64,000 bases of DNA from Bacteroidia bacterium. GTDB taxonomy: Bacteria; Bacteroidota; Bacteroidia; B-17B0; Aurantibacillaceae. A program made the translations under genes and the position numbers. The stretch is from NCBI GenBank assembly GCA_016787705.1, contig JAEUTP010000008.1, forward strand, positions 248,001-312,000, written 5' to 3'. The notes beneath the pieces were generated by a model that did not search any database, was not told where the DNA came from, and saw nothing but the letters and a program-made list of their open reading frames with translations. This document shows, one piece after another, positions 1 through 64,000 of the stretch; the first letter of the stretch is position 1; each line of letters starts with the position of its first letter.

Positions 1-662
1 CCCAAACTATCGTAATTGGTTATTACTTCTTTGTAAGATCTGTTCTCGTTATTGATATACGTGCATTTTGTTTGTCCTGAAGAATATTTTTGGTATTGAA
101 AACTATCCTCGCTAAGCTGAACCTGGTTGCCTAAAATAAAAATAGATTTGTCTTTACTATTATTTGTTTCTTTAAAACGTAACTCTTTTGTAAGATTATT
201 TGCGCTATCGTAACGATAATATCGACTCTCATAATAGTTAAAGCCATCGTGATAACGTTTTAAAATTAAACGTTTATTATTATAAAAATAACTGGTGCTA
301 ACTGTATCGTAAACATAAAAATTAATTATCTGTGTTCCGCCATTGCTTACTTTTCTTCGCTTACGATAAGCCGGTGGGGTGTTAATTTGTTTTTCAATGG
401 TTTGAATGATGGTGGTAAAATAATAGCGGGATAAATTTCCATTGGTATCAAAATCGTACGATTCAATTAAACTTTTATCAACTGCCACTTCAAAATCTTT
501 CTTATCTAAAATATCAAAAGTGATCCTTCGGATATTTTTTGATTTTATAACATCAGGATTAAAACGGTGTTGTTTTTCGAAAGCAGTTTCAGGTGTTGGC
601 AATAACACCTGTGCTTTTGCGAAAGAGCAAAATAAAAAGAATATGAAAATTATTTTATTCAA
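1..662 (-). CDS. Secreted YD-repeat-like hypothetical protein (partial, 3' end off the window)
   Basis: An open frame of about 220 codons runs off the left edge. It begins with a TTG at 662-660 and encodes a clean signal peptide ([17 protein letters not shown]) followed by a hydrophilic Tyr/Asp/Asn-rich chain with phrases such as [14 protein letters not shown] and [12 protein letters not shown]. These resemble the loose YD/RHS-like repeats of Bacteroidota secreted proteins. The TTG lies 8 nt inside the end of the upstream DUF255 gene (its stop is 657-655), so the two are probably co-transcribed and translationally coupled. No ATG is available near the signal peptide, which makes the TTG start the best choice. 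Function is unknown; the YD-repeat resemblance is an inference from composition and spacing only. Confidence 0.7.
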
Positions 663-2682
663 GTTGTAAAAATGCTTCTTCAATCGTTTCAACCGGTTGC
701 TTACAGCTTTGCTGTTCGCAAACATAGATCATTGTTTTTTGCGAGTTAAACCTGTTTGTAAGCAATGGTAAAAACGAGTCTTTAGCGCTAACTGCTAAAA
801 TCGTGTTTGTTAAGCCTTGTGCGTAAAGGCCAAGCAACTTTTCATTAACATTGTTACCAACAATGGCTATTTCCCTGAAAGGATAAAGCAGGTGAAGCGC
901 CAAACAAGCCCAGTTACTGTATCCGGGGCCATATTGTTTAATTTCTTTTGCCACACAATTTAACATTTCAGAGGCTTTTTTTGTCCATTCAGCCTTACCA
1001 AAATGGGTGCCAAGGTAAAACAAATTAAGCGCCATTTGTGAATTAGAAGACGGAATAACATTATCACTTACTTCCGAAGTTCGCGCCACTAATTGCGAGG
1101 CAGAATTATTTGTATAATAAAAAAGTTCACTCTTTTCATTAGCAAACTGTTCTAAAGCTATCTCGCTTAAACTTTTTGCTTTCAACAAATAATCTTCATC
1201 CTGGGTAATTAAATAAATAGTTTGCAATGCTTCAATGGTAAAAGCATAATCATCTAAAAAGCCATCAATCTTCGCGTTCCCATTTTTGTAAGTCCGCAAT
1301 AAAGTACCATCCGCCTTTGATAATTTATTTAAAATAAAATTGATAGATGATAAAGCTATCTCTTTGTATTCTTCCATTCCAAAACTCAAATAGGCTTTTG
1401 CATAAGCTGTACACATTAATGCATTCCAGGAGGTGATAGCCTTATCATCAAGCCCTGGCATTAACCTGCTTTTGGATTCTTGTTTTAAAATTTTTTTACA
1501 GGCATTTATTTTTTCATTCAGCTGTTCAACCGTTAAATTAAATTTGGTTAATGTTTCGTGTAAATTTTCGGCGCGCATTAAAATATAATTTCCATGTTCC
1601 CAATAACCTTTATCGTTTATCTCGTAATAGTTTGCAAACAATTCATAATTATCCCCTAAAAGATCTTTCAAATCCAATTGATTCCATACGTAATATTTTC
1701 CTTCTTCACCATCGCTATCCGCATCAAAAGCAGAATAAAAACAACCTTCGTTGGTATACCAATATTTTTGCACGAAAGACAAAGTATCTATCGCAATTTC
1801 TTTATACAATTTATTTTTTGTGAGTGTATAAGCTTCGCAATATAAAGAAACCAGTTGCGAATTATCGTACAGCATTTTTTCGAAGTGCGGTATCTTCCAT
1901 AAAATATCGGTACTGTATCTCGCAAACCCACCATGCAATTGATCGTAAATGCCGCCATAAGACATTTTTGTCAATGTTAGATTTACGTGTTTTAATAATT
2001 CTTCATCTTTATTTAAAATAGCGTAACGCAATAAATACTGGTAGTTTGAGGGTAAAGGAAATTTTGGCGCCCGGTTTGGCCCACCATGTTCATTATCCAA
2101 TCCGGTCTTCCATTTTTCTATACTTGCTTTCAATAATTTTTTATCAATAACAAGATCATTTTGTTTTTGTGTTGTAATTAATTCAGATTGATTAATACCA
2201 TCGGTTAAATTTTGTGCGTACTCAATTGCTTTTTCTTTATTCTCTTTATATAAATTAGATAAACCATTTAAAATATCCATCCACTTACTTTTATTAAAAT
2301 AAGTGCCGCCATAAATTGGCCTGCCATCTGGTAAAGTAAAACAATTCAAAGGCCAGCCACCCTGGCCTGTCATTAGTTGCACAGCTTGCATATACAACAT
2401 ATCTACGTCAGCGCGCTCTTCTCTATCTACTTTAATATTTATGAAATGTTCGTTCATTAATTTTGCCACTTCAACATCTTCAAAACTCTCATGCTCCATT
2501 ACATGACACCAATGACAAGCACTGTAGCCAATGCTAATTAAAACCGGCTTATTCTCTTTTTTTGCTTTTTCGAAAGCCGCATCTGTAAAAGGCAACCAGT
2601 TTACCGGATTATAAGCATGTTGTAATAAGTAAGGGCTGCTTTCGTTTATTAAAGCATTGGGCGTTTTTTTGTTTTGTGTCAT
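655..2682 (-). CDS. DUF255 thioredoxin-fold protein (YyaL/SPATA20 family)
   Basis: This 675-residue protein has the hallmark N-terminus of the DUF255 (Thioredox_DsbH) family: [17 protein letters not shown], then the CHWCHVM motif at about residues 56-62 containing the CxxC pair, then [10 protein letters not shown] and GGWPLNCF. The rest is an all-helical six-hairpin-like domain typical of the family ([47 protein letters not shown]). Members are about 670-690 residues, so it is full length. The biochemical role is unsettled; a thiol-redox function or an N-acylglucosamine-epimerase-like fold has been suggested for the family. No signal peptide is seen, so it is probably cytoplasmic. The start chosen is the ATG at 2682 (MTQNKK), because the seven extra upstream residues have no family equivalent. 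It overlaps the next gene downstream by 8 nt. Confidence 0.93.
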
Positions 2683-2710
2683 GCTATAAAGGTAACACAG
2701 CATTTTAAAA

Positions 2711-2745
2711 CAAAAAAGCGCAGAACTGATAGTCTACGCTTTTTA
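2711..2745 (-). terminator. Rho-independent terminator
   Basis: On the minus strand this reads as a stem with arms AAAAGCGTAGA and TCTGCGCTTTT (one G-U pair) around an 8-nt loop, followed by a T-run. It sits just past the stop codon of the T9SS cargo gene at 2764-4470 and before the DUF255 gene, so it should end that cargo transcript. Confidence 0.75.
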
Positions 2746-2763
2746 GAAGTATTTAACCAAAAA

Positions 2764-4470
2764 TTAATTTTTGATCAGTTTGCTGTTACCAGACATGGTT
2801 GCATTTCTTATTTCAACAATATACAAGCCGCTTGCCAAACCTTTAAGATCTAATTTATAAGCTGCGCTGTTTATTTTATCAGAAATCACAAGTTGTCCTA
2901 AACTGTTATGTACAGTCACATCTGCACCTATAAGCGAGGCCGATGATTGGATCATAATAAGATCAGAAGCCGGGTTTGGTAAAATAGCAAACTCTAATTT
3001 CTGATTTGCTTTTTCCTGTAAGCCTGTTGTAAGTGACTGGCAGGTTGGTGGGTTAGTAAGACCATAAAAGTTTTTGATCGCTACATTTTGGTTCTTCATT
3101 TTTGCAATGTTCTTATGCCCTGTTACGCTGCTGTCAAATGTTGTTAAGATAGAAAATTCCATATCCATAACCTGACCCGGTTTAAAAGTAAAAGGACCAT
3201 TGCTGATTATAAAACGTTTATCGCGCGCAGGATTATTTTTTGTGTATTCGTTCCAGCCTGTATTTGTTTGAGGGTCTCCCGGAAAAGCATATGGAACAAC
3301 TGGTGCCGTATTGCCAACAAGAAACCCAGTAGAATCTGCCATTAAAGGTGATCCGTCTTTCCAGTATGAAGTAAGATAATTATAATAATGTATAGCAATT
3401 GAAGGATCTATTACCTGAGGAGGAACAAAACCCACGTTGCTATAATAATGCATAAACTTATTAAATTTTGTTTCTTCAAAAGGCTCGTCAGTTGTTCCAT
3501 CATGATCATTATCTATACCATCTGCTGCATCGGCATATGGCCCTTTAAGCATTTGATAAGAAACGATTGGTGGGTAATTGCCGTAAGAAGTTGCACCGGC
3601 ATTATCGACATTATCTGAATTAAACGCATAAGCTATATCTAATGTTGGATCGCAGCCAACATAATCATCCTGCTCGTTACCAATACTCACGTCGGCCCAA
3701 ACACCAGCCATGGTTTGATTATGTTGCAAAGATGAACGGTTAATGATCCGGTAATTATAAAAGGTAGTATTATTTAATTCAGGATAGGCCGCTAAAACTG
3801 CAGGGCAACTATAAGAATAAGCCGAAACCTGCATTTCTATCCCTAATGGCACACCTTGTGTTTCGGTGTGAACAGATTTTTTATCGTTACAGATGTAAAA
3901 GATCATTTGATCGCCTTTAATTTTTGGATAGTCACCCTGGTAAGGATCGTAAACTCCATCATTGTTTACATCCACAAAAGGAGCAAGCTGCGATGCATAA
4001 CCCAAACTTACATTACCATTGCCCGGCCAGCTTAAAATATCTGCTGCGGGTGTAAATGTATTTGCGGTAACCGAGCCATTTGCATAGGCAAGCAAAAACT
4101 GGTTAATATCATCCATATTCACTTTCCAAACTTTATCAAAATTATTGGAAGTAGTATTATCGATAGTGGCGTTTGCAAGAGTAAGTGGTCCGGGCCAAAA
4201 ATCAACGCCATTTTGCCTGTAGGTCATGCCGGCTGTTTTAAGTTGCCCTCCGCCATCAAGCCCCCCAATCCATACCGCGTTTGCAAAATTACAATGCTTG
4301 CCTGAGTTTTTTGGTACTTCATAGGATGCTTGCCCTGAAGAAAGATTCCAGAACATATCACCACGGTTCATGATAAGAGCTTTAACGTTATTGGCATCAA
4401 GATATGCCTGTGTTTGACTGTTTAAGCCCGCTGCAAGGGCTGTAAACATAATTAGTAATTGTTTTTTCAT
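2764..4470 (-). CDS. T9SS type A sorting-domain secreted protein
   Basis: This 568-residue exported protein has an N-terminal signal peptide (MKKQLLIMFTALAAGLNSQ). Its C-terminal domain of about 75 residues has the type A T9SS pattern: LPNPASD, then VHNSLGQLV, then LDLKGLASGLYIVEI, ending KLIKN. The middle carries Asp-rich calcium-binding-like loops (DVNNDGVYDPYQGDYP and GIDNDHDGTTDEP), which are common in large Bacteroidota surface proteins. No enzymatic domain is recognised. It should cross the inner membrane by Sec and the outer membrane by T9SS, with the C-terminal domain cleaved or anchored. It has its own downstream terminator and a divergent neighbour (the membrane-fusion protein gene at 4685), so it is probably monocistronic. 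Confidence 0.88.
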   Translation of the reverse strand: MKKQLLIMFTALAAGLNSQTQAYLDANNVKALIMNRGDMFWNLSSGQASYEVPKNSGKHCNFANAVWIGGLDGGGQLKTAGMTYRQNGVDFWPGPLTLANATIDNTTSNNFDKVWKVNMDDINQFLLAYANGSVTANTFTPAADILSWPGNGNVSLGYASQLAPFVDVNNDGVYDPYQGDYPKIKGDQMIFYICNDKKSVHTETQGVPLGIEMQVSAYSYSCPAVLAAYPELNNTTFYNYRIINRSSLQHNQTMAGVWADVSIGNEQDDYVGCDPTLDIAYAFNSDNVDNAGATSYGNYPPIVSYQMLKGPYADAADGIDNDHDGTTDEPFEETKFNKFMHYYSNVGFVPPQVIDPSIAIHYYNYLTSYWKDGSPLMADSTGFLVGNTAPVVPYAFPGDPQTNTGWNEYTKNNPARDKRFIISNGPFTFKPGQVMDMEFSILTTFDSSVTGHKNIAKMKNQNVAIKNFYGLTNPPTCQSLTTGLQEKANQKLEFAILPNPASDLIMIQSSASLIGADVTVHNSLGQLVISDKINSAAYKLDLKGLASGLYIVEIRNATMSGNSKLIKN

Positions 4471-4560
4471 GTTACTGTGTTTTGTACATCTAAATTAGCA
4501 ACATGAAAATTAAGATATTTTAAAATCTCATATCTGGTTATTAAATGAAGATAAATGGCC

Positions 4561-4615
4561 CGGCTTTTTAATTAAATGATATTCCACAGAAGGTAAATAT
4601 CATTTATTAAGGCCG
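4561..4615. promoter_or_regulatory. Inverted repeat between divergent genes
   Basis: An 11-bp perfect inverted repeat (TAAATGATATT at 4573-4583, AATATCATTTA at 4596-4606, 12-nt loop) is flanked further out by CGGC (4561-4564) and GCCG (4612-4615). It lies in the 214-bp spacer between the divergent cargo gene and the membrane-fusion protein gene. It could be an operator for either or a transcript hairpin; nothing else is recognised in this spacer. Confidence 0.4.
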
Positions 4616-4684
4616 TAAAATTGACTTTGATTTTTAAGCGCTTAGAATTAATAATGCGTAATTTTACATTGTTATATCAAACTG

Positions 4685-6037
4685 ATGAAAAAACTATATT
4701 GGATAATCGGCATTGGACTTATAATTATTTTATCAGTTGTTGTGATAAAATATATGAATGGCAATAAACCATTTGAAGTATATACACAAAAAGCAACTAC
4801 ACGTACTATTATTGAATTAGTATCGGCAACCGGTAAGATACAACCTGAAACGGAATTAAAATTAAGCAGTGATGTGAGTGGCGAGATCACCGAAATGATG
4901 GTTAAAGAAGGTGACCAGGTTAAAAAAGGTGATCTTTTGTGCAGAATAAAACCCGACCTGTATGTTAGCGCTATTGACCGCGTAAATGCAAACGTAAATA
5001 CAACAAAAGCTAATCTAAAAACCGCCATAGCGCAGTTAGAACAGGCAAAAGCAAGTCTTGCCAATAGCGAGGCCATGTATAACCGTAATAAAAAACTGTT
5101 AGATCAAAATGCTATTTCACAACAGGAATTTGATAGTTATAAAGCACAATACGAATCGGCCAAAGCCAATGTTATAGCCCTTGAAGCAGGTGTAAGCGCC
5201 AGCCAATACAATATTCAAAGTAGTGAGGCTACTTTAAAAGAAGCGAATACCAATTTAGATAAAACATATATATACGCGCCCGTGGATGGTACAGTATCAA
5301 AATTAAGTGTTGAAAAAGGTGAGCGTGTAATGGGCGTAAGCGGAATGGCAAGTACAGAAATATTGCGCTTAGCAAATTTGAACGAAATGGAAGTAAGTGT
5401 TGAAGTGAATGAGAACGATATTATTAAAGTACATAAAGGTGATACCGCTTTAATTGAAGTAGATGCTTACATGGATAAAAAATTTAAAGGCATTGTTACC
5501 GAAATTGCCAACTCATCAAACAGCACCGGTATATCTGTTGACCAGGTAACAAACTTTGTTGTGAAAATAAGATTACTAAGAGAATCGTATCAATTTTTAT
5601 TATCAGAAACCAATCTTATACCTTTTAGGCCCGGAATGAGTGCTAGCGTGGATATTCAAACGCGTAAAGTAGTGAATGTAATTTCTATTCCTATTCAAGC
5701 CGTTACAACAAGAAATCCGGATTCGTTAGATGTTAAAAAAAATAATGAATTTGATGACCGTGAAGTGAAAGTGAAAAATGACAATGAAGATAAAGATGTA
5801 AAAAAAGAAGAAGTGAAATTAAAAGAATATGTTTTTATTGTTAATACCGATGGAACTTCAAAACAAGTAGAAGTAAAAACAGGCATACAGGATAACGATT
5901 ATATAGAGATCAGTGCAGGTCTTACATCGGGCCAGGAGGTTATTTGCGGACCATACAGTGCCGTTTCAAAAAGTTTAAAAGAAGGTTCAAAAATAAAGAT
6001 TGTAAGAAAAGAAGACCTTTATAAAGCAGAAAAATAA
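4685..6037 (+). CDS. Periplasmic adaptor (HlyD/MacA-like membrane fusion protein)
   Basis: This 450-residue protein is anchored by one N-terminal membrane segment (residues about 4-24) and has the membrane-fusion-protein architecture. There is a lipoyl half-motif at about 55-95 (SGEITEMMVKEGDQVKKGDLL), a long Ala/Gln/Lys/Asn-rich alpha-hairpin at about 100-185 (NRNKKLLDQNAISQQEFDSY), and the second lipoyl half (YIYAPVDGTVSKLSVEKGERV). Beta-barrel and membrane-proximal domains follow. Such proteins link an inner-membrane RND or ABC exporter to an outer-membrane channel; no exporter gene is adjacent here, so the substrate is unknown. An unusual highly charged Lys/Asp/Glu stretch (about residues 345-385) interrupts the C-terminal part. 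The stop codon directly abuts the TTG start of tsaB. Confidence 0.88.
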   Translation: MKKLYWIIGIGLIIILSVVVIKYMNGNKPFEVYTQKATTRTIIELVSATGKIQPETELKLSSDVSGEITEMMVKEGDQVKKGDLLCRIKPDLYVSAIDRVNANVNTTKANLKTAIAQLEQAKASLANSEAMYNRNKKLLDQNAISQQEFDSYKAQYESAKANVIALEAGVSASQYNIQSSEATLKEANTNLDKTYIYAPVDGTVSKLSVEKGERVMGVSGMASTEILRLANLNEMEVSVEVNENDIIKVHKGDTALIEVDAYMDKKFKGIVTEIANSSNSTGISVDQVTNFVVKIRLLRESYQFLLSETNLIPFRPGMSASVDIQTRKVVNVISIPIQAVTTRNPDSLDVKKNNEFDDREVKVKNDNEDKDVKKEEVKLKEYVFIVNTDGTSKQVEVKTGIQDNDYIEISAGLTSGQEVICGPYSAVSKSLKEGSKIKIVRKEDLYKAEK

Positions 6038-6715
6038 TTGGCTTTTATCTTAAATATTGAAACATCCACAACGGTTTGCTCTGTGTCGCTAAGTAAGAAT
6101 GGCGAATTACTTTCCTTTAAGGAAATAAATAACGGCTACACGCATGCCGAAAATTTGCACATATTTATTGAAAACATAATAAAACAAGCTTCTGTTACTT
6201 TAAAAGAACTGAATGCAGTTGCTATAAGCAAGGGACCGGGTTCATACACCGGTTTGCGAATTGGAGTTAGTGCAGCCAAAGGTTTGGCTTATAGCTTAAA
6301 TATTCCCTTAATAGCTTTAGATACTTTGGAAATAATGGCCAACAGCGCCCTGGCTAAAGACAATGATGCTGTTTATTGCCCCATGATAGATGCACGAAGA
6401 ATGGAAGTATATACTTCGGTTTATGATAAAAATCTAAATCAATTAATAGAAACTGAAGCTTTGATAGTGGATGAAAACTCAATTTCTAAATTCTCATCCT
6501 ATCCCAAAATTTATTTTTTTGGAGACGGCATGCAAAAATGTAAAACTGTTTTAAGCACTTTTAAAAATGCAGAATTTATAGAAAATATTTTACCAAGTGC
6601 AAAAGCCATGTGCGACCTTGCTTTTAAAAAGTATATAGAAAAACAATTTGAAGATGTGGCTTACTTCGAACCTTTTTATTTAAAAGACTTTTTAATACTT
6701 ACAAAGAAAAAATAA
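6038..6715 (+). CDS. tsaB: tRNA threonylcarbamoyladenosine biosynthesis protein TsaB
   Basis: This 225-residue protein is the YeaZ/TsaB partner of TsaD and TsaE, needed to make the t6A modification at position 37 of ANN-decoding tRNAs in the cytoplasm. The ASKHA-fold signatures are clear: ILNIETSTTVCSVSL at the N-terminus, and KGPGSYTGLRIGVSAAKGLA with the family's GxGSYTGxRxG core. Length matches the family (about 220-230). The start is TTG at 6038-6040, immediately after the TAA of the upstream adaptor gene (zero spacing), so translation is likely coupled by termination-reinitiation. No ATG in frame would preserve the N-terminal beta strand. tsaC, tsaD and tsaE are not in this window. Confidence 0.93.
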   Translation: MAFILNIETSTTVCSVSLSKNGELLSFKEINNGYTHAENLHIFIENIIKQASVTLKELNAVAISKGPGSYTGLRIGVSAAKGLAYSLNIPLIALDTLEIMANSALAKDNDAVYCPMIDARRMEVYTSVYDKNLNQLIETEALIVDENSISKFSSYPKIYFFGDGMQKCKTVLSTFKNAEFIENILPSAKAMCDLAFKKYIEKQFEDVAYFEPFYLKDFLILTKKK

Positions 6716-6725
6716 CACTCTTTTT

Positions 6726-6781
6726 GTCATTCTGAAGTATGAGGAATCTTTTAACGCAGATTCCTCTCTCGTCGGGATGAC
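6726..6781. repeat. REP-like intergenic hairpin (GTCATTCTGA...GGGATGAC type)
   Basis: This element has two nested inverted-repeat blocks. The outer arms are GTCATTCTGA (6726-6735) and TCGGGATGAC (6772-6781), with two G-U-compatible differences. The inner perfect arms are GAGGAATCT (6741-6749) and AGATTCCTC (6758-6766). It fills the short gap between the convergent tsaB and TPR-protein genes and could act as a bidirectional terminator. Similar GTCATTCTGA...GAATCT elements are familiar dispersed repeats in Bacteroidota genomes. Confidence 0.7.
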
Positions 6782-6788
6782 AACCCGA

Positions 6789-7796
6789 TCATTTTGTAAG
6801 ATATAGCTTTGCTTTTTCAGAATAAAATTCGCCCTCATCGGCAATTTCTTGAAACTTTACTATTGCTTTTTCTTTTTCTCCACTTTCATATAAAGTAAGT
6901 GCTTTGTAGAACATAGCTTCCTGTAAAAAGGCATTGTTTTGGTCAACAATACATTTTTCTAAATATTCGTTGGCTTTATCATAATTTTTTTTATAATAAT
7001 AACTCATACCCAAATAAAAATTACAGTTAATGTCATTTTCGTTATATGTTGAAATTACATTTAAAGAATAAATGCTTTGTCCGTAATTACCCTTTTTAAA
7101 AGCCAATAAGGCATTTGCAAATTCTTCATGCAAATAATAATCTGCGCCTTGTTTTATGCCCTTGTTATTATTATCACGATCTTCTTTATTAGCATAAGTA
7201 ACAGATAAAGCGCCTTTAAGCGGAAGTTTCACATATTGATTCTTTTTAAAATATAACAATGTGTAATTGCTTACTTTAAGATCGTGAATATAAACTACCG
7301 GCGCATTGATAATATACTTTATTTTTGATTCGCTGGTCTTACTGTCTGATATCCCCGTAACATCAATTGCTTTTGAAGGGATCATTACAACAGAATCTTT
7401 AGCATTATAATATGTATTAACATTGTTGTCGCGTACATGATCAATAACAGTAACAGGTTTAATAAAACTTTCCTTAACAATACTTACAGTATCTATAACA
7501 ATGGCTGTTTGCTGAATAGGTTTTGACTTTTGCAAAGTATCGTTCAATATTTTATTTGCAAAGTTAGATGAATATAGAACCGGCTTATTATCGATCATAA
7601 AAAATACAGATACACCAATAAATATTCCCATGATCAAACTAATAAAACCAAAGTAAATGCCATTATTGTAAGAAAAAGAACGGTCTTTAACTTTCTTGCT
7701 AAGTTCATTAAGATCCGATTCATTTACAGGCACCTGTTCAAAGCCAAGCTGTGCAAGGTAATCCAAGTCATCTATATTATGCTTATTATCCGGCAT
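6789..7796 (-). CDS. Single-pass membrane protein with periplasmic TPR repeats, partner of the ECF sigma factor
   Basis: This 335-residue protein has a short cytoplasmic N-terminus (about 45 residues), one membrane segment at about 46-68 (GIYFGFISLIMGIFIGVSVFF), a periplasmic Ser/Val/Asp-rich linker, and C-terminal TPR-like helices at about 220-335 (ALLAFKKGNYGQSIYSLN, YYYKKNYDKANEYLEKCI, ALTLYESGEKEKAIVKFQEI). Its start overlaps the end of the sigma-factor gene by 11 nt, so the two are translationally coupled. That position and topology match anti-sigma factors, but I see no recognisable anti-sigma or zinc-binding domain. An anti-sigma or sensor role is therefore inferred from context only. 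The TPRs could sense a periplasmic or envelope ligand. Confidence 0.8.
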   Translation of the reverse strand: MPDNKHNIDDLDYLAQLGFEQVPVNESDLNELSKKVKDRSFSYNNGIYFGFISLIMGIFIGVSVFFMIDNKPVLYSSNFANKILNDTLQKSKPIQQTAIVIDTVSIVKESFIKPVTVIDHVRDNNVNTYYNAKDSVVMIPSKAIDVTGISDSKTSESKIKYIINAPVVYIHDLKVSNYTLLYFKKNQYVKLPLKGALSVTYANKEDRDNNNKGIKQGADYYLHEEFANALLAFKKGNYGQSIYSLNVISTYNENDINCNFYLGMSYYYKKNYDKANEYLEKCIVDQNNAFLQEAMFYKALTLYESGEKEKAIVKFQEIADEGEFYSEKAKLYLTK

Positions 7797-8382
7797 TTCT
7801 TTTATTTTTAATTTTTTCTTCTATTAATAGTTTCAAATTTCGTTTCCCGTTTTGTATGTAACTTTTTACTTCGTTGAGCGAAAATTTTGTTTTATCACAA
7901 ATTTGTTGATACGTTTGGCCTTTTAGATAGAAGAGGTCAACGCACACTCTTTGATTCTCTTTTAGCTCAGGCAAGCAACTTTGTAAGTGATCGAACATCA
8001 GGTCATCATTTATCGAAGCAATTTTTTCTTCCTCATCCAGTAAAGGCTCCATTACTTCGAATTCTAAATATTTTTCGGGCAAACGGTATTTATGTTTATT
8101 CTTTCTTATTTCACTAATGCAGTAATTTCTTACTACAAAACTTAACCAGCCCTTAAAATTCTTTACTTCCGTTTTTTTTAATTCAGTAATTAATTTTTCA
8201 AAAATCTGCATCACGGCATCTTTAGCCACATCCTTATCTTTAAAATAAAACAGGCAAATCCCAAAAACCGTTTTTACATGCTTTTCAAAAAGCTGGCCCA
8301 CCAAGTCTTTATTGCCTGTATTATAATAATCCAGGGCAATGTCCTCATCAGTAGCAAAGTCTCTTTTTTTAAATAACCACAT
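7786..8382 (-). CDS. ECF-type RNA polymerase sigma factor
   Basis: This 198-residue sigma-70 family protein has the two-domain ECF layout. Region 2 is at about residues 28-95 (LFEKHVKTVFGICLFYFKDKDVAKDAVMQIFEKLI, then FKGWLSFVVRNYCISEIRKN). Region 4 is at about 130-185 (LPELKENQRVCVDLFYLKGQTYQQICD, then LNEVKSYIQNGKRNLKLLI) and forms the helix-turn-helix that reads the -35 element. Length is typical for ECF factors. The downstream membrane TPR gene overlaps it by 11 nt and may be its regulator. A 12-bp palindrome lies about 38 nt upstream of the start codon and could be an autoregulatory site. Confidence 0.92.
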   Translation of the reverse strand: MWLFKKRDFATDEDIALDYYNTGNKDLVGQLFEKHVKTVFGICLFYFKDKDVAKDAVMQIFEKLITELKKTEVKNFKGWLSFVVRNYCISEIRKNKHKYRLPEKYLEFEVMEPLLDEEEKIASINDDLMFDHLQSCLPELKENQRVCVDLFYLKGQTYQQICDKTKFSLNEVKSYIQNGKRNLKLLIEEKIKNKRNAG

Positions 8383-8419
8383 AAAATCCGTTTCTCTCTG
8401 TTAAGACGCTAATAATTTA

Positions 8420-8452
8420 ATATTCCATAAAAATAAATTATTTATGGAATAT
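8420..8452. promoter_or_regulatory. 12-bp perfect palindrome between divergent sigma factor and plug-protein genes
   Basis: ATATTCCATAAA (8420-8431) and TTTATGGAATAT (8441-8452) are perfect inverted copies separated by 9 AT bases. The element lies in the 135-bp divergent spacer, closer to the sigma-factor start. It may be an operator for a dimeric regulator or form a 5'-UTR hairpin. There is no T-run suggesting a terminator. Confidence 0.5.
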
Positions 8453-8517
8453 ATGGGCTTTTCCGTCTTATTATCAGAAACCGGTCAAATCAATATAAAT
8501 CTTTTAAAACAGAAATT

Positions 8518-9366
8518 ATGAAAACTTTAAACCTTAAAACAGCCATTATTTGCTTAGTATTAGTGGTATTGGGACTTAACAGTAAAGCACAGGGATACGG
8601 CGAGATTCGTGGTATTATTAAAAACAGTACAGACCTTGAACCGGTTCCATTTGCTACTGTAAAGATCTTACAAGGCAATCTTTTAATAGGCGGCACGCAA
8701 ACAGATATTGAAGGTCGCTATAAATACAAACCCTTAGATCCCGGCACTTATGATATGGTGATTATGGAGCCCGGACACCAAACCCAACCGGTAAATAAAA
8801 TAAAAGTAATACCAAATGAGGCAACTTATGTTGACGTGAAATTAAGTGCCAATACGTTTAGTACTATAGAAGTGACCGCAAAAGCAGTTGATTATACAAA
8901 AACCGGCGCCGACAATAATATGTACACCATGAAAAGCGTGGATGCTACGGAATTAATGCAAATGGCCGGTAGCTCACGTGGTGATATTAAAGGAACTCTG
9001 GTAAGCTTAACATCTGACGTAATTGAAACAAACGGCGAAGTGCATTTTAGAGGCACTCGTGGTGATGCAACAGGTTATTTTGTGGATGGTGTGAGAACCC
9101 TTGGGCCAAGTAATGTACCCGGCATGTGTATTGAAAACCTTACAGTATTTAGCGGTGGTGTACCTGCCATGTATGGTGATGTAATGGGTGGTGTAATAAT
9201 TATCACAACTAAAAGTTACTTTAGCGGTATTCGCGCAAAAAACATGAGAAACATTGCTTATAATGAAAAAATTGCAGATAAAAAAAGAGTTGAAAAAGCA
9301 AAAAAAGATACAGAAAATCGTTTAAAAGAAATTGAAGAGGAGAAGCTAAAAGAGAAAGTGAATTAA
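8518..9366 (+). CDS. CarboxypepD-regulatory-like plus TonB plug domain protein lacking a barrel
   Basis: This 282-residue protein starts with a signal peptide (ends NSKAQG). A carboxypeptidase-regulatory-like beta-sandwich follows at about 28-115 (IRGIIKNSTDLEPVPFATVKI, IGGTQTDIEGRYKYKPLDPGTYD). Then comes a TonB-dependent-receptor plug at about 118-240 (GEVHFRGTRGDATGYFVDGVR, ENLTVFSGGVPAMYGDVMGGVIIITT). It then ends in a charged Lys/Glu helix (about 245-282) instead of the roughly 600-residue outer-membrane barrel. The reading frame stops cleanly and is followed by a terminator, so this looks like a genuine plug-only protein rather than a recent truncation. It is probably a soluble periplasmic or outer-membrane-associated partner. 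A role with the divergent ECF sigma module is inferred from proximity. Confidence 0.85.
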   Translation: MKTLNLKTAIICLVLVVLGLNSKAQGYGEIRGIIKNSTDLEPVPFATVKILQGNLLIGGTQTDIEGRYKYKPLDPGTYDMVIMEPGHQTQPVNKIKVIPNEATYVDVKLSANTFSTIEVTAKAVDYTKTGADNNMYTMKSVDATELMQMAGSSRGDIKGTLVSLTSDVIETNGEVHFRGTRGDATGYFVDGVRTLGPSNVPGMCIENLTVFSGGVPAMYGDVMGGVIIITTKSYFSGIRAKNMRNIAYNEKIADKKRVEKAKKDTENRLKEIEEEKLKEKVN

Positions 9367-9378
9367 GCGCTTAACCTT

Positions 9379-9418
9379 AAAACAAAAAGGCTGGTATAAT
9401 TACCGGCCTTTTTGTTTT
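9379..9418. terminator. Bidirectional rho-independent terminator
   Basis: An 18-bp stem (9379-9396 with 9401-9418, one G-U pair) around a TAAT loop, with A-rich and T-rich flanks, lies between the convergent plug-protein gene and maf. Its right arm overlaps the maf stop codon by two bases. It should stop transcription from both directions. Confidence 0.9.
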
Positions 9419-10013
9419 AAAATTTAATCAACTCTTCATATAATTCCTTTACTGGCAAACCCATTACATTATAAAAACTACCATCAATCTTATCAATGCC
9501 AATGTAACCGATCCAATCCTGAACACCATAACCGCCGGCTTTATCGTAAGGACTATAATTGGTAAGGTAATATTCTATTTCGTCAGTCTTTAATTTTTTA
9601 AAATAAACTTTGCTTACATCATAAAATGTAGTTTGTTTATTTGCACTCTTTAAGCATACTGCTGTAAATACTTCGTGCATTTTTCCGCTTAAGGTTTCGA
9701 GCATTTTTTTTCCTTCTGCAAAATTTTCGGGTTTATTAAACACTTTTCCTTCACACCAAACAACCGTATCGGCAGTAATTAATAATTCATCTTCCTTCAA
9801 TTCTTCTTCGTATGCATCGGCCTTTAATTCTGCCAAATAAATTGGAATCTCCTGTGCCTCCAGGCCCTTTGGCCAAAGAGTTTCATCAACCTTTACGGGC
9901 TGGTTACGAAATTCAAAACCAAGGCTTTTTAAAAGTTCCTGCCTGCGGGGCGAAGCTGAACCTAAAATTAATTTATATGGAAATTCCTTAAAAGTAGTTT
10001 CTACTGTATTCAT
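9417..10013 (-). CDS. maf: Maf family nucleotide pyrophosphatase
   Basis: This 198-residue protein has Maf/YhdE signatures: LILGSASPRRQELLKSLG at about 15-32, DETLWP, the catalytic-site region LLITADTVVWCEGKVFNKP, LSGKMHEVFTAV, and YDKAGGYGVQDWIGYIGIDK near the C-terminus. Family members hydrolyse non-canonical or pyrimidine nucleoside triphosphates (dTTP/UTP type) to monophosphates in the cytoplasm. It is the last gene of the long minus-strand run, 3 nt downstream of the prenyltransferase gene, and is followed by a strong terminator. Confidence 0.93.
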   Translation of the reverse strand: MNTVETTFKEFPYKLILGSASPRRQELLKSLGFEFRNQPVKVDETLWPKGLEAQEIPIYLAELKADAYEEELKEDELLITADTVVWCEGKVFNKPENFAEGKKMLETLSGKMHEVFTAVCLKSANKQTTFYDVSKVYFKKLKTDEIEYYLTNYSPYDKAGGYGVQDWIGYIGIDKIDGSFYNVMGLPVKELYEELIKF

Positions 10014-10016
10014 ATC

Positions 10017-10991
10017 TTAATTATAATAAAAAATAAAAGTATATGCCAAACCCATTAACATGATAAACTTAAGTAATAAGCTGGCGTTCTTAAAATGTTT
10101 TGATTCTTTTGCGGTTAATGTCATTAAAGCTAAAATTATTAAAGGAATAATTAAGGCAACCATAATGTAAAGATTGTTTTGGTTAATAATGATCCTGTAA
10201 AATTTAAAGGTATTATAGATAACAAATGACAATAAAATAACGGTTATTACAATTAAAAAGAAAACATTTAATTTGCTGGCTGGAATACCCCAAACAATTG
10301 GCATAGTAAGACCTCCAGTGGCCTCGTCTCCTTTATAATCCTCCATATCTTTTATTATTTCGCGGGTAAGGCTGGTAATAAAAGCAAATAATGAATAAAT
10401 AAACGTGATCTTAAAACAGGAAAACACCACATCTTTATGCATGGATGCAAAACCGGGGTGGATCTTTTGCATTAAACCCATTTCATAAACAAAAGGCATA
10501 AAAGCAACAGAAGCTGTTAAAACAGAAACGACCAGATTGCCCACCAATAATTGTTTTTTGAAATGTGTGCTGTAAAACCATAATAAAGCTGCTGCTACAA
10601 TATGAAAGATGGCCAAACGCAAATACCCCGTTTTTAATGCTGCATACATTCCAATTACAATTCCTAAAAAAGTAAAAGTAATGTGAAGAATAATTGCCAT
10701 ACGACGTTTTATGATTTTTCCAACAACAACCGTATCAGGATGATTGATAAGATCGGTCTTCATATCAAAATAATCATTAATGATATAGCCGGCTGCTGCA
10801 ATTAAAACAGTACTTAATACAACCAAATAAAACAAAGTGTCATTCAACTCTAAGGTAATGCCGTTTTGATTCAATACTTTTTGAAGGATAAAATAGCGCA
10901 ATAAAATTTGTGTTAAAGCTATCATGATCAGATTCTCTATCCTGATAAGCTTTAAAAAAGCAAATACTTTATTATTTAAAAGTCTGTTCAA
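10017..10991 (-). CDS. UbiA-family prenyltransferase (geranylgeranylglycerol-phosphate transferase-like)
   Basis: This 324-residue multi-spanning membrane protein has both Asp-rich UbiA motifs: GYIINDYFDMKTDLINHPD at about 69-85, and REIIKDMEDYKGDEATGG at about 210-227. These bind Mg-prenyl diphosphate. The order of motifs and the HP(D/N)xVVxGKI segment resemble the (di)geranylgeranylglyceryl phosphate synthase-like subgroup that is widespread in Bacteroidota, rather than UbiA proper or CyoE. The true acceptor is not known from sequence. The start is TTG at 10991-10989; no closer ATG is available. It lies 3 nt upstream of maf, and a REP-like palindrome (11014-11061) sits immediately before it. 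In the absence of the inserted transposase gene it would directly follow the KdsC-type phosphatase gene. Confidence 0.88.
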   Translation of the reverse strand: MNRLLNNKVFAFLKLIRIENLIMIALTQILLRYFILQKVLNQNGITLELNDTLFYLVVLSTVLIAAAGYIINDYFDMKTDLINHPDTVVVGKIIKRRMAIILHITFTFLGIVIGMYAALKTGYLRLAIFHIVAAALLWFYSTHFKKQLLVGNLVVSVLTASVAFMPFVYEMGLMQKIHPGFASMHKDVVFSCFKITFIYSLFAFITSLTREIIKDMEDYKGDEATGGLTMPIVWGIPASKLNVFFLIVITVILLSFVIYNTFKFYRIIINQNNLYIMVALIIPLIILALMTLTAKESKHFKNASLLLKFIMLMGLAYTFIFYYN

Positions 10992-11013
10992 ATTACCACT
11001 TTATGATCTGAAT

Positions 11014-11061
11014 ACCCCTGCCAGGGTTATTTAATTTATCCCAGTTAACCCTGGCAGGGGT
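11014..11061. repeat. REP-like palindrome, left flank of RAYT
   Basis: A perfect 16-bp inverted repeat (11014-11029 / 11046-11061) around a 16-nt AT-rich loop. It overlaps the 3' end of the transposase gene and lies 23 nt upstream of the prenyltransferase start codon. Confidence 0.85.
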
Positions 11062-11717
11062 TTCAAAACTAAAAAATCTTCTACTAAATTAATCAAATTC
11101 TTATTGTAATGTGTTTTCTGAAAATTATCAATATCTTCAAATAGATCTATCACTTCTCTTACTTTGATTAAAGAAATTGTATTTGAGATTATTGAAGTAT
11201 ATGAGCTATGCGGCCATTCACTAATTTCCTCGACAAATCCGTGCTCAACAGGGTTTAAGTGAATGTATAGTATTAATTTCTTCAAATATTCTTCAGAATC
11301 AATTTCTTTTTTTCTATAAGATTTTTGAAATAAACTACCGGCTCTTGATTCTTGTATATTTATAGCCTGTGAATACCCATTAAAAAGATTAGAAAAACGC
11401 TTGCTTAGAATTGTATTTAAAGCGTCAACACCTAATTTCTCAAATTCCTCAAACGATAATTTTCTTACAACAGAATTATTTTTGGTTTCTAAAAAATCAA
11501 AAATCTCTTTTTCGGACTTTATTTTAACTAGAAAATGAATATGATTTGGCATCAAACAATATGCATATGTATTGGCAACCGGTGAAGCATATTCAAAATA
11601 TTTTTTTAGAAAGTATAAATAGTTAACTTCAGAATAAAAAATATTACACTTAGCATTACCACGATTATAAATGTGATAATAAAAATCTGGTTTTAAATAT
11701 TCTATTTTTTGTGACAC
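11031..11717 (-). CDS. REP-associated tyrosine transposase (RAYT, IS200-like Y1_Tnp)
   Basis: This 228-residue protein has the Y1 HUH-nuclease fold of the IS200/RAYT group: FYYHIYNRG near the N-terminus, the metal-binding His pair in CLMPNHIHFLV at about 54-64, QESRAGSLFQKSY, and the closing signature LILYIHLNPVEHG with WPHSSY. The catalytic tyrosine should be in the SYRKK or YIHLNP helix; I cannot decide which. Length is that of an intact RAYT and no frameshift is seen. RAYTs nick single-stranded DNA at REP palindromes and spread them. Palindromes of one family lie on both sides here, so this is probably a working or recently working pair. Confidence 0.92.
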   Translation of the reverse strand: MSQKIEYLKPDFYYHIYNRGNAKCNIFYSEVNYLYFLKKYFEYASPVANTYAYCLMPNHIHFLVKIKSEKEIFDFLETKNNSVVRKLSFEEFEKLGVDALNTILSKRFSNLFNGYSQAINIQESRAGSLFQKSYRKKEIDSEEYLKKLILYIHLNPVEHGFVEEISEWPHSSYTSIISNTISLIKVREVIDLFEDIDNFQKTHYNKNLINLVEDFLVLKPLPGLTGIN

Positions 11718-11728
11718 TTAATATTAAT

Positions 11729-11780
11729 ACCCCTGCCAGAGTCAATTAGATATATATATATGAATAAACCTGGCAGGGGT
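11729..11780. repeat. REP-like palindrome, right flank of RAYT
   Basis: Arms ACCCCTGCCAG (11729-11739) and CTGGCAGGGGT (11770-11780), the same sequence family as the left palindrome. The 30-nt loop contains a TATATATATATATG dinucleotide run. It overlaps the stop codon of the phosphatase gene by one base. Confidence 0.8.
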
Positions 11781-12292
11781 TACCATTTTACAATTTCCCA
11801 TTTGCCTTGTACACGTAATACCTGCTCAATAATATCCCTTACACAACCTTCGCCACCATTTTTACCGGATACATACTGACAAATAGCTTTAATATCCTGC
11901 ACCGCATCTTTTGGGCATACAGCCACACCTACCCTGCTCATTATTTCATGATCAGGAAGATCGTCGCCCATAAACAACACTTCTTCATCGGTTAAATTAT
12001 TTAGTTTTAAATACTCCAAATAACAAGCCAGTTTATCGTGTTGATTAATAAAAACATCTTTAACACCTGTTCTTTCTAAAGCTTTTTTAACCGCCATATT
12101 ATTTCCACCGCTTATAATAACAATTCTGTATTCTTTTTGAACCGCAAGATGTATCGCATAACCATCTTTAGAATTCATATTGCGAACCATCTCACCACTT
12201 TCCATCACCAGCACTTTACCATCCGTCATTACCCCATCCACATCAAACATAAGGGTGGTTATTTTATTTAGTTTCTGTTTAAAGTTAAGCAT
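11780..12292 (-). CDS. KdsC-type HAD phosphatase (KDO-8-phosphate phosphatase-like)
   Basis: This 170-residue protein has the minimal HAD fold of the KdsC family: FDVDGVMTDG at about 16-25 (Asp nucleophile pair D17/D19), SKDGYAIHLAV, IISGGNN, KLACYLEYL, and MGDDLPDHEIMSRVG with the metal-binding Asp residues, then GGEGCVRDIIEQVL. It would release phosphate from KDO-8-phosphate or a related sugar acid for lipopolysaccharide synthesis in the cytoplasm. The start overlaps the end of the DUF2520 gene by 8 nt. No KDO synthase (kdsA) lies in the window, so substrate assignment rests on family similarity. Confidence 0.9.
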   Translation of the reverse strand: MLNFKQKLNKITTLMFDVDGVMTDGKVLVMESGEMVRNMNSKDGYAIHLAVQKEYRIVIISGGNNMAVKKALERTGVKDVFINQHDKLACYLEYLKLNNLTDEEVLFMGDDLPDHEIMSRVGVAVCPKDAVQDIKAICQYVSGKNGGEGCVRDIIEQVLRVQGKWEIVKW

Positions 12293-13076
12293 GTTTTTTA
12301 GTTTGTTGTTTTATGATCAGGTTGCTCATTTGTTTATAGATCTTTTTAAGATCATCATTGCCTGAAAGTAATTTTAAATGCTTTTTCATTACTGTTTCAT
12401 CCTTACGCTTTGCGGGACCTGTCTGCGCCGCTCGCGCATCCAAATTATTTAGCTTTAAACCTGTTTGTTTTATTAAAGGTAGTAATAGTTTTGATTTTTT
12501 ATTTTCAGAAATAAGATCATTGGCCGCAACATATAAGGCATTGGTAAAATTATTTACTAATACAGCCGCCAAATGCAATTTTAAGCGCGCATTATAATTT
12601 AAAAAATTTACATCATTACTGAATTGTTTAGCAAACGTATTTAATTTATTTTTTACCACTGCATTTTTTGCCTCAATTATAATTGGTGTTTCTTCCCAGT
12701 TTATCTTATCTTGCTTTGAAAAGGTTTGTAAGGGATAAAATACAGCTGCATTTTTATGACCGCCTAATTCGTTTATCTTTAAACTGCCCGAAGTATGTAT
12801 CACAATTCCTTTAGTGATTTTTATTTTTTTTGCAACAGTAGAAATAAATTTATCTCCGACACAAATAAAATAAAATTCAGCATCGTTAATGATCTTATTT
12901 AAATTTGAAGCTACATTACAATTTAGATTTGTTTTAAAATCATTCAACATATTATTTGGTTGATGATTGTAAACAAACAACTCATATTTTTTTAGAGAAG
13001 AAATCTGTTTGGCTAAATGCCATGCTACATTGCCGCAACCCATTATTACGATTTTATGCCTGGCCTGTTTTTGCAT
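12285..13076 (-). CDS. Rossmann-like and DUF2520 domain protein
   Basis: About 263 residues. The N-terminus is a nucleotide-binding Rossmann fold (KIVIMGCGNVAWHLAKQIS) with an ICVGDKFI segment, then GIVIHTSGSLKINEL and VFYPLQTFSKQ. The C-terminal half is the helical DUF2520 domain (LHLAAVLVNNFTNALYVAANDLI, ARAAQTGPAKRKDETVMKKHL). The family resembles NADP-dependent oxidoreductases such as pyrroline-carboxylate reductase-like proteins, but its substrate is unknown. The ATG at 13076 is preferred. An in-frame TTG at 13085 overlapping the ccmF stop codon is an alternative. In this lineage the gene is packed between ccmF and the KdsC-like gene, overlapping the latter by 8 nt. Confidence 0.87.
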   Translation of the reverse strand: MQKQARHKIVIMGCGNVAWHLAKQISSLKKYELFVYNHQPNNMLNDFKTNLNCNVASNLNKIINDAEFYFICVGDKFISTVAKKIKITKGIVIHTSGSLKINELGGHKNAAVFYPLQTFSKQDKINWEETPIIIEAKNAVVKNKLNTFAKQFSNDVNFLNYNARLKLHLAAVLVNNFTNALYVAANDLISENKKSKLLLPLIKQTGLKLNNLDARAAQTGPAKRKDETVMKKHLKLLSGNDDLKKIYKQMSNLIIKQQTKKHA

Positions 13077-13081
13077 CTTTA

Positions 13082-15676
13082 TCAAGACTGTAGCTTGAAT
13101 TTACGAATTCTTTCGATAACAGCAATACCTGTACCAAAAGCCATTATAAGACAGCCCAGCCACAATACATTGATGTAAGGGAACACAAAGGCTTTCATAA
13201 CAATAAAATCTTTATTATTTGAAAGCTTTTCGCTCATAGTTATTTCTATTGTTCCATCATCCGGATTGATTTTCCAGAACACCAATTTTAAGCCTAATTC
13301 ATCTACCACATCTTCTTGTGGTATAACTACATTTTTTTTGATGATAAATTTGGGGTATGCAAAAAAGATCTTTTCATCGGTTGTTTTACATTTTAAAACT
13401 GCAGTCACTTCTAAAAGAGAATCGTTTTTTTCGTATTGCGATTTCGTTAAGTTACTACGCAAAGAATCTATAATCACTAATGCGTTACTTGCAAAAATGG
13501 TATCACCTACATGACCTACATAATTTTTAGCTTCACCAAAAGCATTTTTCTTTTTTGAACTGGTATCAGTATCAATACTCATATTTGCAAAAGTAATATG
13601 TGAGTATATGTCACGACTTAAATAATGTTTAGTTGCCGGCTCAGCAGATGATTGACCCATGCGCGGGTTATTTTTTACGATTGGAACTAATGTAAATTCA
13701 AACTCGGGCTTTTTATTTTTGTCCAGCTTTAAATAATCTACTGTATAAAAAATATCAATGCCTTCGCGCCTTTTTTCTTTGTAAACAATCAAATATGGAC
13801 CCATTGCAACGGTATCACCTTGTGTTAATAAAACGCTTTCCTTGTCATCAAAATCTTTTCCAAGCGCTTCTAATTTTTTATCCGCCATGTTTTTTGCAAG
13901 TGTTACTTTTTTGGATGTGGAAATCAAAGCGCCGATTAATACCATAGCAAAACCAATGTGCGCAATTGCGGCACCACTTTTTGAGACTTTACCTTTTAAG
14001 ACCATTAAATAATAATCAAGATTAGCAAATACGGCAAATAAACCGCTTACCAATAAAGCAGAGAAACCAACAAGATCCCAGGTACCAATGCCCTTAGCTT
14101 CTGTTTTAGTTAAAAAATAAAGTGGGATGCTACAAGCCAAACCAAACAAAATTGAAAGAAGAAAACTGTAAGAGATACGTTTAAAGAATTTTTTCGGATC
14201 TGTTTTTTTATACTTTAAAAATTGTGAAGCGCCTATAAGTATCATTATCAAAATAGCAAACGGCATCATCCAGCTATTGTAAACTGCAACTTTTGGTGGC
14301 GCAAACTCTGTATTGAATAATTTATTGATAACAGGAATGGATGTAAAATAAGTAATGATAAGGCCTGATAATAAAAAAACAAGTGAGCCTAAGAACATCC
14401 AGAACTCGCGTGAGTACAAATCTTCTTCATCTTTTTCTTTTGGAAAATATTTATAGTAAGAAATAAATGTAACAATGCCTGAACCACCAAGCCATAACAT
14501 TAATAAAGCTCGCTTATAGCCGTATAATATTCCAAAAAATAAAATTAATAAGGAAACCATAATGTAAGAAACTCTGAATAACTTATCGTTGATCAGTAAC
14601 ATTACGGTTATGAAAATAAATGTGAGTACGTATAAAACCAATTGGCCTGTCATGCCAAGATCTGTAAAGGCATGCACAGAAGCATTTCCAAGCACACCGC
14701 TTCGTGTTAAAAAGGTTGAATATAATACAAGTAGAAAACCACCAATTGCTAAAAAATGAGTTGTAAATAAAGAGCCGCCTTTGTTTTTATTAATGATCAT
14801 GGTGTGGCCTGCCCCAACTACAATAAGCCATGGAACCAAAGAAGAATTTTCAACCGGATCCCACGCCCAAAAGCCCCCAAAGCTTAATGCCTCGTAGGCC
14901 CAGGCGCCGCCCATTAAAATACCAATGCCTAAAATTAAAATGCAAAAATAAGTCCACGGTAAAGCAATTTTTTGCCATTCGTTATATTTTTTATTCCATA
15001 AAGCGCCAATTGCAAATGCAAAAGGAATTAATGTAGATGAAAAGCCTAAAAATAATGTTGGCGGATGGATGGTCATCCAGTAATTCATTAATAAAGGATT
15101 TAAACCTTTACCATCTAATGTTGCAGGAACCATTCCTTCTTTTCTTAGAAATGGCAGGTTACTAAAATCTGCATGATCTCTTAATAATAAAAAAGGATTA
15201 CTGCCAATTTTATAATCAAATACATAAACGCCAAGTAACATACTTGCTAAAAAAACCTGCACCAAAGCAAAAACCGTCATTACAGGAATTTCCCATTCGC
15301 CTGGTTTAAGTTGACGCTTTAAGATCGTTCCCAAAGCAATGTTCCAGAAAGTCCAAAGTAAAAAACTACCTTCCTGACCTTCCCAAAAGCACGAGAGAAT
15401 ATATTTCATATCCATGCTTGTATTGCTATGCTGATAAACGTATTGATATTCGAAATAATGATTCAACAACATCCAGAACATGGTGCCTATAATTCCAATT
15501 ACAGCAAAACCATGAATATTAAATGCTAAACGGGCCAGCTTTAAAAAAGAAAGGTTTTTTGAAGAAAGATAATACGCAAAAAAAGAAAGAAGCGCGCCTA
15601 CGAAAGAAAGAACAACAAAGGCGTTACCAAGGTTACCAGCCCATAATCTTTCTTGTATATATTGAACACCATTCAT
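13082..15676 (-). CDS. ccmF: Cytochrome c maturation heme lyase CcmF/CcsA-type
   Basis: This 864-residue multi-spanning membrane protein carries the tryptophan-rich heme-handling (WWD) motif: GGAWAYEALSFGGFWAWDPVENSSLVPWL lies at about 255-284 and its key residues are the W/G/D/P/E set. Upstream come family landmarks (CFWEGQEGSFLLWTFW, NYWMTIHPPTLFLGF). A large periplasmic segment precedes the last helix. CcmF ligates heme delivered by CcmE to apocytochromes c on the periplasmic side. It is longer than the roughly 650-residue proteobacterial CcmF because of the extended C-terminal periplasmic region. It is co-transcribed with ccmB, ccmC, ccmD and ccmE upstream, and its product would serve the ActA, ActE and other cytochromes c. 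Confidence 0.93.
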   Translation of the reverse strand: MNGVQYIQERLWAGNLGNAFVVLSFVGALLSFFAYYLSSKNLSFLKLARLAFNIHGFAVIGIIGTMFWMLLNHYFEYQYVYQHSNTSMDMKYILSCFWEGQEGSFLLWTFWNIALGTILKRQLKPGEWEIPVMTVFALVQVFLASMLLGVYVFDYKIGSNPFLLLRDHADFSNLPFLRKEGMVPATLDGKGLNPLLMNYWMTIHPPTLFLGFSSTLIPFAFAIGALWNKKYNEWQKIALPWTYFCILILGIGILMGGAWAYEALSFGGFWAWDPVENSSLVPWLIVVGAGHTMIINKNKGGSLFTTHFLAIGGFLLVLYSTFLTRSGVLGNASVHAFTDLGMTGQLVLYVLTFIFITVMLLINDKLFRVSYIMVSLLILFFGILYGYKRALLMLWLGGSGIVTFISYYKYFPKEKDEEDLYSREFWMFLGSLVFLLSGLIITYFTSIPVINKLFNTEFAPPKVAVYNSWMMPFAILIMILIGASQFLKYKKTDPKKFFKRISYSFLLSILFGLACSIPLYFLTKTEAKGIGTWDLVGFSALLVSGLFAVFANLDYYLMVLKGKVSKSGAAIAHIGFAMVLIGALISTSKKVTLAKNMADKKLEALGKDFDDKESVLLTQGDTVAMGPYLIVYKEKRREGIDIFYTVDYLKLDKNKKPEFEFTLVPIVKNNPRMGQSSAEPATKHYLSRDIYSHITFANMSIDTDTSSKKKNAFGEAKNYVGHVGDTIFASNALVIIDSLRSNLTKSQYEKNDSLLEVTAVLKCKTTDEKIFFAYPKFIIKKNVVIPQEDVVDELGLKLVFWKINPDDGTIEITMSEKLSNNKDFIVMKAFVFPYINVLWLGCLIMAFGTGIAVIERIRKFKLQS

Positions 15677-15685
15677 ATATCAGCA

Positions 15686-16078
15686 CTAGTTTAACTGTGC
15701 TTGTGCTTTACCGTCGTTATATTTACTTGGGCACTTCATTAAAATATCGTTAGCATGAAATTCATTGCCATCCATTTTTCCGATCAAAACAATTTGTTCG
15801 CTTTTCTCAAAATCCTGTGGCTTACTTTTGTGAAGCACTACTTGTTTGCTTATGCCTTTGTTATCAATAAGGGTGAATATAAATTGATCAGCATTAATTT
15901 TCGGATCGTAAATTTGAGGTTGATTTTTATCCAGCTTTCCAACTACATGGTATTCTTTTTCAGGATTAGAAATCGCTTGAGTAAAATCAGCATAAGTACT
16001 TGTGTTTTTTAACGACACAAATATTACACCAATTGCAATAGCAATAACAACAATGCCAACGATGTGTAATTTTTTCAT
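15686..16078 (-). CDS. ccmE: Cytochrome c maturation heme chaperone CcmE, Cys-type
   Basis: This 130-residue protein has one N-terminal membrane anchor (about 5-25) and a CcmE-like OB-fold (YHVVGKLDKNQPQIYD, FIFTLIDNKGISKQVVLH, QIVLIGKMDGNEFHANDILMKCPSKY). At the place of the heme-binding HxxxY of proteobacterial CcmE it has CPSKY, that is CxxxY, with Cys in place of the heme-linking His. Cys-type CcmE is established in some archaea and Desulfovibrio (System I*). CcmE passes heme from CcmC to CcmF in the periplasm. It lies between ccmF and ccmD with spacings of 9 nt and 1 nt. Confidence 0.9.
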   Translation of the reverse strand: MKKLHIVGIVVIAIAIGVIFVSLKNTSTYADFTQAISNPEKEYHVVGKLDKNQPQIYDPKINADQFIFTLIDNKGISKQVVLHKSKPQDFEKSEQIVLIGKMDGNEFHANDILMKCPSKYNDGKAQAQLN

Positions 16079-16079
16079 T

Positions 16080-16301
16080 TTACTTATTATTAATTTGTTT
16101 TTCGAGCTTGTTTACTTTACGTTCAAGCACAATTAAAAAAATAACCAAGGCTACAAATATCATCCCAATAACCGTTATAACAACGTAAATTTTTCCGTCG
16201 CTACGAAATGTATCTGCCATTTCGGGTGCTGTAGCTGTTTCCTGCGCTGAAGAAAAAAGCGCCGATAACACAAAAACTAAACTTAAAATTTTTTTAATCA
16301 T
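16080..16301 (-). CDS. ccmD: CcmD-like small membrane protein
   Basis: This 73-residue protein has a signal-peptide-like N-terminus (MIKKILSLVFVLSALFSSAQ), a short periplasmic stretch, one membrane helix (VVITVIGMIFVALVIFLIVLE) and a basic cytoplasmic tail (RKVNKLEKQINNK). CcmD proteins are short single-helix adaptors that help release holo-CcmE from the CcmC complex. Identification rests on size, topology and its place between ccmC (8-nt overlap) and ccmE, since the family is poorly conserved. The cleavable-looking N-terminus ahead of the helix differs from the proteobacterial form. Confidence 0.8.
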   Translation of the reverse strand: MIKKILSLVFVLSALFSSAQETATAPEMADTFRSDGKIYVVITVIGMIFVALVIFLIVLERKVNKLEKQINNK

Positions 16302-16953
16302 TTAATTTGTTTTTAATAAAACTAATTTTGTTCTTAAGATCAAATAACCAGTAACTAAAAAATATCCAGCCAATAACCGCAGGGTAAAACACCATACGCA
16401 TGTTATTATCCATATCGTACTTTGCAAAAGCAGGATTGCCACCATTGCCCGGGTGCAACGAATCTGTTAATCGTGGCAATACCATTATAAAAACATTCAT
16501 CATTACAAATGCAAACACATTATATACTGCCGAAATTCTTGCGCGTTTTATTTCATCATCAACTGAAAAACGTAAAATAAAATAAGCTAGGTAAATTAAA
16601 ATACTAATTGCCACACCGTTTAATTTCGGATCCTGAAATGTCCACCAGGTACCCCAGGTATATTTAGCCCACATACAGCCCGTTGTTAAACCAGGCATAG
16701 CAAAGAAAAAACCAATTATTGCAGCGTTGTATGCTTTAGAATCGTTAGCTAAATTATTTTTTGTAAGTGTGAATAAACTTTGAATTAAAGATACTGTCAT
16801 CATAAACAGCATAGCAAACCAAATAGGTACGTGATAATAAACATTACGAATTGTTTCGTTTAAAATATCCAAACGCGGCACCGGATTTAATAAACCCCAA
16901 ACAAGAGTGTATGAAATTAAAATTACCGAAAGTATTTTGTACCAGTTTTTCAT
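16294..16953 (-). CDS. ccmC: Heme exporter/lyase subunit CcmC
   Basis: This 219-residue protein has about six membrane helices and the WWD heme-handling motif (WAKYTWGTWWTFQDPKL at about 125-141). It also has the CcmC-type periplasmic histidines (VYYHVPIWFAM near residue 40, LTDSLHPGNGG near 165). CcmC loads heme onto CcmE. Length fits CcmC (about 220-245) rather than the longer CcmF or CcsA. It overlaps ccmD by 8 nt. A 98-bp repeat-containing spacer separates it from the upstream ccmB gene. Confidence 0.92.
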   Translation of the reverse strand: MKNWYKILSVILISYTLVWGLLNPVPRLDILNETIRNVYYHVPIWFAMLFMMTVSLIQSLFTLTKNNLANDSKAYNAAIIGFFFAMPGLTTGCMWAKYTWGTWWTFQDPKLNGVAISILIYLAYFILRFSVDDEIKRARISAVYNVFAFVMMNVFIMVLPRLTDSLHPGNGGNPAFAKYDMDNNMRMVFYPAVIGWIFFSYWLFDLKNKISFIKNKLND

Positions 16954-16964
16954 TTATCAGCAGA

Positions 16965-17036
16965 TAGATTTTAGCCAGTAGATTTTAGTCGGAAAATCTG
17001 TATAAAAAAGACTAACGACTATCGACTAACAACTAA
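16965..17036. repeat. Degenerate tandem repeats with inverted arms
   Basis: The spacer between ccmC and ccmB holds two copies of TAGATTTTAG (16965-16974 and 16979-16988), then degenerate CGACTA units (17010-17036). TTAGTCG (16985-16991) is inversely repeated as CGACTAA (17023-17029). Similar GACTAACGACTA strings are dispersed in Bacteroidota intergenic DNA. It may form a hairpin within the ccm transcript. Confidence 0.5.
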
Positions 17037-17051
17037 ATTCTATTCAAAGAA

Positions 17052-17702
17052 TTAATCGCGCCAAAGATACGGAAATAATAGGAAAGAAAGAGCAATGGTT
17101 AAAACATTTAAGGCTATTAAAATGCCAATAAAATTTAAACCAACGCCGGCCCACTCAATACCATCTACAGCCTGTTTGCTAATGCGAATAACTACCAAAA
17201 TAAGCGGCATTAACACCGGAAAACTTAAAATGCTCATGATAGCAAAGTTACCATTTGCCTTACTGGCAATAGCACTCATAAGACTTAAAATAGCCGCCAA
17301 GCCGGTTGAAGCAAGTGTTAAAACCAATAGAAACAAACTAAAATTCTCTACTTCATTTTTTATAAAAAAGCCGTAAAAAAAGAAAGTAATGAGGCTTAAC
17401 GCCAACATAAATACCATATTGTAGATGGTTTTAGCAACAATAAACTGTGTTGGAGAATAATGTAAATAATTATAAAGTGCCTGGCCCCCGGTTTCTTTTA
17501 AAAAGCTTTTTCCGCTTATAGTAACAGATGTAAATAAAGTAATGATCCAGAATAAAGCATTCCATGTTGGTTTATCGAGATGGCCTTTAAAACATAAAGC
17601 ACTCACAAAAATGGTTCCAACAACATACACCACTACACCGCCAATTGTGGATTTTTGACGAAACTCCAACAGTAACTCTTTTTTTATGAGTGATAAGATC
17701 AT
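17052..17702 (-). CDS. ccmB: Heme exporter membrane subunit CcmB
   Basis: This 216-residue integral membrane protein has about six helices and a CcmB-type start (MILSLIKKELLLEFRQKSTI) followed by the FALCFKG-like first loop. CcmB is the membrane part of the CcmAB ABC transporter, which powers release of holo-CcmE from CcmC. No CcmA ATPase gene is adjacent, which is unusual compared with proteobacterial ccm clusters. The ATGA overlap with purD (4 nt) shows it is translated from the purD message. Confidence 0.9.
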   Translation of the reverse strand: MILSLIKKELLLEFRQKSTIGGVVVYVVGTIFVSALCFKGHLDKPTWNALFWIITLFTSVTISGKSFLKETGGQALYNYLHYSPTQFIVAKTIYNMVFMLALSLITFFFYGFFIKNEVENFSLFLLVLTLASTGLAAILSLMSAIASKANGNFAIMSILSFPVLMPLILVVIRISKQAVDGIEWAGVGLNFIGILIALNVLTIALSFLLFPYLWRD

Positions 17703-18982
17703 TGATATGCTTTTAGGTCTTTACCTATATCACGTCTGAAGTATTTGCCTTCGTAGTTAATAATACCCGCTGTTGCAAAGCTTTTATTTACAGCTTCGTC
17801 AATTGTTTTACCAAAAGAAGTGATGGCAAATACACGGCCACCATTGGTTAATACCTTTTCGCCGTCTAATTTTGTGCCTGAATGAAAAACCTGTGATTCA
17901 AAATTTGTATCCAAACCATCCACCTCTTTTCCTTTTTCAAAATCGCCGGGATAGCCACCGCTTACCATTACTACAGTTGTAGCAATTTCTACAATGGTTT
18001 CATATTTTTTTTCGTGAAGCGTTTGTGTGGCCACACCTTGTAACAGATCAATAAAATCACTTTTAATTCTTGGTATCACCACTTCAGTTTCCGGATCACC
18101 CATGCGGCAATTGTATTCTATAACAGAAGGCTCACCATCACAGTTCATTAATCCTATAAAAATAAAACCGCGGTAATCAATGCCATCTTTATTTAATCCG
18201 GCAATGGTTGGCTTTACAATTTTTTCTTCTACTTTTTTAATAAAATTATCATCAGCAAATGGCACAGGGCTTACAGCGCCCATTCCACCTGTATTTAAAC
18301 CGGTATCACCCTCGCCAATGCGCTTGTAATCTTTAGCGGCCGGTAGTATTTTATATGACTTACCGTCGGTTAAAACAAAAACAGAAAGTTCAATACCTTT
18401 TAAAAATTCTTCAATAACCACGCGCGAGCTTGCATTACCAAATTTAGCATCTACCAACATGTTTTTTAATTCTTCTTTGGCTTCTTTAATGTCATCAATA
18501 ATTAAAACCCCCTTGCCAGCAGCCAATCCATCGGCCTTAAGAACAAAGGGTGGTTTTAATGTTTCTAAAAAATCGTAACCCTGCTGTAAATTATCTTTGG
18601 TAAAAGTGGCGTAACGCGCTGTTGGCACACCGTGTTTGAACATAAATTGCTTACTAAAATCTTTACTACCTTCTAATTGAGCACCATCTTGTTTTGGGCC
18701 AATAACAGGTATATCTTTTAGCACTTCATCATTTAAAAAATAATCATGAATACCGCGTACCAGCGGATCTTCGGGGCCAACCAAAACAAGGTTAATGTCT
18801 TTTTCCCATACTAAATTCTTAATGCCTTCAAAATCGTTAACAGCAATGTTTACATTGGTACCGCAGTTAGCAGTGCCTGCATTACCGGGAGCAATGTATA
18901 GGTTTTGTAATTGTTTACTTTGAGCAATTTTCCATGCAAATGCATGTTCGCGTCCACCTGATCCTAAAATTAAAACGTTCAT
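17699..18982 (-). CDS. purD: Phosphoribosylamine-glycine ligase
   Basis: This 427-residue ATP-grasp enzyme joins 5-phosphoribosylamine and glycine to form GAR in purine synthesis (cytoplasm). Signatures in order are GSGGREHAFAWK at the N-terminus, YIAPGNAGT, VLVGPEDPLVRGI, PPFVLKADGLAAGKGVLI, NTGGMGAVSP and YNCRMGDPETEVV. Length matches PurD. It is the first gene of the long ccm operon; a terminator of the upstream gene (19003-19030) lies just before it, so its promoter must be in the short gap around 18983-19005 or be shared by read-through. Confidence 0.96.
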   Translation of the reverse strand: MNVLILGSGGREHAFAWKIAQSKQLQNLYIAPGNAGTANCGTNVNIAVNDFEGIKNLVWEKDINLVLVGPEDPLVRGIHDYFLNDEVLKDIPVIGPKQDGAQLEGSKDFSKQFMFKHGVPTARYATFTKDNLQQGYDFLETLKPPFVLKADGLAAGKGVLIIDDIKEAKEELKNMLVDAKFGNASSRVVIEEFLKGIELSVFVLTDGKSYKILPAAKDYKRIGEGDTGLNTGGMGAVSPVPFADDNFIKKVEEKIVKPTIAGLNKDGIDYRGFIFIGLMNCDGEPSVIEYNCRMGDPETEVVIPRIKSDFIDLLQGVATQTLHEKKYETIVEIATTVVMVSGGYPGDFEKGKEVDGLDTNFESQVFHSGTKLDGEKVLTNGGRVFAITSFGKTIDEAVNKSFATAGIINYEGKYFRRDIGKDLKAYQ

Positions 18983-19002
18983 AATTATTAAAGTGTAAAA
19001 GT

Positions 19003-19030
19003 AAAAAATCCCGACGGTTTATCGGGATTT
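19003..19030 (-). terminator. Rho-independent terminator
   Basis: Stem arms AAATCCCGA (19006-19014) and TCGGGATTT (19022-19030) around a 7-nt loop, with a T-run on the minus strand. It begins at the stop codon of the basic secreted protein gene and separates it from purD. Confidence 0.85.
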
Positions 19031-19409
19031 AAAAGAACTTTTTACGATGAAATACTTTATTACCTCTAACTCTTTTCCTGGCGCGATCAGAGTTTTGTTT
19101 GGCTAAAATATTATGTCTTTGCACCTTGCCTTTTGTACGGTATCTTGAAAACAGTGTTCTGGAATCGCGGCTGCTGTATGATCCCGGGCGCGAATGGCGC
19201 ATAGACCAAGCCTGGTTTTTTTTACCCTTTTTGCGACCTCCGCCACGGGCAAAATTATCGGCATGGCCGCGGCTTTTGCCCTTAAACATGGTATGATTGG
19301 CCCTTCTTTGATTTTTATGCTCGCGCCGGCGACCGCCACTTTGAGCCATAAAGTCACTTGAAATTAAAATTCCACATAACACGAAAAATATGAAAACAGA
19401 CCTTTTCAA
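19029..19409 (-). CDS. Small, extremely basic secreted protein
   Basis: This 126-residue protein has a signal peptide (about 1-22, ending SSDFMAQ). The mature chain of about 104 residues is dominated by Arg, Lys, Gly, His and Ser with almost no acidic residues (SGGRRREHKNQRRANH, GGGRKKGKKNQ, RDSRTLFSRYRTKGK, RARKRVRGNKVFHRKKFF). The predicted charge is very high. I do not recognise a domain. It could be an envelope or extracellular nucleic-acid- or LPS-binding protein, but that is inference from charge. It has its own terminator and a 234-bp upstream spacer, so it is probably monocistronic. G+C is higher than in neighbours because of Arg/Gly codons. Confidence 0.75.
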   Translation of the reverse strand: MKRSVFIFFVLCGILISSDFMAQSGGRRREHKNQRRANHTMFKGKSRGHADNFARGGGRKKGKKNQAWSMRHSRPGSYSSRDSRTLFSRYRTKGKVQRHNILAKQNSDRARKRVRGNKVFHRKKFF

Positions 19410-19643
19410 TTAATGATTTACAATAATAGTGAAAAAAACGGCTATTTTAACAGAAATATGCCTTTTTCACGTATATTTAACATTAAAGATTTAAACAGTA
19501 AAAACTGTATTTATCTCATTAAAATCTCCAACTATAATGCCAGTTATTTCGTATTGGTTTTAAGGCTTTTTTCTCTTAAAACTAAAAAGAATTTATGGTT
19601 TTGAATTTGCAATAAATTATATATTTAAACGTTAGATTATTAC
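19410..19643. other. AT-rich spacer without recognised features
   Basis: A 234-bp divergent spacer between the basic secreted protein gene and the type B T9SS cargo gene. It is very AT-rich. A 63-codon open frame inside (19413-19604) has no family resemblance and is not called. A TATATTTA at 19620-19627 is a one-mismatch match to the Bacteroidota -7 element TAnnTTTG, but a well-spaced -33 TTG is lacking. Confidence 0.5.
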
Positions 19644-21662
19644 TTGAGAACTATTTTTTTTATACTTAATTTTTACTGTTTAACACTTTTAGCGCAGGTT
19701 GGCCCACCCAGTTTGCGTTGCCTACAGGTTTTGCAAAACGGAGATGTTACACTAACATGGCTTCAACCTTCAGATCCAGGGAATATATTTGACTCTTACG
19801 ATATTTATTATTCAACAACAGCACTTGCAGGTTCATTTAATATTATAGGGACGGTTAATGCAATAAATACTACAACCTTTACACATATTGGTGCCAATGC
19901 CAATACCGGAAAAGTATATTATTACATTCGCACAAAATTTAATTCGGGTGGTAATTCTACTTCAGCGCCATCAGATACCTTAAAAACAATTTTTTTAAAT
20001 CTTATAAATACCGCAGGAGCACCCGATGTAAAAATACTTTACAACAACATTCATCAACCCGCCCTGCCAACCAGCGGTGGCTCGTATACTATTCTACGAG
20101 AGTATCCTGCTTTAACCTGGAGCAATTTTGCAACAACAAGCGCTACAAATTACGCTGATACTATTAGTGTTTGCCAGGCAAGCTTAAATTATCAAGTCAC
20201 TTTAACTGATAACAGCGGTTGTACTTCCGCATCAAATATCCAAGGCGGTTTGTTCAATGACAACAAAAATCCTAACCAGCCATTTGTAGATTCGATAAGC
20301 GTATTGCCAAATGGCAACACTGCGCTGGCATGGCACATACCTCATGATCCGGATATATGTAAATATATTATTGTAAAAAACATAGGAGGTATAAATACTG
20401 CTATTGATAGTGTTATTGGAAAAAACAATACCATTTATACTTTTACAACTACCGAAGCAAATTTTAACCCGGTAATGTTATATATATATGCGGTTGACTG
20501 TTGTAACAATCCGGGTAATTTTGATATACAGCCTAAAACCATGTTTCTGAATGCAGAGTACGATATGTGCGGCTATAAAACTAATCTATCGTGGAATGCA
20601 TATACAAATATTCCTAAAGGCATTTTAGAGTATAGGATCTACATGTCGGTTAACGGCAGTCCGTATTTAAAAGTTGGCACTACTACCAACACCAATTTTA
20701 CGCATGAAAATGTGCCAACCGGAAAAAACATTTGTTATTTTGTACGCGTGGTTAATGTTCCACAAAACATTACCGCTTCATCTAATCGCGCCTGCTTTTT
20801 TTCAAAACAAGTTAATGCCGCCAGTTTTGTGTATATGAAAAAAGCAAGTGTTATTGATAAAAATACTGCAGAAATAACTTTATATCTTGACACAGCCGAA
20901 ACCAGCCAGGGAATTGATATTTACAGGTCTGAAGATGGGATAAATTTCAATCCGGTTACTTTCATTCCTTTTAACGGAACGCCAAATTATTCGTGTATTG
21001 ATGATAAAATAACATCTAACGCTATGAGCTATTATTACAAAGCGGTTGTACGCGATAGTTGCGGCAATTCAAGAAGCTATAGTAATATATCGAAGACCAT
21101 TTTATTAAAAATGAATGAGGACGAAGATAATATTTTTACCAAGCATATTGATTGGAGTCTTTATTCGGGATTTGCAGGAGGAGTAAGCGGTTATAATATT
21201 TACAGGGTTATTAACGATGTGCAATCTGCCACACCTGCGGCATCTACCGGACCGTTAGTAAATAGTTATACAGACAACCTTGAGAATGAAGCCCCCAGCG
21301 GCGCTAAAATAGAATATTTAATTGAAGCAGTTGAAGGAATTGGCAACCCTTATAGCTTTCTAGAAAGCAGCAAATCAAATACTGTTTCGGTGTACATGGA
21401 AGGAAAAATATTTGTACCTACAGCATTTGCGCCAAAAGGAAAAAACAAAATATGGTTACCGGTAACACATTTTGTAGACAAGCAGGAATATACCGTTACG
21501 GTATTTAACCGTTGGGGAAATAAAGTGTTTGAAACAAACGATGACACCAAAGGTTGGGATGGTGGAGAATCTCCAAATGACGTTTACGTTTATTTGATCC
21601 GCTACAAAAATTCACGCGGAGAATACAAAGAACAAAAAGGTACTGTTTTATTATTTGAATAA
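19644..21662 (+). CDS. T9SS type B sorting-domain protein with fibronectin III-like repeats
   Basis: This 672-residue exported protein has a signal peptide (RTIFFILNFYCLTLLAQ) and several fibronectin type III-like units, recognisable by repeated YxxxYxS/YxxxxxxG patterns (DSYDIYYSTTALAGSF, LEYRIYMSVNGSPYL, QGIDIYRSEDGINF, SGYNIYRVINDV). The C-terminal module of about 80 residues is the gliding-motility-type (CHU_C, type B) sorting domain: VPTAFAPKGKNKIWLP, TVFNRWGNKVFETND, GWDGG, VYVYLIRYKNSRGE, and the final KGTVLLFE. It should be secreted and attached at the cell surface by T9SS. The start is TTG at 19644. It ends at a bidirectional terminator. Confidence 0.88.
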   Translation: MRTIFFILNFYCLTLLAQVGPPSLRCLQVLQNGDVTLTWLQPSDPGNIFDSYDIYYSTTALAGSFNIIGTVNAINTTTFTHIGANANTGKVYYYIRTKFNSGGNSTSAPSDTLKTIFLNLINTAGAPDVKILYNNIHQPALPTSGGSYTILREYPALTWSNFATTSATNYADTISVCQASLNYQVTLTDNSGCTSASNIQGGLFNDNKNPNQPFVDSISVLPNGNTALAWHIPHDPDICKYIIVKNIGGINTAIDSVIGKNNTIYTFTTTEANFNPVMLYIYAVDCCNNPGNFDIQPKTMFLNAEYDMCGYKTNLSWNAYTNIPKGILEYRIYMSVNGSPYLKVGTTTNTNFTHENVPTGKNICYFVRVVNVPQNITASSNRACFFSKQVNAASFVYMKKASVIDKNTAEITLYLDTAETSQGIDIYRSEDGINFNPVTFIPFNGTPNYSCIDDKITSNAMSYYYKAVVRDSCGNSRSYSNISKTILLKMNEDEDNIFTKHIDWSLYSGFAGGVSGYNIYRVINDVQSATPAASTGPLVNSYTDNLENEAPSGAKIEYLIEAVEGIGNPYSFLESSKSNTVSVYMEGKIFVPTAFAPKGKNKIWLPVTHFVDKQEYTVTVFNRWGNKVFETNDDTKGWDGGESPNDVYVYLIRYKNSRGEYKEQKGTVLLFE

Positions 21663-21669
21663 TCAAAAC

Positions 21670-21699
21670 AAAAAGCTCCGGAAAATTCCGAAGCTTTTT
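21670..21699. terminator. Bidirectional rho-independent terminator
   Basis: AAAAAGCT-C-CGGAA paired with TTCCG-A-AGCTTTTT (one mismatch), flanked by A- and T-runs, between the convergent T9SS cargo gene and the arrestin/Spo0M-like gene. Confidence 0.85.
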
Positions 21700-21719
21700 T
21701 ATTCATAATAAATTACAAA

Positions 21720-22184
21720 TTATTTTAAAGTTGCAGTTACCCAACCCGAATCCGGATCGTTTCCTTTTGCATCCAAACCAACATAAAACTGCCATTCGTG
21801 GTTTGCATATTTACCATTGTAAGATGGCGTTGCGTGCGAAGGTAAAGATAGTTCATGTGTCCAATTATAAGTTTTACCACCTTCTAAAGTTTGTTCCTGG
21901 CTTACCACAAATTCTTGTTTTGGAAATACATCGTGATCAAGATTTACGTTTTGTGGATTTTTTTCTGTTCCTCCCGGTAATCTGTCGCGCGAAATGTTGA
22001 TCTTTTCAACACTTCTAACATACAAATAAACTTTTTCAATTGGCAAAGGTGCTTCTTTTACAACTGCAGTAACATTTACCTTAATTTTATCTTTAATGCT
22101 TGTGCCTTCAACTGTAATGTTAACTTTTGCACCGCCACCTGTAACCTGGTTAGCGAGGTTCTTAATTTTATCAAACAATCCCAT
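21720..22184 (-). CDS. Arrestin/Spo0M-like cytoplasmic protein
   Basis: This 154-residue protein has no signal peptide or membrane segment. It opens MGLFDKIKNLANQVTGGGAKV and continues as an all-beta chain (VNITVEGTSIKDKIKVNVTAVVKEAPLPIEKVYLYVRS) ending ELSLPSHATPSYNGKYANHEW and DPDSGWVTATLK. The combination of a short helical start, beta strands describing pairs of edges, and an LPSxATPSYxGKxxxHxW segment recalls the arrestin-like fold of Spo0M-type proteins. This is a weak fold-level inference. Monocistronic between a terminator and a 168-bp upstream spacer in which I see nothing specific. Confidence 0.75.
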   Translation of the reverse strand: MGLFDKIKNLANQVTGGGAKVNITVEGTSIKDKIKVNVTAVVKEAPLPIEKVYLYVRSVEKINISRDRLPGGTEKNPQNVNLDHDVFPKQEFVVSQEQTLEGGKTYNWTHELSLPSHATPSYNGKYANHEWQFYVGLDAKGNDPDSGWVTATLK

Positions 22185-22353
22185 AGTTGTGTTTTTTATA
22201 GTTTATAGCTTCTAAATTAGTATTAAAATCCGGAGATATTTAATTTTCAGGGCATTTTAACCTTTTCAATAGTAAATACTTCATATCTTTTTTAATAAAT
22301 AGCGTTATTATAGATGTGGGTAAATAATTTAGCGGTATTAATCTTAGCAATTA

Positions 22354-23721
22354 ATGAAATACATTTATTTCATACTTTTTATTTCTTTTTCATTTCTTAC
22401 TTCCGCACAAAAAAAGACGGCAGTAAAATTTACGCGTATTTTGTTTGTGTTTGATGCAAGTAAAAGTATGATCGCCAAACATGAAGGTACTACACGTATG
22501 GACGGTGCAAAAAACCTTTTCTTTAAATTTATTGATAGTTTAAGCAAAGATAAAACGCTGCAATTTGCACTAAGAATGTATGGGCATACAGTAAAATATC
22601 CACCGGGAGATTGTAAAGACAGTAAATTAATTGTACCCTTTGGCATAAACAACATTGCATTAATAAAGGAAAAGGTAAAAGCTGCAACACCAACAGGCAT
22701 AACCCCGATAGAGCATTCGTTAACCGAAGCTGCCAATGATTTTAAAGACAACAAAACAAATAATGTAGTTATATTGATTACCGATGGTATTGAAGAGTGC
22801 AATGGAGACCCCTGCAACGCACGTCAGAAACTTACGGAGAAGGGAATTATTTTTAAGCCTTTTATTATTGGTATTGGTTTAACACCGGAGCAAATAAAAA
22901 CATTTGAATGTGTTGGAACGTTTTACGATTATGACGATCAGTCAACCTTTAATAACATTACTAATATTATTCAGCAACAGAAATTAAACAAAACCTCATC
23001 GCAGGTAAATTTACTGGATGAAAAATCGCTACCCTCTGAAACCAACGTCAATCTTACGTTTTACGATGTTAATAGGAAAGTATATAAGTACAATTACATT
23101 CATACACTGAATTATAAAAACAATCCAGACACCTTATACATTGATGATTTCCCTACCTATAAAGTAGTTGCGCATACTATCCCTCAAAAAGAAAGTAAAG
23201 AAGTAAAATTGACGCAAGGAAAGCATACAATTATTCCTATAGATGCACCGCAAGGTTTTTTAATAATTAACAGACCAAACGGTGTATACAATTTTAATGA
23301 GCGCGTAAAATGTATTGTGAGAACAGTAAATGATATGCAAACCATTAATGTGCAATTATTAAATGCTACCGAAAAATATATTACCGGTAAATATGATCTT
23401 GAAATTTTAACCTTACCAAGAATTTATATAAACGATAATGTTATTGAACAATCAAAAACAAAAATAATAGATATACCTAATGCCGGCGTATTACAGGTAA
23501 AATGCCTGGAGGCCGGCGATGGCTGCATACTTGTTAACCGCAATAATAAATTAGAATGGGTTTGCAATTTAAGTACACAAACATTGCAAACGTATCATTT
23601 GCAACCTGGCAATTACGTTGCCACCTGGAGGGCCAAAGCCTTAAAAGGAAGTATTTATACAGTAGAGAAAAAATTTACCATCACGTCGGATAATCAGACT
23701 ATTGTTGAGTTTTATCGGTAA
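22354..23721 (+). CDS. Secreted von Willebrand factor A domain protein
   Basis: This 455-residue protein has a signal peptide (FLTSAQ cleavage) and a VWA domain at about 27-205. MIDAS residues are visible: DASKSM (DxSxS) at about 34-39, the Thr in TPTGITPIEHSL, and the Asp in VILITDGIEECNGDPC. Two Cys pairs around GDCKDSK and CNGDPCNARQK may form disulfides. The C-terminal half (about 215-455) is a series of beta-rich segments without a recognised family, ending in FTITSDNQTIVEFYR. No T9SS signal is evident. It is probably periplasmic or outer-membrane associated with a binding role. It stands alone and is followed by a long inverted repeat. Confidence 0.87.
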   Translation: MKYIYFILFISFSFLTSAQKKTAVKFTRILFVFDASKSMIAKHEGTTRMDGAKNLFFKFIDSLSKDKTLQFALRMYGHTVKYPPGDCKDSKLIVPFGINNIALIKEKVKAATPTGITPIEHSLTEAANDFKDNKTNNVVILITDGIEECNGDPCNARQKLTEKGIIFKPFIIGIGLTPEQIKTFECVGTFYDYDDQSTFNNITNIIQQQKLNKTSSQVNLLDEKSLPSETNVNLTFYDVNRKVYKYNYIHTLNYKNNPDTLYIDDFPTYKVVAHTIPQKESKEVKLTQGKHTIIPIDAPQGFLIINRPNGVYNFNERVKCIVRTVNDMQTINVQLLNATEKYITGKYDLEILTLPRIYINDNVIEQSKTKIIDIPNAGVLQVKCLEAGDGCILVNRNNKLEWVCNLSTQTLQTYHLQPGNYVATWRAKALKGSIYTVEKKFTITSDNQTIVEFYR

Positions 23722-23738
23722 CTCCAACTAAAATCCTA

Positions 23739-23895
23739 GCCACGAATTACACAAAATTTCACTAAGTTGTTATTCATGGTTTAAATTTATACTTTGTGAA
23801 ATTTAATTTTCTAAGATAAAATTATGTTAGAAAAGAATTACACTAATAAACAATCAGTATAAATTTAATTTTGTGGTATTAGTGAAATTAGTGGC
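23739..23895. repeat. Long inverted-repeat intergenic element (GCCACGAATTACAC type)
   Basis: It begins GCCACGAATTACAC (23739) and ends GTGAAATTAGTGGC (23895), so the ends are imperfect inverted copies. Inside is a second stem, TTTTCTAA (23807-23814) with TTAGAAAA (23827-23834). It fills the gap between the convergent VWA and LpxR-like genes. A second member of the family is at 41144-41303. Confidence 0.65.
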
Positions 23896-23908
23896 CAAAA
23901 AAAGTATC

Positions 23909-24868
23909 CTAAAAAGCAACGGTAAAAAATAATCCGCCCCAACTGTGATCAACACCGGTATGGTATTCCTGCGTAATATACGTTCTTGAATATGTTATAC
24001 TAAAGCGTTTAAATGCCACAACAATTTCTGCTGTTCCTGTAAATACAAAACGTTCTACATTATCCGCATCAATTACATAAATGTCTTTAGAAAAAACACC
24101 TCCCTGTAGCGTTGCGTTGTAAGCAACTAATTTTGCATTTGTTTTTATTGTTGTATAAATTTTAAAATTTCTGCTTGAGGGATCTTTTGATAAACCTAAA
24201 TTATCAAAATAAGGATCAAAAAAGCCGATACGCGCGTTTAAGCCAGTACCAAGATCTGTATACAAAGTGCCTGCCCTGGCATTACCATTAAGCATTAATT
24301 CAAAATGTTTTTTGTAAATAATTCCTTTCTCTAATTTGGTGCGGTAATTAATTACAATATCATTGGCTAATTGATATTCCCAGCTTAATGGTGCAATATT
24401 ATCTAAGGCTTTATGAATTGCTTTTTGCTCATCTTCACAACGTGCACACTTACCTATTCCACCAAGATCTAATTGCGTTTGCAGAAGCAATCTTTTTTGT
24501 TTGTTCAAAGAATTTATTGAATGTGAAATAAGCGCTGTACCTGTATATGGCCTTTCACCAAACATAATCGTATCAATACGTATGCTTTTAGGCGTAAAAC
24601 AATTCTGCTGTGCATGAATGCCATAATAATTAATGGCACTGTTCAATTTAAATAAAACCCTTGTAAAAGGAGAATGACGAACAACTGGATGAATAAAACT
24701 AAGCTGAATACCTTGTGTATAATAGCGATCGGTTTGGCTAAAAAAATCATTCTCGTAATTGAATTTAAAATAATTTTCCTGCTTTAATTTTAAACAATAA
24801 GAAGAATCTGTTTGTGAAATTAAAACAGAATTTAAAGTACAAGAAAGCAAGAACAGTTTTAGGTTCAA
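23909..24868 (-). CDS. LpxR-like lipid A 3'-O-deacylase (DUF2219)
   Basis: This 319-residue outer-membrane beta-barrel-type protein has a signal peptide and the LpxR/DUF2219 signature: FNYENDFFSQTDRYYTQGIQLSF at the start of the barrel (catalytic-region Asn-Asp), RPYTGTALIS, a GIGKCARCEDEQKAIHKAL segment retaining the family's Gln and His, and the C-terminal strand ending in an aromatic (FFTVAF). LpxR removes the 3'-acyloxyacyl chain of lipid A. The substitution of CARC for the more usual Pro-Ser/Ala loop before QxxxH is unusual. The start is TTG at 24868. It is separated from cox genes by their terminator, so it is probably independently transcribed. Confidence 0.8.
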   Translation of the reverse strand: MNLKLFLLSCTLNSVLISQTDSSYCLKLKQENYFKFNYENDFFSQTDRYYTQGIQLSFIHPVVRHSPFTRVLFKLNSAINYYGIHAQQNCFTPKSIRIDTIMFGERPYTGTALISHSINSLNKQKRLLLQTQLDLGGIGKCARCEDEQKAIHKALDNIAPLSWEYQLANDIVINYRTKLEKGIIYKKHFELMLNGNARAGTLYTDLGTGLNARIGFFDPYFDNLGLSKDPSSRNFKIYTTIKTNAKLVAYNATLQGGVFSKDIYVIDADNVERFVFTGTAEIVVAFKRFSITYSRTYITQEYHTGVDHSWGGLFFTVAF

Positions 24869-24917
24869 AACAGATTTTTATTTATATACGTTTAATTATT
24901 GGTTACGGTTTAAAACA

Positions 24918-24948
24918 AAAAACCCCCGAACAAAATTCGGGGGTTTTT
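24918..24948 (-). terminator. Strong rho-independent terminator of the act-cox operon
   Basis: Perfect 13-bp stem AAAAACCCCCGAA (24918-24930) and TTCGGGGGTTTTT (24936-24948), 5-nt loop, T-tract on the minus strand. It lies a few bases past the coxA stop codon. Confidence 0.93.
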
Positions 24949-24955
24949 AAATTTA

Positions 24956-26779
24956 TTAGTGACTATCTCCATCCTGTTCTCCTTCTTCAAGAGGAACTGT
25001 TTGAAGTACGAAATCTTTTTCTTTACCAGGTTTAGAATAATCATAAGCCCAACGATGAACTACAGGTAATTTACCAGGCCAGTTACCGTGAATATTAGCC
25101 ATTGGAGTTGTCCACTCTAAGGTATTTGAATTCCAAGGGTTTTGCGGAGCTCTTTCACCACGGAAAATACTGTAAAAGAAGTTGAATAAGAATATACCCT
25201 GACCTAACGCACCAATAATAGCGCAAATTGTAACAATCTCGTTAATATCAACCAAATTGTCAAACATCGGGAAGTTACTGTTAGTATAATAACGACGAGG
25301 TACACCAGCTAATCCTAAAAAGTGCATTGGAAAAAACACGCCGTATGCTGCAATTAAAGTTATCCAAAAGTGCGCATAACCTAATTTTTTGTTCATCATA
25401 CGTAAGAACATTTTTGGGAACCAGTGGTAAACACCTGCGAACATACCAAAGATGGCACTTAAACCCATTACAATGTGGAAGTGGGCAACCACAAAGTAAG
25501 TATCGTGTACGTTAATATCTAAAGTAGAATCGGCAAGGATAATACCGGTTACACCTCCGGTAATAAATGAAGAAACCAAGCCTACAGAGAACAACATAGC
25601 AGGCGTAAATTGCAAATTACCTTTCCACATTGTGGTAATGTAGTTAAATGCTTTTACCGCAGATGGAATTGCAATTAATAAAGTAGTGAAAACGAATACA
25701 GATCCTAAAAATGGATTCATTCCTGTCATAAACATATGGTGTCCCCATACGATGAATGATAAGAAGCCAATCGCTAACATTGAACCGATCATAGCACGGT
25801 AACCGAAAATTGGTTTACGTGAATTTGTGGAGATAACTTCTGAAGTAATACCTAAAGCCGGTAATAATACGATGTATACCTCAGGGTGACCTAAGAACCA
25901 GAATAAGTGTTCGAATAATACAGGGCTACCACCAACGTTATCTAAAGGACGGCCACCAATGTAGATATCCGATAAGTAGAATGAAGTACCTAAGCTTCTA
26001 TCGCAAAGTAATAATACAACGCAAGAAACAAGAACAGGGAAAGATAATACACCTAAAATAGCAGTGATCAAAAAGGCCCAAACAGTAAGCGGCATTCTTG
26101 TCATTTTCATTCCTTTGGTACGCAAGTTAATTACAGTTACAACGTAATTTATACCTCCTAACAATGATGAAACAACAAATAAGGTCATTGACATTAACCA
26201 TAAAGTCATACCTAATTTAGAACCTGGGATAGCTTCAGGTAATGCAGAAAGCGGTGGATAAATTGTCCAACCGGCAGAAGCAGGACCGTCATCAATAAAT
26301 AATGAAGCAGTCATAATAACGCTTGATAAAAAGAAGAACCAGTATGAAAGCATATTTAAAAAGCCTGAAGCCATATCACGCGCACCAACCTGGTAAGGAA
26401 TTAAAAGGTTAGCAAATGTACCACTTAAACCGCCTGTTAATACGAAGAATACCATGATAGTGCCATGGATAGTAACAAGAGCCAGATACATATTAGGATC
26501 AAGAATACCGTCTTTACCCCATTTGTCGCCTAACATTGCATTAATGAATCCAAATTTTTCGCCCGGCCATGCTAATTGCATACGGAAGATAACCGACATT
26601 GTCATTGCAATTACTGCCATTACAATAGCTGTAATTAAAAACTGACGAGAGATCATTTTGTGATCCATACTGAAGACATATTTCGAAACGAAACTTTCTT
26701 CATGATCATCGTGATCATGCACATGGTCGTGATGAGCCAAATGTTCTTTTTCTAATTCTGAATTTTTTACGGTAGCCAT
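24956..26779 (-). CDS. ctaD: Cytochrome c oxidase subunit I
   Basis: This 607-residue heme-copper oxidase catalytic subunit has about 12 membrane helices. Visible ligands are the low-spin heme His in TIHGTIMVFF (H105), the CuB His in FWFLGHPEVYIVLLP with the cross-linked Tyr, the His pair in WGHHMFMTGM, and the heme a/a3 His residues in HDTYFVVAHFHIVMG. The HPEVY motif marks A-family oxidases. It reduces oxygen to water and pumps protons at the inner membrane. The cytoplasmic N-terminus is unusually His-rich (seven His in residues 13-26). It is the last gene of the act-cox operon, followed by a strong terminator. Confidence 0.96.
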   Translation of the reverse strand: MATVKNSELEKEHLAHHDHVHDHDDHEESFVSKYVFSMDHKMISRQFLITAIVMAVIAMTMSVIFRMQLAWPGEKFGFINAMLGDKWGKDGILDPNMYLALVTIHGTIMVFFVLTGGLSGTFANLLIPYQVGARDMASGFLNMLSYWFFFLSSVIMTASLFIDDGPASAGWTIYPPLSALPEAIPGSKLGMTLWLMSMTLFVVSSLLGGINYVVTVINLRTKGMKMTRMPLTVWAFLITAILGVLSFPVLVSCVVLLLCDRSLGTSFYLSDIYIGGRPLDNVGGSPVLFEHLFWFLGHPEVYIVLLPALGITSEVISTNSRKPIFGYRAMIGSMLAIGFLSFIVWGHHMFMTGMNPFLGSVFVFTTLLIAIPSAVKAFNYITTMWKGNLQFTPAMLFSVGLVSSFITGGVTGIILADSTLDINVHDTYFVVAHFHIVMGLSAIFGMFAGVYHWFPKMFLRMMNKKLGYAHFWITLIAAYGVFFPMHFLGLAGVPRRYYTNSNFPMFDNLVDINEIVTICAIIGALGQGIFLFNFFYSIFRGERAPQNPWNSNTLEWTTPMANIHGNWPGKLPVVHRWAYDYSKPGKEKDFVLQTVPLEEGEQDGDSH

Positions 26780-26809
26780 CTTTATTTTATTTAGAATATT
26801 TTTTAATTA

Positions 26810-27844
26810 TTATTTTGTAGCAACTGCTGTTTTAAATGTTTTTTGTTTTGCGATCCACGCATTGTAATCTGCCTCAGTATCAACAATAACATTCATTTGC
26901 ATATTGTAGTGCGATGCTCCACAAATTTTATTGCATAATAAAAGGTAATCAAACTCCACAGGCTCTTTGCCAAATTTAGCGCGTTGAGCGTTAATGCCTG
27001 CCATCATTTTTACAACGTACGGATCTTTTTTCATTTGAGCAGTTGTTTTTGTCGGAGTAAATTTAAATGTGGTGATCATGCCCGGTACACAGTTCATTTG
27101 TGCGCGGAAGTGCGGTAAGTAAGCTGAGTGAATTACATCACGGCTGCGCATATTTAATTCAATCTCTCTACCAACAGGAATGTGAAATTCGTTCTTCACT
27201 AAAATATCATCATTACCCATAACGTCTAAAGTATCCATACCTACAGCGTTTCCTCCATCAATCTGGCGATAATCTGTTTCGCCCAATTTACCATCTTTAC
27301 CGGCGTAACGAGCTGTCCAGTCAAACTGTTTAGCGTATAACTCCACTATCACACGATCAGGTTTGTTAGCGTCTTCCATGATCTCATTCCAATACTTTAA
27401 ACCAAAAATAATAATGAAAGCTAAGGCTACGGCAGGAATAATGGTCCACGCCATCTCTAATTTATTATTATGTGTAATATAAGAAGCTTTTGTTTTAGAT
27501 GTTCCACGGTATTTGTAGGCAAACCAGAATAAGAAAAAATTTGTTACAAGGAATACAAATGTAATAAGGTATATGTTCGCGTCCCACAGGGTATCGATCT
27601 TAGCACCATGAACTGAGGCGGCTGGAGGTAAAGAGCGATCCATCCAGCGGTTTACCTGCCAAAAAAAGAAAATAAAAAAGAAGGCCATGAAAGCCAGCAG
27701 GGCTTTACCCATCATATTATTGTCGGTTTCGGTTATTTGCCATTCTTTTGTCTTTTTTAAGCCGCGGCTTAACTCAATGACTCTTAATAATTGGTGTCCC
27801 GCAATTACTAATAAAACGATGGCTAACAGTACTAAAAAATTCAT
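26810..27844 (-). CDS. ctaC: Cytochrome c oxidase subunit II
   Basis: This 344-residue protein has an N-terminal membrane segment, then the two COX2 helices (about 45-65, 90-110) and a periplasmic cupredoxin domain. The CuA site is at the C-terminus: CNKICGASHYNMQM gives the Cys-Cys-His-Met set. An upstream His ligand is in DVIHSAYLPHFRAQMNCVPG. The Glu normally found between the cysteines (CxExCG) is Lys here. It receives electrons from cytochrome c or directly from the ACIII monoheme subunit. It lies between actF and ctaD with spacings of 58 nt and 30 nt. Confidence 0.95.
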   Translation of the reverse strand: MNFLVLLAIVLLVIAGHQLLRVIELSRGLKKTKEWQITETDNNMMGKALLAFMAFFFIFFFWQVNRWMDRSLPPAASVHGAKIDTLWDANIYLITFVFLVTNFFLFWFAYKYRGTSKTKASYITHNNKLEMAWTIIPAVALAFIIIFGLKYWNEIMEDANKPDRVIVELYAKQFDWTARYAGKDGKLGETDYRQIDGGNAVGMDTLDVMGNDDILVKNEFHIPVGREIELNMRSRDVIHSAYLPHFRAQMNCVPGMITTFKFTPTKTTAQMKKDPYVVKMMAGINAQRAKFGKEPVEFDYLLLCNKICGASHYNMQMNVIVDTEADYNAWIAKQKTFKTAVATK

Positions 27845-27902
27845 TTTATTTAATTTTTATATTTTTAATTCTATTTTCTTTATTTAAAAATGCAATTTGT
27901 AA

Positions 27903-29144
27903 CTAGGTTGAATGGTGTAAGCTTTCGTTTAAGAAAGGGTGATTTTTAACCATTAACGGTGCTTTTGCAAGTGCATTTAAAACAACATAAATAAACAAAC
28001 CTAAGAAGAAAAAGAAATTACCAAATTCCATCCAGCTTAAACCTTGCCAGTGGTGGCCAACGGTTCCCGGCATTACGATCATAATAACATCCATATAGTG
28101 ACCAATAAAGATCAATGTACCAACAAACATTAAGAAGAAGAAGTTACGTTTGCTGTCGCGGCTCATTAACATTACCATTGGGAATGCAAAGTTCACAAAG
28201 AAAACAGTCCACATTAAGCCTTTAAAGTTTTCCCAACGTGTTTGGAAATAAATTACCTCTTCAGGAATATCTGCATACCAGATCAACATAAATTGAGAGA
28301 AGTATAGGTATGTCCATAAAAAAGAGATGGCGAACATCCATTTACCTAGATCGTGAATGGTACTTTCCGTTACAAATTCTAAATAACCTAATTTTTTTAG
28401 CCAGATAACTAAAACTGTAATAGCCACTAATGCGCTGATCCACATACCTGAAAAGATATACCATCCAAATAATGTAGAGAACCAGTGTGTATCAATACTC
28501 ATTAACCAATCCCATGATGAAGTAGAAGAGGTAACAGCAAATAACACCATAAACCATGCGCCTAATTTGATGTTCTTCCAGTGGAAAGAGTTATTAATAT
28601 CTACATCTAATTTGTCTGCTGCTAAAGAGTTAGCACGTAATTTAAAGGTGAAATACATCCAACCAATCATGTATAAGATCGTTCTTAACCACCAGAACCA
28701 GCCAAAGTAACCGATCTTACCTGCAATAACCTCATCATAATTAGCACTAGTTGGGTCTGCAATGCCATCAGCCATCCAATGATAGATATGATGAAAATGG
28801 AATTGACCAAGAATGAAAAGTAACATCATAAAGCTTAATCCATAAGGCAAGTACATAGTTACAGCCTCAATAACACGTTTAACGGTAGTTGACCAACCTG
28901 CTTCTGCAGCGTATTGCAATCCTAAAAAGAAAGCAGCGGCCAAAGATAAAGCCATGAAAAAGAACGAGCCGGCAAATACATTGCTCCATGCACGAGTACC
29001 TGCATGATAATGTTCGGCTTCGTCTCCTTTATCAAAAACGAACATCAATATTATTGATAATAATCCTACTGCCATTAAAACAAATGAGAACATCTTTGCT
29101 TTAGACGGTACTGTAAAATTTAATTTTTCGGTATTAGTATTCAT
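27903..29144 (-). CDS. actF: Alternative complex III subunit ActF
   Basis: This 413-residue protein has about ten membrane helices and a long hydrophobic C-terminal half. It matches the quinol:cytochrome c oxidoreductase membrane subunit of the ActF family in composition and position, with landmarks YHAGTRAWSNVFAGSFFF near the N-terminus, GKIGYFGWFWWLRTILYMIGW, and QGLSWMEFGNFFFFLGLFIYV. ActF and ActC are NrfD-like membrane subunits thought to bind quinol and conduct protons. Assignment rests on gene order (between actE and coxB) and family resemblance. Confidence 0.92.
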   Translation of the reverse strand: MNTNTEKLNFTVPSKAKMFSFVLMAVGLLSIILMFVFDKGDEAEHYHAGTRAWSNVFAGSFFFMALSLAAAFFLGLQYAAEAGWSTTVKRVIEAVTMYLPYGLSFMMLLFILGQFHFHHIYHWMADGIADPTSANYDEVIAGKIGYFGWFWWLRTILYMIGWMYFTFKLRANSLAADKLDVDINNSFHWKNIKLGAWFMVLFAVTSSTSSWDWLMSIDTHWFSTLFGWYIFSGMWISALVAITVLVIWLKKLGYLEFVTESTIHDLGKWMFAISFLWTYLYFSQFMLIWYADIPEEVIYFQTRWENFKGLMWTVFFVNFAFPMVMLMSRDSKRNFFFLMFVGTLIFIGHYMDVIMIVMPGTVGHHWQGLSWMEFGNFFFFLGLFIYVVLNALAKAPLMVKNHPFLNESLHHST

Positions 29145-29169
29145 AGTCTCTCTTAAATCTTAATTAATA

Positions 29170-29817
29170 TTAGTGGTGTGCAGGTGCTGTTGTAGCTGTT
29201 ACAGCGGCAACTGTTTTAGTACTGTCGCTTGCAACTTCTTTAGGACCTTGTAATTTTTGTACATAAACAACCAATTTCCAGCGCTCTAATTGAGTTAACT
29301 GACCAGCATGAGAACCCATAGAGCCTTTACCATAAGTAATGGTATGGAAAATTTTTCCTTCCGGTAAATTTTTCAAAGTACCGTTATATGCAGGAGGCGG
29401 ACCAGGTAATTTACCACCAACTTTTCCGTCGCCGGCACCTGTAGCACCATGACAGTGTACACAGAATTTTCCGTATAACACTTCCCCTTCTTTTTCAAAC
29501 TCTTCGCGTTGGCTGGCATATGGGTTGTGTAAATTTAAACCTGCAGCATCATATCCTTCTGTAGTATTCGGATAAGCATATGGTAAATATCCACGTGCAA
29601 CTGTACCTGCTACAGGCAGCATAGCGTTGTCAACAGTATCACCATCAACAGTGTGGGTTTGGTAATATTCTAACGAAGGAGAGCGATACATATCCGGCAT
29701 AAATTCAATACCAGGGCTGTTTGCATCCTTTTTACCACAAGATGTAAAACCCATCATTACCAAACCTGTAAGGGCTGAGGCAACAACAAATTTTATGGTT
29801 GTATAATGTTTTTTCAT
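29170..29817 (-). CDS. actE: Alternative complex III monoheme cytochrome c lipoprotein ActE
   Basis: This 215-residue lipoprotein has a signal sequence with lipobox (MMGFTSCG, Cys27), so it is tethered to the periplasmic face of the membrane. The single c-heme site is CVHCH (residues 119-123), followed by GATGAGDGKVGGKLPGPPPAY. The axial Met is probably in GKGSMGSHAGQL. It accepts electrons from the ActA hemes and passes them to the oxidase CuA. Its C-terminal Ala/Thr/His-rich tail is likely unstructured. It is 4 nt downstream of actD. Confidence 0.94.
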   Translation of the reverse strand: MKKHYTTIKFVVASALTGLVMMGFTSCGKKDANSPGIEFMPDMYRSPSLEYYQTHTVDGDTVDNAMLPVAGTVARGYLPYAYPNTTEGYDAAGLNLHNPYASQREEFEKEGEVLYGKFCVHCHGATGAGDGKVGGKLPGPPPAYNGTLKNLPEGKIFHTITYGKGSMGSHAGQLTQLERWKLVVYVQKLQGPKEVASDSTKTVAAVTATTAPAHH

Positions 29818-29821
29818 ACTA

Positions 29822-30388
29822 TTAATGTGTTTCTTCTAATACATATTTTGGTTCAACAACAAAAGAGCCTTTGTGATTCACTTCCTCAGCACCATTTGCT
29901 TTCATGATCTCTTCAGCTTTTTTAGTCTGCTCATCATTTAACTCTAAATAAATTAAGAATTTATCGTCTGTTGTTCTTGGATCAGGATTTTTTGCCTTAG
30001 CACCAGGAATTAACCAGCAACGTAAAAAATACGTTAATGCCATACCGTGAGCTGCACAAAACACTGTACTTTCAAAAGTAATAGGAATGAAAGCAGGAAT
30101 GTTCATGTAATAAGCGAAACTTGGTTTCCCACCAATATCCTGAGGCCAATCAGAAACCATCATGTACCACATCATTAATGTAGCTAAAGATGTTCCTGTT
30201 ATACCATAAATAAAAGCGCAAATAGCGATGCGTGTTCTTGGAACACCAATTACACCATCAATACCATGGATAGGCATTGGAGAGAATACTTCTTTAATAC
30301 GGATACCTGCTGATCTTAGCTTTGCACAAGCTTCCAGTAGTGGCACTTCATCGCCAAATACACCGTGGATTATATGTTTATTTGCCAT
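29822..30388 (-). CDS. actD: Alternative complex III subunit ActD (DUF3341)
   Basis: This 188-residue protein has an N-terminal DUF3341 cytoplasmic domain (IIHGVFGDEVPLLEACAKLRSAGIRIKEVFSPMPIHGID) followed by two membrane helices (about 50-72 and 92-118) and a short C-terminal soluble part. DUF3341 is the diagnostic domain of ActD. It has no cofactor and is thought to bridge ActC and ActF on the cytoplasmic side. It lies between actC and actE. Confidence 0.94.
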   Translation of the reverse strand: MANKHIIHGVFGDEVPLLEACAKLRSAGIRIKEVFSPMPIHGIDGVIGVPRTRIAICAFIYGITGTSLATLMMWYMMVSDWPQDIGGKPSFAYYMNIPAFIPITFESTVFCAAHGMALTYFLRCWLIPGAKAKNPDPRTTDDKFLIYLELNDEQTKKAEEIMKANGAEEVNHKGSFVVEPKYVLEETH

Positions 30389-30409
30389 ATTGTTTAGTTC
30401 AGTTTTTTA

Positions 30410-31798
30410 TTAATGATGAGTATTATGTTTAGCCGCTTCTTTTTGAGATTGGCCTGATGATTTTAAAATTGTTTTTAACTCAGCCTGCGCAATAACAGGG
30501 AAGTAACGCGAAAACAATAAGAAGAAGGTGCCAAACATACCAATTGTTCCAACAAAGATTCCAATATCAATAAATGAAGGTGTGTAAGTATTCCATGTAG
30601 ATGGCAAATACGTACGGCATAATGTTGGAACGATAATTACAAAACGCTCAAACCACATACCAATATTAATTACGATAGAGATGATGAAAGTAAACCAAAT
30701 ACTTGTTCTCCATTTTTTAACCCAGAACAATTGTGGTGAGAATACGTTACAAGTCATCATACACCAATAGCTCCAAGCCATTGGACCCGTTGCGCGATTT
30801 AAGAACGCATATTGTTCCCACTCTACTCCGGAGTACCATGCTACGAATAACTCAGTTAAATAAGCCACACCTACAATTGAACCAGTAACGATGATTACAA
30901 TGTTCATGTACTCAATGTGTTTAATGGTAACATAAGCTTCTAATTTGTAAATTTTACGAACTACTAACATTAACGTTAATACCATCGCAAAACCCGAAAA
31001 AACCGCACCCGATACGAAGTATGGAGGGAAGATGGTCGTGTGCCATCCCGGAACTACCGAAGTAGCAAAGTCAAAAGATACAATTGAGTGTACCGAGAAT
31101 ACTAATGGTGTAGATAAGCCTGCAAGTACTAAAGATACTTCTTCAAAACGGCTCCAGTGACGGGCACTTCCACCCCAGCCAAATGATAAGATACCGTAAA
31201 ATTTCTTTTGCCAAGGTTTGATAACACGGTCGCGGATCATACCAAAATCAGGAATTAAACCAATGTACCAGAAAACAATTGATACAGTTGCGTAAGTTGA
31301 TACTGCAAACACGTCCCACAATAAAGGCGAGTTAAAGTTAGGCCACAAACTACCGAATTGATTTGGTAAAGGGAATAACATATAATCTAACCAAGGGCGG
31401 CCAGTGTGTAACAATACAAATATAGCCGCGCAAAGTACAGCGAAGATCGTCATCGCTTCTGCAGAACGGTTAATTGCCATACGCCATTTTTGACGAAACA
31501 ATAATAACACTGCCGAGATCAAAGTACCGGCATGACCAATACCGATCCACCATACGAAGTTGGTGATATCCCAAGCCCAATCTACCCCATTGTTAGATCC
31601 CCAGGCACCAATACCTACACCAATGGTATAAGCCAAACATCCTATTCCCCAAAGGAAAGATAAGGCGCAAAGAGTGATAAGCAAGTACCAACCTCTTGCG
31701 GCTTTCCCTTCTATAGGCGCAATAATATCATCAGTAATCTGGCGGTAACTTTTATCGCCAAGTATTAACGGTATCCTAATTTCTGATTCTGCGTGCAT
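30410..31798 (-). CDS. actC: Alternative complex III NrfD-like membrane subunit ActC
   Basis: About 462 residues with roughly ten membrane helices of the NrfD/PsrC family, the largest membrane subunit of ACIII. Landmarks are the FVWWIGIGHAGTLISAVLLL segment with the characteristic GHAGT, then FSVHSIVSFDFATSVVPGWH and PPYFVSGAVFSG, and YWCMMTCNVFSPQ. It forms half of the quinol-binding and putative proton-conducting core with ActF. I chose the ATG at 31798; an in-frame TTG six bases upstream (31804) is an alternative. Confidence 0.94.
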   Translation of the reverse strand: MHAESEIRIPLILGDKSYRQITDDIIAPIEGKAARGWYLLITLCALSFLWGIGCLAYTIGVGIGAWGSNNGVDWAWDITNFVWWIGIGHAGTLISAVLLLFRQKWRMAINRSAEAMTIFAVLCAAIFVLLHTGRPWLDYMLFPLPNQFGSLWPNFNSPLLWDVFAVSTYATVSIVFWYIGLIPDFGMIRDRVIKPWQKKFYGILSFGWGGSARHWSRFEEVSLVLAGLSTPLVFSVHSIVSFDFATSVVPGWHTTIFPPYFVSGAVFSGFAMVLTLMLVVRKIYKLEAYVTIKHIEYMNIVIIVTGSIVGVAYLTELFVAWYSGVEWEQYAFLNRATGPMAWSYWCMMTCNVFSPQLFWVKKWRTSIWFTFIISIVINIGMWFERFVIIVPTLCRTYLPSTWNTYTPSFIDIGIFVGTIGMFGTFFLLFSRYFPVIAQAELKTILKSSGQSQKEAAKHNTHH

Positions 31799-31829
31799 AC
31801 TCAATTTTTAATTTTTTTTATACTAACTA

Positions 31830-34800
31830 TTATGAATGTTTTTCTTCGTTGTGAGTACCTTCATGTTTCTCATCATGCTTTACAGCGGCATGTTTTACTT
31901 CACGAATGATCTTCTCATCCTGGTTTCTTACTTTTACTTTGTAAGAAGTTGTTGGTTTAACACCTACATCTTCTAATAAGAAATAAGTTCTTTCATCTGC
32001 TCTTTCTTTAGATACCCAAGATTCGGAATCGTTAAGGTCGCCAAAAATAATTGCATCAGTTGAACAAGCAGATTGACAAGCAGTTTTAACAGCACCATCT
32101 TTTAATGGTTGACCTAATTTTTTTGCTTCTAATTTACCAGCTTGTAATTTTTGCTGACACATTGAACATTTTTCCATTACACCACGGCTACGAACAACCA
32201 CATCTGGATTTAAAACCATACGGCCTAATTCCATTTGAGCAGGGTTAACATCTGCAAACCATTCGTTAGTGTTATAATTAAACCAGTTAAAACGACGAAC
32301 TTTGAAAGGACAGTTGTTAGCACAGTAACGGGTACCAATACAACGGTTGTAAGTCATCATGTTCAATCCTTCTGTACTGTGGCTGGTAGCTAATACCGGA
32401 CAAACAGTTTCACAAGGTGCGTGGTTACAGTGTTGGCACATCATAGGCTGGAAAGTTACCTGCGGATTAGCAGAAGGATTTTCCATCTGGATGTAAGTTT
32501 CTTTAGAACCTAAATGCTCTTCTTTTCCTTTTTCAAGGTTCATATCAGAGCTGTAGTAGCGGTCAATACGCAACCAATGCATATCGCGTGTTTTTGTAAC
32601 CTCTGTTTTACCAACAACTGCAACGTTGTTTTCAGAAGTACAAGCTACAACGCAAGCGCCGCAGCCAAAACATAAGTTCATATCAATGCTCATTCCCCAT
32701 TTGTGACCAGGACGTGGGAAAGCATTCCAAAGATCGATATCGTTAACATGTTTTTTACCGCCACCATGAACAGGAAGTTCCGTTGCAGGATTCCAATATT
32801 CTTTATCGTTCTCTTTAAATTCTTTTAATGATACCTCACGCAATAAAAATTCTTCACGACCCATAATAGTGTGTTGAATTTGTGTTGCAGCAAAGCGGTG
32901 AGTTTCTGTAGTTGGTTTAATAGATACGTTTGCAACCATAGGTTGAATTGTATCGTTTATCATTGTTAAGAATTGGAAAGCGTTAACACCAACACCATTC
33001 GCAACTTTTAAAGTTTCTGCAGTGCGGCCATAACCAACTGCTAAGCCAATTGTACCTTTTGCCTGACCAGGTTGAGGATAAACAGGAACTTTTACAGTGA
33101 TACCGTTTACAGTTAATTCAACAATAGATCCATCAATATCCTGACGTAACATTTCATTCAACTTCATCTCTTTTACATCAAGAGGGCTCATTGTAATGTA
33201 ATTATCCCAGGTAACTTTAGAGATAGGATCTGGCAACTCCATTAACCAAGGGTTATTGGTGTAGTTACCATTACCAATTCCAATTTTTTCGTAAACAAAT
33301 AATTCAATACCACCACCTTTAACTGAAGTTGCCATTGTAGCAGCTTTGTTATAATCAGGTGTAGGTAATGTTTCAGAAACAGGGCTTATAACAGCTTCTA
33401 CTTTTGGATTTGCATGTACTGCTGCTGTAGTATCTGTATTTTCAAGCGTTGCAACACCATTTAACGCGAAATTTCCTGTAGAATCCGCTTTAGGAAGAGG
33501 TGCAACAGTAACTTCATTTTTAACGTAAGTTTTTACAGCGCCATCATGTAATGCATGAGCCCAGAAAGTTGGAAAATCTGAATGCTTACCTTGATTAGGG
33601 AACACACGGTTATTCCAGAACCCTTGTAAATACGCTAAGTAATTTGACTTAATACCAGACCATTTTAATAATGTATCCTGAAACTGACGGGTACCTTCGT
33701 GACGAGGTGCTGCAAAAATAGGATTAATGGTTGGTTGTTGTAATGTAAACATGCCGCGTTTTGGATTAGCATCGCCCCAAGCTTCTAAATAGTGGTGATC
33801 AGGAACAACGATGTCAGCCATTTGAGCTGTTTCATCCAATACATTTGCAAAAGATATTTTTGTAGTAACCTTACCATACGCTGCTGCAAATTTTAAAGAT
33901 GCAGGCGCAGTATAAACCGGATTACAGTTATAAGTCATTAAAACATTTACTTTACCGTTAGCCATATCAGCTACCAATTCAGCAAATTCTTTATCATCAC
34001 TTTGTTTTAAATTTAAATAATTCTCAACGTCTACAGTTTTACCATAGTTGTCAAGCATTTTGTTGATACCGTTAACTAAAGTTTGAATACCTTCATCGTT
34101 AACACCCGATACAACTAATGATTTTCCTTTGTGTGCAATTAATTTATCAGCAACTTTTTTAATAGCAGCAGCTGCTTCAGGACTTGAGATCTTTTCATCA
34201 CCTAAAACTTTTGCATTTGAAGTTGCGTGAGCAATTTCATTAAATAAAGCAACAGTTACTTTTCCTAATTCGCTTGGCTTAACCATGTAACGGTAATCGG
34301 CATTAGCACCGGTTAACGACATGTTGCTTTCGAAATGGAAGTGTTGGCTCATCTCCGGATTTGCTTTAGAAACCTTACGGCCTTTAGCATATTGTTTCGA
34401 GAATTCTTCGCCAGAGATCCAGTTACCTAAAAAGTCGCAGGCAATACCCACAACAATTTTTGCATCACTAAAATCGTAAGAAGAAACTACAGATTTACCA
34501 AAAACATTTTTATTTGCTTTGGTTAACGCGTTATAAGAAATAGCATCGTAAGTAACGTGTTTTGTATTTGGATGCTTCTCCATAAACTCAGCAATAACTG
34601 CTTTTGTAGATGGACTGATAATGGTAGAAGTTAAGATGCGGATAGTTGCGCCGTTCATTGCAGCTGCAGCTGCATCATCAGCAACTTTCCAGCTTGCATC
34701 TTGTTTTTTAACGATTGGGCCACGTAAACGTGCGCCATCATAAATACCTAAAACCGATGCCTGAACACGTGCGTTTGTACCGCTGTGTGTGATACCACCA

Positions 34801-35171
34801 AGATCATTTCCTTCAATTTTGATAGGACGTCCTTCGCGCGTTTTTACAAGGATAGATGCATAATCATGCCCATCATAAAATGTAGTAGCATAAAAGTTAG
34901 CAACACCTGGTGTAACCTCTTCAGGTTTTACAACGTAAGGAATAGATTTCATAACCGGCGTTTCGCAAGCTGCTAAAGCAACTGCTGCCGTTGAAAATCC
35001 CATTACCTTTAAAAAATCACGGCGCGATGTGCCTTCTTGTTCGGCTTCATCACTACCCAAAAACTCATCCATAGGAAGAGGAGTAGCAAACTCATTTTTT
35101 TGTTGCTCTTGAAACTCCGGACTATTATGTAGTTCAGGTAGACCTTTCCAGTATTTTTTCGACATAGACAT
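31830..35171 (-). CDS. actB: Alternative complex III iron-sulfur subunit ActB
   Basis: This 1113-residue protein is a fused version of a molybdopterin-oxidoreductase-like half (about 1-720, without visible Mo-binding signatures) and a ferredoxin-like half. A twin-arginine signal (TSRRDFLKVMGF at about 48-60) is followed by a lipobox-like Cys (AALAACE). The C-terminal half holds four Cys clusters: CFGCGACVVAC, CQHCNHAPCETVCP, CIGTRYCANNCPF, and CSMCQQK with CQSACSTDA. They would ligate the [4Fe-4S]/[3Fe-4S] chain. ActB is exported through Tat to the periplasmic side and links quinol oxidation to the ActA hemes. The start overlaps no gene; actC follows after 32 nt. Confidence 0.95.
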   Translation of the reverse strand: MSMSKKYWKGLPELHNSPEFQEQQKNEFATPLPMDEFLGSDEAEQEGTSRRDFLKVMGFSTAAVALAACETPVMKSIPYVVKPEEVTPGVANFYATTFYDGHDYASILVKTREGRPIKIEGNDLGGITHSGTNARVQASVLGIYDGARLRGPIVKKQDASWKVADDAAAAAMNGATIRILTSTIISPSTKAVIAEFMEKHPNTKHVTYDAISYNALTKANKNVFGKSVVSSYDFSDAKIVVGIACDFLGNWISGEEFSKQYAKGRKVSKANPEMSQHFHFESNMSLTGANADYRYMVKPSELGKVTVALFNEIAHATSNAKVLGDEKISSPEAAAAIKKVADKLIAHKGKSLVVSGVNDEGIQTLVNGINKMLDNYGKTVDVENYLNLKQSDDKEFAELVADMANGKVNVLMTYNCNPVYTAPASLKFAAAYGKVTTKISFANVLDETAQMADIVVPDHHYLEAWGDANPKRGMFTLQQPTINPIFAAPRHEGTRQFQDTLLKWSGIKSNYLAYLQGFWNNRVFPNQGKHSDFPTFWAHALHDGAVKTYVKNEVTVAPLPKADSTGNFALNGVATLENTDTTAAVHANPKVEAVISPVSETLPTPDYNKAATMATSVKGGGIELFVYEKIGIGNGNYTNNPWLMELPDPISKVTWDNYITMSPLDVKEMKLNEMLRQDIDGSIVELTVNGITVKVPVYPQPGQAKGTIGLAVGYGRTAETLKVANGVGVNAFQFLTMINDTIQPMVANVSIKPTTETHRFAATQIQHTIMGREEFLLREVSLKEFKENDKEYWNPATELPVHGGGKKHVNDIDLWNAFPRPGHKWGMSIDMNLCFGCGACVVACTSENNVAVVGKTEVTKTRDMHWLRIDRYYSSDMNLEKGKEEHLGSKETYIQMENPSANPQVTFQPMMCQHCNHAPCETVCPVLATSHSTEGLNMMTYNRCIGTRYCANNCPFKVRRFNWFNYNTNEWFADVNPAQMELGRMVLNPDVVVRSRGVMEKCSMCQQKLQAGKLEAKKLGQPLKDGAVKTACQSACSTDAIIFGDLNDSESWVSKERADERTYFLLEDVGVKPTTSYKVKVRNQDEKIIREVKHAAVKHDEKHEGTHNEEKHS

Positions 35172-35202
35172 TAGTTATATAAATTCTTACTGTAACTTAT
35201 TA

Positions 35203-36492
35203 TTAATAGTGACACTTACCACACTCTAAACCACCAATCTTATCAACGGTAAATTTAACATCGTACTGACCAGCGTATTTTTCTTTTAATGCTTTGTGTA
35301 AGCGATCGTAGTAAGCATTACCTGCCATTGCTACTTCAGTTTTACGGTGGCACTCAATACACCATTTCATGGTTAAAGGTGATTTTTGTTCTGCAACGGT
35401 CATTTCTTTTACATTACCATGGCAAGTAGCACATTCAATTTTGCCAACTACAACGTGTTGTGAGTGGTTAAAATAAACATGGTCAGGTAAGTTGTGAACT
35501 TTGATCCATTGTAAAGGATTTTGTTTGCTGTTATCGTAAGTTCCTTTTTTAGGATCAAAACCTGCAGCTTCATAAATTTTTGCAATTTCTTTTTCTTTGT
35601 AAACCGGGCCGCTTTGAATGCCTTTGTGACAGTTCATACAAATGTTTACAGTTGGAATACCCGCGTGGCGTGATTTTTCAACTGAACTGTGGCAATACTG
35701 ACAAGCGATTTCGTTATCGCCTGCGTGTAATTTGTGAGAGAATTTAATTGGCTGTTCAGGTTTGTAACCTTTTTGAGTTTCCCAATCGTAATACACACCA
35801 ATATCAAAACAAGCATCCCAGCAGCTTTTCATTCCGCCAAAAGCAATTATTATTACAAATACACCAACTAAACGACGGTTATTACCCATCCAGTATTTTA
35901 CCTCCTGGCCAAAGGTCATATCAGGATTTTCAGCCTTACCTTCTGCACGGTTACTTGCATTTTGCATAGAAGCTCTAACGCTACGCAAAGCACCAATTAA
36001 AATTGCTAAAATAACAATAGCACCCAAAATTAAATAAAGAGGCTCAATACCACCATTTCCTTCAGATGCTTCTGCGCCATCGCCACCAACCGTTGAAGAT
36101 GGCAAAGCGCCTGCAACTACAGGTGCTGGTGCTTTTAAAAATGCCAAAATCGAATTAACGTCTTTGTCGGATAACTGTCCTTCAAACACAGTCATAGCAG
36201 CTTTTCCGTTGTCATTAAAAATTTTGTTTGCGTAAGCATCGCCAGATTTGATCAACTTCTCGTTGTTCAGAATCCACTTGTTTAACCAATCGCCTTTTGG
36301 CGCGCGGTCAAAAATACCCTTAAGACCCGGACCGGTTAATTTTTGGTCGGTGTGTGAAGCGTGACAAACAGCGCAATTAAGCTTAAATAATTTTTCTCCG
36401 TCCTGGGCTGTAATTTTAGAAGAGAAAGCAAAAACCGCGAAAACTACTGCTAGCAAGGTTTTTACTGATACCTGAGATATGTGGTTTTTCAT
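35203..36492 (-). CDS. actA: Alternative complex III multiheme cytochrome c ActA with extra N-terminal cytochrome domain
   Basis: About 429 residues. A signal peptide is followed by a class I cytochrome c domain (CAVCH at about residues 40-44, with a possible axial Met in KAAMTVF). Next comes a low-complexity linker, a membrane helix (EPLYLILGAIVILAILIGALR, about 150-171), and then the ActA core with five CxxCH motifs: CQYCH, CMNCH, CATCH, CIECH and the terminal CGKCHY. That makes six heme sites in one chain. The start chosen is the ATG at 36492 (MKNHISQVS), because the 23 residues upstream have no signal-peptide role. It is the first gene of the act-cox operon. Confidence 0.92.
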   Translation of the reverse strand: MKNHISQVSVKTLLAVVFAVFAFSSKITAQDGEKLFKLNCAVCHASHTDQKLTGPGLKGIFDRAPKGDWLNKWILNNEKLIKSGDAYANKIFNDNGKAAMTVFEGQLSDKDVNSILAFLKAPAPVVAGALPSSTVGGDGAEASEGNGGIEPLYLILGAIVILAILIGALRSVRASMQNASNRAEGKAENPDMTFGQEVKYWMGNNRRLVGVFVIIIAFGGMKSCWDACFDIGVYYDWETQKGYKPEQPIKFSHKLHAGDNEIACQYCHSSVEKSRHAGIPTVNICMNCHKGIQSGPVYKEKEIAKIYEAAGFDPKKGTYDNSKQNPLQWIKVHNLPDHVYFNHSQHVVVGKIECATCHGNVKEMTVAEQKSPLTMKWCIECHRKTEVAMAGNAYYDRLHKALKEKYAGQYDVKFTVDKIGGLECGKCHY

Positions 36493-36558
36493 ATAAAAAT
36501 GAGAAATTTTAAACTTATTTTGTTGTTGTAATGACAAATTAATGACACTAAACGATGG

Positions 36559-36566
36559 CAAAATTA
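36559..36566 (-). promoter_or_regulatory. Candidate -7 element of the act-cox operon promoter
   Basis: Reading the minus strand, TAATTTTG (36566 to 36559) is a perfect match to the Bacteroidota sigma-ABfr -7 consensus TAnnTTTG. It is about 66 nt upstream of the actA ATG. No TTG at the expected -33 spacing was found, so this is tentative. Confidence 0.3.
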
Positions 36567-36754
36567 ACAGAAGATTGAGAACTAAAGCGGGATTTTTTAA
36601 ATATTTTTAACGATAAGCTTAATTTATAATCATTCTAAATAAGATGTTTTTAAAAGTATGTTTTGTAGGTAAAAAAAAGTGGTTTATCGATACAAAATCC
36701 AAAACTAAAAAATTTAGATGAAGTTAGGAAATTAACAAAAAGAGAATACGGTTA

Positions 36755-39412
36755 CTATTCGATGATAAACTTTTTAACTCCCAACTTTTTATCTGCTGTA
36801 ATTCTCAAATAATAAGCTCCGGGCGCTAGATTTAAATTCATACCTATTTTTTGCTCATTGCTTTTTTGCGAATAAACAATTTTACCTAAAACATCCAAAA
36901 CTTCAACTGTTTTTTCAGATACATTTTCAGAACACGTTACACTAAACTTTCCATCGTTTACACTTGGAAATAATTCAAATTGAATTGCTAATTTTTCTGT
37001 TTTACCTACACCTGTTATAACGTTATAACTTGTTTCCCAAATTCCTCTTCCAAAAGTAGAAACATACACTTTATTTAAAGGCAAATTAAATTCAATATCG
37101 CTAACAATAACGTTTGGCAACCCAAAGCTGTTGCTTACCCAGCTCGTATTTCCTACAGGTAAAATATAAATTCCAATATCCGTAGCAACAATTAAATTAT
37201 TTGTGTTTGGAATTTGTTTTATGCAGTTAACCGGTAAATTGGGTAAATTGTATGTAATATTTTGCCAGGTGGTTCCTCCATTACTGGTCATAAAAACTTT
37301 ATTTCCCGCACTAAATCCGGCCATAGAAACATAAGCGATGTTTGGGTTTGTTTCATTCACTTCAATTCCTGTGTAGTACAAACTATCGGGCAAATTATTG
37401 GTAATATTTGTAAAACTTGCGCCCCCATTTGTGGTTTTAAAAACCATGCCAGGCAATCCTAATTCATACCTTACCCTTCTTGCAGCATAAACTACCAGGC
37501 TGTTTGAGGCAGATACAGCTAAGGCACTAATTTCTGTACTCGTATTTGTATTTGTATTCGTGTAAATAGATGCCAATGCATTCCAGTTATTTCCACCATC
37601 GGTAGATTGCACCACGTTTTCATTTCCAATATACAAAACGCCCGGATGACTGTAGTCTGCAGCTATTGGTGTTACCCACTCTGCCGCTTCGTTATTCGGG
37701 TTTGTGAAGGGATAATTACTCGAAAAACCATCATTATTACTGGTGTAAAAACTCCCGTATTGGCTGGAACCAACAATATCATTGTTGTTTAAAGGATCTA
37801 AATAATTATCCATCCCATCGCCGCCAAAAATTGTTGACCATGTGCCTGCTTTAAAATAAAATGTTGCATTGTCCTGCGCACCTGCAACCAAACGTCCTGC
37901 GGCATTTTTAGAGCTCGATAATCTATAAAAAGAAGAAATCTGCATACCATTATTTAGGCCTGTCCAAACAGTTGGCCAGTTTGAGGTAGACCAATTACTG
38001 ATGACCATACTGCCTGTTTTTGAGATACCACCATCGCCACACACAAAATACTGACCAGTGCTTGCCTGGTAATCGATCGAATGAATATCACCATGAATGG
38101 TAGCACCGTAATTGGTTGTCCAGTGAGAAATTGGATTAAAATTTACCGCACCATCTGTAGAACCCCACAGGTTAATGCCCCCCACATATACCGTAGTTTT
38201 TATTGTTGGATGCACTAGCAGTCCTAGATCGTAATTCCCTTGTCCACCTGGGTTTGTACCTTGCCCGGCTTCTAACACATTTAAATTTGGTGGCACAAAT
38301 GTCCAGTTAACGCCTGCGTTTGTACTTTTATAAAACCCGTATAAACCATTACTACCATTAACTGCTAAAGCATAAATAAAATTTGGATCAGATGGCGCAA
38401 TTGCTAATTTAACACGTTGAATAGCACCGGTTAGTGGCATACCTGTATTTAACATATTCCAGGTGTTTCCAAAATCGGTTGATTTATAGATACCGGCATT
38501 TCCAAGATTTGAATTTTGCACCCAACCTGTTGCGCCATATAAAATGTTTGGATTGCCGGGATCGCGCTGCAGATCCCAAAAAAGAGAATCTAATTTTTTT
38601 ACCCAAGTCGTTCCGGCGTTAGTAGATCTGTACATGCCGCTTACCCCACATGCTACAAGCTCGTTACCGTTAGCAGGGTTAACAATTATTTTTCTTATTA
38701 AAGAGGCGTCTCCATTTGTTAATTGAAATGTTAAACCAGTAGGCGCCCAAGTCAATCCTCCATCTGTAGTTTTATAAACACCAAGACCATAATGTGTGTG
38801 CCTTTTTCTACCATTTAAAAATAAACCACCACCAATATATTCAAAATCGCAAACAGAAATATACATAGTGTTTGGATTGGATGGATCGATGCTTATATCA
38901 CTAATTCTTGTTATCGGTAAATTATCCGTTAAAGGTGTCCAGCTTGTGCCGTTATTGGTTGTTTTCCATACTCCACCCTGTGCAACGCCAATAAAATAAG
39001 TATTTGGATTGGAAGGATGAAAGGCAATACAGTTAATCCGGCCAATACCATTTTCCATATAACCTGTTAAATTATTTGGCAATACATTTGGCCCGGCCGG
39101 CGACCACACCGCAGCGGCACTTGAAGCTTCCTGTTGTTGTTTCAGATTAGCCATATCAATAGCGGCGTCAACGTAATCACTAAAACCCGCAGGTTCACCT
39201 TGTGTATTTGTATGCATCTGGGTTTCATATTCCCAACGCTTATAATTTTTCCAATGCTTCTTTTTAGTTAGATCATTGCTCTTTTTAAAATCATCAAATT
39301 GTTTTTGAATTTCTTTAAAGGTCAAAGCTCTGCCTGTTGTGTTTTTAATAAAGGTTTGTCCAACCACAAATGCAGAGAAGAAAATAAAGATAAATGAAAT
39401 AACAATTTTCAT
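36755..39412 (-). CDS. BNR/sortilin-like repeat protein with T9SS type A sorting domain
   Basis: This 885-residue exported protein (signal peptide about 1-18) has a long array of BNR/Asp-box beta-propeller repeats, each with a GG(V/I)(W/Y)KTTNxGxTW core (GGVWKTTNNGTSWTPL, LGVYKTTDGGLTWAPT, MYRSTNAGTTWVKK, IYKSTDFGNTWNML). IDPSNPNTMYI-type connectors separate them. The C-terminus (about 800-885) is a type A T9SS sorting module (FELFPSVNDGKFSVTC, VEVLDVLGKIVYSQKSN, MNLNLAPGAYYLRITADKK). Propellers of this type occur in sialidases, photosystem assembly factors and sortilins. No catalytic sialidase motif is apparent, so it is better called a secreted propeller protein of unknown ligand. Confidence 0.88.
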   Translation of the reverse strand: MKIVISFIFIFFSAFVVGQTFIKNTTGRALTFKEIQKQFDDFKKSNDLTKKKHWKNYKRWEYETQMHTNTQGEPAGFSDYVDAAIDMANLKQQQEASSAAAVWSPAGPNVLPNNLTGYMENGIGRINCIAFHPSNPNTYFIGVAQGGVWKTTNNGTSWTPLTDNLPITRISDISIDPSNPNTMYISVCDFEYIGGGLFLNGRKRHTHYGLGVYKTTDGGLTWAPTGLTFQLTNGDASLIRKIIVNPANGNELVACGVSGMYRSTNAGTTWVKKLDSLFWDLQRDPGNPNILYGATGWVQNSNLGNAGIYKSTDFGNTWNMLNTGMPLTGAIQRVKLAIAPSDPNFIYALAVNGSNGLYGFYKSTNAGVNWTFVPPNLNVLEAGQGTNPGGQGNYDLGLLVHPTIKTTVYVGGINLWGSTDGAVNFNPISHWTTNYGATIHGDIHSIDYQASTGQYFVCGDGGISKTGSMVISNWSTSNWPTVWTGLNNGMQISSFYRLSSSKNAAGRLVAGAQDNATFYFKAGTWSTIFGGDGMDNYLDPLNNNDIVGSSQYGSFYTSNNDGFSSNYPFTNPNNEAAEWVTPIAADYSHPGVLYIGNENVVQSTDGGNNWNALASIYTNTNTNTSTEISALAVSASNSLVVYAARRVRYELGLPGMVFKTTNGGASFTNITNNLPDSLYYTGIEVNETNPNIAYVSMAGFSAGNKVFMTSNGGTTWQNITYNLPNLPVNCIKQIPNTNNLIVATDIGIYILPVGNTSWVSNSFGLPNVIVSDIEFNLPLNKVYVSTFGRGIWETSYNVITGVGKTEKLAIQFELFPSVNDGKFSVTCSENVSEKTVEVLDVLGKIVYSQKSNEQKIGMNLNLAPGAYYLRITADKKLGVKKFIIE

Positions 39413-39478
39413 GAGACAATAATTTTAATTAAAGATACAAAAAATTATCTTTAACTTGTTTAATCAAAACTTAAACCT

Positions 39479-41143
39479 GTGATCAATTCCAAACAAAGTA
39501 TTAATGAACTTAAAGCATCGGTATCGTTGTTTAACGAAACATCTGCTTCTAAAAAGAAAGAACTTTTAACGCTCTGTGCAAAAATAAAACTTAATTCGAA
39601 AAAGCTAATTGAGCTGTATAACGAATGTCTTCTTTTTTTATTGGGGTATTCTGAAAACGAAGAATTATACCTGCTTGCAAAAAAAGAAATGGAACGCCTG
39701 GCAGAAAGTGTAAAAAAATTATCTCCTTCAAAGATCGATCAGTTGGAAAGAACAGGCATCGCTTACACACAAACTCAAGCAGCAAACAGCTATACGTTAG
39801 CAAAGTGGTTACTAAAAACATATCCAAATCAGGTTGCCTTACATTCTTTTGATGAAACAGGTATTCATCCCAAAGAAGTTTTGCGCCACGCTTTATCTGA
39901 AATGGAGTTTGAATTCGCTTTTACCGAAAAATTAAACCCGGTAAAATGGTTAGAATTAGCAGCAGGTTCAAAAAACAAAAAAGATCTTTTGATCTGCATG
40001 ATCAATTTATTTGAAAGAATAAATGCTTCTGATCTTATCAAAGATCAGTTGTTTGAATCGCTTAAAGTTTACATTTCTGTTATTCCAAAAAACAAAGAAC
40101 TATCTAAAGGCTTTGGCAATTTTGAATTGCATAAAAATTATTATCACGTAAACGGCTTGCTAAAAAAGTTTAATGAACGCGAACTCATCAACAAAAAATT
40201 ACCGGTTCCAAAAAAATTATCAGAAGCCGAAAAAAATACTATTATCGAAAAAGCACGTATTGCTTTATTTTTATTGAACCGCGAAACAGAACCTGTTGTT
40301 TACTGCAATGCCGATGGTTTATTATTTTATGAATTAGAGCATGGTTTATCTATTGCACTGTTCAGCATACTTCCTGAAAGGCGCTTGCCGCTTGAATCGT
40401 ACATTGGCTTTATGATGTTTAAAAATGGTTACCCTATGGCTTATGGCGGTGGCTGGCTGTTTGGCGACCGCTCGCTTTTAGGCATAAACATTTTTGAACA
40501 CTTTCGTGGTGGCGAATCTGCTTTTGTTTTTTGTCAATTATTACGTAGCTACAAACAAAGTTTTGGTGCTAATTATTTTGAAGTTGAGCCTTACCAATTC
40601 GGAAAAAATAATCCTGAAGGCATTCAATCGGGCGCGTTTTGGTTTTATTATCGTTTTGGTTTCAGACCTATTGATGCAGAGTTAAAACAATTAGCTTTAA
40701 GTGAAGCTGAAAAAATAAAGAATGAAAAAGGCTACCGCAGCTCTTACGAAACTTTAAAACGCTTTACCAATTCTAACCTTGCAGTAAATTTTGCTGATCA
40801 ACCTCAACCAATAAATCCAAGCATAATAAGCGATTACATTACCGAACAGATCAAATTAAAATTTAAAGGCAATCGTGCTGCCGCCGAAAAATATTGCCTG
40901 CATAAATTAAAAACAGATCTTGGTATTGAATTAAATAAAACAAGCAAAGAAGAAAAAACCAGCATTAACAAACTCAGTTTTTTTATTGGTTTTTGTTTAA
41001 ATACTTCTCACCTTTCTGCTTCTGATAAAAATAAATTAAAAGAAATGGTTTTAGAAAAAGGCAAGTCTGAATTTAAATACATTCAAATTTGTAACACAAT
41101 AAATTTTAAGAAATTATTTGTTGCAGATCTATGGAAAAGTTAA
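39479..41143 (+). CDS. Uncharacterised protein with a possible GNAT-like domain
   Basis: This 554-residue cytoplasmic protein (GTG start at 39479) has two parts. The N-terminal half (about 1-260) is helical, Lys/Glu/Leu-rich. The second half (about 270-400) looks like an acyltransferase of the GNAT fold: beta segment GFMMFKNGYPMAYGGGWLFGD, then FRGGESAFVFCQLLRSY matching the CoA-phosphate-loop helix, and GAFWFYYRFGFRP resembling the usual FYxxxGF(R/K)P end. A Lys-rich helical C-terminus follows. I do not recognise a named family, and the GNAT idea needs structural confirmation. It stands alone, followed immediately by a long inverted repeat. Confidence 0.8.
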   Translation: MINSKQSINELKASVSLFNETSASKKKELLTLCAKIKLNSKKLIELYNECLLFLLGYSENEELYLLAKKEMERLAESVKKLSPSKIDQLERTGIAYTQTQAANSYTLAKWLLKTYPNQVALHSFDETGIHPKEVLRHALSEMEFEFAFTEKLNPVKWLELAAGSKNKKDLLICMINLFERINASDLIKDQLFESLKVYISVIPKNKELSKGFGNFELHKNYYHVNGLLKKFNERELINKKLPVPKKLSEAEKNTIIEKARIALFLLNRETEPVVYCNADGLLFYELEHGLSIALFSILPERRLPLESYIGFMMFKNGYPMAYGGGWLFGDRSLLGINIFEHFRGGESAFVFCQLLRSYKQSFGANYFEVEPYQFGKNNPEGIQSGAFWFYYRFGFRPIDAELKQLALSEAEKIKNEKGYRSSYETLKRFTNSNLAVNFADQPQPINPSIISDYITEQIKLKFKGNRAAAEKYCLHKLKTDLGIELNKTSKEEKTSINKLSFFIGFCLNTSHLSASDKNKLKEMVLEKGKSEFKYIQICNTINFKKLFVADLWKS

Positions 41144-41303
41144 GCCACGAATTACATTAATTTCGCAAATTTATTTGATTATAAACAACTGTTGTTTTGA
41201 CTTAGCGGAATTCTAATTATTTTATCAAAATTTTGATAAAATAATAATTTCACAAAACAATGCCATCAATAATAGCTTCGAGTAATTTGTGAAAATTAGT
41301 GGC
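41144..41303. repeat. Long inverted-repeat intergenic element with 30-bp perfect palindrome
   Basis: It starts GCCACGAATTACATTAATTTC at the base after the preceding stop codon and ends GTGAAAATTAGTGGC at 41303, imperfect inverted copies of each other. The centre holds a perfect 30-bp palindrome (41216-41245; core TTTTATCAAAATTTTGATAA). It is the second member of the family seen at 23739-23895 and again lies between convergent genes. Confidence 0.7.
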
Positions 41304-41312
41304 GACAAAAAA

Positions 41313-42233
41313 TTATTTCTCTTTTCCTTCCCAGGTAGAGGCCTGTTTTTTAGAGAACCGGATGCCTAACATGATCTCATGCGTTCCCGAAGAATATTTT
41401 TTAATGTTGGTTGTTGTAAAATCATACGAGTAACCTATCATTAAATAATTTTTGTAAAAATAGCCTATCAATGCCGTGAATGCATCGTTATGACGATATG
41501 CACCACCTAACCAAATTTGCTCTTGATAAATTACCCTTGCCCCAATATCTAATTTTGGAGGGGCAGGAATTGCATATTTTACCAAGAAAGACGGTTCAAT
41601 TTTAAAATCATCGCCAAGATCGAATTTATACGCAGCATTAAAATTAAAATGATTAATGATCTTACTATTCTTACCCGCGCCTTCGTATAATTTAATTGGT
41701 GCCTGGTATAATTGTGGCACACTTAAACCCACATAAAATCTGTCTTTTTTATGAAAATAAATTCCGGCGCCAAAATCAGGCACATAAGTTGTTTGATAGG
41801 TTGATAATAAATTTTCATCACCACTATCTCTTAAGTATAATTTACTTCCATCAATTCCCCACTGTAAAACACCGGCGCTTAACCCCATTGAAAGAAACAT
41901 ATCGTCTTTCAACTTCATATGATAGGCATAAGAAAAATTTAATCCTGTTCTACGTGTTGGTCCAACAATATCCGTATACAAATTCATACCAATACCCATG
42001 TTCTTATCTTTAATTGGGCCATGTAATGTTAGCATATAAGTTCTTGGGGCATCGGTAATACCAATCCATTGGTAACGACTGTTAGAGCGTACATCAGCAA
42101 ATTCATCTTTTCCGGCAACGGCAGGATTAATTGCCATTTCATTTAGCATATACTGCGTGTATTGTGGCAATTGCTGGCTTATACCGCAAAAAGCAAGTAA
42201 ACTAAACAATAATATGTAGTATCTCTTCATCAT
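41313..42233 (-). CDS. sprF: PorP/SprF family type IX secretion protein
   Basis: This 306-residue outer-membrane protein has a signal peptide and the PorP/SprF pattern: QQLPQYTQYMLNEMAINPAVAGKDEFADVRSNSRYQW at the N-terminus, then GLNFSYAYHMKL, FGAGIYFHKKDRFYVGLSVPQL, and a barrel-type C-terminus ending in the aromatic GIRFSKKQA region. SprF-like proteins are needed for secretion or surface attachment of a dedicated large partner such as SprB. Here the start codon overlaps the stop of the giant SprB-repeat gene (ATGA), so the pair is co-translated. The symbol is by analogy with Flavobacterium johnsoniae. Confidence 0.9.
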   Translation of the reverse strand: MMKRYYILLFSLLAFCGISQQLPQYTQYMLNEMAINPAVAGKDEFADVRSNSRYQWIGITDAPRTYMLTLHGPIKDKNMGIGMNLYTDIVGPTRRTGLNFSYAYHMKLKDDMFLSMGLSAGVLQWGIDGSKLYLRDSGDENLLSTYQTTYVPDFGAGIYFHKKDRFYVGLSVPQLYQAPIKLYEGAGKNSKIINHFNFNAAYKFDLGDDFKIEPSFLVKYAIPAPPKLDIGARVIYQEQIWLGGAYRHNDAFTALIGYFYKNYLMIGYSYDFTTTNIKKYSSGTHEIMLGIRFSKKQASTWEGKEK

Positions 42234-45200
42234 CTGAATATGGTTAATGGCCCGGTGTACGGCGTTGTGTATGCCGGATGATTTAAATTAATTACATAAT
42301 AATAGGTTCCAACAGGCAAGTCTTTTCCTTTGAACTTACCATCAAACTCACCGTTGTATCCTTTCTTAAAGAATAATTGTTCACCCCAACGGTTATACAC
42401 CTCAACCGTATTGTCTGGGAACTGATCAATATAATCTATTATCCATTTTTCATTTTTGGTATCACCATTAGGACTAATGCCATTCGGAATTTTAATTAAA
42501 GGGTATAAGAAAACAGTCATCGTATCACTATTCGTACAACCTGTTGTAAGATCTATTACTGTAACAGTATAAACTGTATTTATTGTATTTGATGCTGTTG
42601 GGTTTTGAAGACTTGGATCATCAAGCGTTAATGCTGGTGACCATAATACTGTAACAGAGCCGGTGCTTGTTGGACTACCTCCAATATTTACAGATGAGAA
42701 TACTGGTATTGTATAAGTTGGGCCGGCATCTACAACCGGTAAAGCATAAATATTTACAACCACCGTATCGCGATCTAAGCAGGCAGCAACCGAAGATGTG
42801 GTAACTAATTCAAAAGTATAAGAACCCGGTGCTGTAGTTGGTGTAGGCGCATTAAATACAGGTGTATTTGCCAATGTTGTAGTAGTGTTTGGAAGCAGAT
42901 ACCAATCATAAGATACAGCGCCAAATGAATTTGTACCGGTTAATGCAACCGAAGGTGTAGGGCAAACCGTAACATCGCTGCCCGCTTGTGCATCAACACT
43001 AACGGTTGGAACGATATCTAATACAGTATCTTTTTGGCAACCGTTAAGATCAAGCATAGTTAATGAATAACTACCCGCTACAATATTTATAATGTTTTGT
43101 GTAGTGGCCGTAAATGCAGCAGGACCTGCCCATGTGTAAGTGTAAGCAGGCGTACCGCCGGCAACCCCAATATTTAAAGCACCATCGTTAACTGAGCTAC
43201 AAGAAGAATTTGTAATTGTTGGTGTTAACACAATTGCAGCAGGGTTTATTAATGTAGTGTTTGTTGTAATTGAACAACCTTTTGAATCGGTAACCGTGGC
43301 TGAATAAACAATTGCCGCAGAGCTTGGTCCTGGACATAAAGAGAACTGTGGATTGCCTGTTGCAGCAGGCGTCCAATTAAATGTATAAGGTAAAGAACCA
43401 CCACTTGGTACCAGAGTAATAGAGCCATTACACTCGTCGTGACATTTTGGTTGCTGAATGTTTGCAAGACTTAATTGCATTGCCGGACTTTGTGTAAGTG
43501 TAAATGTTTTTACGGTGATACACCCGTTTGGTGCACTAACGGTTAGCGATATGACGCCTGCAGATAAACCTGTAGCTGTAGGAGAAGTGCTGCCGTTACT
43601 CCATAAGTAACTTACCGGTGTTGAAGTACCGCTTCCAAGAGCTGTAATAGAGCCTGTATTACCACCAAAACAATTTACATTGGTTTGAGTAAATGTAACA
43701 ACCGGCCCGTTTGGATTACTGATTGAAAATGCCTGTGTTTGTTGACAGCCCGAACCGTCAGTAACAGTAACCGTATAATTTCCTGCAGGAATATTGGTTA
43801 AAGAAGAAGTAATGCCAGGGCCAGGTGCCCAAGAAAAAGTATAGAATGGAACAGGATTTCCACCACTTGGTATAACGTTTATTGTACCGTTTGGCGAAGT
43901 ACACGACGGCGCATTTATTACAGGCGTTAACGTTAATTGCGTTGCAGCATTAATATTTATAGATGATGTTCTAACACAACCTTGCGCATCAGTCATCTGC
44001 ACAAAATAAGGCCCGGCACATAAATTTGTTATAACTGAATTTGAAACCGCAGGGCTTATCCAATTATAACTTATTGGCGCTGTTCCACCAACCGCGGTAA
44101 TTGTAGCAGCGCCATTACATTGCCCCGCACAAACTTCATTTTGAATGTTAGTGGTTTCACCGGTAATTCCGTTTGAATTGCTGATTAATACATTTTGTAA
44201 TTGCGTACATAAATTTCCATCAGTAACTAATACCTGATATAATCCAGCACACAGATTAGATGCAGTTGGTGCAGCTGCGCCCGATGTCCAGCTGTAAGTG
44301 TACGGAGCTGTTCCGCCAATAGCAGTAACAGTTCCTGCACCATTACACATATTACAAGAAGGAGAAGCTACAGAACTGGTCGAAGTAATTTGTGTTGGTG
44401 ATGTAATTGTTGCTGTAAAGCTATTGAAGCAACCAATATTATCTGTTGCGGTATAGGTATAAACTCCGTTACATAAATTACCAATTGATGGGCCTGATTG
44501 CGAAGTACTCCACATATAAGTAAATGGCGGATTAGCACTTCCAGAAATAGCAATTATACTTGCGGCACCAACACAATTTCCAAAACAAATATTATTTGTT
44601 ACAGATGCGGTAGCTGTCATATTTTGTGCGCCCGGTAAATTAACAGTTTGTATTGACGGACAATTATTACTATCAGTAATAGTTATTGTGTAATTTCCTG
44701 CACAGGCATTTATTAATGTTGCTGTAGAAGAAGTTCCAGGCGTCCAGGTATAATTATAAGGCGAAGTTCCGCCCGATGTACCGAGTACGACCGAACCATC
44801 ACAAATTCCGTTACATGTTGGGAATGTTAAGCTCGGTAAAATAGTAATTGAAGCGGGTTGTGTAATAATAACCGAGTTAAATAATAAACAACTGTTTGCA
44901 TCAGTTATTTGCGCTGTGTAAGTACCGGCACATAAATTTGTTTGCGGATTTACATTGGTTGATGATGGCGGTACTACCCAAACAATATTATAACCAGGGG
45001 TTCCGCCCACAATGGATACAGGATTAACTGAAGCGGCTCCTGTACATAATCCAAAACAAGTGATACTAGAAGATGTAATTGGCGCCGAACTTGGCCCATT
45101 TGAATTACTTAACGGTATACTAACTGTGTTTGTACAATTATTAGCATCGGTTACAACAACTGTGTAAATACCCGCAGCTAAACCTGTAACCACCGAACTG

Positions 45201-48200
45201 GTACTAATAACCGGCGCAGCCCATGAAAAACTATAAGTAGGAGTTCCACCTGTTGGAATAACAGTAATAGAGCCGTTTGGTGAACCACAGGTAGCAGGAC
45301 CAACAGAAGGATTAACGTTTAATACCGGGGGATTGGTTAATGTAAATGTTTGAACATCCTGGCAACCGATAGCATCCTGTATAGATACAGAATAATTACC
45401 GGCACATAAACTGTTAAGTATACCTGTTGTATTAATAACAGTTGGGGCAGCCCATGTATAGGTTACTATACCAGTTGCATTTGCAGGAGTGCTTATTGCA
45501 ACACCATTACAATTACCATTACATGCTGGATTGGTTGTTGTTACATTAGCAAGTAAAGCAGGTGGATTAACCAAATTAGCAACGCCTGTTGCAATACATC
45601 CTGCGGCATCGGTAGCTGTTAATGTATAATTTCCTGCACATAAATTTGTAGGATTTTGACCTGTGCCTGCTATTACCCAGTTAAAGTTAACTGTTCCCTG
45701 TGCGCCTGCCATTAAAGTAGAGATGCTTCCGTTACATGCGGCGTTACACAAAGGGTTAGTAGGTGTTAATGTTACATTAAATACACTTGGAGCTGTAATG
45801 GTAAAAGCCTGTGAGCTTGTACAACCGTTTGCATCCGTAACCGTTCCTGTATAATTTCCGGCACATAAATTACTTTGGTTTGGTGTTGTGGCAGGTCCAT
45901 TAGACCAGCTGAATGTATATGTTGGCACACCGCCTGAAACGGTAAGTGAAGCAGTAGCATTACATGAATTAGAGCAACTTGCATTAACCGAAGTAAGTGT
46001 TGAAGTTAATGCAGTTGGCTGTGTAATAGTAACAACTGTTGTAATAGGACAGCCATTCAGATCTGTAGCATTTACGGTATAAGCTGCCGGACACAAGTTA
46101 AAAATGTTTTGGTTGGTAGAACCCGTAAATGTTCCAACAGGCAACCAGGTAAACGTTACCGGCGCAGTACCACCACCGGCAGTTACGTTTATTGATCCGT
46201 TACAAGCCGCATTACACAAGACATTGCTCGCTGTTGCAGTTAATGTTAAAGCAGTTGGCTGTGTAATAGAAAAAGTAAATTGTCTTGGACAAGAATTTGC
46301 ATCTGTAATGTTTAAAGTATAGATACCAATGCATAAACCTGAGATATTTTGTGTGGTTGCGGTAAACGCTGCCGGCCCCGACCAGCTATAAGTATAACCG
46401 GGTGTTCCTCCATTTGGTGAAATATTAATCGATCCGTTACAAGCCGCAAAACATTTTGCAGGTGTAACAGTAGATGTGATCGTTAAAGAGTTTGTTGGTT
46501 GAGCAATAACAATAGATTGTGTGGTGATACAACCAGTTGGAATATTCGTTACTGAAATATTATATGTTCCGGTATTTAAACCACTTGCTGTACTTATATT
46601 ACCAATAGTCGTAAATCCAACAACCGGTGTCCATGTAAAGGTATAAGGTCCGCCACCTGTGGCTGTTACAGTAGCAGCGCCTGTACTGCCACCAAAACAA
46701 GCAACAGATTGTGTATTGATAGTTAAGGTTGGTCCACCAGGATTTGTAAGAAGTGCATTAAGTGTAGCCGTACAACCCGCACCATCAGCAACCACTAATG
46801 AATAAGAACCTGCTGTTAATGACGAATAGCAACTTGTATTTGCACCAACACCGCCCGATGGACTCCATGTAAAAGTATAACCCGAACCACTACCACCACT
46901 TGCTGTAGCACAAATGCTTCCATTATTAACAATACATGCAGATGGATTGGTTGTTGTAAATGTAGCTGTAATTGATGGAGAAGATGTAACTGTATATACT
47001 TGCGGCGACTTTGTACAATTGTTCGCATCCTTTATTAATAAAGTATATGTACCTGCACATAAATTTGAAAGGCTTGGTGTATTTATTGAACCTGGATTCC
47101 ATGTATAAGATAATGCGCCTGTACCACCACTTGCTCCAGGATTGATAGATCCGTTACAATTTCCAAAACAGTTAACATTGGTTACCGTTGGGCTAAACAC
47201 AATATCCGGTGGATTGGTAAATGAAATAGTGGCTGTGTTCGAACAACCGTTTGCGTCAGCCACTAAAACAGTATATGTTCCGGCACCTAAACCTGTTGCC
47301 ACTTGCGTAGTTTGAGATGGAGGGCCGGTTACAGACCATGTATACGTATAAGGCAATGTACCCCCTAACGGATTGGCGGTTGCCGTTGCATTGTTTGCTC
47401 CAAAACATTGTATAGTTGAGCCTGAAGTTGCAACTGTTACACTAACGGTTTGCACAATGCCGGCAGTTGCTGTTGCGGTACAACCTTTACTATCAGTAAC
47501 CGTTACCGTATAATTGCCCGGGCATAATGAGCTAACAGCCGCATTTGTTCCAACAGAAACACTTAAAGAGTTTGTCCAGACAAAACTATATCCAGGTGTT
47601 CCGTTAGAAGCCTGAACTGTTGAAGCGCCTGTACAGGCATTACAACTTGAAACTATTCCTGTAATAGCTGCCGATAATGCAATTGGCGAGGATATATTAA
47701 AATTAATAGATTGAGAACAGCCGTTAGCATCGGTAACATTACAAATGTAACTTCCCGCAGCAAGACCTGAAAATATACCCGTACCGTTTATTACCGCACC
47801 AACTTGAAATGTATAAGATGGTGTGCCACCTGTTGCTGTAATCGTTGCAGATCCATCACTGCTACCCGCGCATGATGTAGATGCCGTTACCTGTGTTAAT
47901 GTTAATGATGTTGGAGAAACTATTGCTGCTGTTCCTGTTTTTGTACATCCTTTAGAATCAGTTACCGTTAATGTATAATTACCCGCACATAAACCCGTAT
48001 TTGGATTTCCTGTTGGGCCGTTAGACCAGGTTAATGTATATCCAGGCGTTCCGCCAGTTACTGTAGCAGATAACACACCATTACATCCGCCAAAACAGGT
48101 CGGGTTTGTTGGATTTATTGTTATTGTAACATCGCTTGGTTGAACCAGTGTAGCAGTAGTACTGGCTGTACAACCATTTGCATCTGTTACATTAAACGTA

Positions 48201-50857
48201 TAATTTCCTGCACATTGACCCGCAAGAGCCCCTCCCGCTACGGTTCCTGAAGGCGTTGTCCACACAAAGTTATAGCCGGGCGTTCCCCCTGCGGCACTTC
48301 CCGCAAGCGTTCCGTTACAAGAGTTAAAACAAGTTATTGAGGTTGAATTTACAGAAGGTATTAAAGGATTTGGCTGCTGAATATTTATTGTAAATGACTG
48401 CGCACAGCTTGACCCGTGACCAATTGTTAATGTGTAGATGCCTGCACATAAATTTGTATATGGCGGCGCGGTTGTAATGGTGGCAGAAGCTGATGCTAAA
48501 GTAAAAGTGTATGGCCCCGGAGGCCCACTTGGAGCGGCATTGATAGATCCGTTACAGGCAGAATTACAGGTTACACTTGCAGATATAATATTTGGTACAA
48601 CGCTTGGTGGTGAAGCTATATTTACAGTTGTATTAATAGGACAAAGAGAAGCATCTCTCACCGAAACAGTATAAACTCCCGCAATACAAACATTTGAAAT
48701 TGTTGCGGTACCCTGGCCAGTGGGTGGAACCGGAGACCATGTAAAAGTAAACGGAGCACCGTTACCACCAGTTGGTGTTGCTACCGCCCCACCATTACAT
48801 AACCCAAAACAGGTTATACTTTGTGAAACTGCTGTAAGTGTTAATGGCGGCGGCTGCGTAATAGTTACCTGTGTAGTACCTGTACATAATGATGGAGCCT
48901 GTGCGGTAATGGTGTAAACCCCGGCACAAAGGTTGTTCCATGGCGGTGAACTGGTGAGCGTTGTAGTTGCAGAAACTAAAGTAAATGTAAATGGACCCGC
49001 AGGACCTGATGCTGATGCGTTAATAGTTGCATTACATAAAGCATTACATGAAACATTTGTAAATGTTGGCGTTACAGTAATTGGCGGAGGCGAAGTAATT
49101 GTAAAGTTTTGAGAAATAGGACACAAATTAAAATCCAAAACAGAAACAGTTTGTGTACCCACACATAATCCATTTATTGAGTTAGTGCTTGTATTAGGCC
49201 CCGGAGACCAAGTATATGTATAAGGTGCAACACCACCGGCTAATGTAACCGACGCGGTACCATTACATAATCCACCGCAGGTAATATTTGTTTGTGTTGG
49301 TGTAATAGTTAACGCTGGTGGTTGCGTAATATTGGCACTTGTTACAAAGGTGCAGGTATTGGCATCTGTAATTGTAACGTTTATGAGTCCAGGGCATAAA
49401 CTTATTAATGAGGCAGAACCCGATGCCGGTACAGTAAAAGTGCCCCCAGGGCTAAATGCTACCGTATAGCCTGCTGTACCGCCGGTAGGAGAAATAGATA
49501 AAGATCCGTTGCAGGCAGCGTTGCATCTAACATTTTGAACTATAGAGCTTGTATTTATTGCGGTTGGCTGCGTAAGCGTTGGGCTAAATGTTCTTGTACA
49601 ACCTTTTGTATCAACAATAACAAAGGTATTTTGACCAGCGCATAAGTTAGAAAAAGTATTTATACCCGCAGTTACAGGAATTGCGATGCTGGGACTTGAG
49701 GGGCTAAAAATTGTAACCGTGTATGGACCAACACTACCACTTACATTACCAGTTATAGCACCATTACAAAGGCCGTTACAGGTAGGCTGAACAAATGTAA
49801 AAGGCACAAAATTGATTGCTGAAACCCCTACAACCTGCGCAGCGTTTGAGAAAGCTATTGGGGTCACACCACTAAAAACAATTACGTCAAAAAAGTCAAC
49901 ACAGGCACATAGATTTGTAACGGTATAACTTCCGGGTCCTGGCACAGAAACCAGCGTTGGCGTGGGGCAGGATGGGTTATTCCATTGTAAAGTATATGGC
50001 CCTGCTACACAGCTGGCATCAATATTTAAAATAAGTTGTCCGTCACAGGCCCCCGAGCAAGAAATACCAACACCAGTTAATGTTGCGCCACAGGCTACAG
50101 CAGAGCTGTTCAATATCTTATAATCGTTTCCAAAACTAACCTGCGGGTTTACTTTGTATTTTAACTGATCACTTTGCTGTGCTCTGAGAGAAAAATTTTC
50201 TGATACAAAATGGGCATTTGTTCCAATCTCTATTGTATTAGCTATATCAAGATTTCCTTTCCTGAAATCAAAATTTACATTAGCCGAATTCGCATAAAAA
50301 TTGCCAGCTTTAACTTTAGCTGAATTTATTTTATAATTACCACTATTAAATGTTAACGAATTTGAATTTGCAATATTTACGTATTTCAAATTCCAGTTAC
50401 CGCTTTCAAACACAACATCACCATCATAAGCCTCATTGTTAAAACGAACATTTTTATATTGGGCAGAACCCGATGAGAATTTCAATTTAGAGTTGGTTTT
50501 AAAATCTGTTGAAGGGCTTAATTCAAAGTCGCCTGAAATATTTATCTCTGTATGATTTGTACCAACAACAGTGTATTTAACAAATTCGTTGGTAAATTTT
50601 AAAGACTTACAATAATTAACTCCAACAAAAGTAATAACGGGATGAGTATAATTTTTTGTTGAGTTATCGTCAAAAACAACATCGTTATTGGCTGAGGGTG
50701 TAATATTAGCAATAGCACCTCCGGATGTTAAACTCCAGTGATTTTGGTCGTTAAAACTACCACTACCTCCCACCCAATAAAGGGTTTGCGCTCTAAAAAC
50801 GAAAAAAGAAAAACAAAAAAATATAAAAAGTATAAACCTTTTCTGTCCCAAATACAT
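42230..50857 (-). CDS. Giant SprB-repeat adhesin with type B T9SS sorting domain
   Basis: This 2875-residue exported protein (8.6 kb) starts with a signal peptide (ends VFRAQ) and the common Bacteroidota module YWVGGSGSFNDQNHW, with a beta-helical-like N-terminal region to about residue 255. About 30 tandem SprB-type repeats of roughly 75-80 residues follow (about 260-2620). Each carries a CxxxCNGS-like turn, a GGTxPYTxxW core, then NLCAGxYTVTVTDxNGC. After a linker, the C-terminal CHU_C/type B sorting module reads PNGISPNGDTKNEKW, VEVYNRWGEQLFFKKGY, FDGKFKGKDLPVGTYYYVINL. It is secreted by T9SS with the adjacent SprF-like protein. The Cys pair of each repeat may form disulfides. A motility or adhesion role is inferred from SprB of F. 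johnsoniae. Confidence 0.92.
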   Translation of the reverse strand: MYLGQKRFILFIFFCFSFFVFRAQTLYWVGGSGSFNDQNHWSLTSGGAIANITPSANNDVVFDDNSTKNYTHPVITFVGVNYCKSLKFTNEFVKYTVVGTNHTEINISGDFELSPSTDFKTNSKLKFSSGSAQYKNVRFNNEAYDGDVVFESGNWNLKYVNIANSNSLTFNSGNYKINSAKVKAGNFYANSANVNFDFRKGNLDIANTIEIGTNAHFVSENFSLRAQQSDQLKYKVNPQVSFGNDYKILNSSAVACGATLTGVGISCSGACDGQLILNIDASCVAGPYTLQWNNPSCPTPTLVSVPGPGSYTVTNLCACVDFFDVIVFSGVTPIAFSNAAQVVGVSAINFVPFTFVQPTCNGLCNGAITGNVSGSVGPYTVTIFSPSSPSIAIPVTAGINTFSNLCAGQNTFVIVDTKGCTRTFSPTLTQPTAINTSSIVQNVRCNAACNGSLSISPTGGTAGYTVAFSPGGTFTVPASGSASLISLCPGLINVTITDANTCTFVTSANITQPPALTITPTQTNITCGGLCNGTASVTLAGGVAPYTYTWSPGPNTSTNSINGLCVGTQTVSVLDFNLCPISQNFTITSPPPITVTPTFTNVSCNALCNATINASASGPAGPFTFTLVSATTTLTSSPPWNNLCAGVYTITAQAPSLCTGTTQVTITQPPPLTLTAVSQSITCFGLCNGGAVATPTGGNGAPFTFTWSPVPPTGQGTATISNVCIAGVYTVSVRDASLCPINTTVNIASPPSVVPNIISASVTCNSACNGSINAAPSGPPGPYTFTLASASATITTAPPYTNLCAGIYTLTIGHGSSCAQSFTINIQQPNPLIPSVNSTSITCFNSCNGTLAGSAAGGTPGYNFVWTTPSGTVAGGALAGQCAGNYTFNVTDANGCTASTTATLVQPSDVTITINPTNPTCFGGCNGVLSATVTGGTPGYTLTWSNGPTGNPNTGLCAGNYTLTVTDSKGCTKTGTAAIVSPTSLTLTQVTASTSCAGSSDGSATITATGGTPSYTFQVGAVINGTGIFSGLAAGSYICNVTDANGCSQSINFNISSPIALSAAITGIVSSCNACTGASTVQASNGTPGYSFVWTNSLSVSVGTNAAVSSLCPGNYTVTVTDSKGCTATATAGIVQTVSVTVATSGSTIQCFGANNATATANPLGGTLPYTYTWSVTGPPSQTTQVATGLGAGTYTVLVADANGCSNTATISFTNPPDIVFSPTVTNVNCFGNCNGSINPGASGGTGALSYTWNPGSINTPSLSNLCAGTYTLLIKDANNCTKSPQVYTVTSSPSITATFTTTNPSACIVNNGSICATASGGSGSGYTFTWSPSGGVGANTSCYSSLTAGSYSLVVADGAGCTATLNALLTNPGGPTLTINTQSVACFGGSTGAATVTATGGGPYTFTWTPVVGFTTIGNISTASGLNTGTYNISVTNIPTGCITTQSIVIAQPTNSLTITSTVTPAKCFAACNGSINISPNGGTPGYTYSWSGPAAFTATTQNISGLCIGIYTLNITDANSCPRQFTFSITQPTALTLTATASNVLCNAACNGSINVTAGGGTAPVTFTWLPVGTFTGSTNQNIFNLCPAAYTVNATDLNGCPITTVVTITQPTALTSTLTSVNASCSNSCNATASLTVSGGVPTYTFSWSNGPATTPNQSNLCAGNYTGTVTDANGCTSSQAFTITAPSVFNVTLTPTNPLCNAACNGSISTLMAGAQGTVNFNWVIAGTGQNPTNLCAGNYTLTATDAAGCIATGVANLVNPPALLANVTTTNPACNGNCNGVAISTPANATGIVTYTWAAPTVINTTGILNSLCAGNYSVSIQDAIGCQDVQTFTLTNPPVLNVNPSVGPATCGSPNGSITVIPTGGTPTYSFSWAAPVISTSSVVTGLAAGIYTVVVTDANNCTNTVSIPLSNSNGPSSAPITSSSITCFGLCTGAASVNPVSIVGGTPGYNIVWVVPPSSTNVNPQTNLCAGTYTAQITDANSCLLFNSVIITQPASITILPSLTFPTCNGICDGSVVLGTSGGTSPYNYTWTPGTSSTATLINACAGNYTITITDSNNCPSIQTVNLPGAQNMTATASVTNNICFGNCVGAASIIAISGSANPPFTYMWSTSQSGPSIGNLCNGVYTYTATDNIGCFNSFTATITSPTQITSTSSVASPSCNMCNGAGTVTAIGGTAPYTYSWTSGAAAPTASNLCAGLYQVLVTDGNLCTQLQNVLISNSNGITGETTNIQNEVCAGQCNGAATITAVGGTAPISYNWISPAVSNSVITNLCAGPYFVQMTDAQGCVRTSSININAATQLTLTPVINAPSCTSPNGTINVIPSGGNPVPFYTFSWAPGPGITSSLTNIPAGNYTVTVTDGSGCQQTQAFSISNPNGPVVTFTQTNVNCFGGNTGSITALGSGTSTPVSYLWSNGSTSPTATGLSAGVISLTVSAPNGCITVKTFTLTQSPAMQLSLANIQQPKCHDECNGSITLVPSGGSLPYTFNWTPAATGNPQFSLCPGPSSAAIVYSATVTDSKGCSITTNTTLINPAAIVLTPTITNSSCSSVNDGALNIGVAGGTPAYTYTWAGPAAFTATTQNIINIVAGSYSLTMLDLNGCQKDTVLDIVPTVSVDAQAGSDVTVCPTPSVALTGTNSFGAVSYDWYLLPNTTTTLANTPVFNAPTPTTAPGSYTFELVTTSSVAACLDRDTVVVNIYALPVVDAGPTYTIPVFSSVNIGGSPTSTGSVTVLWSPALTLDDPSLQNPTASNTINTVYTVTVIDLTTGCTNSDTMTVFLYPLIKIPNGISPNGDTKNEKWIIDYIDQFPDNTVEVYNRWGEQLFFKKGYNGEFDGKFKGKDLPVGTYYYVINLNHPAYTTPYTGPLTIFR

Positions 50858-50976
50858 AGAATTTGACTTATTTTTACGAAAATAAAGCTTAATTGGTTAC
50901 TAATATACAACAAATAACAACATAATTAACAATTTGATTGTGCAAACTTTGCCCAACCGTTATAAATTTTAGATGA

Positions 50977-51537
50977 ATGAACAATAAAGAAAAAAATAGC
51001 TGGAAAACATTAAACAGTGAAGTAAAATTTGAAACGCCCTGGATAAAAGTTACCAAACACGACATACTTAATCCCGCCGGAAAACCCGGTATATATGGAG
51101 TTGTAACGTTTAAAAATTTAGCCATTGGTGTTATTGCTCTTGATAACGATTATAATACCTGGTTGGTTGGGCAATGGCGCTATCCTTTAGACAAATACAG
51201 CTGGGAAATTCCCGAAGGAGGCGGCCCATTAGATGAAGAACCTCTAGCATCTGCAAAGCGTGAATTAAAAGAAGAAACAGGTATTATTGCTAAAAAATAC
51301 ACACAAATTGCACATATGCATACAAGTAATTCGGCTACAACCGAGTATGCTATTTTATTTGTCGCACAGGATCTTGAGTTTACCGAAGCAGAGCCGGAAG
51401 AAAGTGAAGATCTTCAAATTAAAAAAGTACCGTTTAAACAAGCGTATGATATGGTTATGAGTGGTGAAATTACCGATTCGTTGAGCATGGTAACCATTTT
51501 AAAAACCAAAATACTGATTGACGAAGGAAAGCTCTGA
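50977..51537 (+). CDS. NUDIX hydrolase
   Basis: This 186-residue protein has a complete NUDIX box (GGGPLDEEPLASAKRELKEE followed by TGI, fitting Gx5Ex7REUxEExGU) at about 86-108, after VVTFKNLAIGVIALDNDYNTWLVGQWRYPLDKYSWEIPEG. The leading sequence resembles ADP-sugar pyrophosphatase-type enzymes (ADP-ribose or related), which hydrolyse nucleotide-sugar diphosphates in the cytoplasm. Specificity cannot be fixed from sequence. It is the first gene of a plus-strand group with the sugar isomerase and lipB. Confidence 0.9.
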   Translation: MNNKEKNSWKTLNSEVKFETPWIKVTKHDILNPAGKPGIYGVVTFKNLAIGVIALDNDYNTWLVGQWRYPLDKYSWEIPEGGGPLDEEPLASAKRELKEETGIIAKKYTQIAHMHTSNSATTEYAILFVAQDLEFTEAEPEESEDLQIKKVPFKQAYDMVMSGEITDSLSMVTILKTKILIDEGKL

Positions 51538-51596
51538 TCTTTTTTAATATCACATTGTATTACAGATTTTATTTCTACTTTTACATTCTGATAAAA

Positions 51597-52577
51597 ATGA
51601 AAGCACTTGTTCAAAATTTTACAAATCAATTAAAAGAAGCTAAGGCAATTGCTGATAAAGCAATTATTTCGTCTTCAAATAATATTCAAAATATTGTTAT
51701 TACCGGACTAGGTGGTTCAGGTATTGGCGGCACTATTATTTCTGAACTGATCTCAGATTCATGCAACGTACCTATCATTATCAGTAAAGATTATTTTTTA
51801 CCAGCATTTGTAAATGCAAATACATTGTTGATTGTTTCAAGCTATTCGGGTAATACTGAAGAAACTTTAAGCGCCATGCAAATAGCTATTACTAAAAAAG
51901 CTCAAATTGTTTGTGTTACGAGTGGTGGCAAAGTTTTAGAATTGGCTAAACAACACCAGTTTGATTTTATTGAAATCCCTGGTGGTAATCCACCACGCTC
52001 CTGTATTGGTTACTCTTTGGTACAACTAATAAAAATTTTAGTTGCAAAAGGTTTTGCCGATAAAAAATTATTTACTGACCTTGAAAACGCTGTTGCTCTT
52101 TTGGACCGAGAAGTTATAAATATAAAAAGCGAAGCGCAAAAAATTGCAGAAAAACTGGTAAATAAAATTTGTGTTATTTATTCACTGGGCACCTGCGAAG
52201 GTGCTGCTGTTAGGTTCAGACAACAAATAAATGAAAACAGCAAAATGTTATGCTGGCACCATGTTTTTCCTGAAATGAACCATAATGAATTAGTAGGCTG
52301 GACAACTAAAAATGACAATCTGGTTGTTGTTACTTTTCATACTTCATTTGATTATGCCCGCACCAAAAAACGTTACGATGTTTGTAAACCCATTTTTGCA
52401 AAATACTCAAACACCGTAATTGATCTTACCGCAAAAGGTGAAAGTAAATTAGAACAGTTTTTATACTTAATAAATATTGGCGACTGGATAAGCTGTTACG
52501 TTGCAGAACTAAGAGGCATCGATCCGGTTGAGGTAAATGTTATTGATCATTTAAAGACTGAACTAGCAAAATTTTAG
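51597..52577 (+). CDS. Bifunctional phosphoglucose/phosphomannose isomerase (SIS domain)
   Basis: About 326 residues. Two SIS folds: VITGLGGSGIGGTIISELI near residue 33, LIVSSYSGNTEETLSAM, then FIEIPGGNPPRSCIGYSLVQLI, and the second domain (VIYSLGTCEGAAVRFRQQINENSKMLCWHHVFPEMNHNELVGW) with the PGI/PMI-family conserved Glu/His. The enzyme interconverts glucose-6-P, fructose-6-P and mannose-6-P, feeding sugar-nucleotide synthesis. The ATG at 51597 (MKALVQN) is the chosen start; an in-frame TTG 42 bases upstream would add a hydrophobic N-terminus with no family equivalent. lipB follows after 2 nt. Confidence 0.9.
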   Translation: MKALVQNFTNQLKEAKAIADKAIISSSNNIQNIVITGLGGSGIGGTIISELISDSCNVPIIISKDYFLPAFVNANTLLIVSSYSGNTEETLSAMQIAITKKAQIVCVTSGGKVLELAKQHQFDFIEIPGGNPPRSCIGYSLVQLIKILVAKGFADKKLFTDLENAVALLDREVINIKSEAQKIAEKLVNKICVIYSLGTCEGAAVRFRQQINENSKMLCWHHVFPEMNHNELVGWTTKNDNLVVVTFHTSFDYARTKKRYDVCKPIFAKYSNTVIDLTAKGESKLEQFLYLINIGDWISCYVAELRGIDPVEVNVIDHLKTELAKF

Positions 52578-52579
52578 TT

Positions 52580-53287
52580 TTGCAAAATAAAAAGATCATA
52601 TTTCAGGATCTGGGTTTAATGGATTACAAAGCTTGTTGGGATTACCAGGAAAAGCTTTTCAACAAAACCGTTCAGCAAAAAATTTCTAATCGCGATCTTT
52701 CTTTAGAAAAACAAATTCCAACACAAAATCACTTGTTATTTGTTGAACACCCCCATGTTTATACATTGGGAAAAAGTGGTAACGAAAAAAATCTTTTGCT
52801 GAATGAAAAACAACTTGAAGAAAAACATTCTACTTATTACAAAATAAACCGTGGTGGTGATATTACCTATCATGGACCAGGGCAATTGGTAGCCTACCCT
52901 ATTTTAGATCTTGATAATTTTTTTACCGATATTCATAAATATCTGCGCTTGCTCGAAGAGACCATTATCATCACTTTAAAAGAATATGGTGTTGAAAGTG
53001 GCCGCAGTGCAGGCGAGACTGGTGTTTGGCTGGATGCAGATAATAAGTATAAAGCAAGAAAAATTTGTGCCATGGGCGTTCGTTGCAGCCGTTGGGTAAC
53101 TATGCACGGCTGGGGATTTAATGTGAATGCCGATCTTAATTATTTTAATAACATTATACCTTGCGGCATTAACGATAAAGCTGTAACAAGCTTAAATAAA
53201 GAGATGGGACACGATGTGGACATGAATGAAATAAAAGAAAAATTAAAAAAGAATTTTACGAATTTATTTGATACTGAAATTGTTTAA
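52580..53287 (+). CDS. lipB: Octanoyl-[acyl carrier protein] transferase LipB
   Basis: This 235-residue protein transfers octanoate from ACP to lipoyl domains in the first step of lipoate synthesis. Signatures are HLLFVEHPHVYTLGKSG, RGGDITYHGPGQLVAYPILDL, the catalytic Lys in RKICAMGVRCSRWVTMHGWGFNV, and the catalytic Cys in NNIIPCGINDKAVTSL. Length matches the family (about 210-240). The start is TTG at 52580, 2 nt after the TAG of the isomerase gene, so translation is probably coupled. No ATG would keep the N-terminal strand. Confidence 0.95.
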   Translation: MQNKKIIFQDLGLMDYKACWDYQEKLFNKTVQQKISNRDLSLEKQIPTQNHLLFVEHPHVYTLGKSGNEKNLLLNEKQLEEKHSTYYKINRGGDITYHGPGQLVAYPILDLDNFFTDIHKYLRLLEETIIITLKEYGVESGRSAGETGVWLDADNKYKARKICAMGVRCSRWVTMHGWGFNVNADLNYFNNIIPCGINDKAVTSLNKEMGHDVDMNEIKEKLKKNFTNLFDTEIV

Positions 53288-53367
53288 CCACTAAGCCCAC
53301 AAAGAAGGCTCAAAGAACACAAAAAGCTTAGTGCACTTTGTGCAATCTTAGCGACCTTTGTGGTTAA
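53284..53367. repeat. Intergenic inverted repeat (TTAACCACTAAG type)
   Basis: Outer arms TTAACCAC (53284-53291) and GTGGTTAA (53360-53367), with AAG/CTT pairing further in after one mismatch. CACAAAG/CTTTGTG motifs and CTTAGTGCAC lie inside. It fills the gap between convergent lipB and the SDR gene and overlaps the lipB stop codon. It belongs to a class of dispersed Bacteroidota repeats. Confidence 0.7.
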
Positions 53368-53370
53368 GTA

Positions 53371-54168
53371 TTAATACGGACTTTGTTTTCTTATCAATCT
53401 TCCGAAGAGTTTAGGGAAAAACCGTTTTATCTTAACCATTAAAATTTCTTTTCCGCCAATATAAATTTCTTCTTTATTGTTAAGGATGCCTGAAATTATT
53501 TGCACTGCGCATTCTTCAGCGCTCATTGCATCTTCATGGCTTTCATCCATTTTGCTATGAACAGCGCCGCTTGCTGTTACGGCATTAAGCGAAACGTTAG
53601 TTTTAATTTTACCTGGACAAACAATTAATGTTTTAATTCCCTGCTTTTCAGTTTCTAATCTTAACGAATCAAAAAAGCCATGTAAAGCATGTTTTGCAGC
53701 GCTATAAGATGAACGCAAATAAAATCCAAATTTACCGGCAATACTGCTTATGGCAATTATATGTCCGCTTTTCTGGCGTTTCATGTAAGGCAACACGGCT
53801 TTTGTTAAAGCCACGTAAGAAAAATAATTTACTTCCATTAATTGACGATCAATATCAATTGATGTTTCGCCAGCTTCAGAACGCTGACTATAACCACCGT
53901 TATTAATAAGTATATCAATACGTCCGAATTTATTTAATATTTGGGCAGCCAAACCCGATGCGTTTCTTGTATCACTTAGATCAAAAGGCAAGATCATAAT
54001 ATCCAGCTCAGGTAATTTTGTTAAAATTGCAACACGTTTTAATTCATCTTCCCTTCTTGCAGATAAGATCAGGCGTGCTTCCTGTTTTGCAAATTCAATT
54101 GCCAAAGCTTCACCAATACCCGATGATGCGCCTGTGATCCATATAACTTTATCTTTAAACTCTCTCAT
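53371..54168 (-). CDS. Short-chain dehydrogenase/reductase
   Basis: This 265-residue SDR has the NAD(P)-binding TGASSGIGEALAIEFA near residue 12, the LSARRED segment suggesting NADPH preference, NNGGYSQR in place of NNAG, the catalytic Ser in IAISSIAGKFG, and the YSAAKHAL (YxxxK) catalytic motif. A C-terminal basic stretch (MVKIKRFFPKLFGRLIRKQ) suggests peripheral membrane association. The substrate is unknown. The gene overlaps the 5' end of nothing downstream; upstream it overlaps the GT9 gene by 4 nt (ATGA). Confidence 0.92.
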   Translation of the reverse strand: MREFKDKVIWITGASSGIGEALAIEFAKQEARLILSARREDELKRVAILTKLPELDIMILPFDLSDTRNASGLAAQILNKFGRIDILINNGGYSQRSEAGETSIDIDRQLMEVNYFSYVALTKAVLPYMKRQKSGHIIAISSIAGKFGFYLRSSYSAAKHALHGFFDSLRLETEKQGIKTLIVCPGKIKTNVSLNAVTASGAVHSKMDESHEDAMSAEECAVQIISGILNNKEEIYIGGKEILMVKIKRFFPKLFGRLIRKQSPY

Positions 54169-55166
54169 CTTTTCTCTAACAAATCTACAATTTGTTTTGG
54201 ATCAATTTTAGTAATACAATTACATTCTTTTCCCATCTTGCAATCTGCACATTCTTTATCAAAAACAACAGCATACGCATTTTTCCCTAACGGCATCCAA
54301 CGACCCGGGTGCATTGGCCGTTTTGATACAAATAAACCAATTGCTTTTTTATTTAAGGCAGCCGCAATATGTAGCGGTCCTGTGCTTGCAGCAACCAAAC
54401 CATCCGCCGCATTTATAAAAGCAATAAACTGTTGAAGAGATAGTTTACCTGTAAGATCAGTTATGTTTTTATTCCTTAAAAATTCAAGCATTAAATCTCC
54501 TTCCTGTTGTGTGCCACTTATAAATATTTTGAATTTATCTTTTGGTAAAATCTGAACCAGCTTTTCAAAATTATCAATACCCCACTCTCTTGCACTGCCT
54601 TTGCTTTTTGGGTGAAGAATAATATTGAATTTATTTTTATCTATAAGATCTTCAACCTCTTTATTTAAAGAAGGCAAGTTCGTGAAGCCATAAAAATTTG
54701 AAACATCATTTAATGCAATCGACGTATCCACATTTAAAAAATCCAGTAATTTAAAATTCAATTGCGATTCGTGTTTATCTGATTTTTTTCGCGAAAGTTT
54801 AATTAATTTATTACAGGTTAACCAATGATACAACCTATTAGTAGTGCCCACCCGTAAAGGAATACCTGCACTTTTTGCCAACCACGCAATTTCTTTTTTC
54901 GGAAACACATGTACAACAACATCGACTCCAAATTCTTTTAAATAATTTGTTTGTTTTTGTTTGTCTAACTTTTCTATTTCATTATAATTAATAAAACCAT
55001 CAACATGTTTACTTAATGCTATTACATCTTTTGTATAAGATCGTCCCATAAAAAAAACTTTACACTCGGGAAAATGTTTTTTTATAAAACCTGCCATTGG
55101 CAAGGTTAACACCACATCACCAATACTATCGGTTCTGCTTAAAACAATCTTAAAATTATTTGGCAG
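54165..55166 (-). CDS. Glycosyltransferase family 9 (heptosyltransferase-like), non-canonical start
   Basis: About 333 residues. GT9 features are the N-terminal KIVLSRTDSIGDVVLTLPMAGF (the family's RxxSIGDVxL), FMGRSY, NLILHPKSKGSAREW-type nucleotide-sugar loop (here IILHPKSKGSAREWGIDNF), and LVAASTGPLHIAAALNKKAIGLF with CADCKMGKECNC near the end. The conserved N-terminus begins upstream of the first usual start codon (GTG at 55115), while an in-frame stop at 55190-55188 limits the start to 55187-55116. No ATG/GTG/TTG exists there. CTG at 55166-55164 (giving LPNNFKIVLS) is the best candidate; ATC or ATT are alternatives. It would overlap the GT2 gene by 11 nt. Confidence 0.85.
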   Translation of the reverse strand: MPNNFKIVLSRTDSIGDVVLTLPMAGFIKKHFPECKVFFMGRSYTKDVIALSKHVDGFINYNEIEKLDKQKQTNYLKEFGVDVVVHVFPKKEIAWLAKSAGIPLRVGTTNRLYHWLTCNKLIKLSRKKSDKHESQLNFKLLDFLNVDTSIALNDVSNFYGFTNLPSLNKEVEDLIDKNKFNIILHPKSKGSAREWGIDNFEKLVQILPKDKFKIFISGTQQEGDLMLEFLRNKNITDLTGKLSLQQFIAFINAADGLVAASTGPLHIAAALNKKAIGLFVSKRPMHPGRWMPLGKNAYAVVFDKECADCKMGKECNCITKIDPKQIVDLLEKR

Positions 55167-55923
55167 CTTTTTGATGATACAGATTTCTTAATTTTTTATA
55201 CTTTAACCAGGTTGCATAAGCTGAGATCTTCGAAATTAAAAAGCCGGCGTGTCCATCCAAAAATCCAAGCTTTAATAAATAGTGATCGATAAATTTAGCA
55301 ACAGGATTTACAATTAATTTAAACAGTGGCGCTTTTTTTTCTTTTTGAAAATATTCTTTGGCAGAAATATTGGTAAAATATTCCACCTGCTTATAATGAT
55401 CTTCCAATGTGTAATAACTGTAATGCAAAATATCGCCTTTTAAATGTCCTGCGTTTTTATCACCAATAAATAATTCATATTTATCATGTGGATTAATACC
55501 AGTCCAATGTCCTTTTCTCCTATCCCATAAACGTAACTTTGAATCCGGATACCAACCGCAATGATTTACCCAGTGCCCGCAATAATTAGTAAGACGGTTC
55601 ATGTAATAACCTTCTTTTACAAAATTTTTCTTAATGTCAGAGATAGATATTTGTAAAGTTTTATCAAGCGCTTCGTCTGCATCTAAAGAAAGTACATGAT
55701 CGTTTGATGCATAAGTAATGGCGCGATTCTTTTGTTGAATATGTCCGTCAAAAGCATGCTGAAAGAATTTTACACCATGTTTTTCGCAAATTTGTTGGGT
55801 GTTATCTTTGCTGAAAGAATCTAAAACAACTATCTCATCGGCTAATTCTTTAACTGAAAGCAAACAACGCTCAATGTTCTTTTCTTCATTAAAGGTTATT
55901 ATAACAACTGATAGTTTTATCAC
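55156..55923 (-). CDS. Glycosyltransferase family 2 (LPS core WaaE/KdtX-like)
   Basis: This 255-residue GT-A enzyme has the GT2 start KLSVVIITFNEEKNIERCL, then the VVLDSFSKDNTQQI and the DxD-like LSLDADEALDKTL metal-binding motif, with AxxNxxxxYASNDHVL before it. The DSKLRLWDRRKGHWTGINPHDKYE segment is typical of the WaaE/KdtX branch that adds glucose to lipopolysaccharide core. The start is GTG at 55923. It is the first gene of the GT2-GT9-SDR operon, an envelope polysaccharide set. Confidence 0.9.
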   Translation of the reverse strand: MIKLSVVIITFNEEKNIERCLLSVKELADEIVVLDSFSKDNTQQICEKHGVKFFQHAFDGHIQQKNRAITYASNDHVLSLDADEALDKTLQISISDIKKNFVKEGYYMNRLTNYCGHWVNHCGWYPDSKLRLWDRRKGHWTGINPHDKYELFIGDKNAGHLKGDILHYSYYTLEDHYKQVEYFTNISAKEYFQKEKKAPLFKLIVNPVAKFIDHYLLKLGFLDGHAGFLISKISAYATWLKYKKLRNLYHQKAAK

Positions 55924-56079
55924 ATCTCAAAAATACCATTTTTTACAGACATAGCTCATTTACTCAATAAACTATACCAGTTATATACCAAGGCAGCCAA
56001 AACACATGTTTTAAACTATAATACCCTTAAAATCACTATCTTTAACCTCTCGTATAAAGCACTCATTTTTTAACTTATT

Positions 56080-59000
56080 ATGAAAAAGTACTATTACTTT
56101 TTTATTTTTTTTACCGTATGTTTTGGTTGTTTTGCACAACCGGGTAAAAATGGTGCATTAACAGTTTCTGCACCTAATCAAATCTTAAATCAATACATTC
56201 CAGTTTCAGTTAACATTGCTGCCGGAAGCAGTGTGGTTACTATTGCCAATTCATCTTTATTTTCTATTTGTCCGGGTGATCTTATTATGATCTACCAGGC
56301 GCAGGGAGCTAGTATGGATATTACGAATACTGCCTCTTATGGTAATATTACAAACTATAACAGTGCGGGACTATACGAATTTAAATATGTGCAAAGTGTT
56401 AGCGGAAACAATGTAACTACACAAACCACATTTACAAATTCATATGCCGTTGCAGGAAGAGTGCAATTAATAAAAGTACCGCAATACACTAATCTTACAA
56501 TAAATGCGGGGGCAAGTATTGTGCCTAAACCATGGAAAGATACAACCATTGCTGCTACACCATATCGCTTTGGTGGTTTAGTAGTATTGCATGCAACAAA
56601 TATTGCAAATAATGGAACTATTACTGCTACGAGCAGCGGTTTTAGGGGAGGGGCACTTTTTATTAGCGGCGGATTGAATTTAGGATTTACCGCATTCAGA
56701 TCTACTTTTAATAATCAGGGAGGAGAAAAAGGGGAAAGTATTTTTGGATATCAGTTAGATTATGATGGACCAAACGGAGGAAGGTATTGTTTGGGCGCCC
56801 CTTCAAATGCCGGTGGTGGCGGTAACGGACATAATGCTGGTGGTGGCGGTGGTGCAAACGGCAATAATGGTAACGCCTGGAGTGGTCAAGGAATTATGAT
56901 TGTAAATGCAACTAATCTTTTAGCTGCATGGGCTTTATCTGCTGGTTATGCGGCTAATGGTAATGCTTTAACTAATTCTTCGGGCGGTGGTCATGGTGGT
57001 TATTCTTATGGTGATGCAAATGCAAACGCCACTGTTCAGGGACCCGCAAATCCTGCGTGGGTAGGCGATACAAGAAGAGAAGTTGGTGGCATTGGCGGAA
57101 GACCTTTAACAAATATAAATTCAGAAACACGTATTTATTTTGGCGGTGGTGGTGGCTCAGCACATGCAGATAATAACGCAACACCCGCAGCCACAAATGG
57201 TGGTGGTATAGTATACCTTATTGCAACAGGCGCTATTTCAGGCACTGGCAATATTCTTTCAAATAGTACAAATGTGGGTAATTCATCCGGCTGCAATTGC
57301 GACGGCCTTTCCGGAGCAGGCGCGGGAGGCAGTATTGTTATTAAAACAGGCGCAATACCTGTAACGCAGGTTGTAACAGCAAATGGAGGTAACGGTGGCA
57401 ACCAAATGTTTCCTGTTGCACCAAGTAATCCAAACGAAAGCGAGGGCCCCGGCGGAGGCGGCGGAGGCGGATTTGTAGCTATATCAACTGGTGCGGTCAT
57501 ACCTCAGGTAAATGGCGGTTTAAATGGTTCTTCATTATCGAATGCAGTTGCTAATGAAATGACCTTTAATGGCTCTACCCAAGGAGCTATAGGGCAAATA
57601 GCGCCGGTATCAACAGCTTTTGTGGCATTTTTTCCAATTGTACCAACGGTTGCAGCGGGTACAACCATGGCTGTTTGTGCAGGTTCTGTTTTAAATTTAA
57701 CTACAACAGCAGGCGCATCTATTTATAGTTGGACAGGCCCGAATAGTTTTACTTCTGCAATACAAAATCCTACTATTTCAAATGTTACCACATTAGCAAA
57801 TGGCATCTATACAGTAACACAAAACTTTTCAGGCTGCTTACCACCTGCTGCTTTTACAACTACTGTAACAGTAAATCCTACTCCAACCATTACACTTTCA
57901 AATACTGTAATTTGTTCAGGACAAACTATTAACTTAAATCCTACCATTAATACAGCAACATCATTTACATGGACAGGGCCAAACAGTTTCAGTGCAGGTA
58001 CATCAAGCGTTTCTATTTCAAATGTATTACCAAATGCCAGTGGTGCATATACTTTAACGGGTAGTAATGCAGGCGGTTGTATAAGCACGGCTATTGCAAA
58101 TGTTACTGTAACCCCTACTCCAACAGTATCACTTTTATCTAACTCACCTGTTTGTGAAGGTGCTGCTTTAAATTTTACAACTAACGGGGCAACTTCTTAT
58201 TTACTCAATGGTCCAAATGCGTTTTCAAGTAATGTGGCTAATCCATCAATAAATGCCATTTCTTTAGCCGTTGCAGGAGTATATACTTTAACAGGAAATA
58301 ACAACGGTTGTTTTGCAACAATCACAAATACTGTAGCCGTTAATGCAGCTCCAAGTATAACGCTTAATACAAACTCGTTTTGCAGCGGACAATCAATTAT
58401 TTTAAATCCTTCCGTTTCATCAGTTATTGCTTATTCATGGTCTGGTCCAAACTCATTTAATGCGTCTACCCAAAACTTTACAATAACAAATTCAAGTTCT
58501 GTTAATGCCGGTATCTATACCCTAACAGCAACAAATATAAATGGCTGCTCAGCTATTGCATCAGCCAGTGTCTCAATAGTACAATTGCCTACAATAAATG
58601 TTGCAGGTTCTTCAGTTTGCATCAATCAACCTATAAACATTAACTGTAATACAAATGGCTCTTCTTTTTCATGGAGTGGACCTAACGGTTTTAGTTCTGC
58701 CGCACAAACAATTAGTTTTAGCAATGCAAGCTTCAGCTTATCGGGCGCTTATAATGTAACTGTAACATCGGCACAGGGTTGTACAAATGTAGCTGTTGCA
58801 ACAGTTTCTGTTTATCCTTTGCCAACGCCTACACTTAGCTCCAACTCACCTGTTTGTGTAGGCGGCACTTTAAATTTGTTTGGTGGTGGTGGCAACACTT
58901 TTTCATATTCCGGACCTAATGGTTTTACAAGTACTTTGCAAAATCCTTCAATTACCAATGTTACAAGTGCTGCTAGCGGTGTTTATACTTTAACGGCTAT

Positions 59001-59823
59001 TAATTTTGGATGTTCGGCTTTTATTACACTGCCTGTTTCTATTTTTAGCTCAAATGCAGGCACCTTAACTGTGAGTGATAACGAAAAGTGCATTCCATTC
59101 TGCCCAAGCTTCTCAATAAATACAAATGGATCGCCTGCAAATACAACAAGTGTGAACGTTAATGGACAGCTGCTTATTGGCAACCCTGTAAATTATTGCA
59201 TTACCACAGCTGGAAATTATACTGCCAGCTCTATTTTTAAAGATGCTGATGGTTGTATAAATACATCAACCATTTTAGTTACAGGTTATCCAAAACCAAA
59301 TGCGGATTTTATTTTCTCACCCACAAAACCGGTAGAAAATATTGATGAAGTTATTTTTACAAATACATCTACAGGTATAAATCAAATTGCCTGGAACTGG
59401 TTTTTTAACGATAACAATGGTTTTACAAGTATAAACCAAAATACCTTTTACCTATATCAAACTGCCGGTGCTTACCCGGTTGCCATGATCGTAAAAAATG
59501 TTTGGGGCTGTTCAGATACCGTGGTTAAAATAGTAACGATTGGCAATGAATATACTTTTTATGTCCCAAATGCATTTACACCCGATGGTGATGGGATTAA
59601 CGATATTTTTTATCCTAAGGGCACCGGTATCATAAAATACGAGTTAATGATCTTTGACCGTTGGGGCGAATTACTTTTTACTACAAAGGATTTTTATAAA
59701 GGCTGGGATGGCACCTATAAAGGTACGCCATGTAAAACAGATGCCTACACCTGGAAAATAAATGTTAACGATTCCGAAGGCCGCAATAGAGAATATGTTG
59801 GCCACGTAACACTTTATAAATAA
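56080..59823 (+). CDS. Large T9SS type B adhesin with Gly-rich and Ig-like domains
   Basis: This 1247-residue exported protein has a signal peptide (ends FGCFAQ). Residues about 30-500 form a parallel-beta-helix-like, Gly/Asn/Ala-rich region with GGGGNGHNAGGGGGANGNNG- and GGGGSAH-type runs. From about 525 to 1020 there are five or so Ig-like repeats, each with a YSWTGPNSF core, NASGAYTLTxxNxxGC and SNSPVCEGAALNF. A PKD-like domain follows (about 1085-1160: FTNTSTGINQIAWNWFF), then the CHU_C/type B sorting module (VPNAFTPDGDGINDIFYPKG, LMIFDRWGELLFTTKDF, GWDGTYKG). It is probably a surface adhesin secreted by T9SS. No enzymatic motif is seen. Confidence 0.9.
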   Translation: MKKYYYFFIFFTVCFGCFAQPGKNGALTVSAPNQILNQYIPVSVNIAAGSSVVTIANSSLFSICPGDLIMIYQAQGASMDITNTASYGNITNYNSAGLYEFKYVQSVSGNNVTTQTTFTNSYAVAGRVQLIKVPQYTNLTINAGASIVPKPWKDTTIAATPYRFGGLVVLHATNIANNGTITATSSGFRGGALFISGGLNLGFTAFRSTFNNQGGEKGESIFGYQLDYDGPNGGRYCLGAPSNAGGGGNGHNAGGGGGANGNNGNAWSGQGIMIVNATNLLAAWALSAGYAANGNALTNSSGGGHGGYSYGDANANATVQGPANPAWVGDTRREVGGIGGRPLTNINSETRIYFGGGGGSAHADNNATPAATNGGGIVYLIATGAISGTGNILSNSTNVGNSSGCNCDGLSGAGAGGSIVIKTGAIPVTQVVTANGGNGGNQMFPVAPSNPNESEGPGGGGGGGFVAISTGAVIPQVNGGLNGSSLSNAVANEMTFNGSTQGAIGQIAPVSTAFVAFFPIVPTVAAGTTMAVCAGSVLNLTTTAGASIYSWTGPNSFTSAIQNPTISNVTTLANGIYTVTQNFSGCLPPAAFTTTVTVNPTPTITLSNTVICSGQTINLNPTINTATSFTWTGPNSFSAGTSSVSISNVLPNASGAYTLTGSNAGGCISTAIANVTVTPTPTVSLLSNSPVCEGAALNFTTNGATSYLLNGPNAFSSNVANPSINAISLAVAGVYTLTGNNNGCFATITNTVAVNAAPSITLNTNSFCSGQSIILNPSVSSVIAYSWSGPNSFNASTQNFTITNSSSVNAGIYTLTATNINGCSAIASASVSIVQLPTINVAGSSVCINQPININCNTNGSSFSWSGPNGFSSAAQTISFSNASFSLSGAYNVTVTSAQGCTNVAVATVSVYPLPTPTLSSNSPVCVGGTLNLFGGGGNTFSYSGPNGFTSTLQNPSITNVTSAASGVYTLTAINFGCSAFITLPVSIFSSNAGTLTVSDNEKCIPFCPSFSINTNGSPANTTSVNVNGQLLIGNPVNYCITTAGNYTASSIFKDADGCINTSTILVTGYPKPNADFIFSPTKPVENIDEVIFTNTSTGINQIAWNWFFNDNNGFTSINQNTFYLYQTAGAYPVAMIVKNVWGCSDTVVKIVTIGNEYTFYVPNAFTPDGDGINDIFYPKGTGIIKYELMIFDRWGELLFTTKDFYKGWDGTYKGTPCKTDAYTWKINVNDSEGRNREYVGHVTLYK

Positions 59824-59864
59824 AAATCTGTTATCCTTTACTACTAAATGTTATTTTTGCTAAA

Positions 59865-61691
59865 GTGTTTAGTAAATTAAAGAACATATTCAGTCAAAAT
59901 CTTGTATTAAGCATTGCGCTAATCATCACTCTTTTAGTTTATTTTAAGTTTTTATTTTTTGGCCACATCAGTTGGGATGATCCCGAAATGGTATTTAAAA
60001 ATAAATTTGTAAGAAGCTTTGATATTAAAGGCTTGTTTTCCAATCATTTTGTCGGCAACTATATTCCAGTAACTATGCTTGCACATGCCATTGCCTGGCT
60101 GTTTTTTGAAAATAATGATGGCGCATATCATTTAGTTAATATTTTATTTCATCTTTTAAATGGTGTTTTGGTTTACCAATTAGGCAAGCATTTATTTAAG
60201 AATGATCTTGTAATTAATTTAGGCGCTATTTTATTTTTGCTTCACCCAATGCAAATTGAATCGGTTGGCTGGATAAGTGAATTAAAGAATGTTTTATCCA
60301 CAACATTTTATCTTGCAGGTACATTATCTTATATTAATTATGCTACCTCTTCAAAAAAGAAAGATTACATTTTGTGTTTGTTCTTTTTTATTCTTGGTTG
60401 TTTAAGCAAACCATCTGTAGTTATTTTTCCAATTGTTTTAATATGCCTTGATATTCTGCTCAATAAAAAGCTCTCGGTAAAATTTATTCTCGATAAAATT
60501 CCATTCCTTTTGCTGGCTTTGCTTTTTGGTATTATCAACATTAAAACACAAACTGCAGACCAATTCATAAATCACTCACATGAGTTTCCCATCTATCAAC
60601 GCATTGGTTTTGCAGGCTTTGCACTTCTTAAATACCTTATTCTTTTTTTAGTGCCAGTTAATTTAAGTGTTATTTATCCTTACCCTTCTATCAACATTTC
60701 TGTTTTTGTAATTGGCTTTTTTTTATTTGCTTTTATTTTAGTTTTAGTATTTTTATTCATAAAACAAAAAAAGTTTGAATCATTTTTTGTTATTTTATTC
60801 ATTGTTCTTAATTTAATTTTAGTGTTGCAACTCTTACCTTTTGGCGAGGTGTTGTATGCAGACAGGTATATGTACATACCCATAATTGGTTTTGCCTGGC
60901 TACTTGGCTTGCTGCTTTCTAAATTAAAGATACCTGTTAGTGCCTTATCTTTTGTTTTGATACTGCTCTTTTCTGTTTTTTCTTTTACAAGAGCTAATGC
61001 ATGGAAAAGTGCTTTGAATTTGTATGAAGATATTGATAAAAAATATCCCAACCAGTTTATTGTTTTAAATAGTGCCGGTGTAGAAAACATGTTCTTAAAT
61101 AACGATAACAAAGCGCTTGAATATTTAAATAAAGCAGTGGCTGTTGCACCACTCAATTATAAAGGCTTTTACAATCGTGGACTTTTATACTTAAAAAATA
61201 ACAAACCCGAAGAGGCCATTAAAAGCTTTAACCAGGTTTTGGAACTTTATGATTATTCAAAAGCTTATGTTGGCAGAGCAACCGCATATTATATGCTGCA
61301 GGATTTTCCAAAAGCAATTAATGATGCCAATTATGTTTTAAAAACAGAACAAAATAATACCCGAGCTCATTTTGTATTAGGCAATTGTTATAACGATCTT
61401 AACAGGCTGCAGGATGCTATGAGTGAATATAACAAATGCATTGAGCTGGATAAAGATGAAGCTGATTTTTATTTTAAGCGGGGTATTGTAAATGGCAAAA
61501 AGCAGAATTTTAATGCCTGCATAAAGGATATAGATATTTGCTTAAAATTAAAGTCAGATTATTACGAAGCTTATTATTGGCGAGGGGTTGCAAAAGTTAA
61601 CCTGAAACAAAATGCCTGTGATGATTTTAAGATCGCTGCCCAAAAGAATTACGAACCTGCGATTGCCGCATTTAATAAATTTTGTCAGTAA
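59865..61691 (+). CDS. TMTC-like membrane glycosyltransferase with C-terminal TPR repeats
   Basis: This 608-residue protein (GTG start at 59865) has about ten membrane helices in residues 1-385 with the GT-C-type loop signature: WDDPEMVFKN, NYIPVTMLAHAIAWLFF, YHLVNILFHLLNGVLVYQLG, HPMQIESVGWISELKNVLST, and DRYMYIPIIGFAW. The C-terminal 220 residues are six or so TPR units (ALEYLNKAVAVAPLNYKGFYNRG, KPEEAIKSFNQVLELYDYSKAY, RLQDAMSEYNKCIELDKDEAD). The architecture matches the TMTC/DUF1736 family of O-mannosyltransferases; the donor would be a lipid-linked sugar and the substrate a secreted protein. That role is inferred. Confidence 0.85.
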   Translation: MFSKLKNIFSQNLVLSIALIITLLVYFKFLFFGHISWDDPEMVFKNKFVRSFDIKGLFSNHFVGNYIPVTMLAHAIAWLFFENNDGAYHLVNILFHLLNGVLVYQLGKHLFKNDLVINLGAILFLLHPMQIESVGWISELKNVLSTTFYLAGTLSYINYATSSKKKDYILCLFFFILGCLSKPSVVIFPIVLICLDILLNKKLSVKFILDKIPFLLLALLFGIINIKTQTADQFINHSHEFPIYQRIGFAGFALLKYLILFLVPVNLSVIYPYPSINISVFVIGFFLFAFILVLVFLFIKQKKFESFFVILFIVLNLILVLQLLPFGEVLYADRYMYIPIIGFAWLLGLLLSKLKIPVSALSFVLILLFSVFSFTRANAWKSALNLYEDIDKKYPNQFIVLNSAGVENMFLNNDNKALEYLNKAVAVAPLNYKGFYNRGLLYLKNNKPEEAIKSFNQVLELYDYSKAYVGRATAYYMLQDFPKAINDANYVLKTEQNNTRAHFVLGNCYNDLNRLQDAMSEYNKCIELDKDEADFYFKRGIVNGKKQNFNACIKDIDICLKLKSDYYEAYYWRGVAKVNLKQNACDDFKIAAQKNYEPAIAAFNKFCQ

Positions 61692-61777
61692 TTTTTTGTT
61701 AAAACCCTTATAAAAGCATGTATTTAAAGCTTCAAATGTTTTGTATGTAACAAAACTTTCGCATCTTTATTGTTTAA

Positions 61778-63862
61778 ATAAAAATTCTGCATTTTACACA
61801 AATACTCATTCTTATTGCCTTTTGCGGCAATTGTTTAGGCCAAACTGTACCCTTTTATACAAAGGCTCAAAAGTTAACCGGTACATTTGGACTATATCAC
61901 TACGATCCGTTTCAATTAGGTGAAAAAACAGCACAGGAAGTGGTTGATGTTTTTATTACAGAATTAGATAGCCGTGCGATGACGATAAAAGAATCGGACG
62001 TGAGGCTGTTAGAAGAAAACAGTAAAGAGCTTTTTAACCAGATAAATTCAAACAACGATTCTTACATTGAAAAAGCAAATGCCGTTTATTTAAAAGCCTT
62101 GAAAACGGTTGATTCAATTTTATCCGTGCTTTCTACACGTACTTTAAATTTTAACGAAAATGATACATCTTATCTACTGCCATATGGTTCTAAACGTATA
62201 TTTTACTCTCCTAGCATAAAATATCATGCTAAAAGATTAGAGCGTTATATTAAAAGTAAAAGTTATGATCGTGTTGTAAATACAGATGATTATGAGAAAC
62301 TTAGCGAAATAGAATTCAATGCAAAAGCGCAAATATTTTCAAAAACAATTATTGCCAATTTTCAAAAGAATATACAAGAAGAAATAAAAACAACTTACCG
62401 TTATGTTGAATCAATACTTTTAAATTCTATTACTTTACGTTACGATCCACACTCAAATTATTTTACCGAAGAACAAAACCAGGAATTCAACACGCAATTA
62501 TCTTCTCAGGTAGAATCTTTTGGTTTTTTCTTAGATGAGAATGAAGAAGGCATTATTACCATAGCCAATATTGAACCGGGTGGATCAGCATGGATGAGCA
62601 ATGAAGTGAACGAAGGCGATGCTTTTATTTCTGTAAAAATAGGAAATGAAAAAGTGACTAACGAAGAATTAAATGCTTACGAGATACAAGATAAACTGGA
62701 TAAAACCAAAGAAGATAAAATTTTACTGACCGTAAAAAAACAAAACGGATTAATTAAAACCGTAAAACTAATTAAGCAAAAAACAGCTTCGGTAGATAAT
62801 AGTGTAAAAGGTTATGTACTTTCTTACAATGGTTTAAAAGTAGGTTATATTTCTTTACCAAGCTTTTACACCGATATGGAAGATCATAATTTGCCGGGTT
62901 GTGCTAATGATGTAGCTAAAGAAATTTTAAAATTAGAGAACGATACGATCAAGGGATTGATCATTGACCTTAGAAACAATGGAGGCGGCTCAATGGGTGA
63001 GGCCATGAATTTAGCAGGCATTTTTATTGATGAAGGACCTCTGTTCATTATCAAAGAAAAAAACCGCAAACCATCGTTAGTTAAAGATATTAATCGAGGA
63101 TCCTTATATAAAAAACCGCTTTTGGTAATGATCAACGAAACAAGTGCATCTGCATCTGAATTGTTCAGCAACATTGTAAAAGATTATAACCTTGGTGTAA
63201 TAGTTGGTCAAACAAGTTATGGCAAAGGCACTGCGCAAAGTGTTTTGCCCCTGGATACCAATTTACTTTACACAAAAAATAAAGATGCAATAAAAAATAA
63301 TATCGATTTTATTAAGATCACCAATAGTAAATTTTATCGCTTAAACGGTTCTACACATCAGGGCAATGGCGTGGTGCCGGATATTATATTACCACCCACT
63401 CCCGGCTATGCCACAATAAAAGAAAATAAAGAGCTTTATTTTTTACCGCCAGATTCTATTGTAAAAAAAGTAGTTTACATACCCAATTCAAAATTAAACA
63501 CCCAACCACTGCAAAGTAATTCGGCCCAACGCATAGCTGCATCAAAAGATTTTAAACGCTATTTGCAGATCTCCGATTCGATAAATGATGTAATTAATAA
63601 AACTCAAAAAGTAGTTTTAAAATTTAAAGAATATAAAAAATTTAAAAAAGATACAGATGTTTTATATAATTCTCTTGAAAACGCTTTTGAGATTAATGCC
63701 AACAACATTAAATGTTTAAACAATACATTTGATCTTAAACTTGAGCAGGTAAATATTACGGCTAGAGAATTCAATTCTAAAATAATTCAGTCTATTCAAA
63801 AAGATATTTTTATTAATGAATCATTTAATATAATGAGTGACCTAATTAACCAAACACGTTAA
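61778..63862 (+). CDS. S41 family tail-specific protease (Prc/CtpA-like), non-canonical start
   Basis: About 694 residues. The coding frame extends 54 codons upstream of the first NTG start (GTG 61940), through KLTGTFGLYHYDPFQLGEKTAQE, the Prc-type N-terminal HYxP region, and through a clean signal peptide (KILHFTQILILIAFCGNCLGQ). An in-frame stop (TAA 61775-61777) precedes an ATA at 61778-61780. No ATG/GTG/TTG lies between, so ATA (in ATAAAAATTCTG, one base from ATGAAAATT), ATT or CTG must start it. A PDZ-like domain is at about 230-340. The catalytic Ser is in NETSASASELFSN and the catalytic Lys in SYGKGTAQSVL. It degrades misfolded periplasmic proteins. Confidence 0.88.
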   Translation: MKILHFTQILILIAFCGNCLGQTVPFYTKAQKLTGTFGLYHYDPFQLGEKTAQEVVDVFITELDSRAMTIKESDVRLLEENSKELFNQINSNNDSYIEKANAVYLKALKTVDSILSVLSTRTLNFNENDTSYLLPYGSKRIFYSPSIKYHAKRLERYIKSKSYDRVVNTDDYEKLSEIEFNAKAQIFSKTIIANFQKNIQEEIKTTYRYVESILLNSITLRYDPHSNYFTEEQNQEFNTQLSSQVESFGFFLDENEEGIITIANIEPGGSAWMSNEVNEGDAFISVKIGNEKVTNEELNAYEIQDKLDKTKEDKILLTVKKQNGLIKTVKLIKQKTASVDNSVKGYVLSYNGLKVGYISLPSFYTDMEDHNLPGCANDVAKEILKLENDTIKGLIIDLRNNGGGSMGEAMNLAGIFIDEGPLFIIKEKNRKPSLVKDINRGSLYKKPLLVMINETSASASELFSNIVKDYNLGVIVGQTSYGKGTAQSVLPLDTNLLYTKNKDAIKNNIDFIKITNSKFYRLNGSTHQGNGVVPDIILPPTPGYATIKENKELYFLPPDSIVKKVVYIPNSKLNTQPLQSNSAQRIAASKDFKRYLQISDSINDVINKTQKVVLKFKEYKKFKKDTDVLYNSLENAFEINANNIKCLNNTFDLKLEQVNITAREFNSKIIQSIQKDIFINESFNIMSDLINQTR

Positions 63863-63877
63863 AATATATAAAAACCT

Positions 63878-64000
63878 ATGAAATCAATTTTAAAAACTAC
63901 TGCACTTATTATTCTGTTTTTTTCTTGTATTAATTTAAAATCGCAAACAGCGGTTCAATATATGGAAAAAATAAGTAAAGAATTCTCAAAGATCTCGGAA
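63878..64000 (+). CDS. Secreted hypothetical protein (partial, 3' end off the window)
   Basis: Forty-one codons start at the ATG 63878, 15 nt after the S41 protease gene's stop. They encode a signal peptide (MKSILKTTALIILFFSCINLKSQ) followed by TAVQYMEKISKEFSKISE. The frame stays open to the right edge. The family is not recognised; it may be co-transcribed with the protease. Confidence 0.7.
   Translation, partial: MKSILKTTALIILFFSCINLKSQTAVQYMEKISKEFSKISE

Follow-up and report, generated by a model that had tools for sequence, protein, structure and literature searches.

The window, a 64,000-nucleotide stretch of a Bacteroidia genome (contig JAEUTP010000008.1, positions 248,001 to 312,000), carries a same-strand row of cytochrome c maturation (ccm) genes in the order purD, ccmB, ccmC, ccmD, ccmE, ccmF and a DUF2520 gene. 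CcmB, C, D and F were all identified by Pfam matches above cut-off, as was CcmE (PF03100, 38.8 bits against a cut-off of 24.6), and the grouping of ccmB, C, D, E and F reported in a first-pass annotation of the sequence is borne out:

17052..17702, reverse strand: ccmB, 216 aa (PF03379, 31.4 bits, cut-off 24.9)
16294..16953, reverse strand: ccmC, 219 aa (PF01578, 60.9 bits), with the WWD-like stretch WGTWWTFQDPKLNG
16080..16301, reverse strand: ccmD (CcmD_alt family), 73 aa (PF20077, 69.7 bits)
15686..16078, reverse strand: ccmE, 130 aa, comprising an N-terminal helix (model residues 3-23), an OB-fold domain and the motif CPSKY
15719..15733, reverse strand: CPSKY codons of ccmE (residues 116-120), from the ORF, motif census, and profile and structural alignments
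13082..15676, reverse strand: ccmF, 864 aa (PF01578 and PF16327), with a WWD motif

The ccmB product also matches the general family ABC2_membrane (28.8 bits), and the WWD-like stretch of CcmC recurs exactly in 23 of 75 pattern-selected ORFs, as counted among the 12 commonest forms listed. The layout of the ccm genes is conserved among relatives and partly split: of 80 near loci, 79 have C-D-E in order, 70 have CcmF after E, and 63 show the full B-C-D-E-F order, with some stretches stopping at a contig edge. purD lies directly before ccmB in seven of the 80. Longer gaps, suggestive of inserted genes, separate ccmD from ccmE in locus L246 and ccmB from ccmC in locus L189. With purD upstream and the DUF2520 gene downstream, ccmA, ccmG and ccmH lie outside the ccm row.

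By ORF translation CcmE ends in ...ILMKCPSKYNDGKAQAQLN, and the segment KCPSKYN (residues 115-121) comes after the last beta strand. Cys116 within it occupies the heme-binding position, that of His130 in E. coli CcmE and of Cys127 in Desulfovibrio vulgaris CcmE. This placement had been proposed at first pass, and the profile and structural alignments agree on it, neither setting the Cys outside the site. In the PDB, a CcmE profile of 76 rows matched 2kct (D. vulgaris), 8ce8, 1sr3 (E. coli) and 1j6q, placing KCPSKY on the E. coli residues K-H-D-E-N-Y and on the KCP of 2kct; 75 of the rows had been selected by the pattern CPS[KR]Y, and the invariance of the motif there is no independent count. 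Since the profile also matched an OB-fold in a nuclear pore protein (9hcj), a match to CcmE structures is not specific by itself, and phmmer with the single CcmE query found no CcmE in the PDB. The predicted CcmE model (mean pLDDT 90.1) matched 1lm0, 1j6q, 1sr3, 2kct and 8ce8 amid many other OB-folds. On 1sr3 it superposed over 86 residues (model 27..116, chain 35..130; Z 8.9, rmsd 2.5), the final aligned pair being model 116 and chain 130. On 2kct it superposed over 84 residues (model 16..119, chain 43..130; Z 9.2, rmsd 3.2), and the end pair of model 119 and chain 130 sets C116 on C127 if the last three residues are gapless. Because unrelated OB-folds reach equal scores against the model (best Z 11.0), we took the family assignment from Pfam and the cluster, and used superposition only to place the Cys.

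Among relatives in the phylum that have a CcmE, the Cys form is the norm and no local variant. The first-pass annotation had suggested comparing CcmE across Bacteroidota; among 126 genomes of the phylum the motif reads CPSKY in 125 and CPSRY in one (L190), with His in none, and retention of CPSKY to this extent puts the Cys motif beyond chance. This census was drawn from PF03100 matches, not by motif, and covers the better-scoring listed matches among the 253 of 395 phylum genomes and 240 of 295 genomes of the class that have one; its 140 loci yield 126 distinct proteins, which correspond to 126 genomes by hand count. No CcmE match of any kind was obtained in the remaining 142 of the 395. The best 80 near loci likewise all carry CPSKY, in a scan that partly selects for the motif (one of its six peptide patterns contains it). 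Two genomes, G062 and G294, have two CcmE matches each, and their second copies were left out of the census. The variant system that had been suspected in Bacteroidota is therefore present here as a Cys-type system, but it is not special to this cluster.

These counts bear on a reading in which the Cys protein has decayed or is a side paralogue, cytochrome maturation being left to System II or to another CcmE of the His type. In this genome, which is 99.94% complete, the PF03100 search returned the CPSKY protein as the sole CcmE match, leaving no His-type HxxxY CcmE of classical System I, and ResB of System II gave no match with a model that finds it in five of 14 control genomes. On these two grounds, maturation by another CcmE or by System II was rejected. 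With Cys in all 126 census genomes and the C-D-E order kept in 79 near loci, the paralogue reading is largely refuted and hardly credible.

CcmH (PF03918) was not found over cut-off in the genome, where two weak matches occur (best E 0.105); the same model is over cut-off in four of 14 control genomes, including E. coli. Of the 395 genomes in the phylum sample, four have a match over cut-off and 11 have one with E no worse than 0.001; nine of the 11 carry CcmH-like proteins that are possibly diverged CcmH. In these nine genomes (L129-L136, L138, L140) the proteins contain one or two CcmH-like domains, with CxCGxC or similar followed by YGG, and score 20 to 31 bits with PF03918. Most have zinc ribbons at the N-terminus together with a hydrophobic stretch, the zinc ribbon not being seen in L131 and L140. 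At least five of the genomes (G333, G188, G353, G132 and G224) have a CPSKY CcmE. Two further matches (L137, L139) looked unrelated and, by eye, sensor-kinase-like, and were set aside. The reported lack of ccmH thus holds at cut-off for this genome but is not diagnostic: PMC3601427 states that CcmH loss is not characteristic of System I*, and says that about one third of bacteria with variant CcmE have CcmH (its wording for this third is "System I CcmE", which we take in context to mean the variant), and weak CcmH-like proteins occur in the nine phylum genomes. For ccmG, the reported absence stands for the row, but genome-wide absence cannot be called, as the dsbE model gives 13 thioredoxin-like matches, none over cut-off. 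With two DsbD_TM matches over cut-off, a supply of reductant is possible.

The absence of ccmA likewise holds for the cluster and is doubtful for the genome as a whole. A detached ATPase on the same contig, about 393 kb from ccmE, may be the missing gene:

C23:657541-658158 (contig coordinates, outside the window), reverse strand: ccmA candidate, a 211-aa ABC ATPase with the signature FSSGMKQRLKL, beside lpxA

A second ABC ATPase, with the signature YSGGMRQR, comes after it. The generic ccmA model TIGR01189 does not support the candidate: none of its 45 ABC matches in the genome is over cut-off, the candidate ranks ninth among them, and the model also matches in 14 of 14 control genomes. In NCBIfam the candidate scores higher with GldA (104.7 bits, cut-off 402.6) than with CcmA (93.2 bits, cut-off 131.6). 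Such results fit a reading in which there is no dedicated CcmA, CcmB acting alone or with a borrowed general ABC ATPase and the lpxA-side protein being otherwise employed, for example in a Gld-like transporter. So does the pattern-based finding that an ABC gene directly upstream of ccmB or ccmC is missing from all 80 near loci and from 34 of 40 broader ones. In the other six broader loci an ABC ATPase with the signature [YF]SSGMKQR stands directly before ccmB or ccmC; a narrower ABC pattern found no ABC gene beside ccmB, and a wider one found these six. A profile built from the six adjacent ATPases, which does not include the candidate, nevertheless picks it out: among the ORFs of this genome's 15 best TIGR01189 loci, it scores 172 bits and the runner-up 115.

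Evidence from the class points the same way. A class-wide profile of seven ATPases (the candidate, five of the six adjacent ones and a non-adjacent one from L180) gave matches better than 1e-44, a threshold fixed after looking, in 204 of the 240 CcmE-bearing genomes versus nine of the 55 that lack CcmE. Seven of those nine are less than 90% complete. The Fisher p for this co-occurrence across the 295 genomes is 2e-22, from a hand tally of related genomes that are not independent. lpxA lies directly beside the ATPase in eight of the ten best class loci (L251-L260, L251 being this genome); it is displaced in L257 and was not found in L256. A strong match is missing from 36 of the 240 CcmE genomes, a point on the side of there being no dedicated CcmA, and the assignment of the candidate is therefore not general. 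The genomes of one group (f92/g208) are small (about 1.5 to 2.3 Mb) and have CcmE but no strong match to the candidate. On balance we consider the absence of a dedicated CcmA unlikely, and ccmA, missing from the cluster, is perhaps encoded beside lpxA.

CcmF is the largest protein of the row. Its model (mean pLDDT 86.3) superposed on Thermus CcmF (6zmq) over 573 residues (Z 34.0, rmsd 3.9), and in a structure search the matches standing clearly above the others were CcmF and CcsBA, followed at lower scores by bd oxidases. His 204, 291, 335 and 573 are invariant in all 60 aligned rows; in the alignment with 6zmq the first three are each paired with a His, and the fourth lies within a weak second stretch. 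We infer that they correspond one to one to P-His1, TM-His1, P-His2 and TM-His2, terms taken from PMC10663686. About 245 residues before the last helix (about 590-834) form a large periplasmic region that is mostly beta and probably accounts for the extra length relative to Thermus CcmF (660 aa). No conserved Cys pair was found in this region. A thiol reductase built into CcmF was considered and is unsupported, as no Cys is invariant in the 60 rows (the best, at residue 96, is kept in 50). We also considered a broader proposal: that Bacteroidota with c-type cytochromes use a Cys-CcmE pathway mostly without CcmH, that ccmA is detached from ccmB in this class, and that the enlarged beta region of CcmF took over the docking of apocytochromes from CcmH. 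Taken as one, these statements strike us as distinctly improbable.

Likely substrates are encoded nearby, in an alternative complex III/oxidase cluster at 24959-36492 of the window (reverse strand) that comprises COX1, COX2, ActD, an NrfD protein, an iron-sulfur/molybdopterin-like protein and two c-type cytochromes, the latter being the likely Ccm substrates:

29173..29817, reverse strand: monoheme c-type cytochrome of the alternative complex III cluster, with one CXXCH (PF13442, 44.9 bits)
35206..36492, reverse strand: c-type cytochrome of the alternative complex III cluster with six CXXCH, from the CXXCH count and domain matches

Genome-wide, the c-type cytochrome domain PF13442 gives 11 matches, seven of them over cut-off.

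The best explanation of the locus as a whole, and one we hold to be very probable, is that the ccmE product serves as heme chaperone in cytochrome c maturation of the System I* (Cys-type) kind, an identity suggested at first pass and upheld by the Cys at the heme site and the lack of a CcmH over cut-off. NCBIfam scores count against it: the CcmE model gives 31.8 bits against a cut-off of 126, TIGR01191 gives CcmC 72.3 bits, under its cut-off of 186, the CcmF/NrfE model gives 176 bits against 569, and CcmB has no match. By analogy with characterised relatives, CcmA and CcmB (with ccmA encoded elsewhere), CcmC and CcmD would load heme onto CcmE, where Cys116 of CPSKY would bind it instead of His130, probably via a vinyl group of the heme, and Tyr120 would be a likely iron ligand. 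The heme would then pass to CcmF, which would attach it to the CXXCH motifs of apocytochromes, for example those encoded in the nearby alternative complex III cluster, with no recognisable CcmH involved.

The covalent step in this scheme is disputed because D. vulgaris CcmE is reported, in the available text of PMC3884852, to bind ferric heme non-covalently through C127. Cys116 could accordingly be an axial ligand only, with no covalent intermediate. Set against that report are the covalent heme carried by the Cys-type CcmE of Desulfovibrio (PMC3601427) and the heme-stainable CcmE of Methanosarcina acetivorans (PMC9084895), as the consulted portions of these papers describe them, and we regard purely non-covalent binding as somewhat unlikely.

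Among the titles and abstract openings listed, we found no literature on Cys-type CcmE in Bacteroidota, although Allen 2006 and Goddard 2010 may already name Bacteroidetes. The literature, as represented in the portions consulted, treats the Cys-type heme chaperone as a trait of archaea and some bacteria, and here it is the sole form in 126 genomes of a large bacterial phylum. A Cys-CcmE phylum would offer ordinary aerobic hosts in which to ask how the heme-Cys adduct breaks and whether CcmH is dispensable. For this window itself, the annotation is made precise rather than surprising.

One close likeness is to the System I* of Desulfovibrio (PMC3601427, PDB 2kct), with a Cys at the CcmE heme site in CPSKY, the commonest variant form. 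According to the available part of PMC3601427, this motif is the majority form of variant CcmE (25 of 36 bacterial genomes), the variant is named in delta-proteobacteria, chloroflexi and firmicutes, with no mention there of Bacteroidota, and the Desulfovibrio Cys-type CcmE is functional, its operon having been tested in E. coli. That system works without CcmH and CcmG, and here no CcmH is over cut-off in the genome; a possible difference is that the ccmA candidate here lies far from ccmBCDEF. CcmABCEF of M. acetivorans, as described in the consulted text of PMC9084895, also includes a functional Cys-type (CXXXY) CcmE, lacks CcmH and is not encoded entirely in a single operon; unlike the present system, it has no CcmD, and its CcmF is split into F1 and F2, where here it is a single 864-aa protein. 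With the classical System I of E. coli (PDB 1sr3, 8ce8) the cluster shares CcmB, C, D, E and F and the OB-fold of CcmE, but it has Cys116 in place of His130, and the E. coli system requires CcmG and CcmH (PMC3601427, available part). The cluster is best described as an ordinary System I* member, and its form looks to be the usual one for the phylum.
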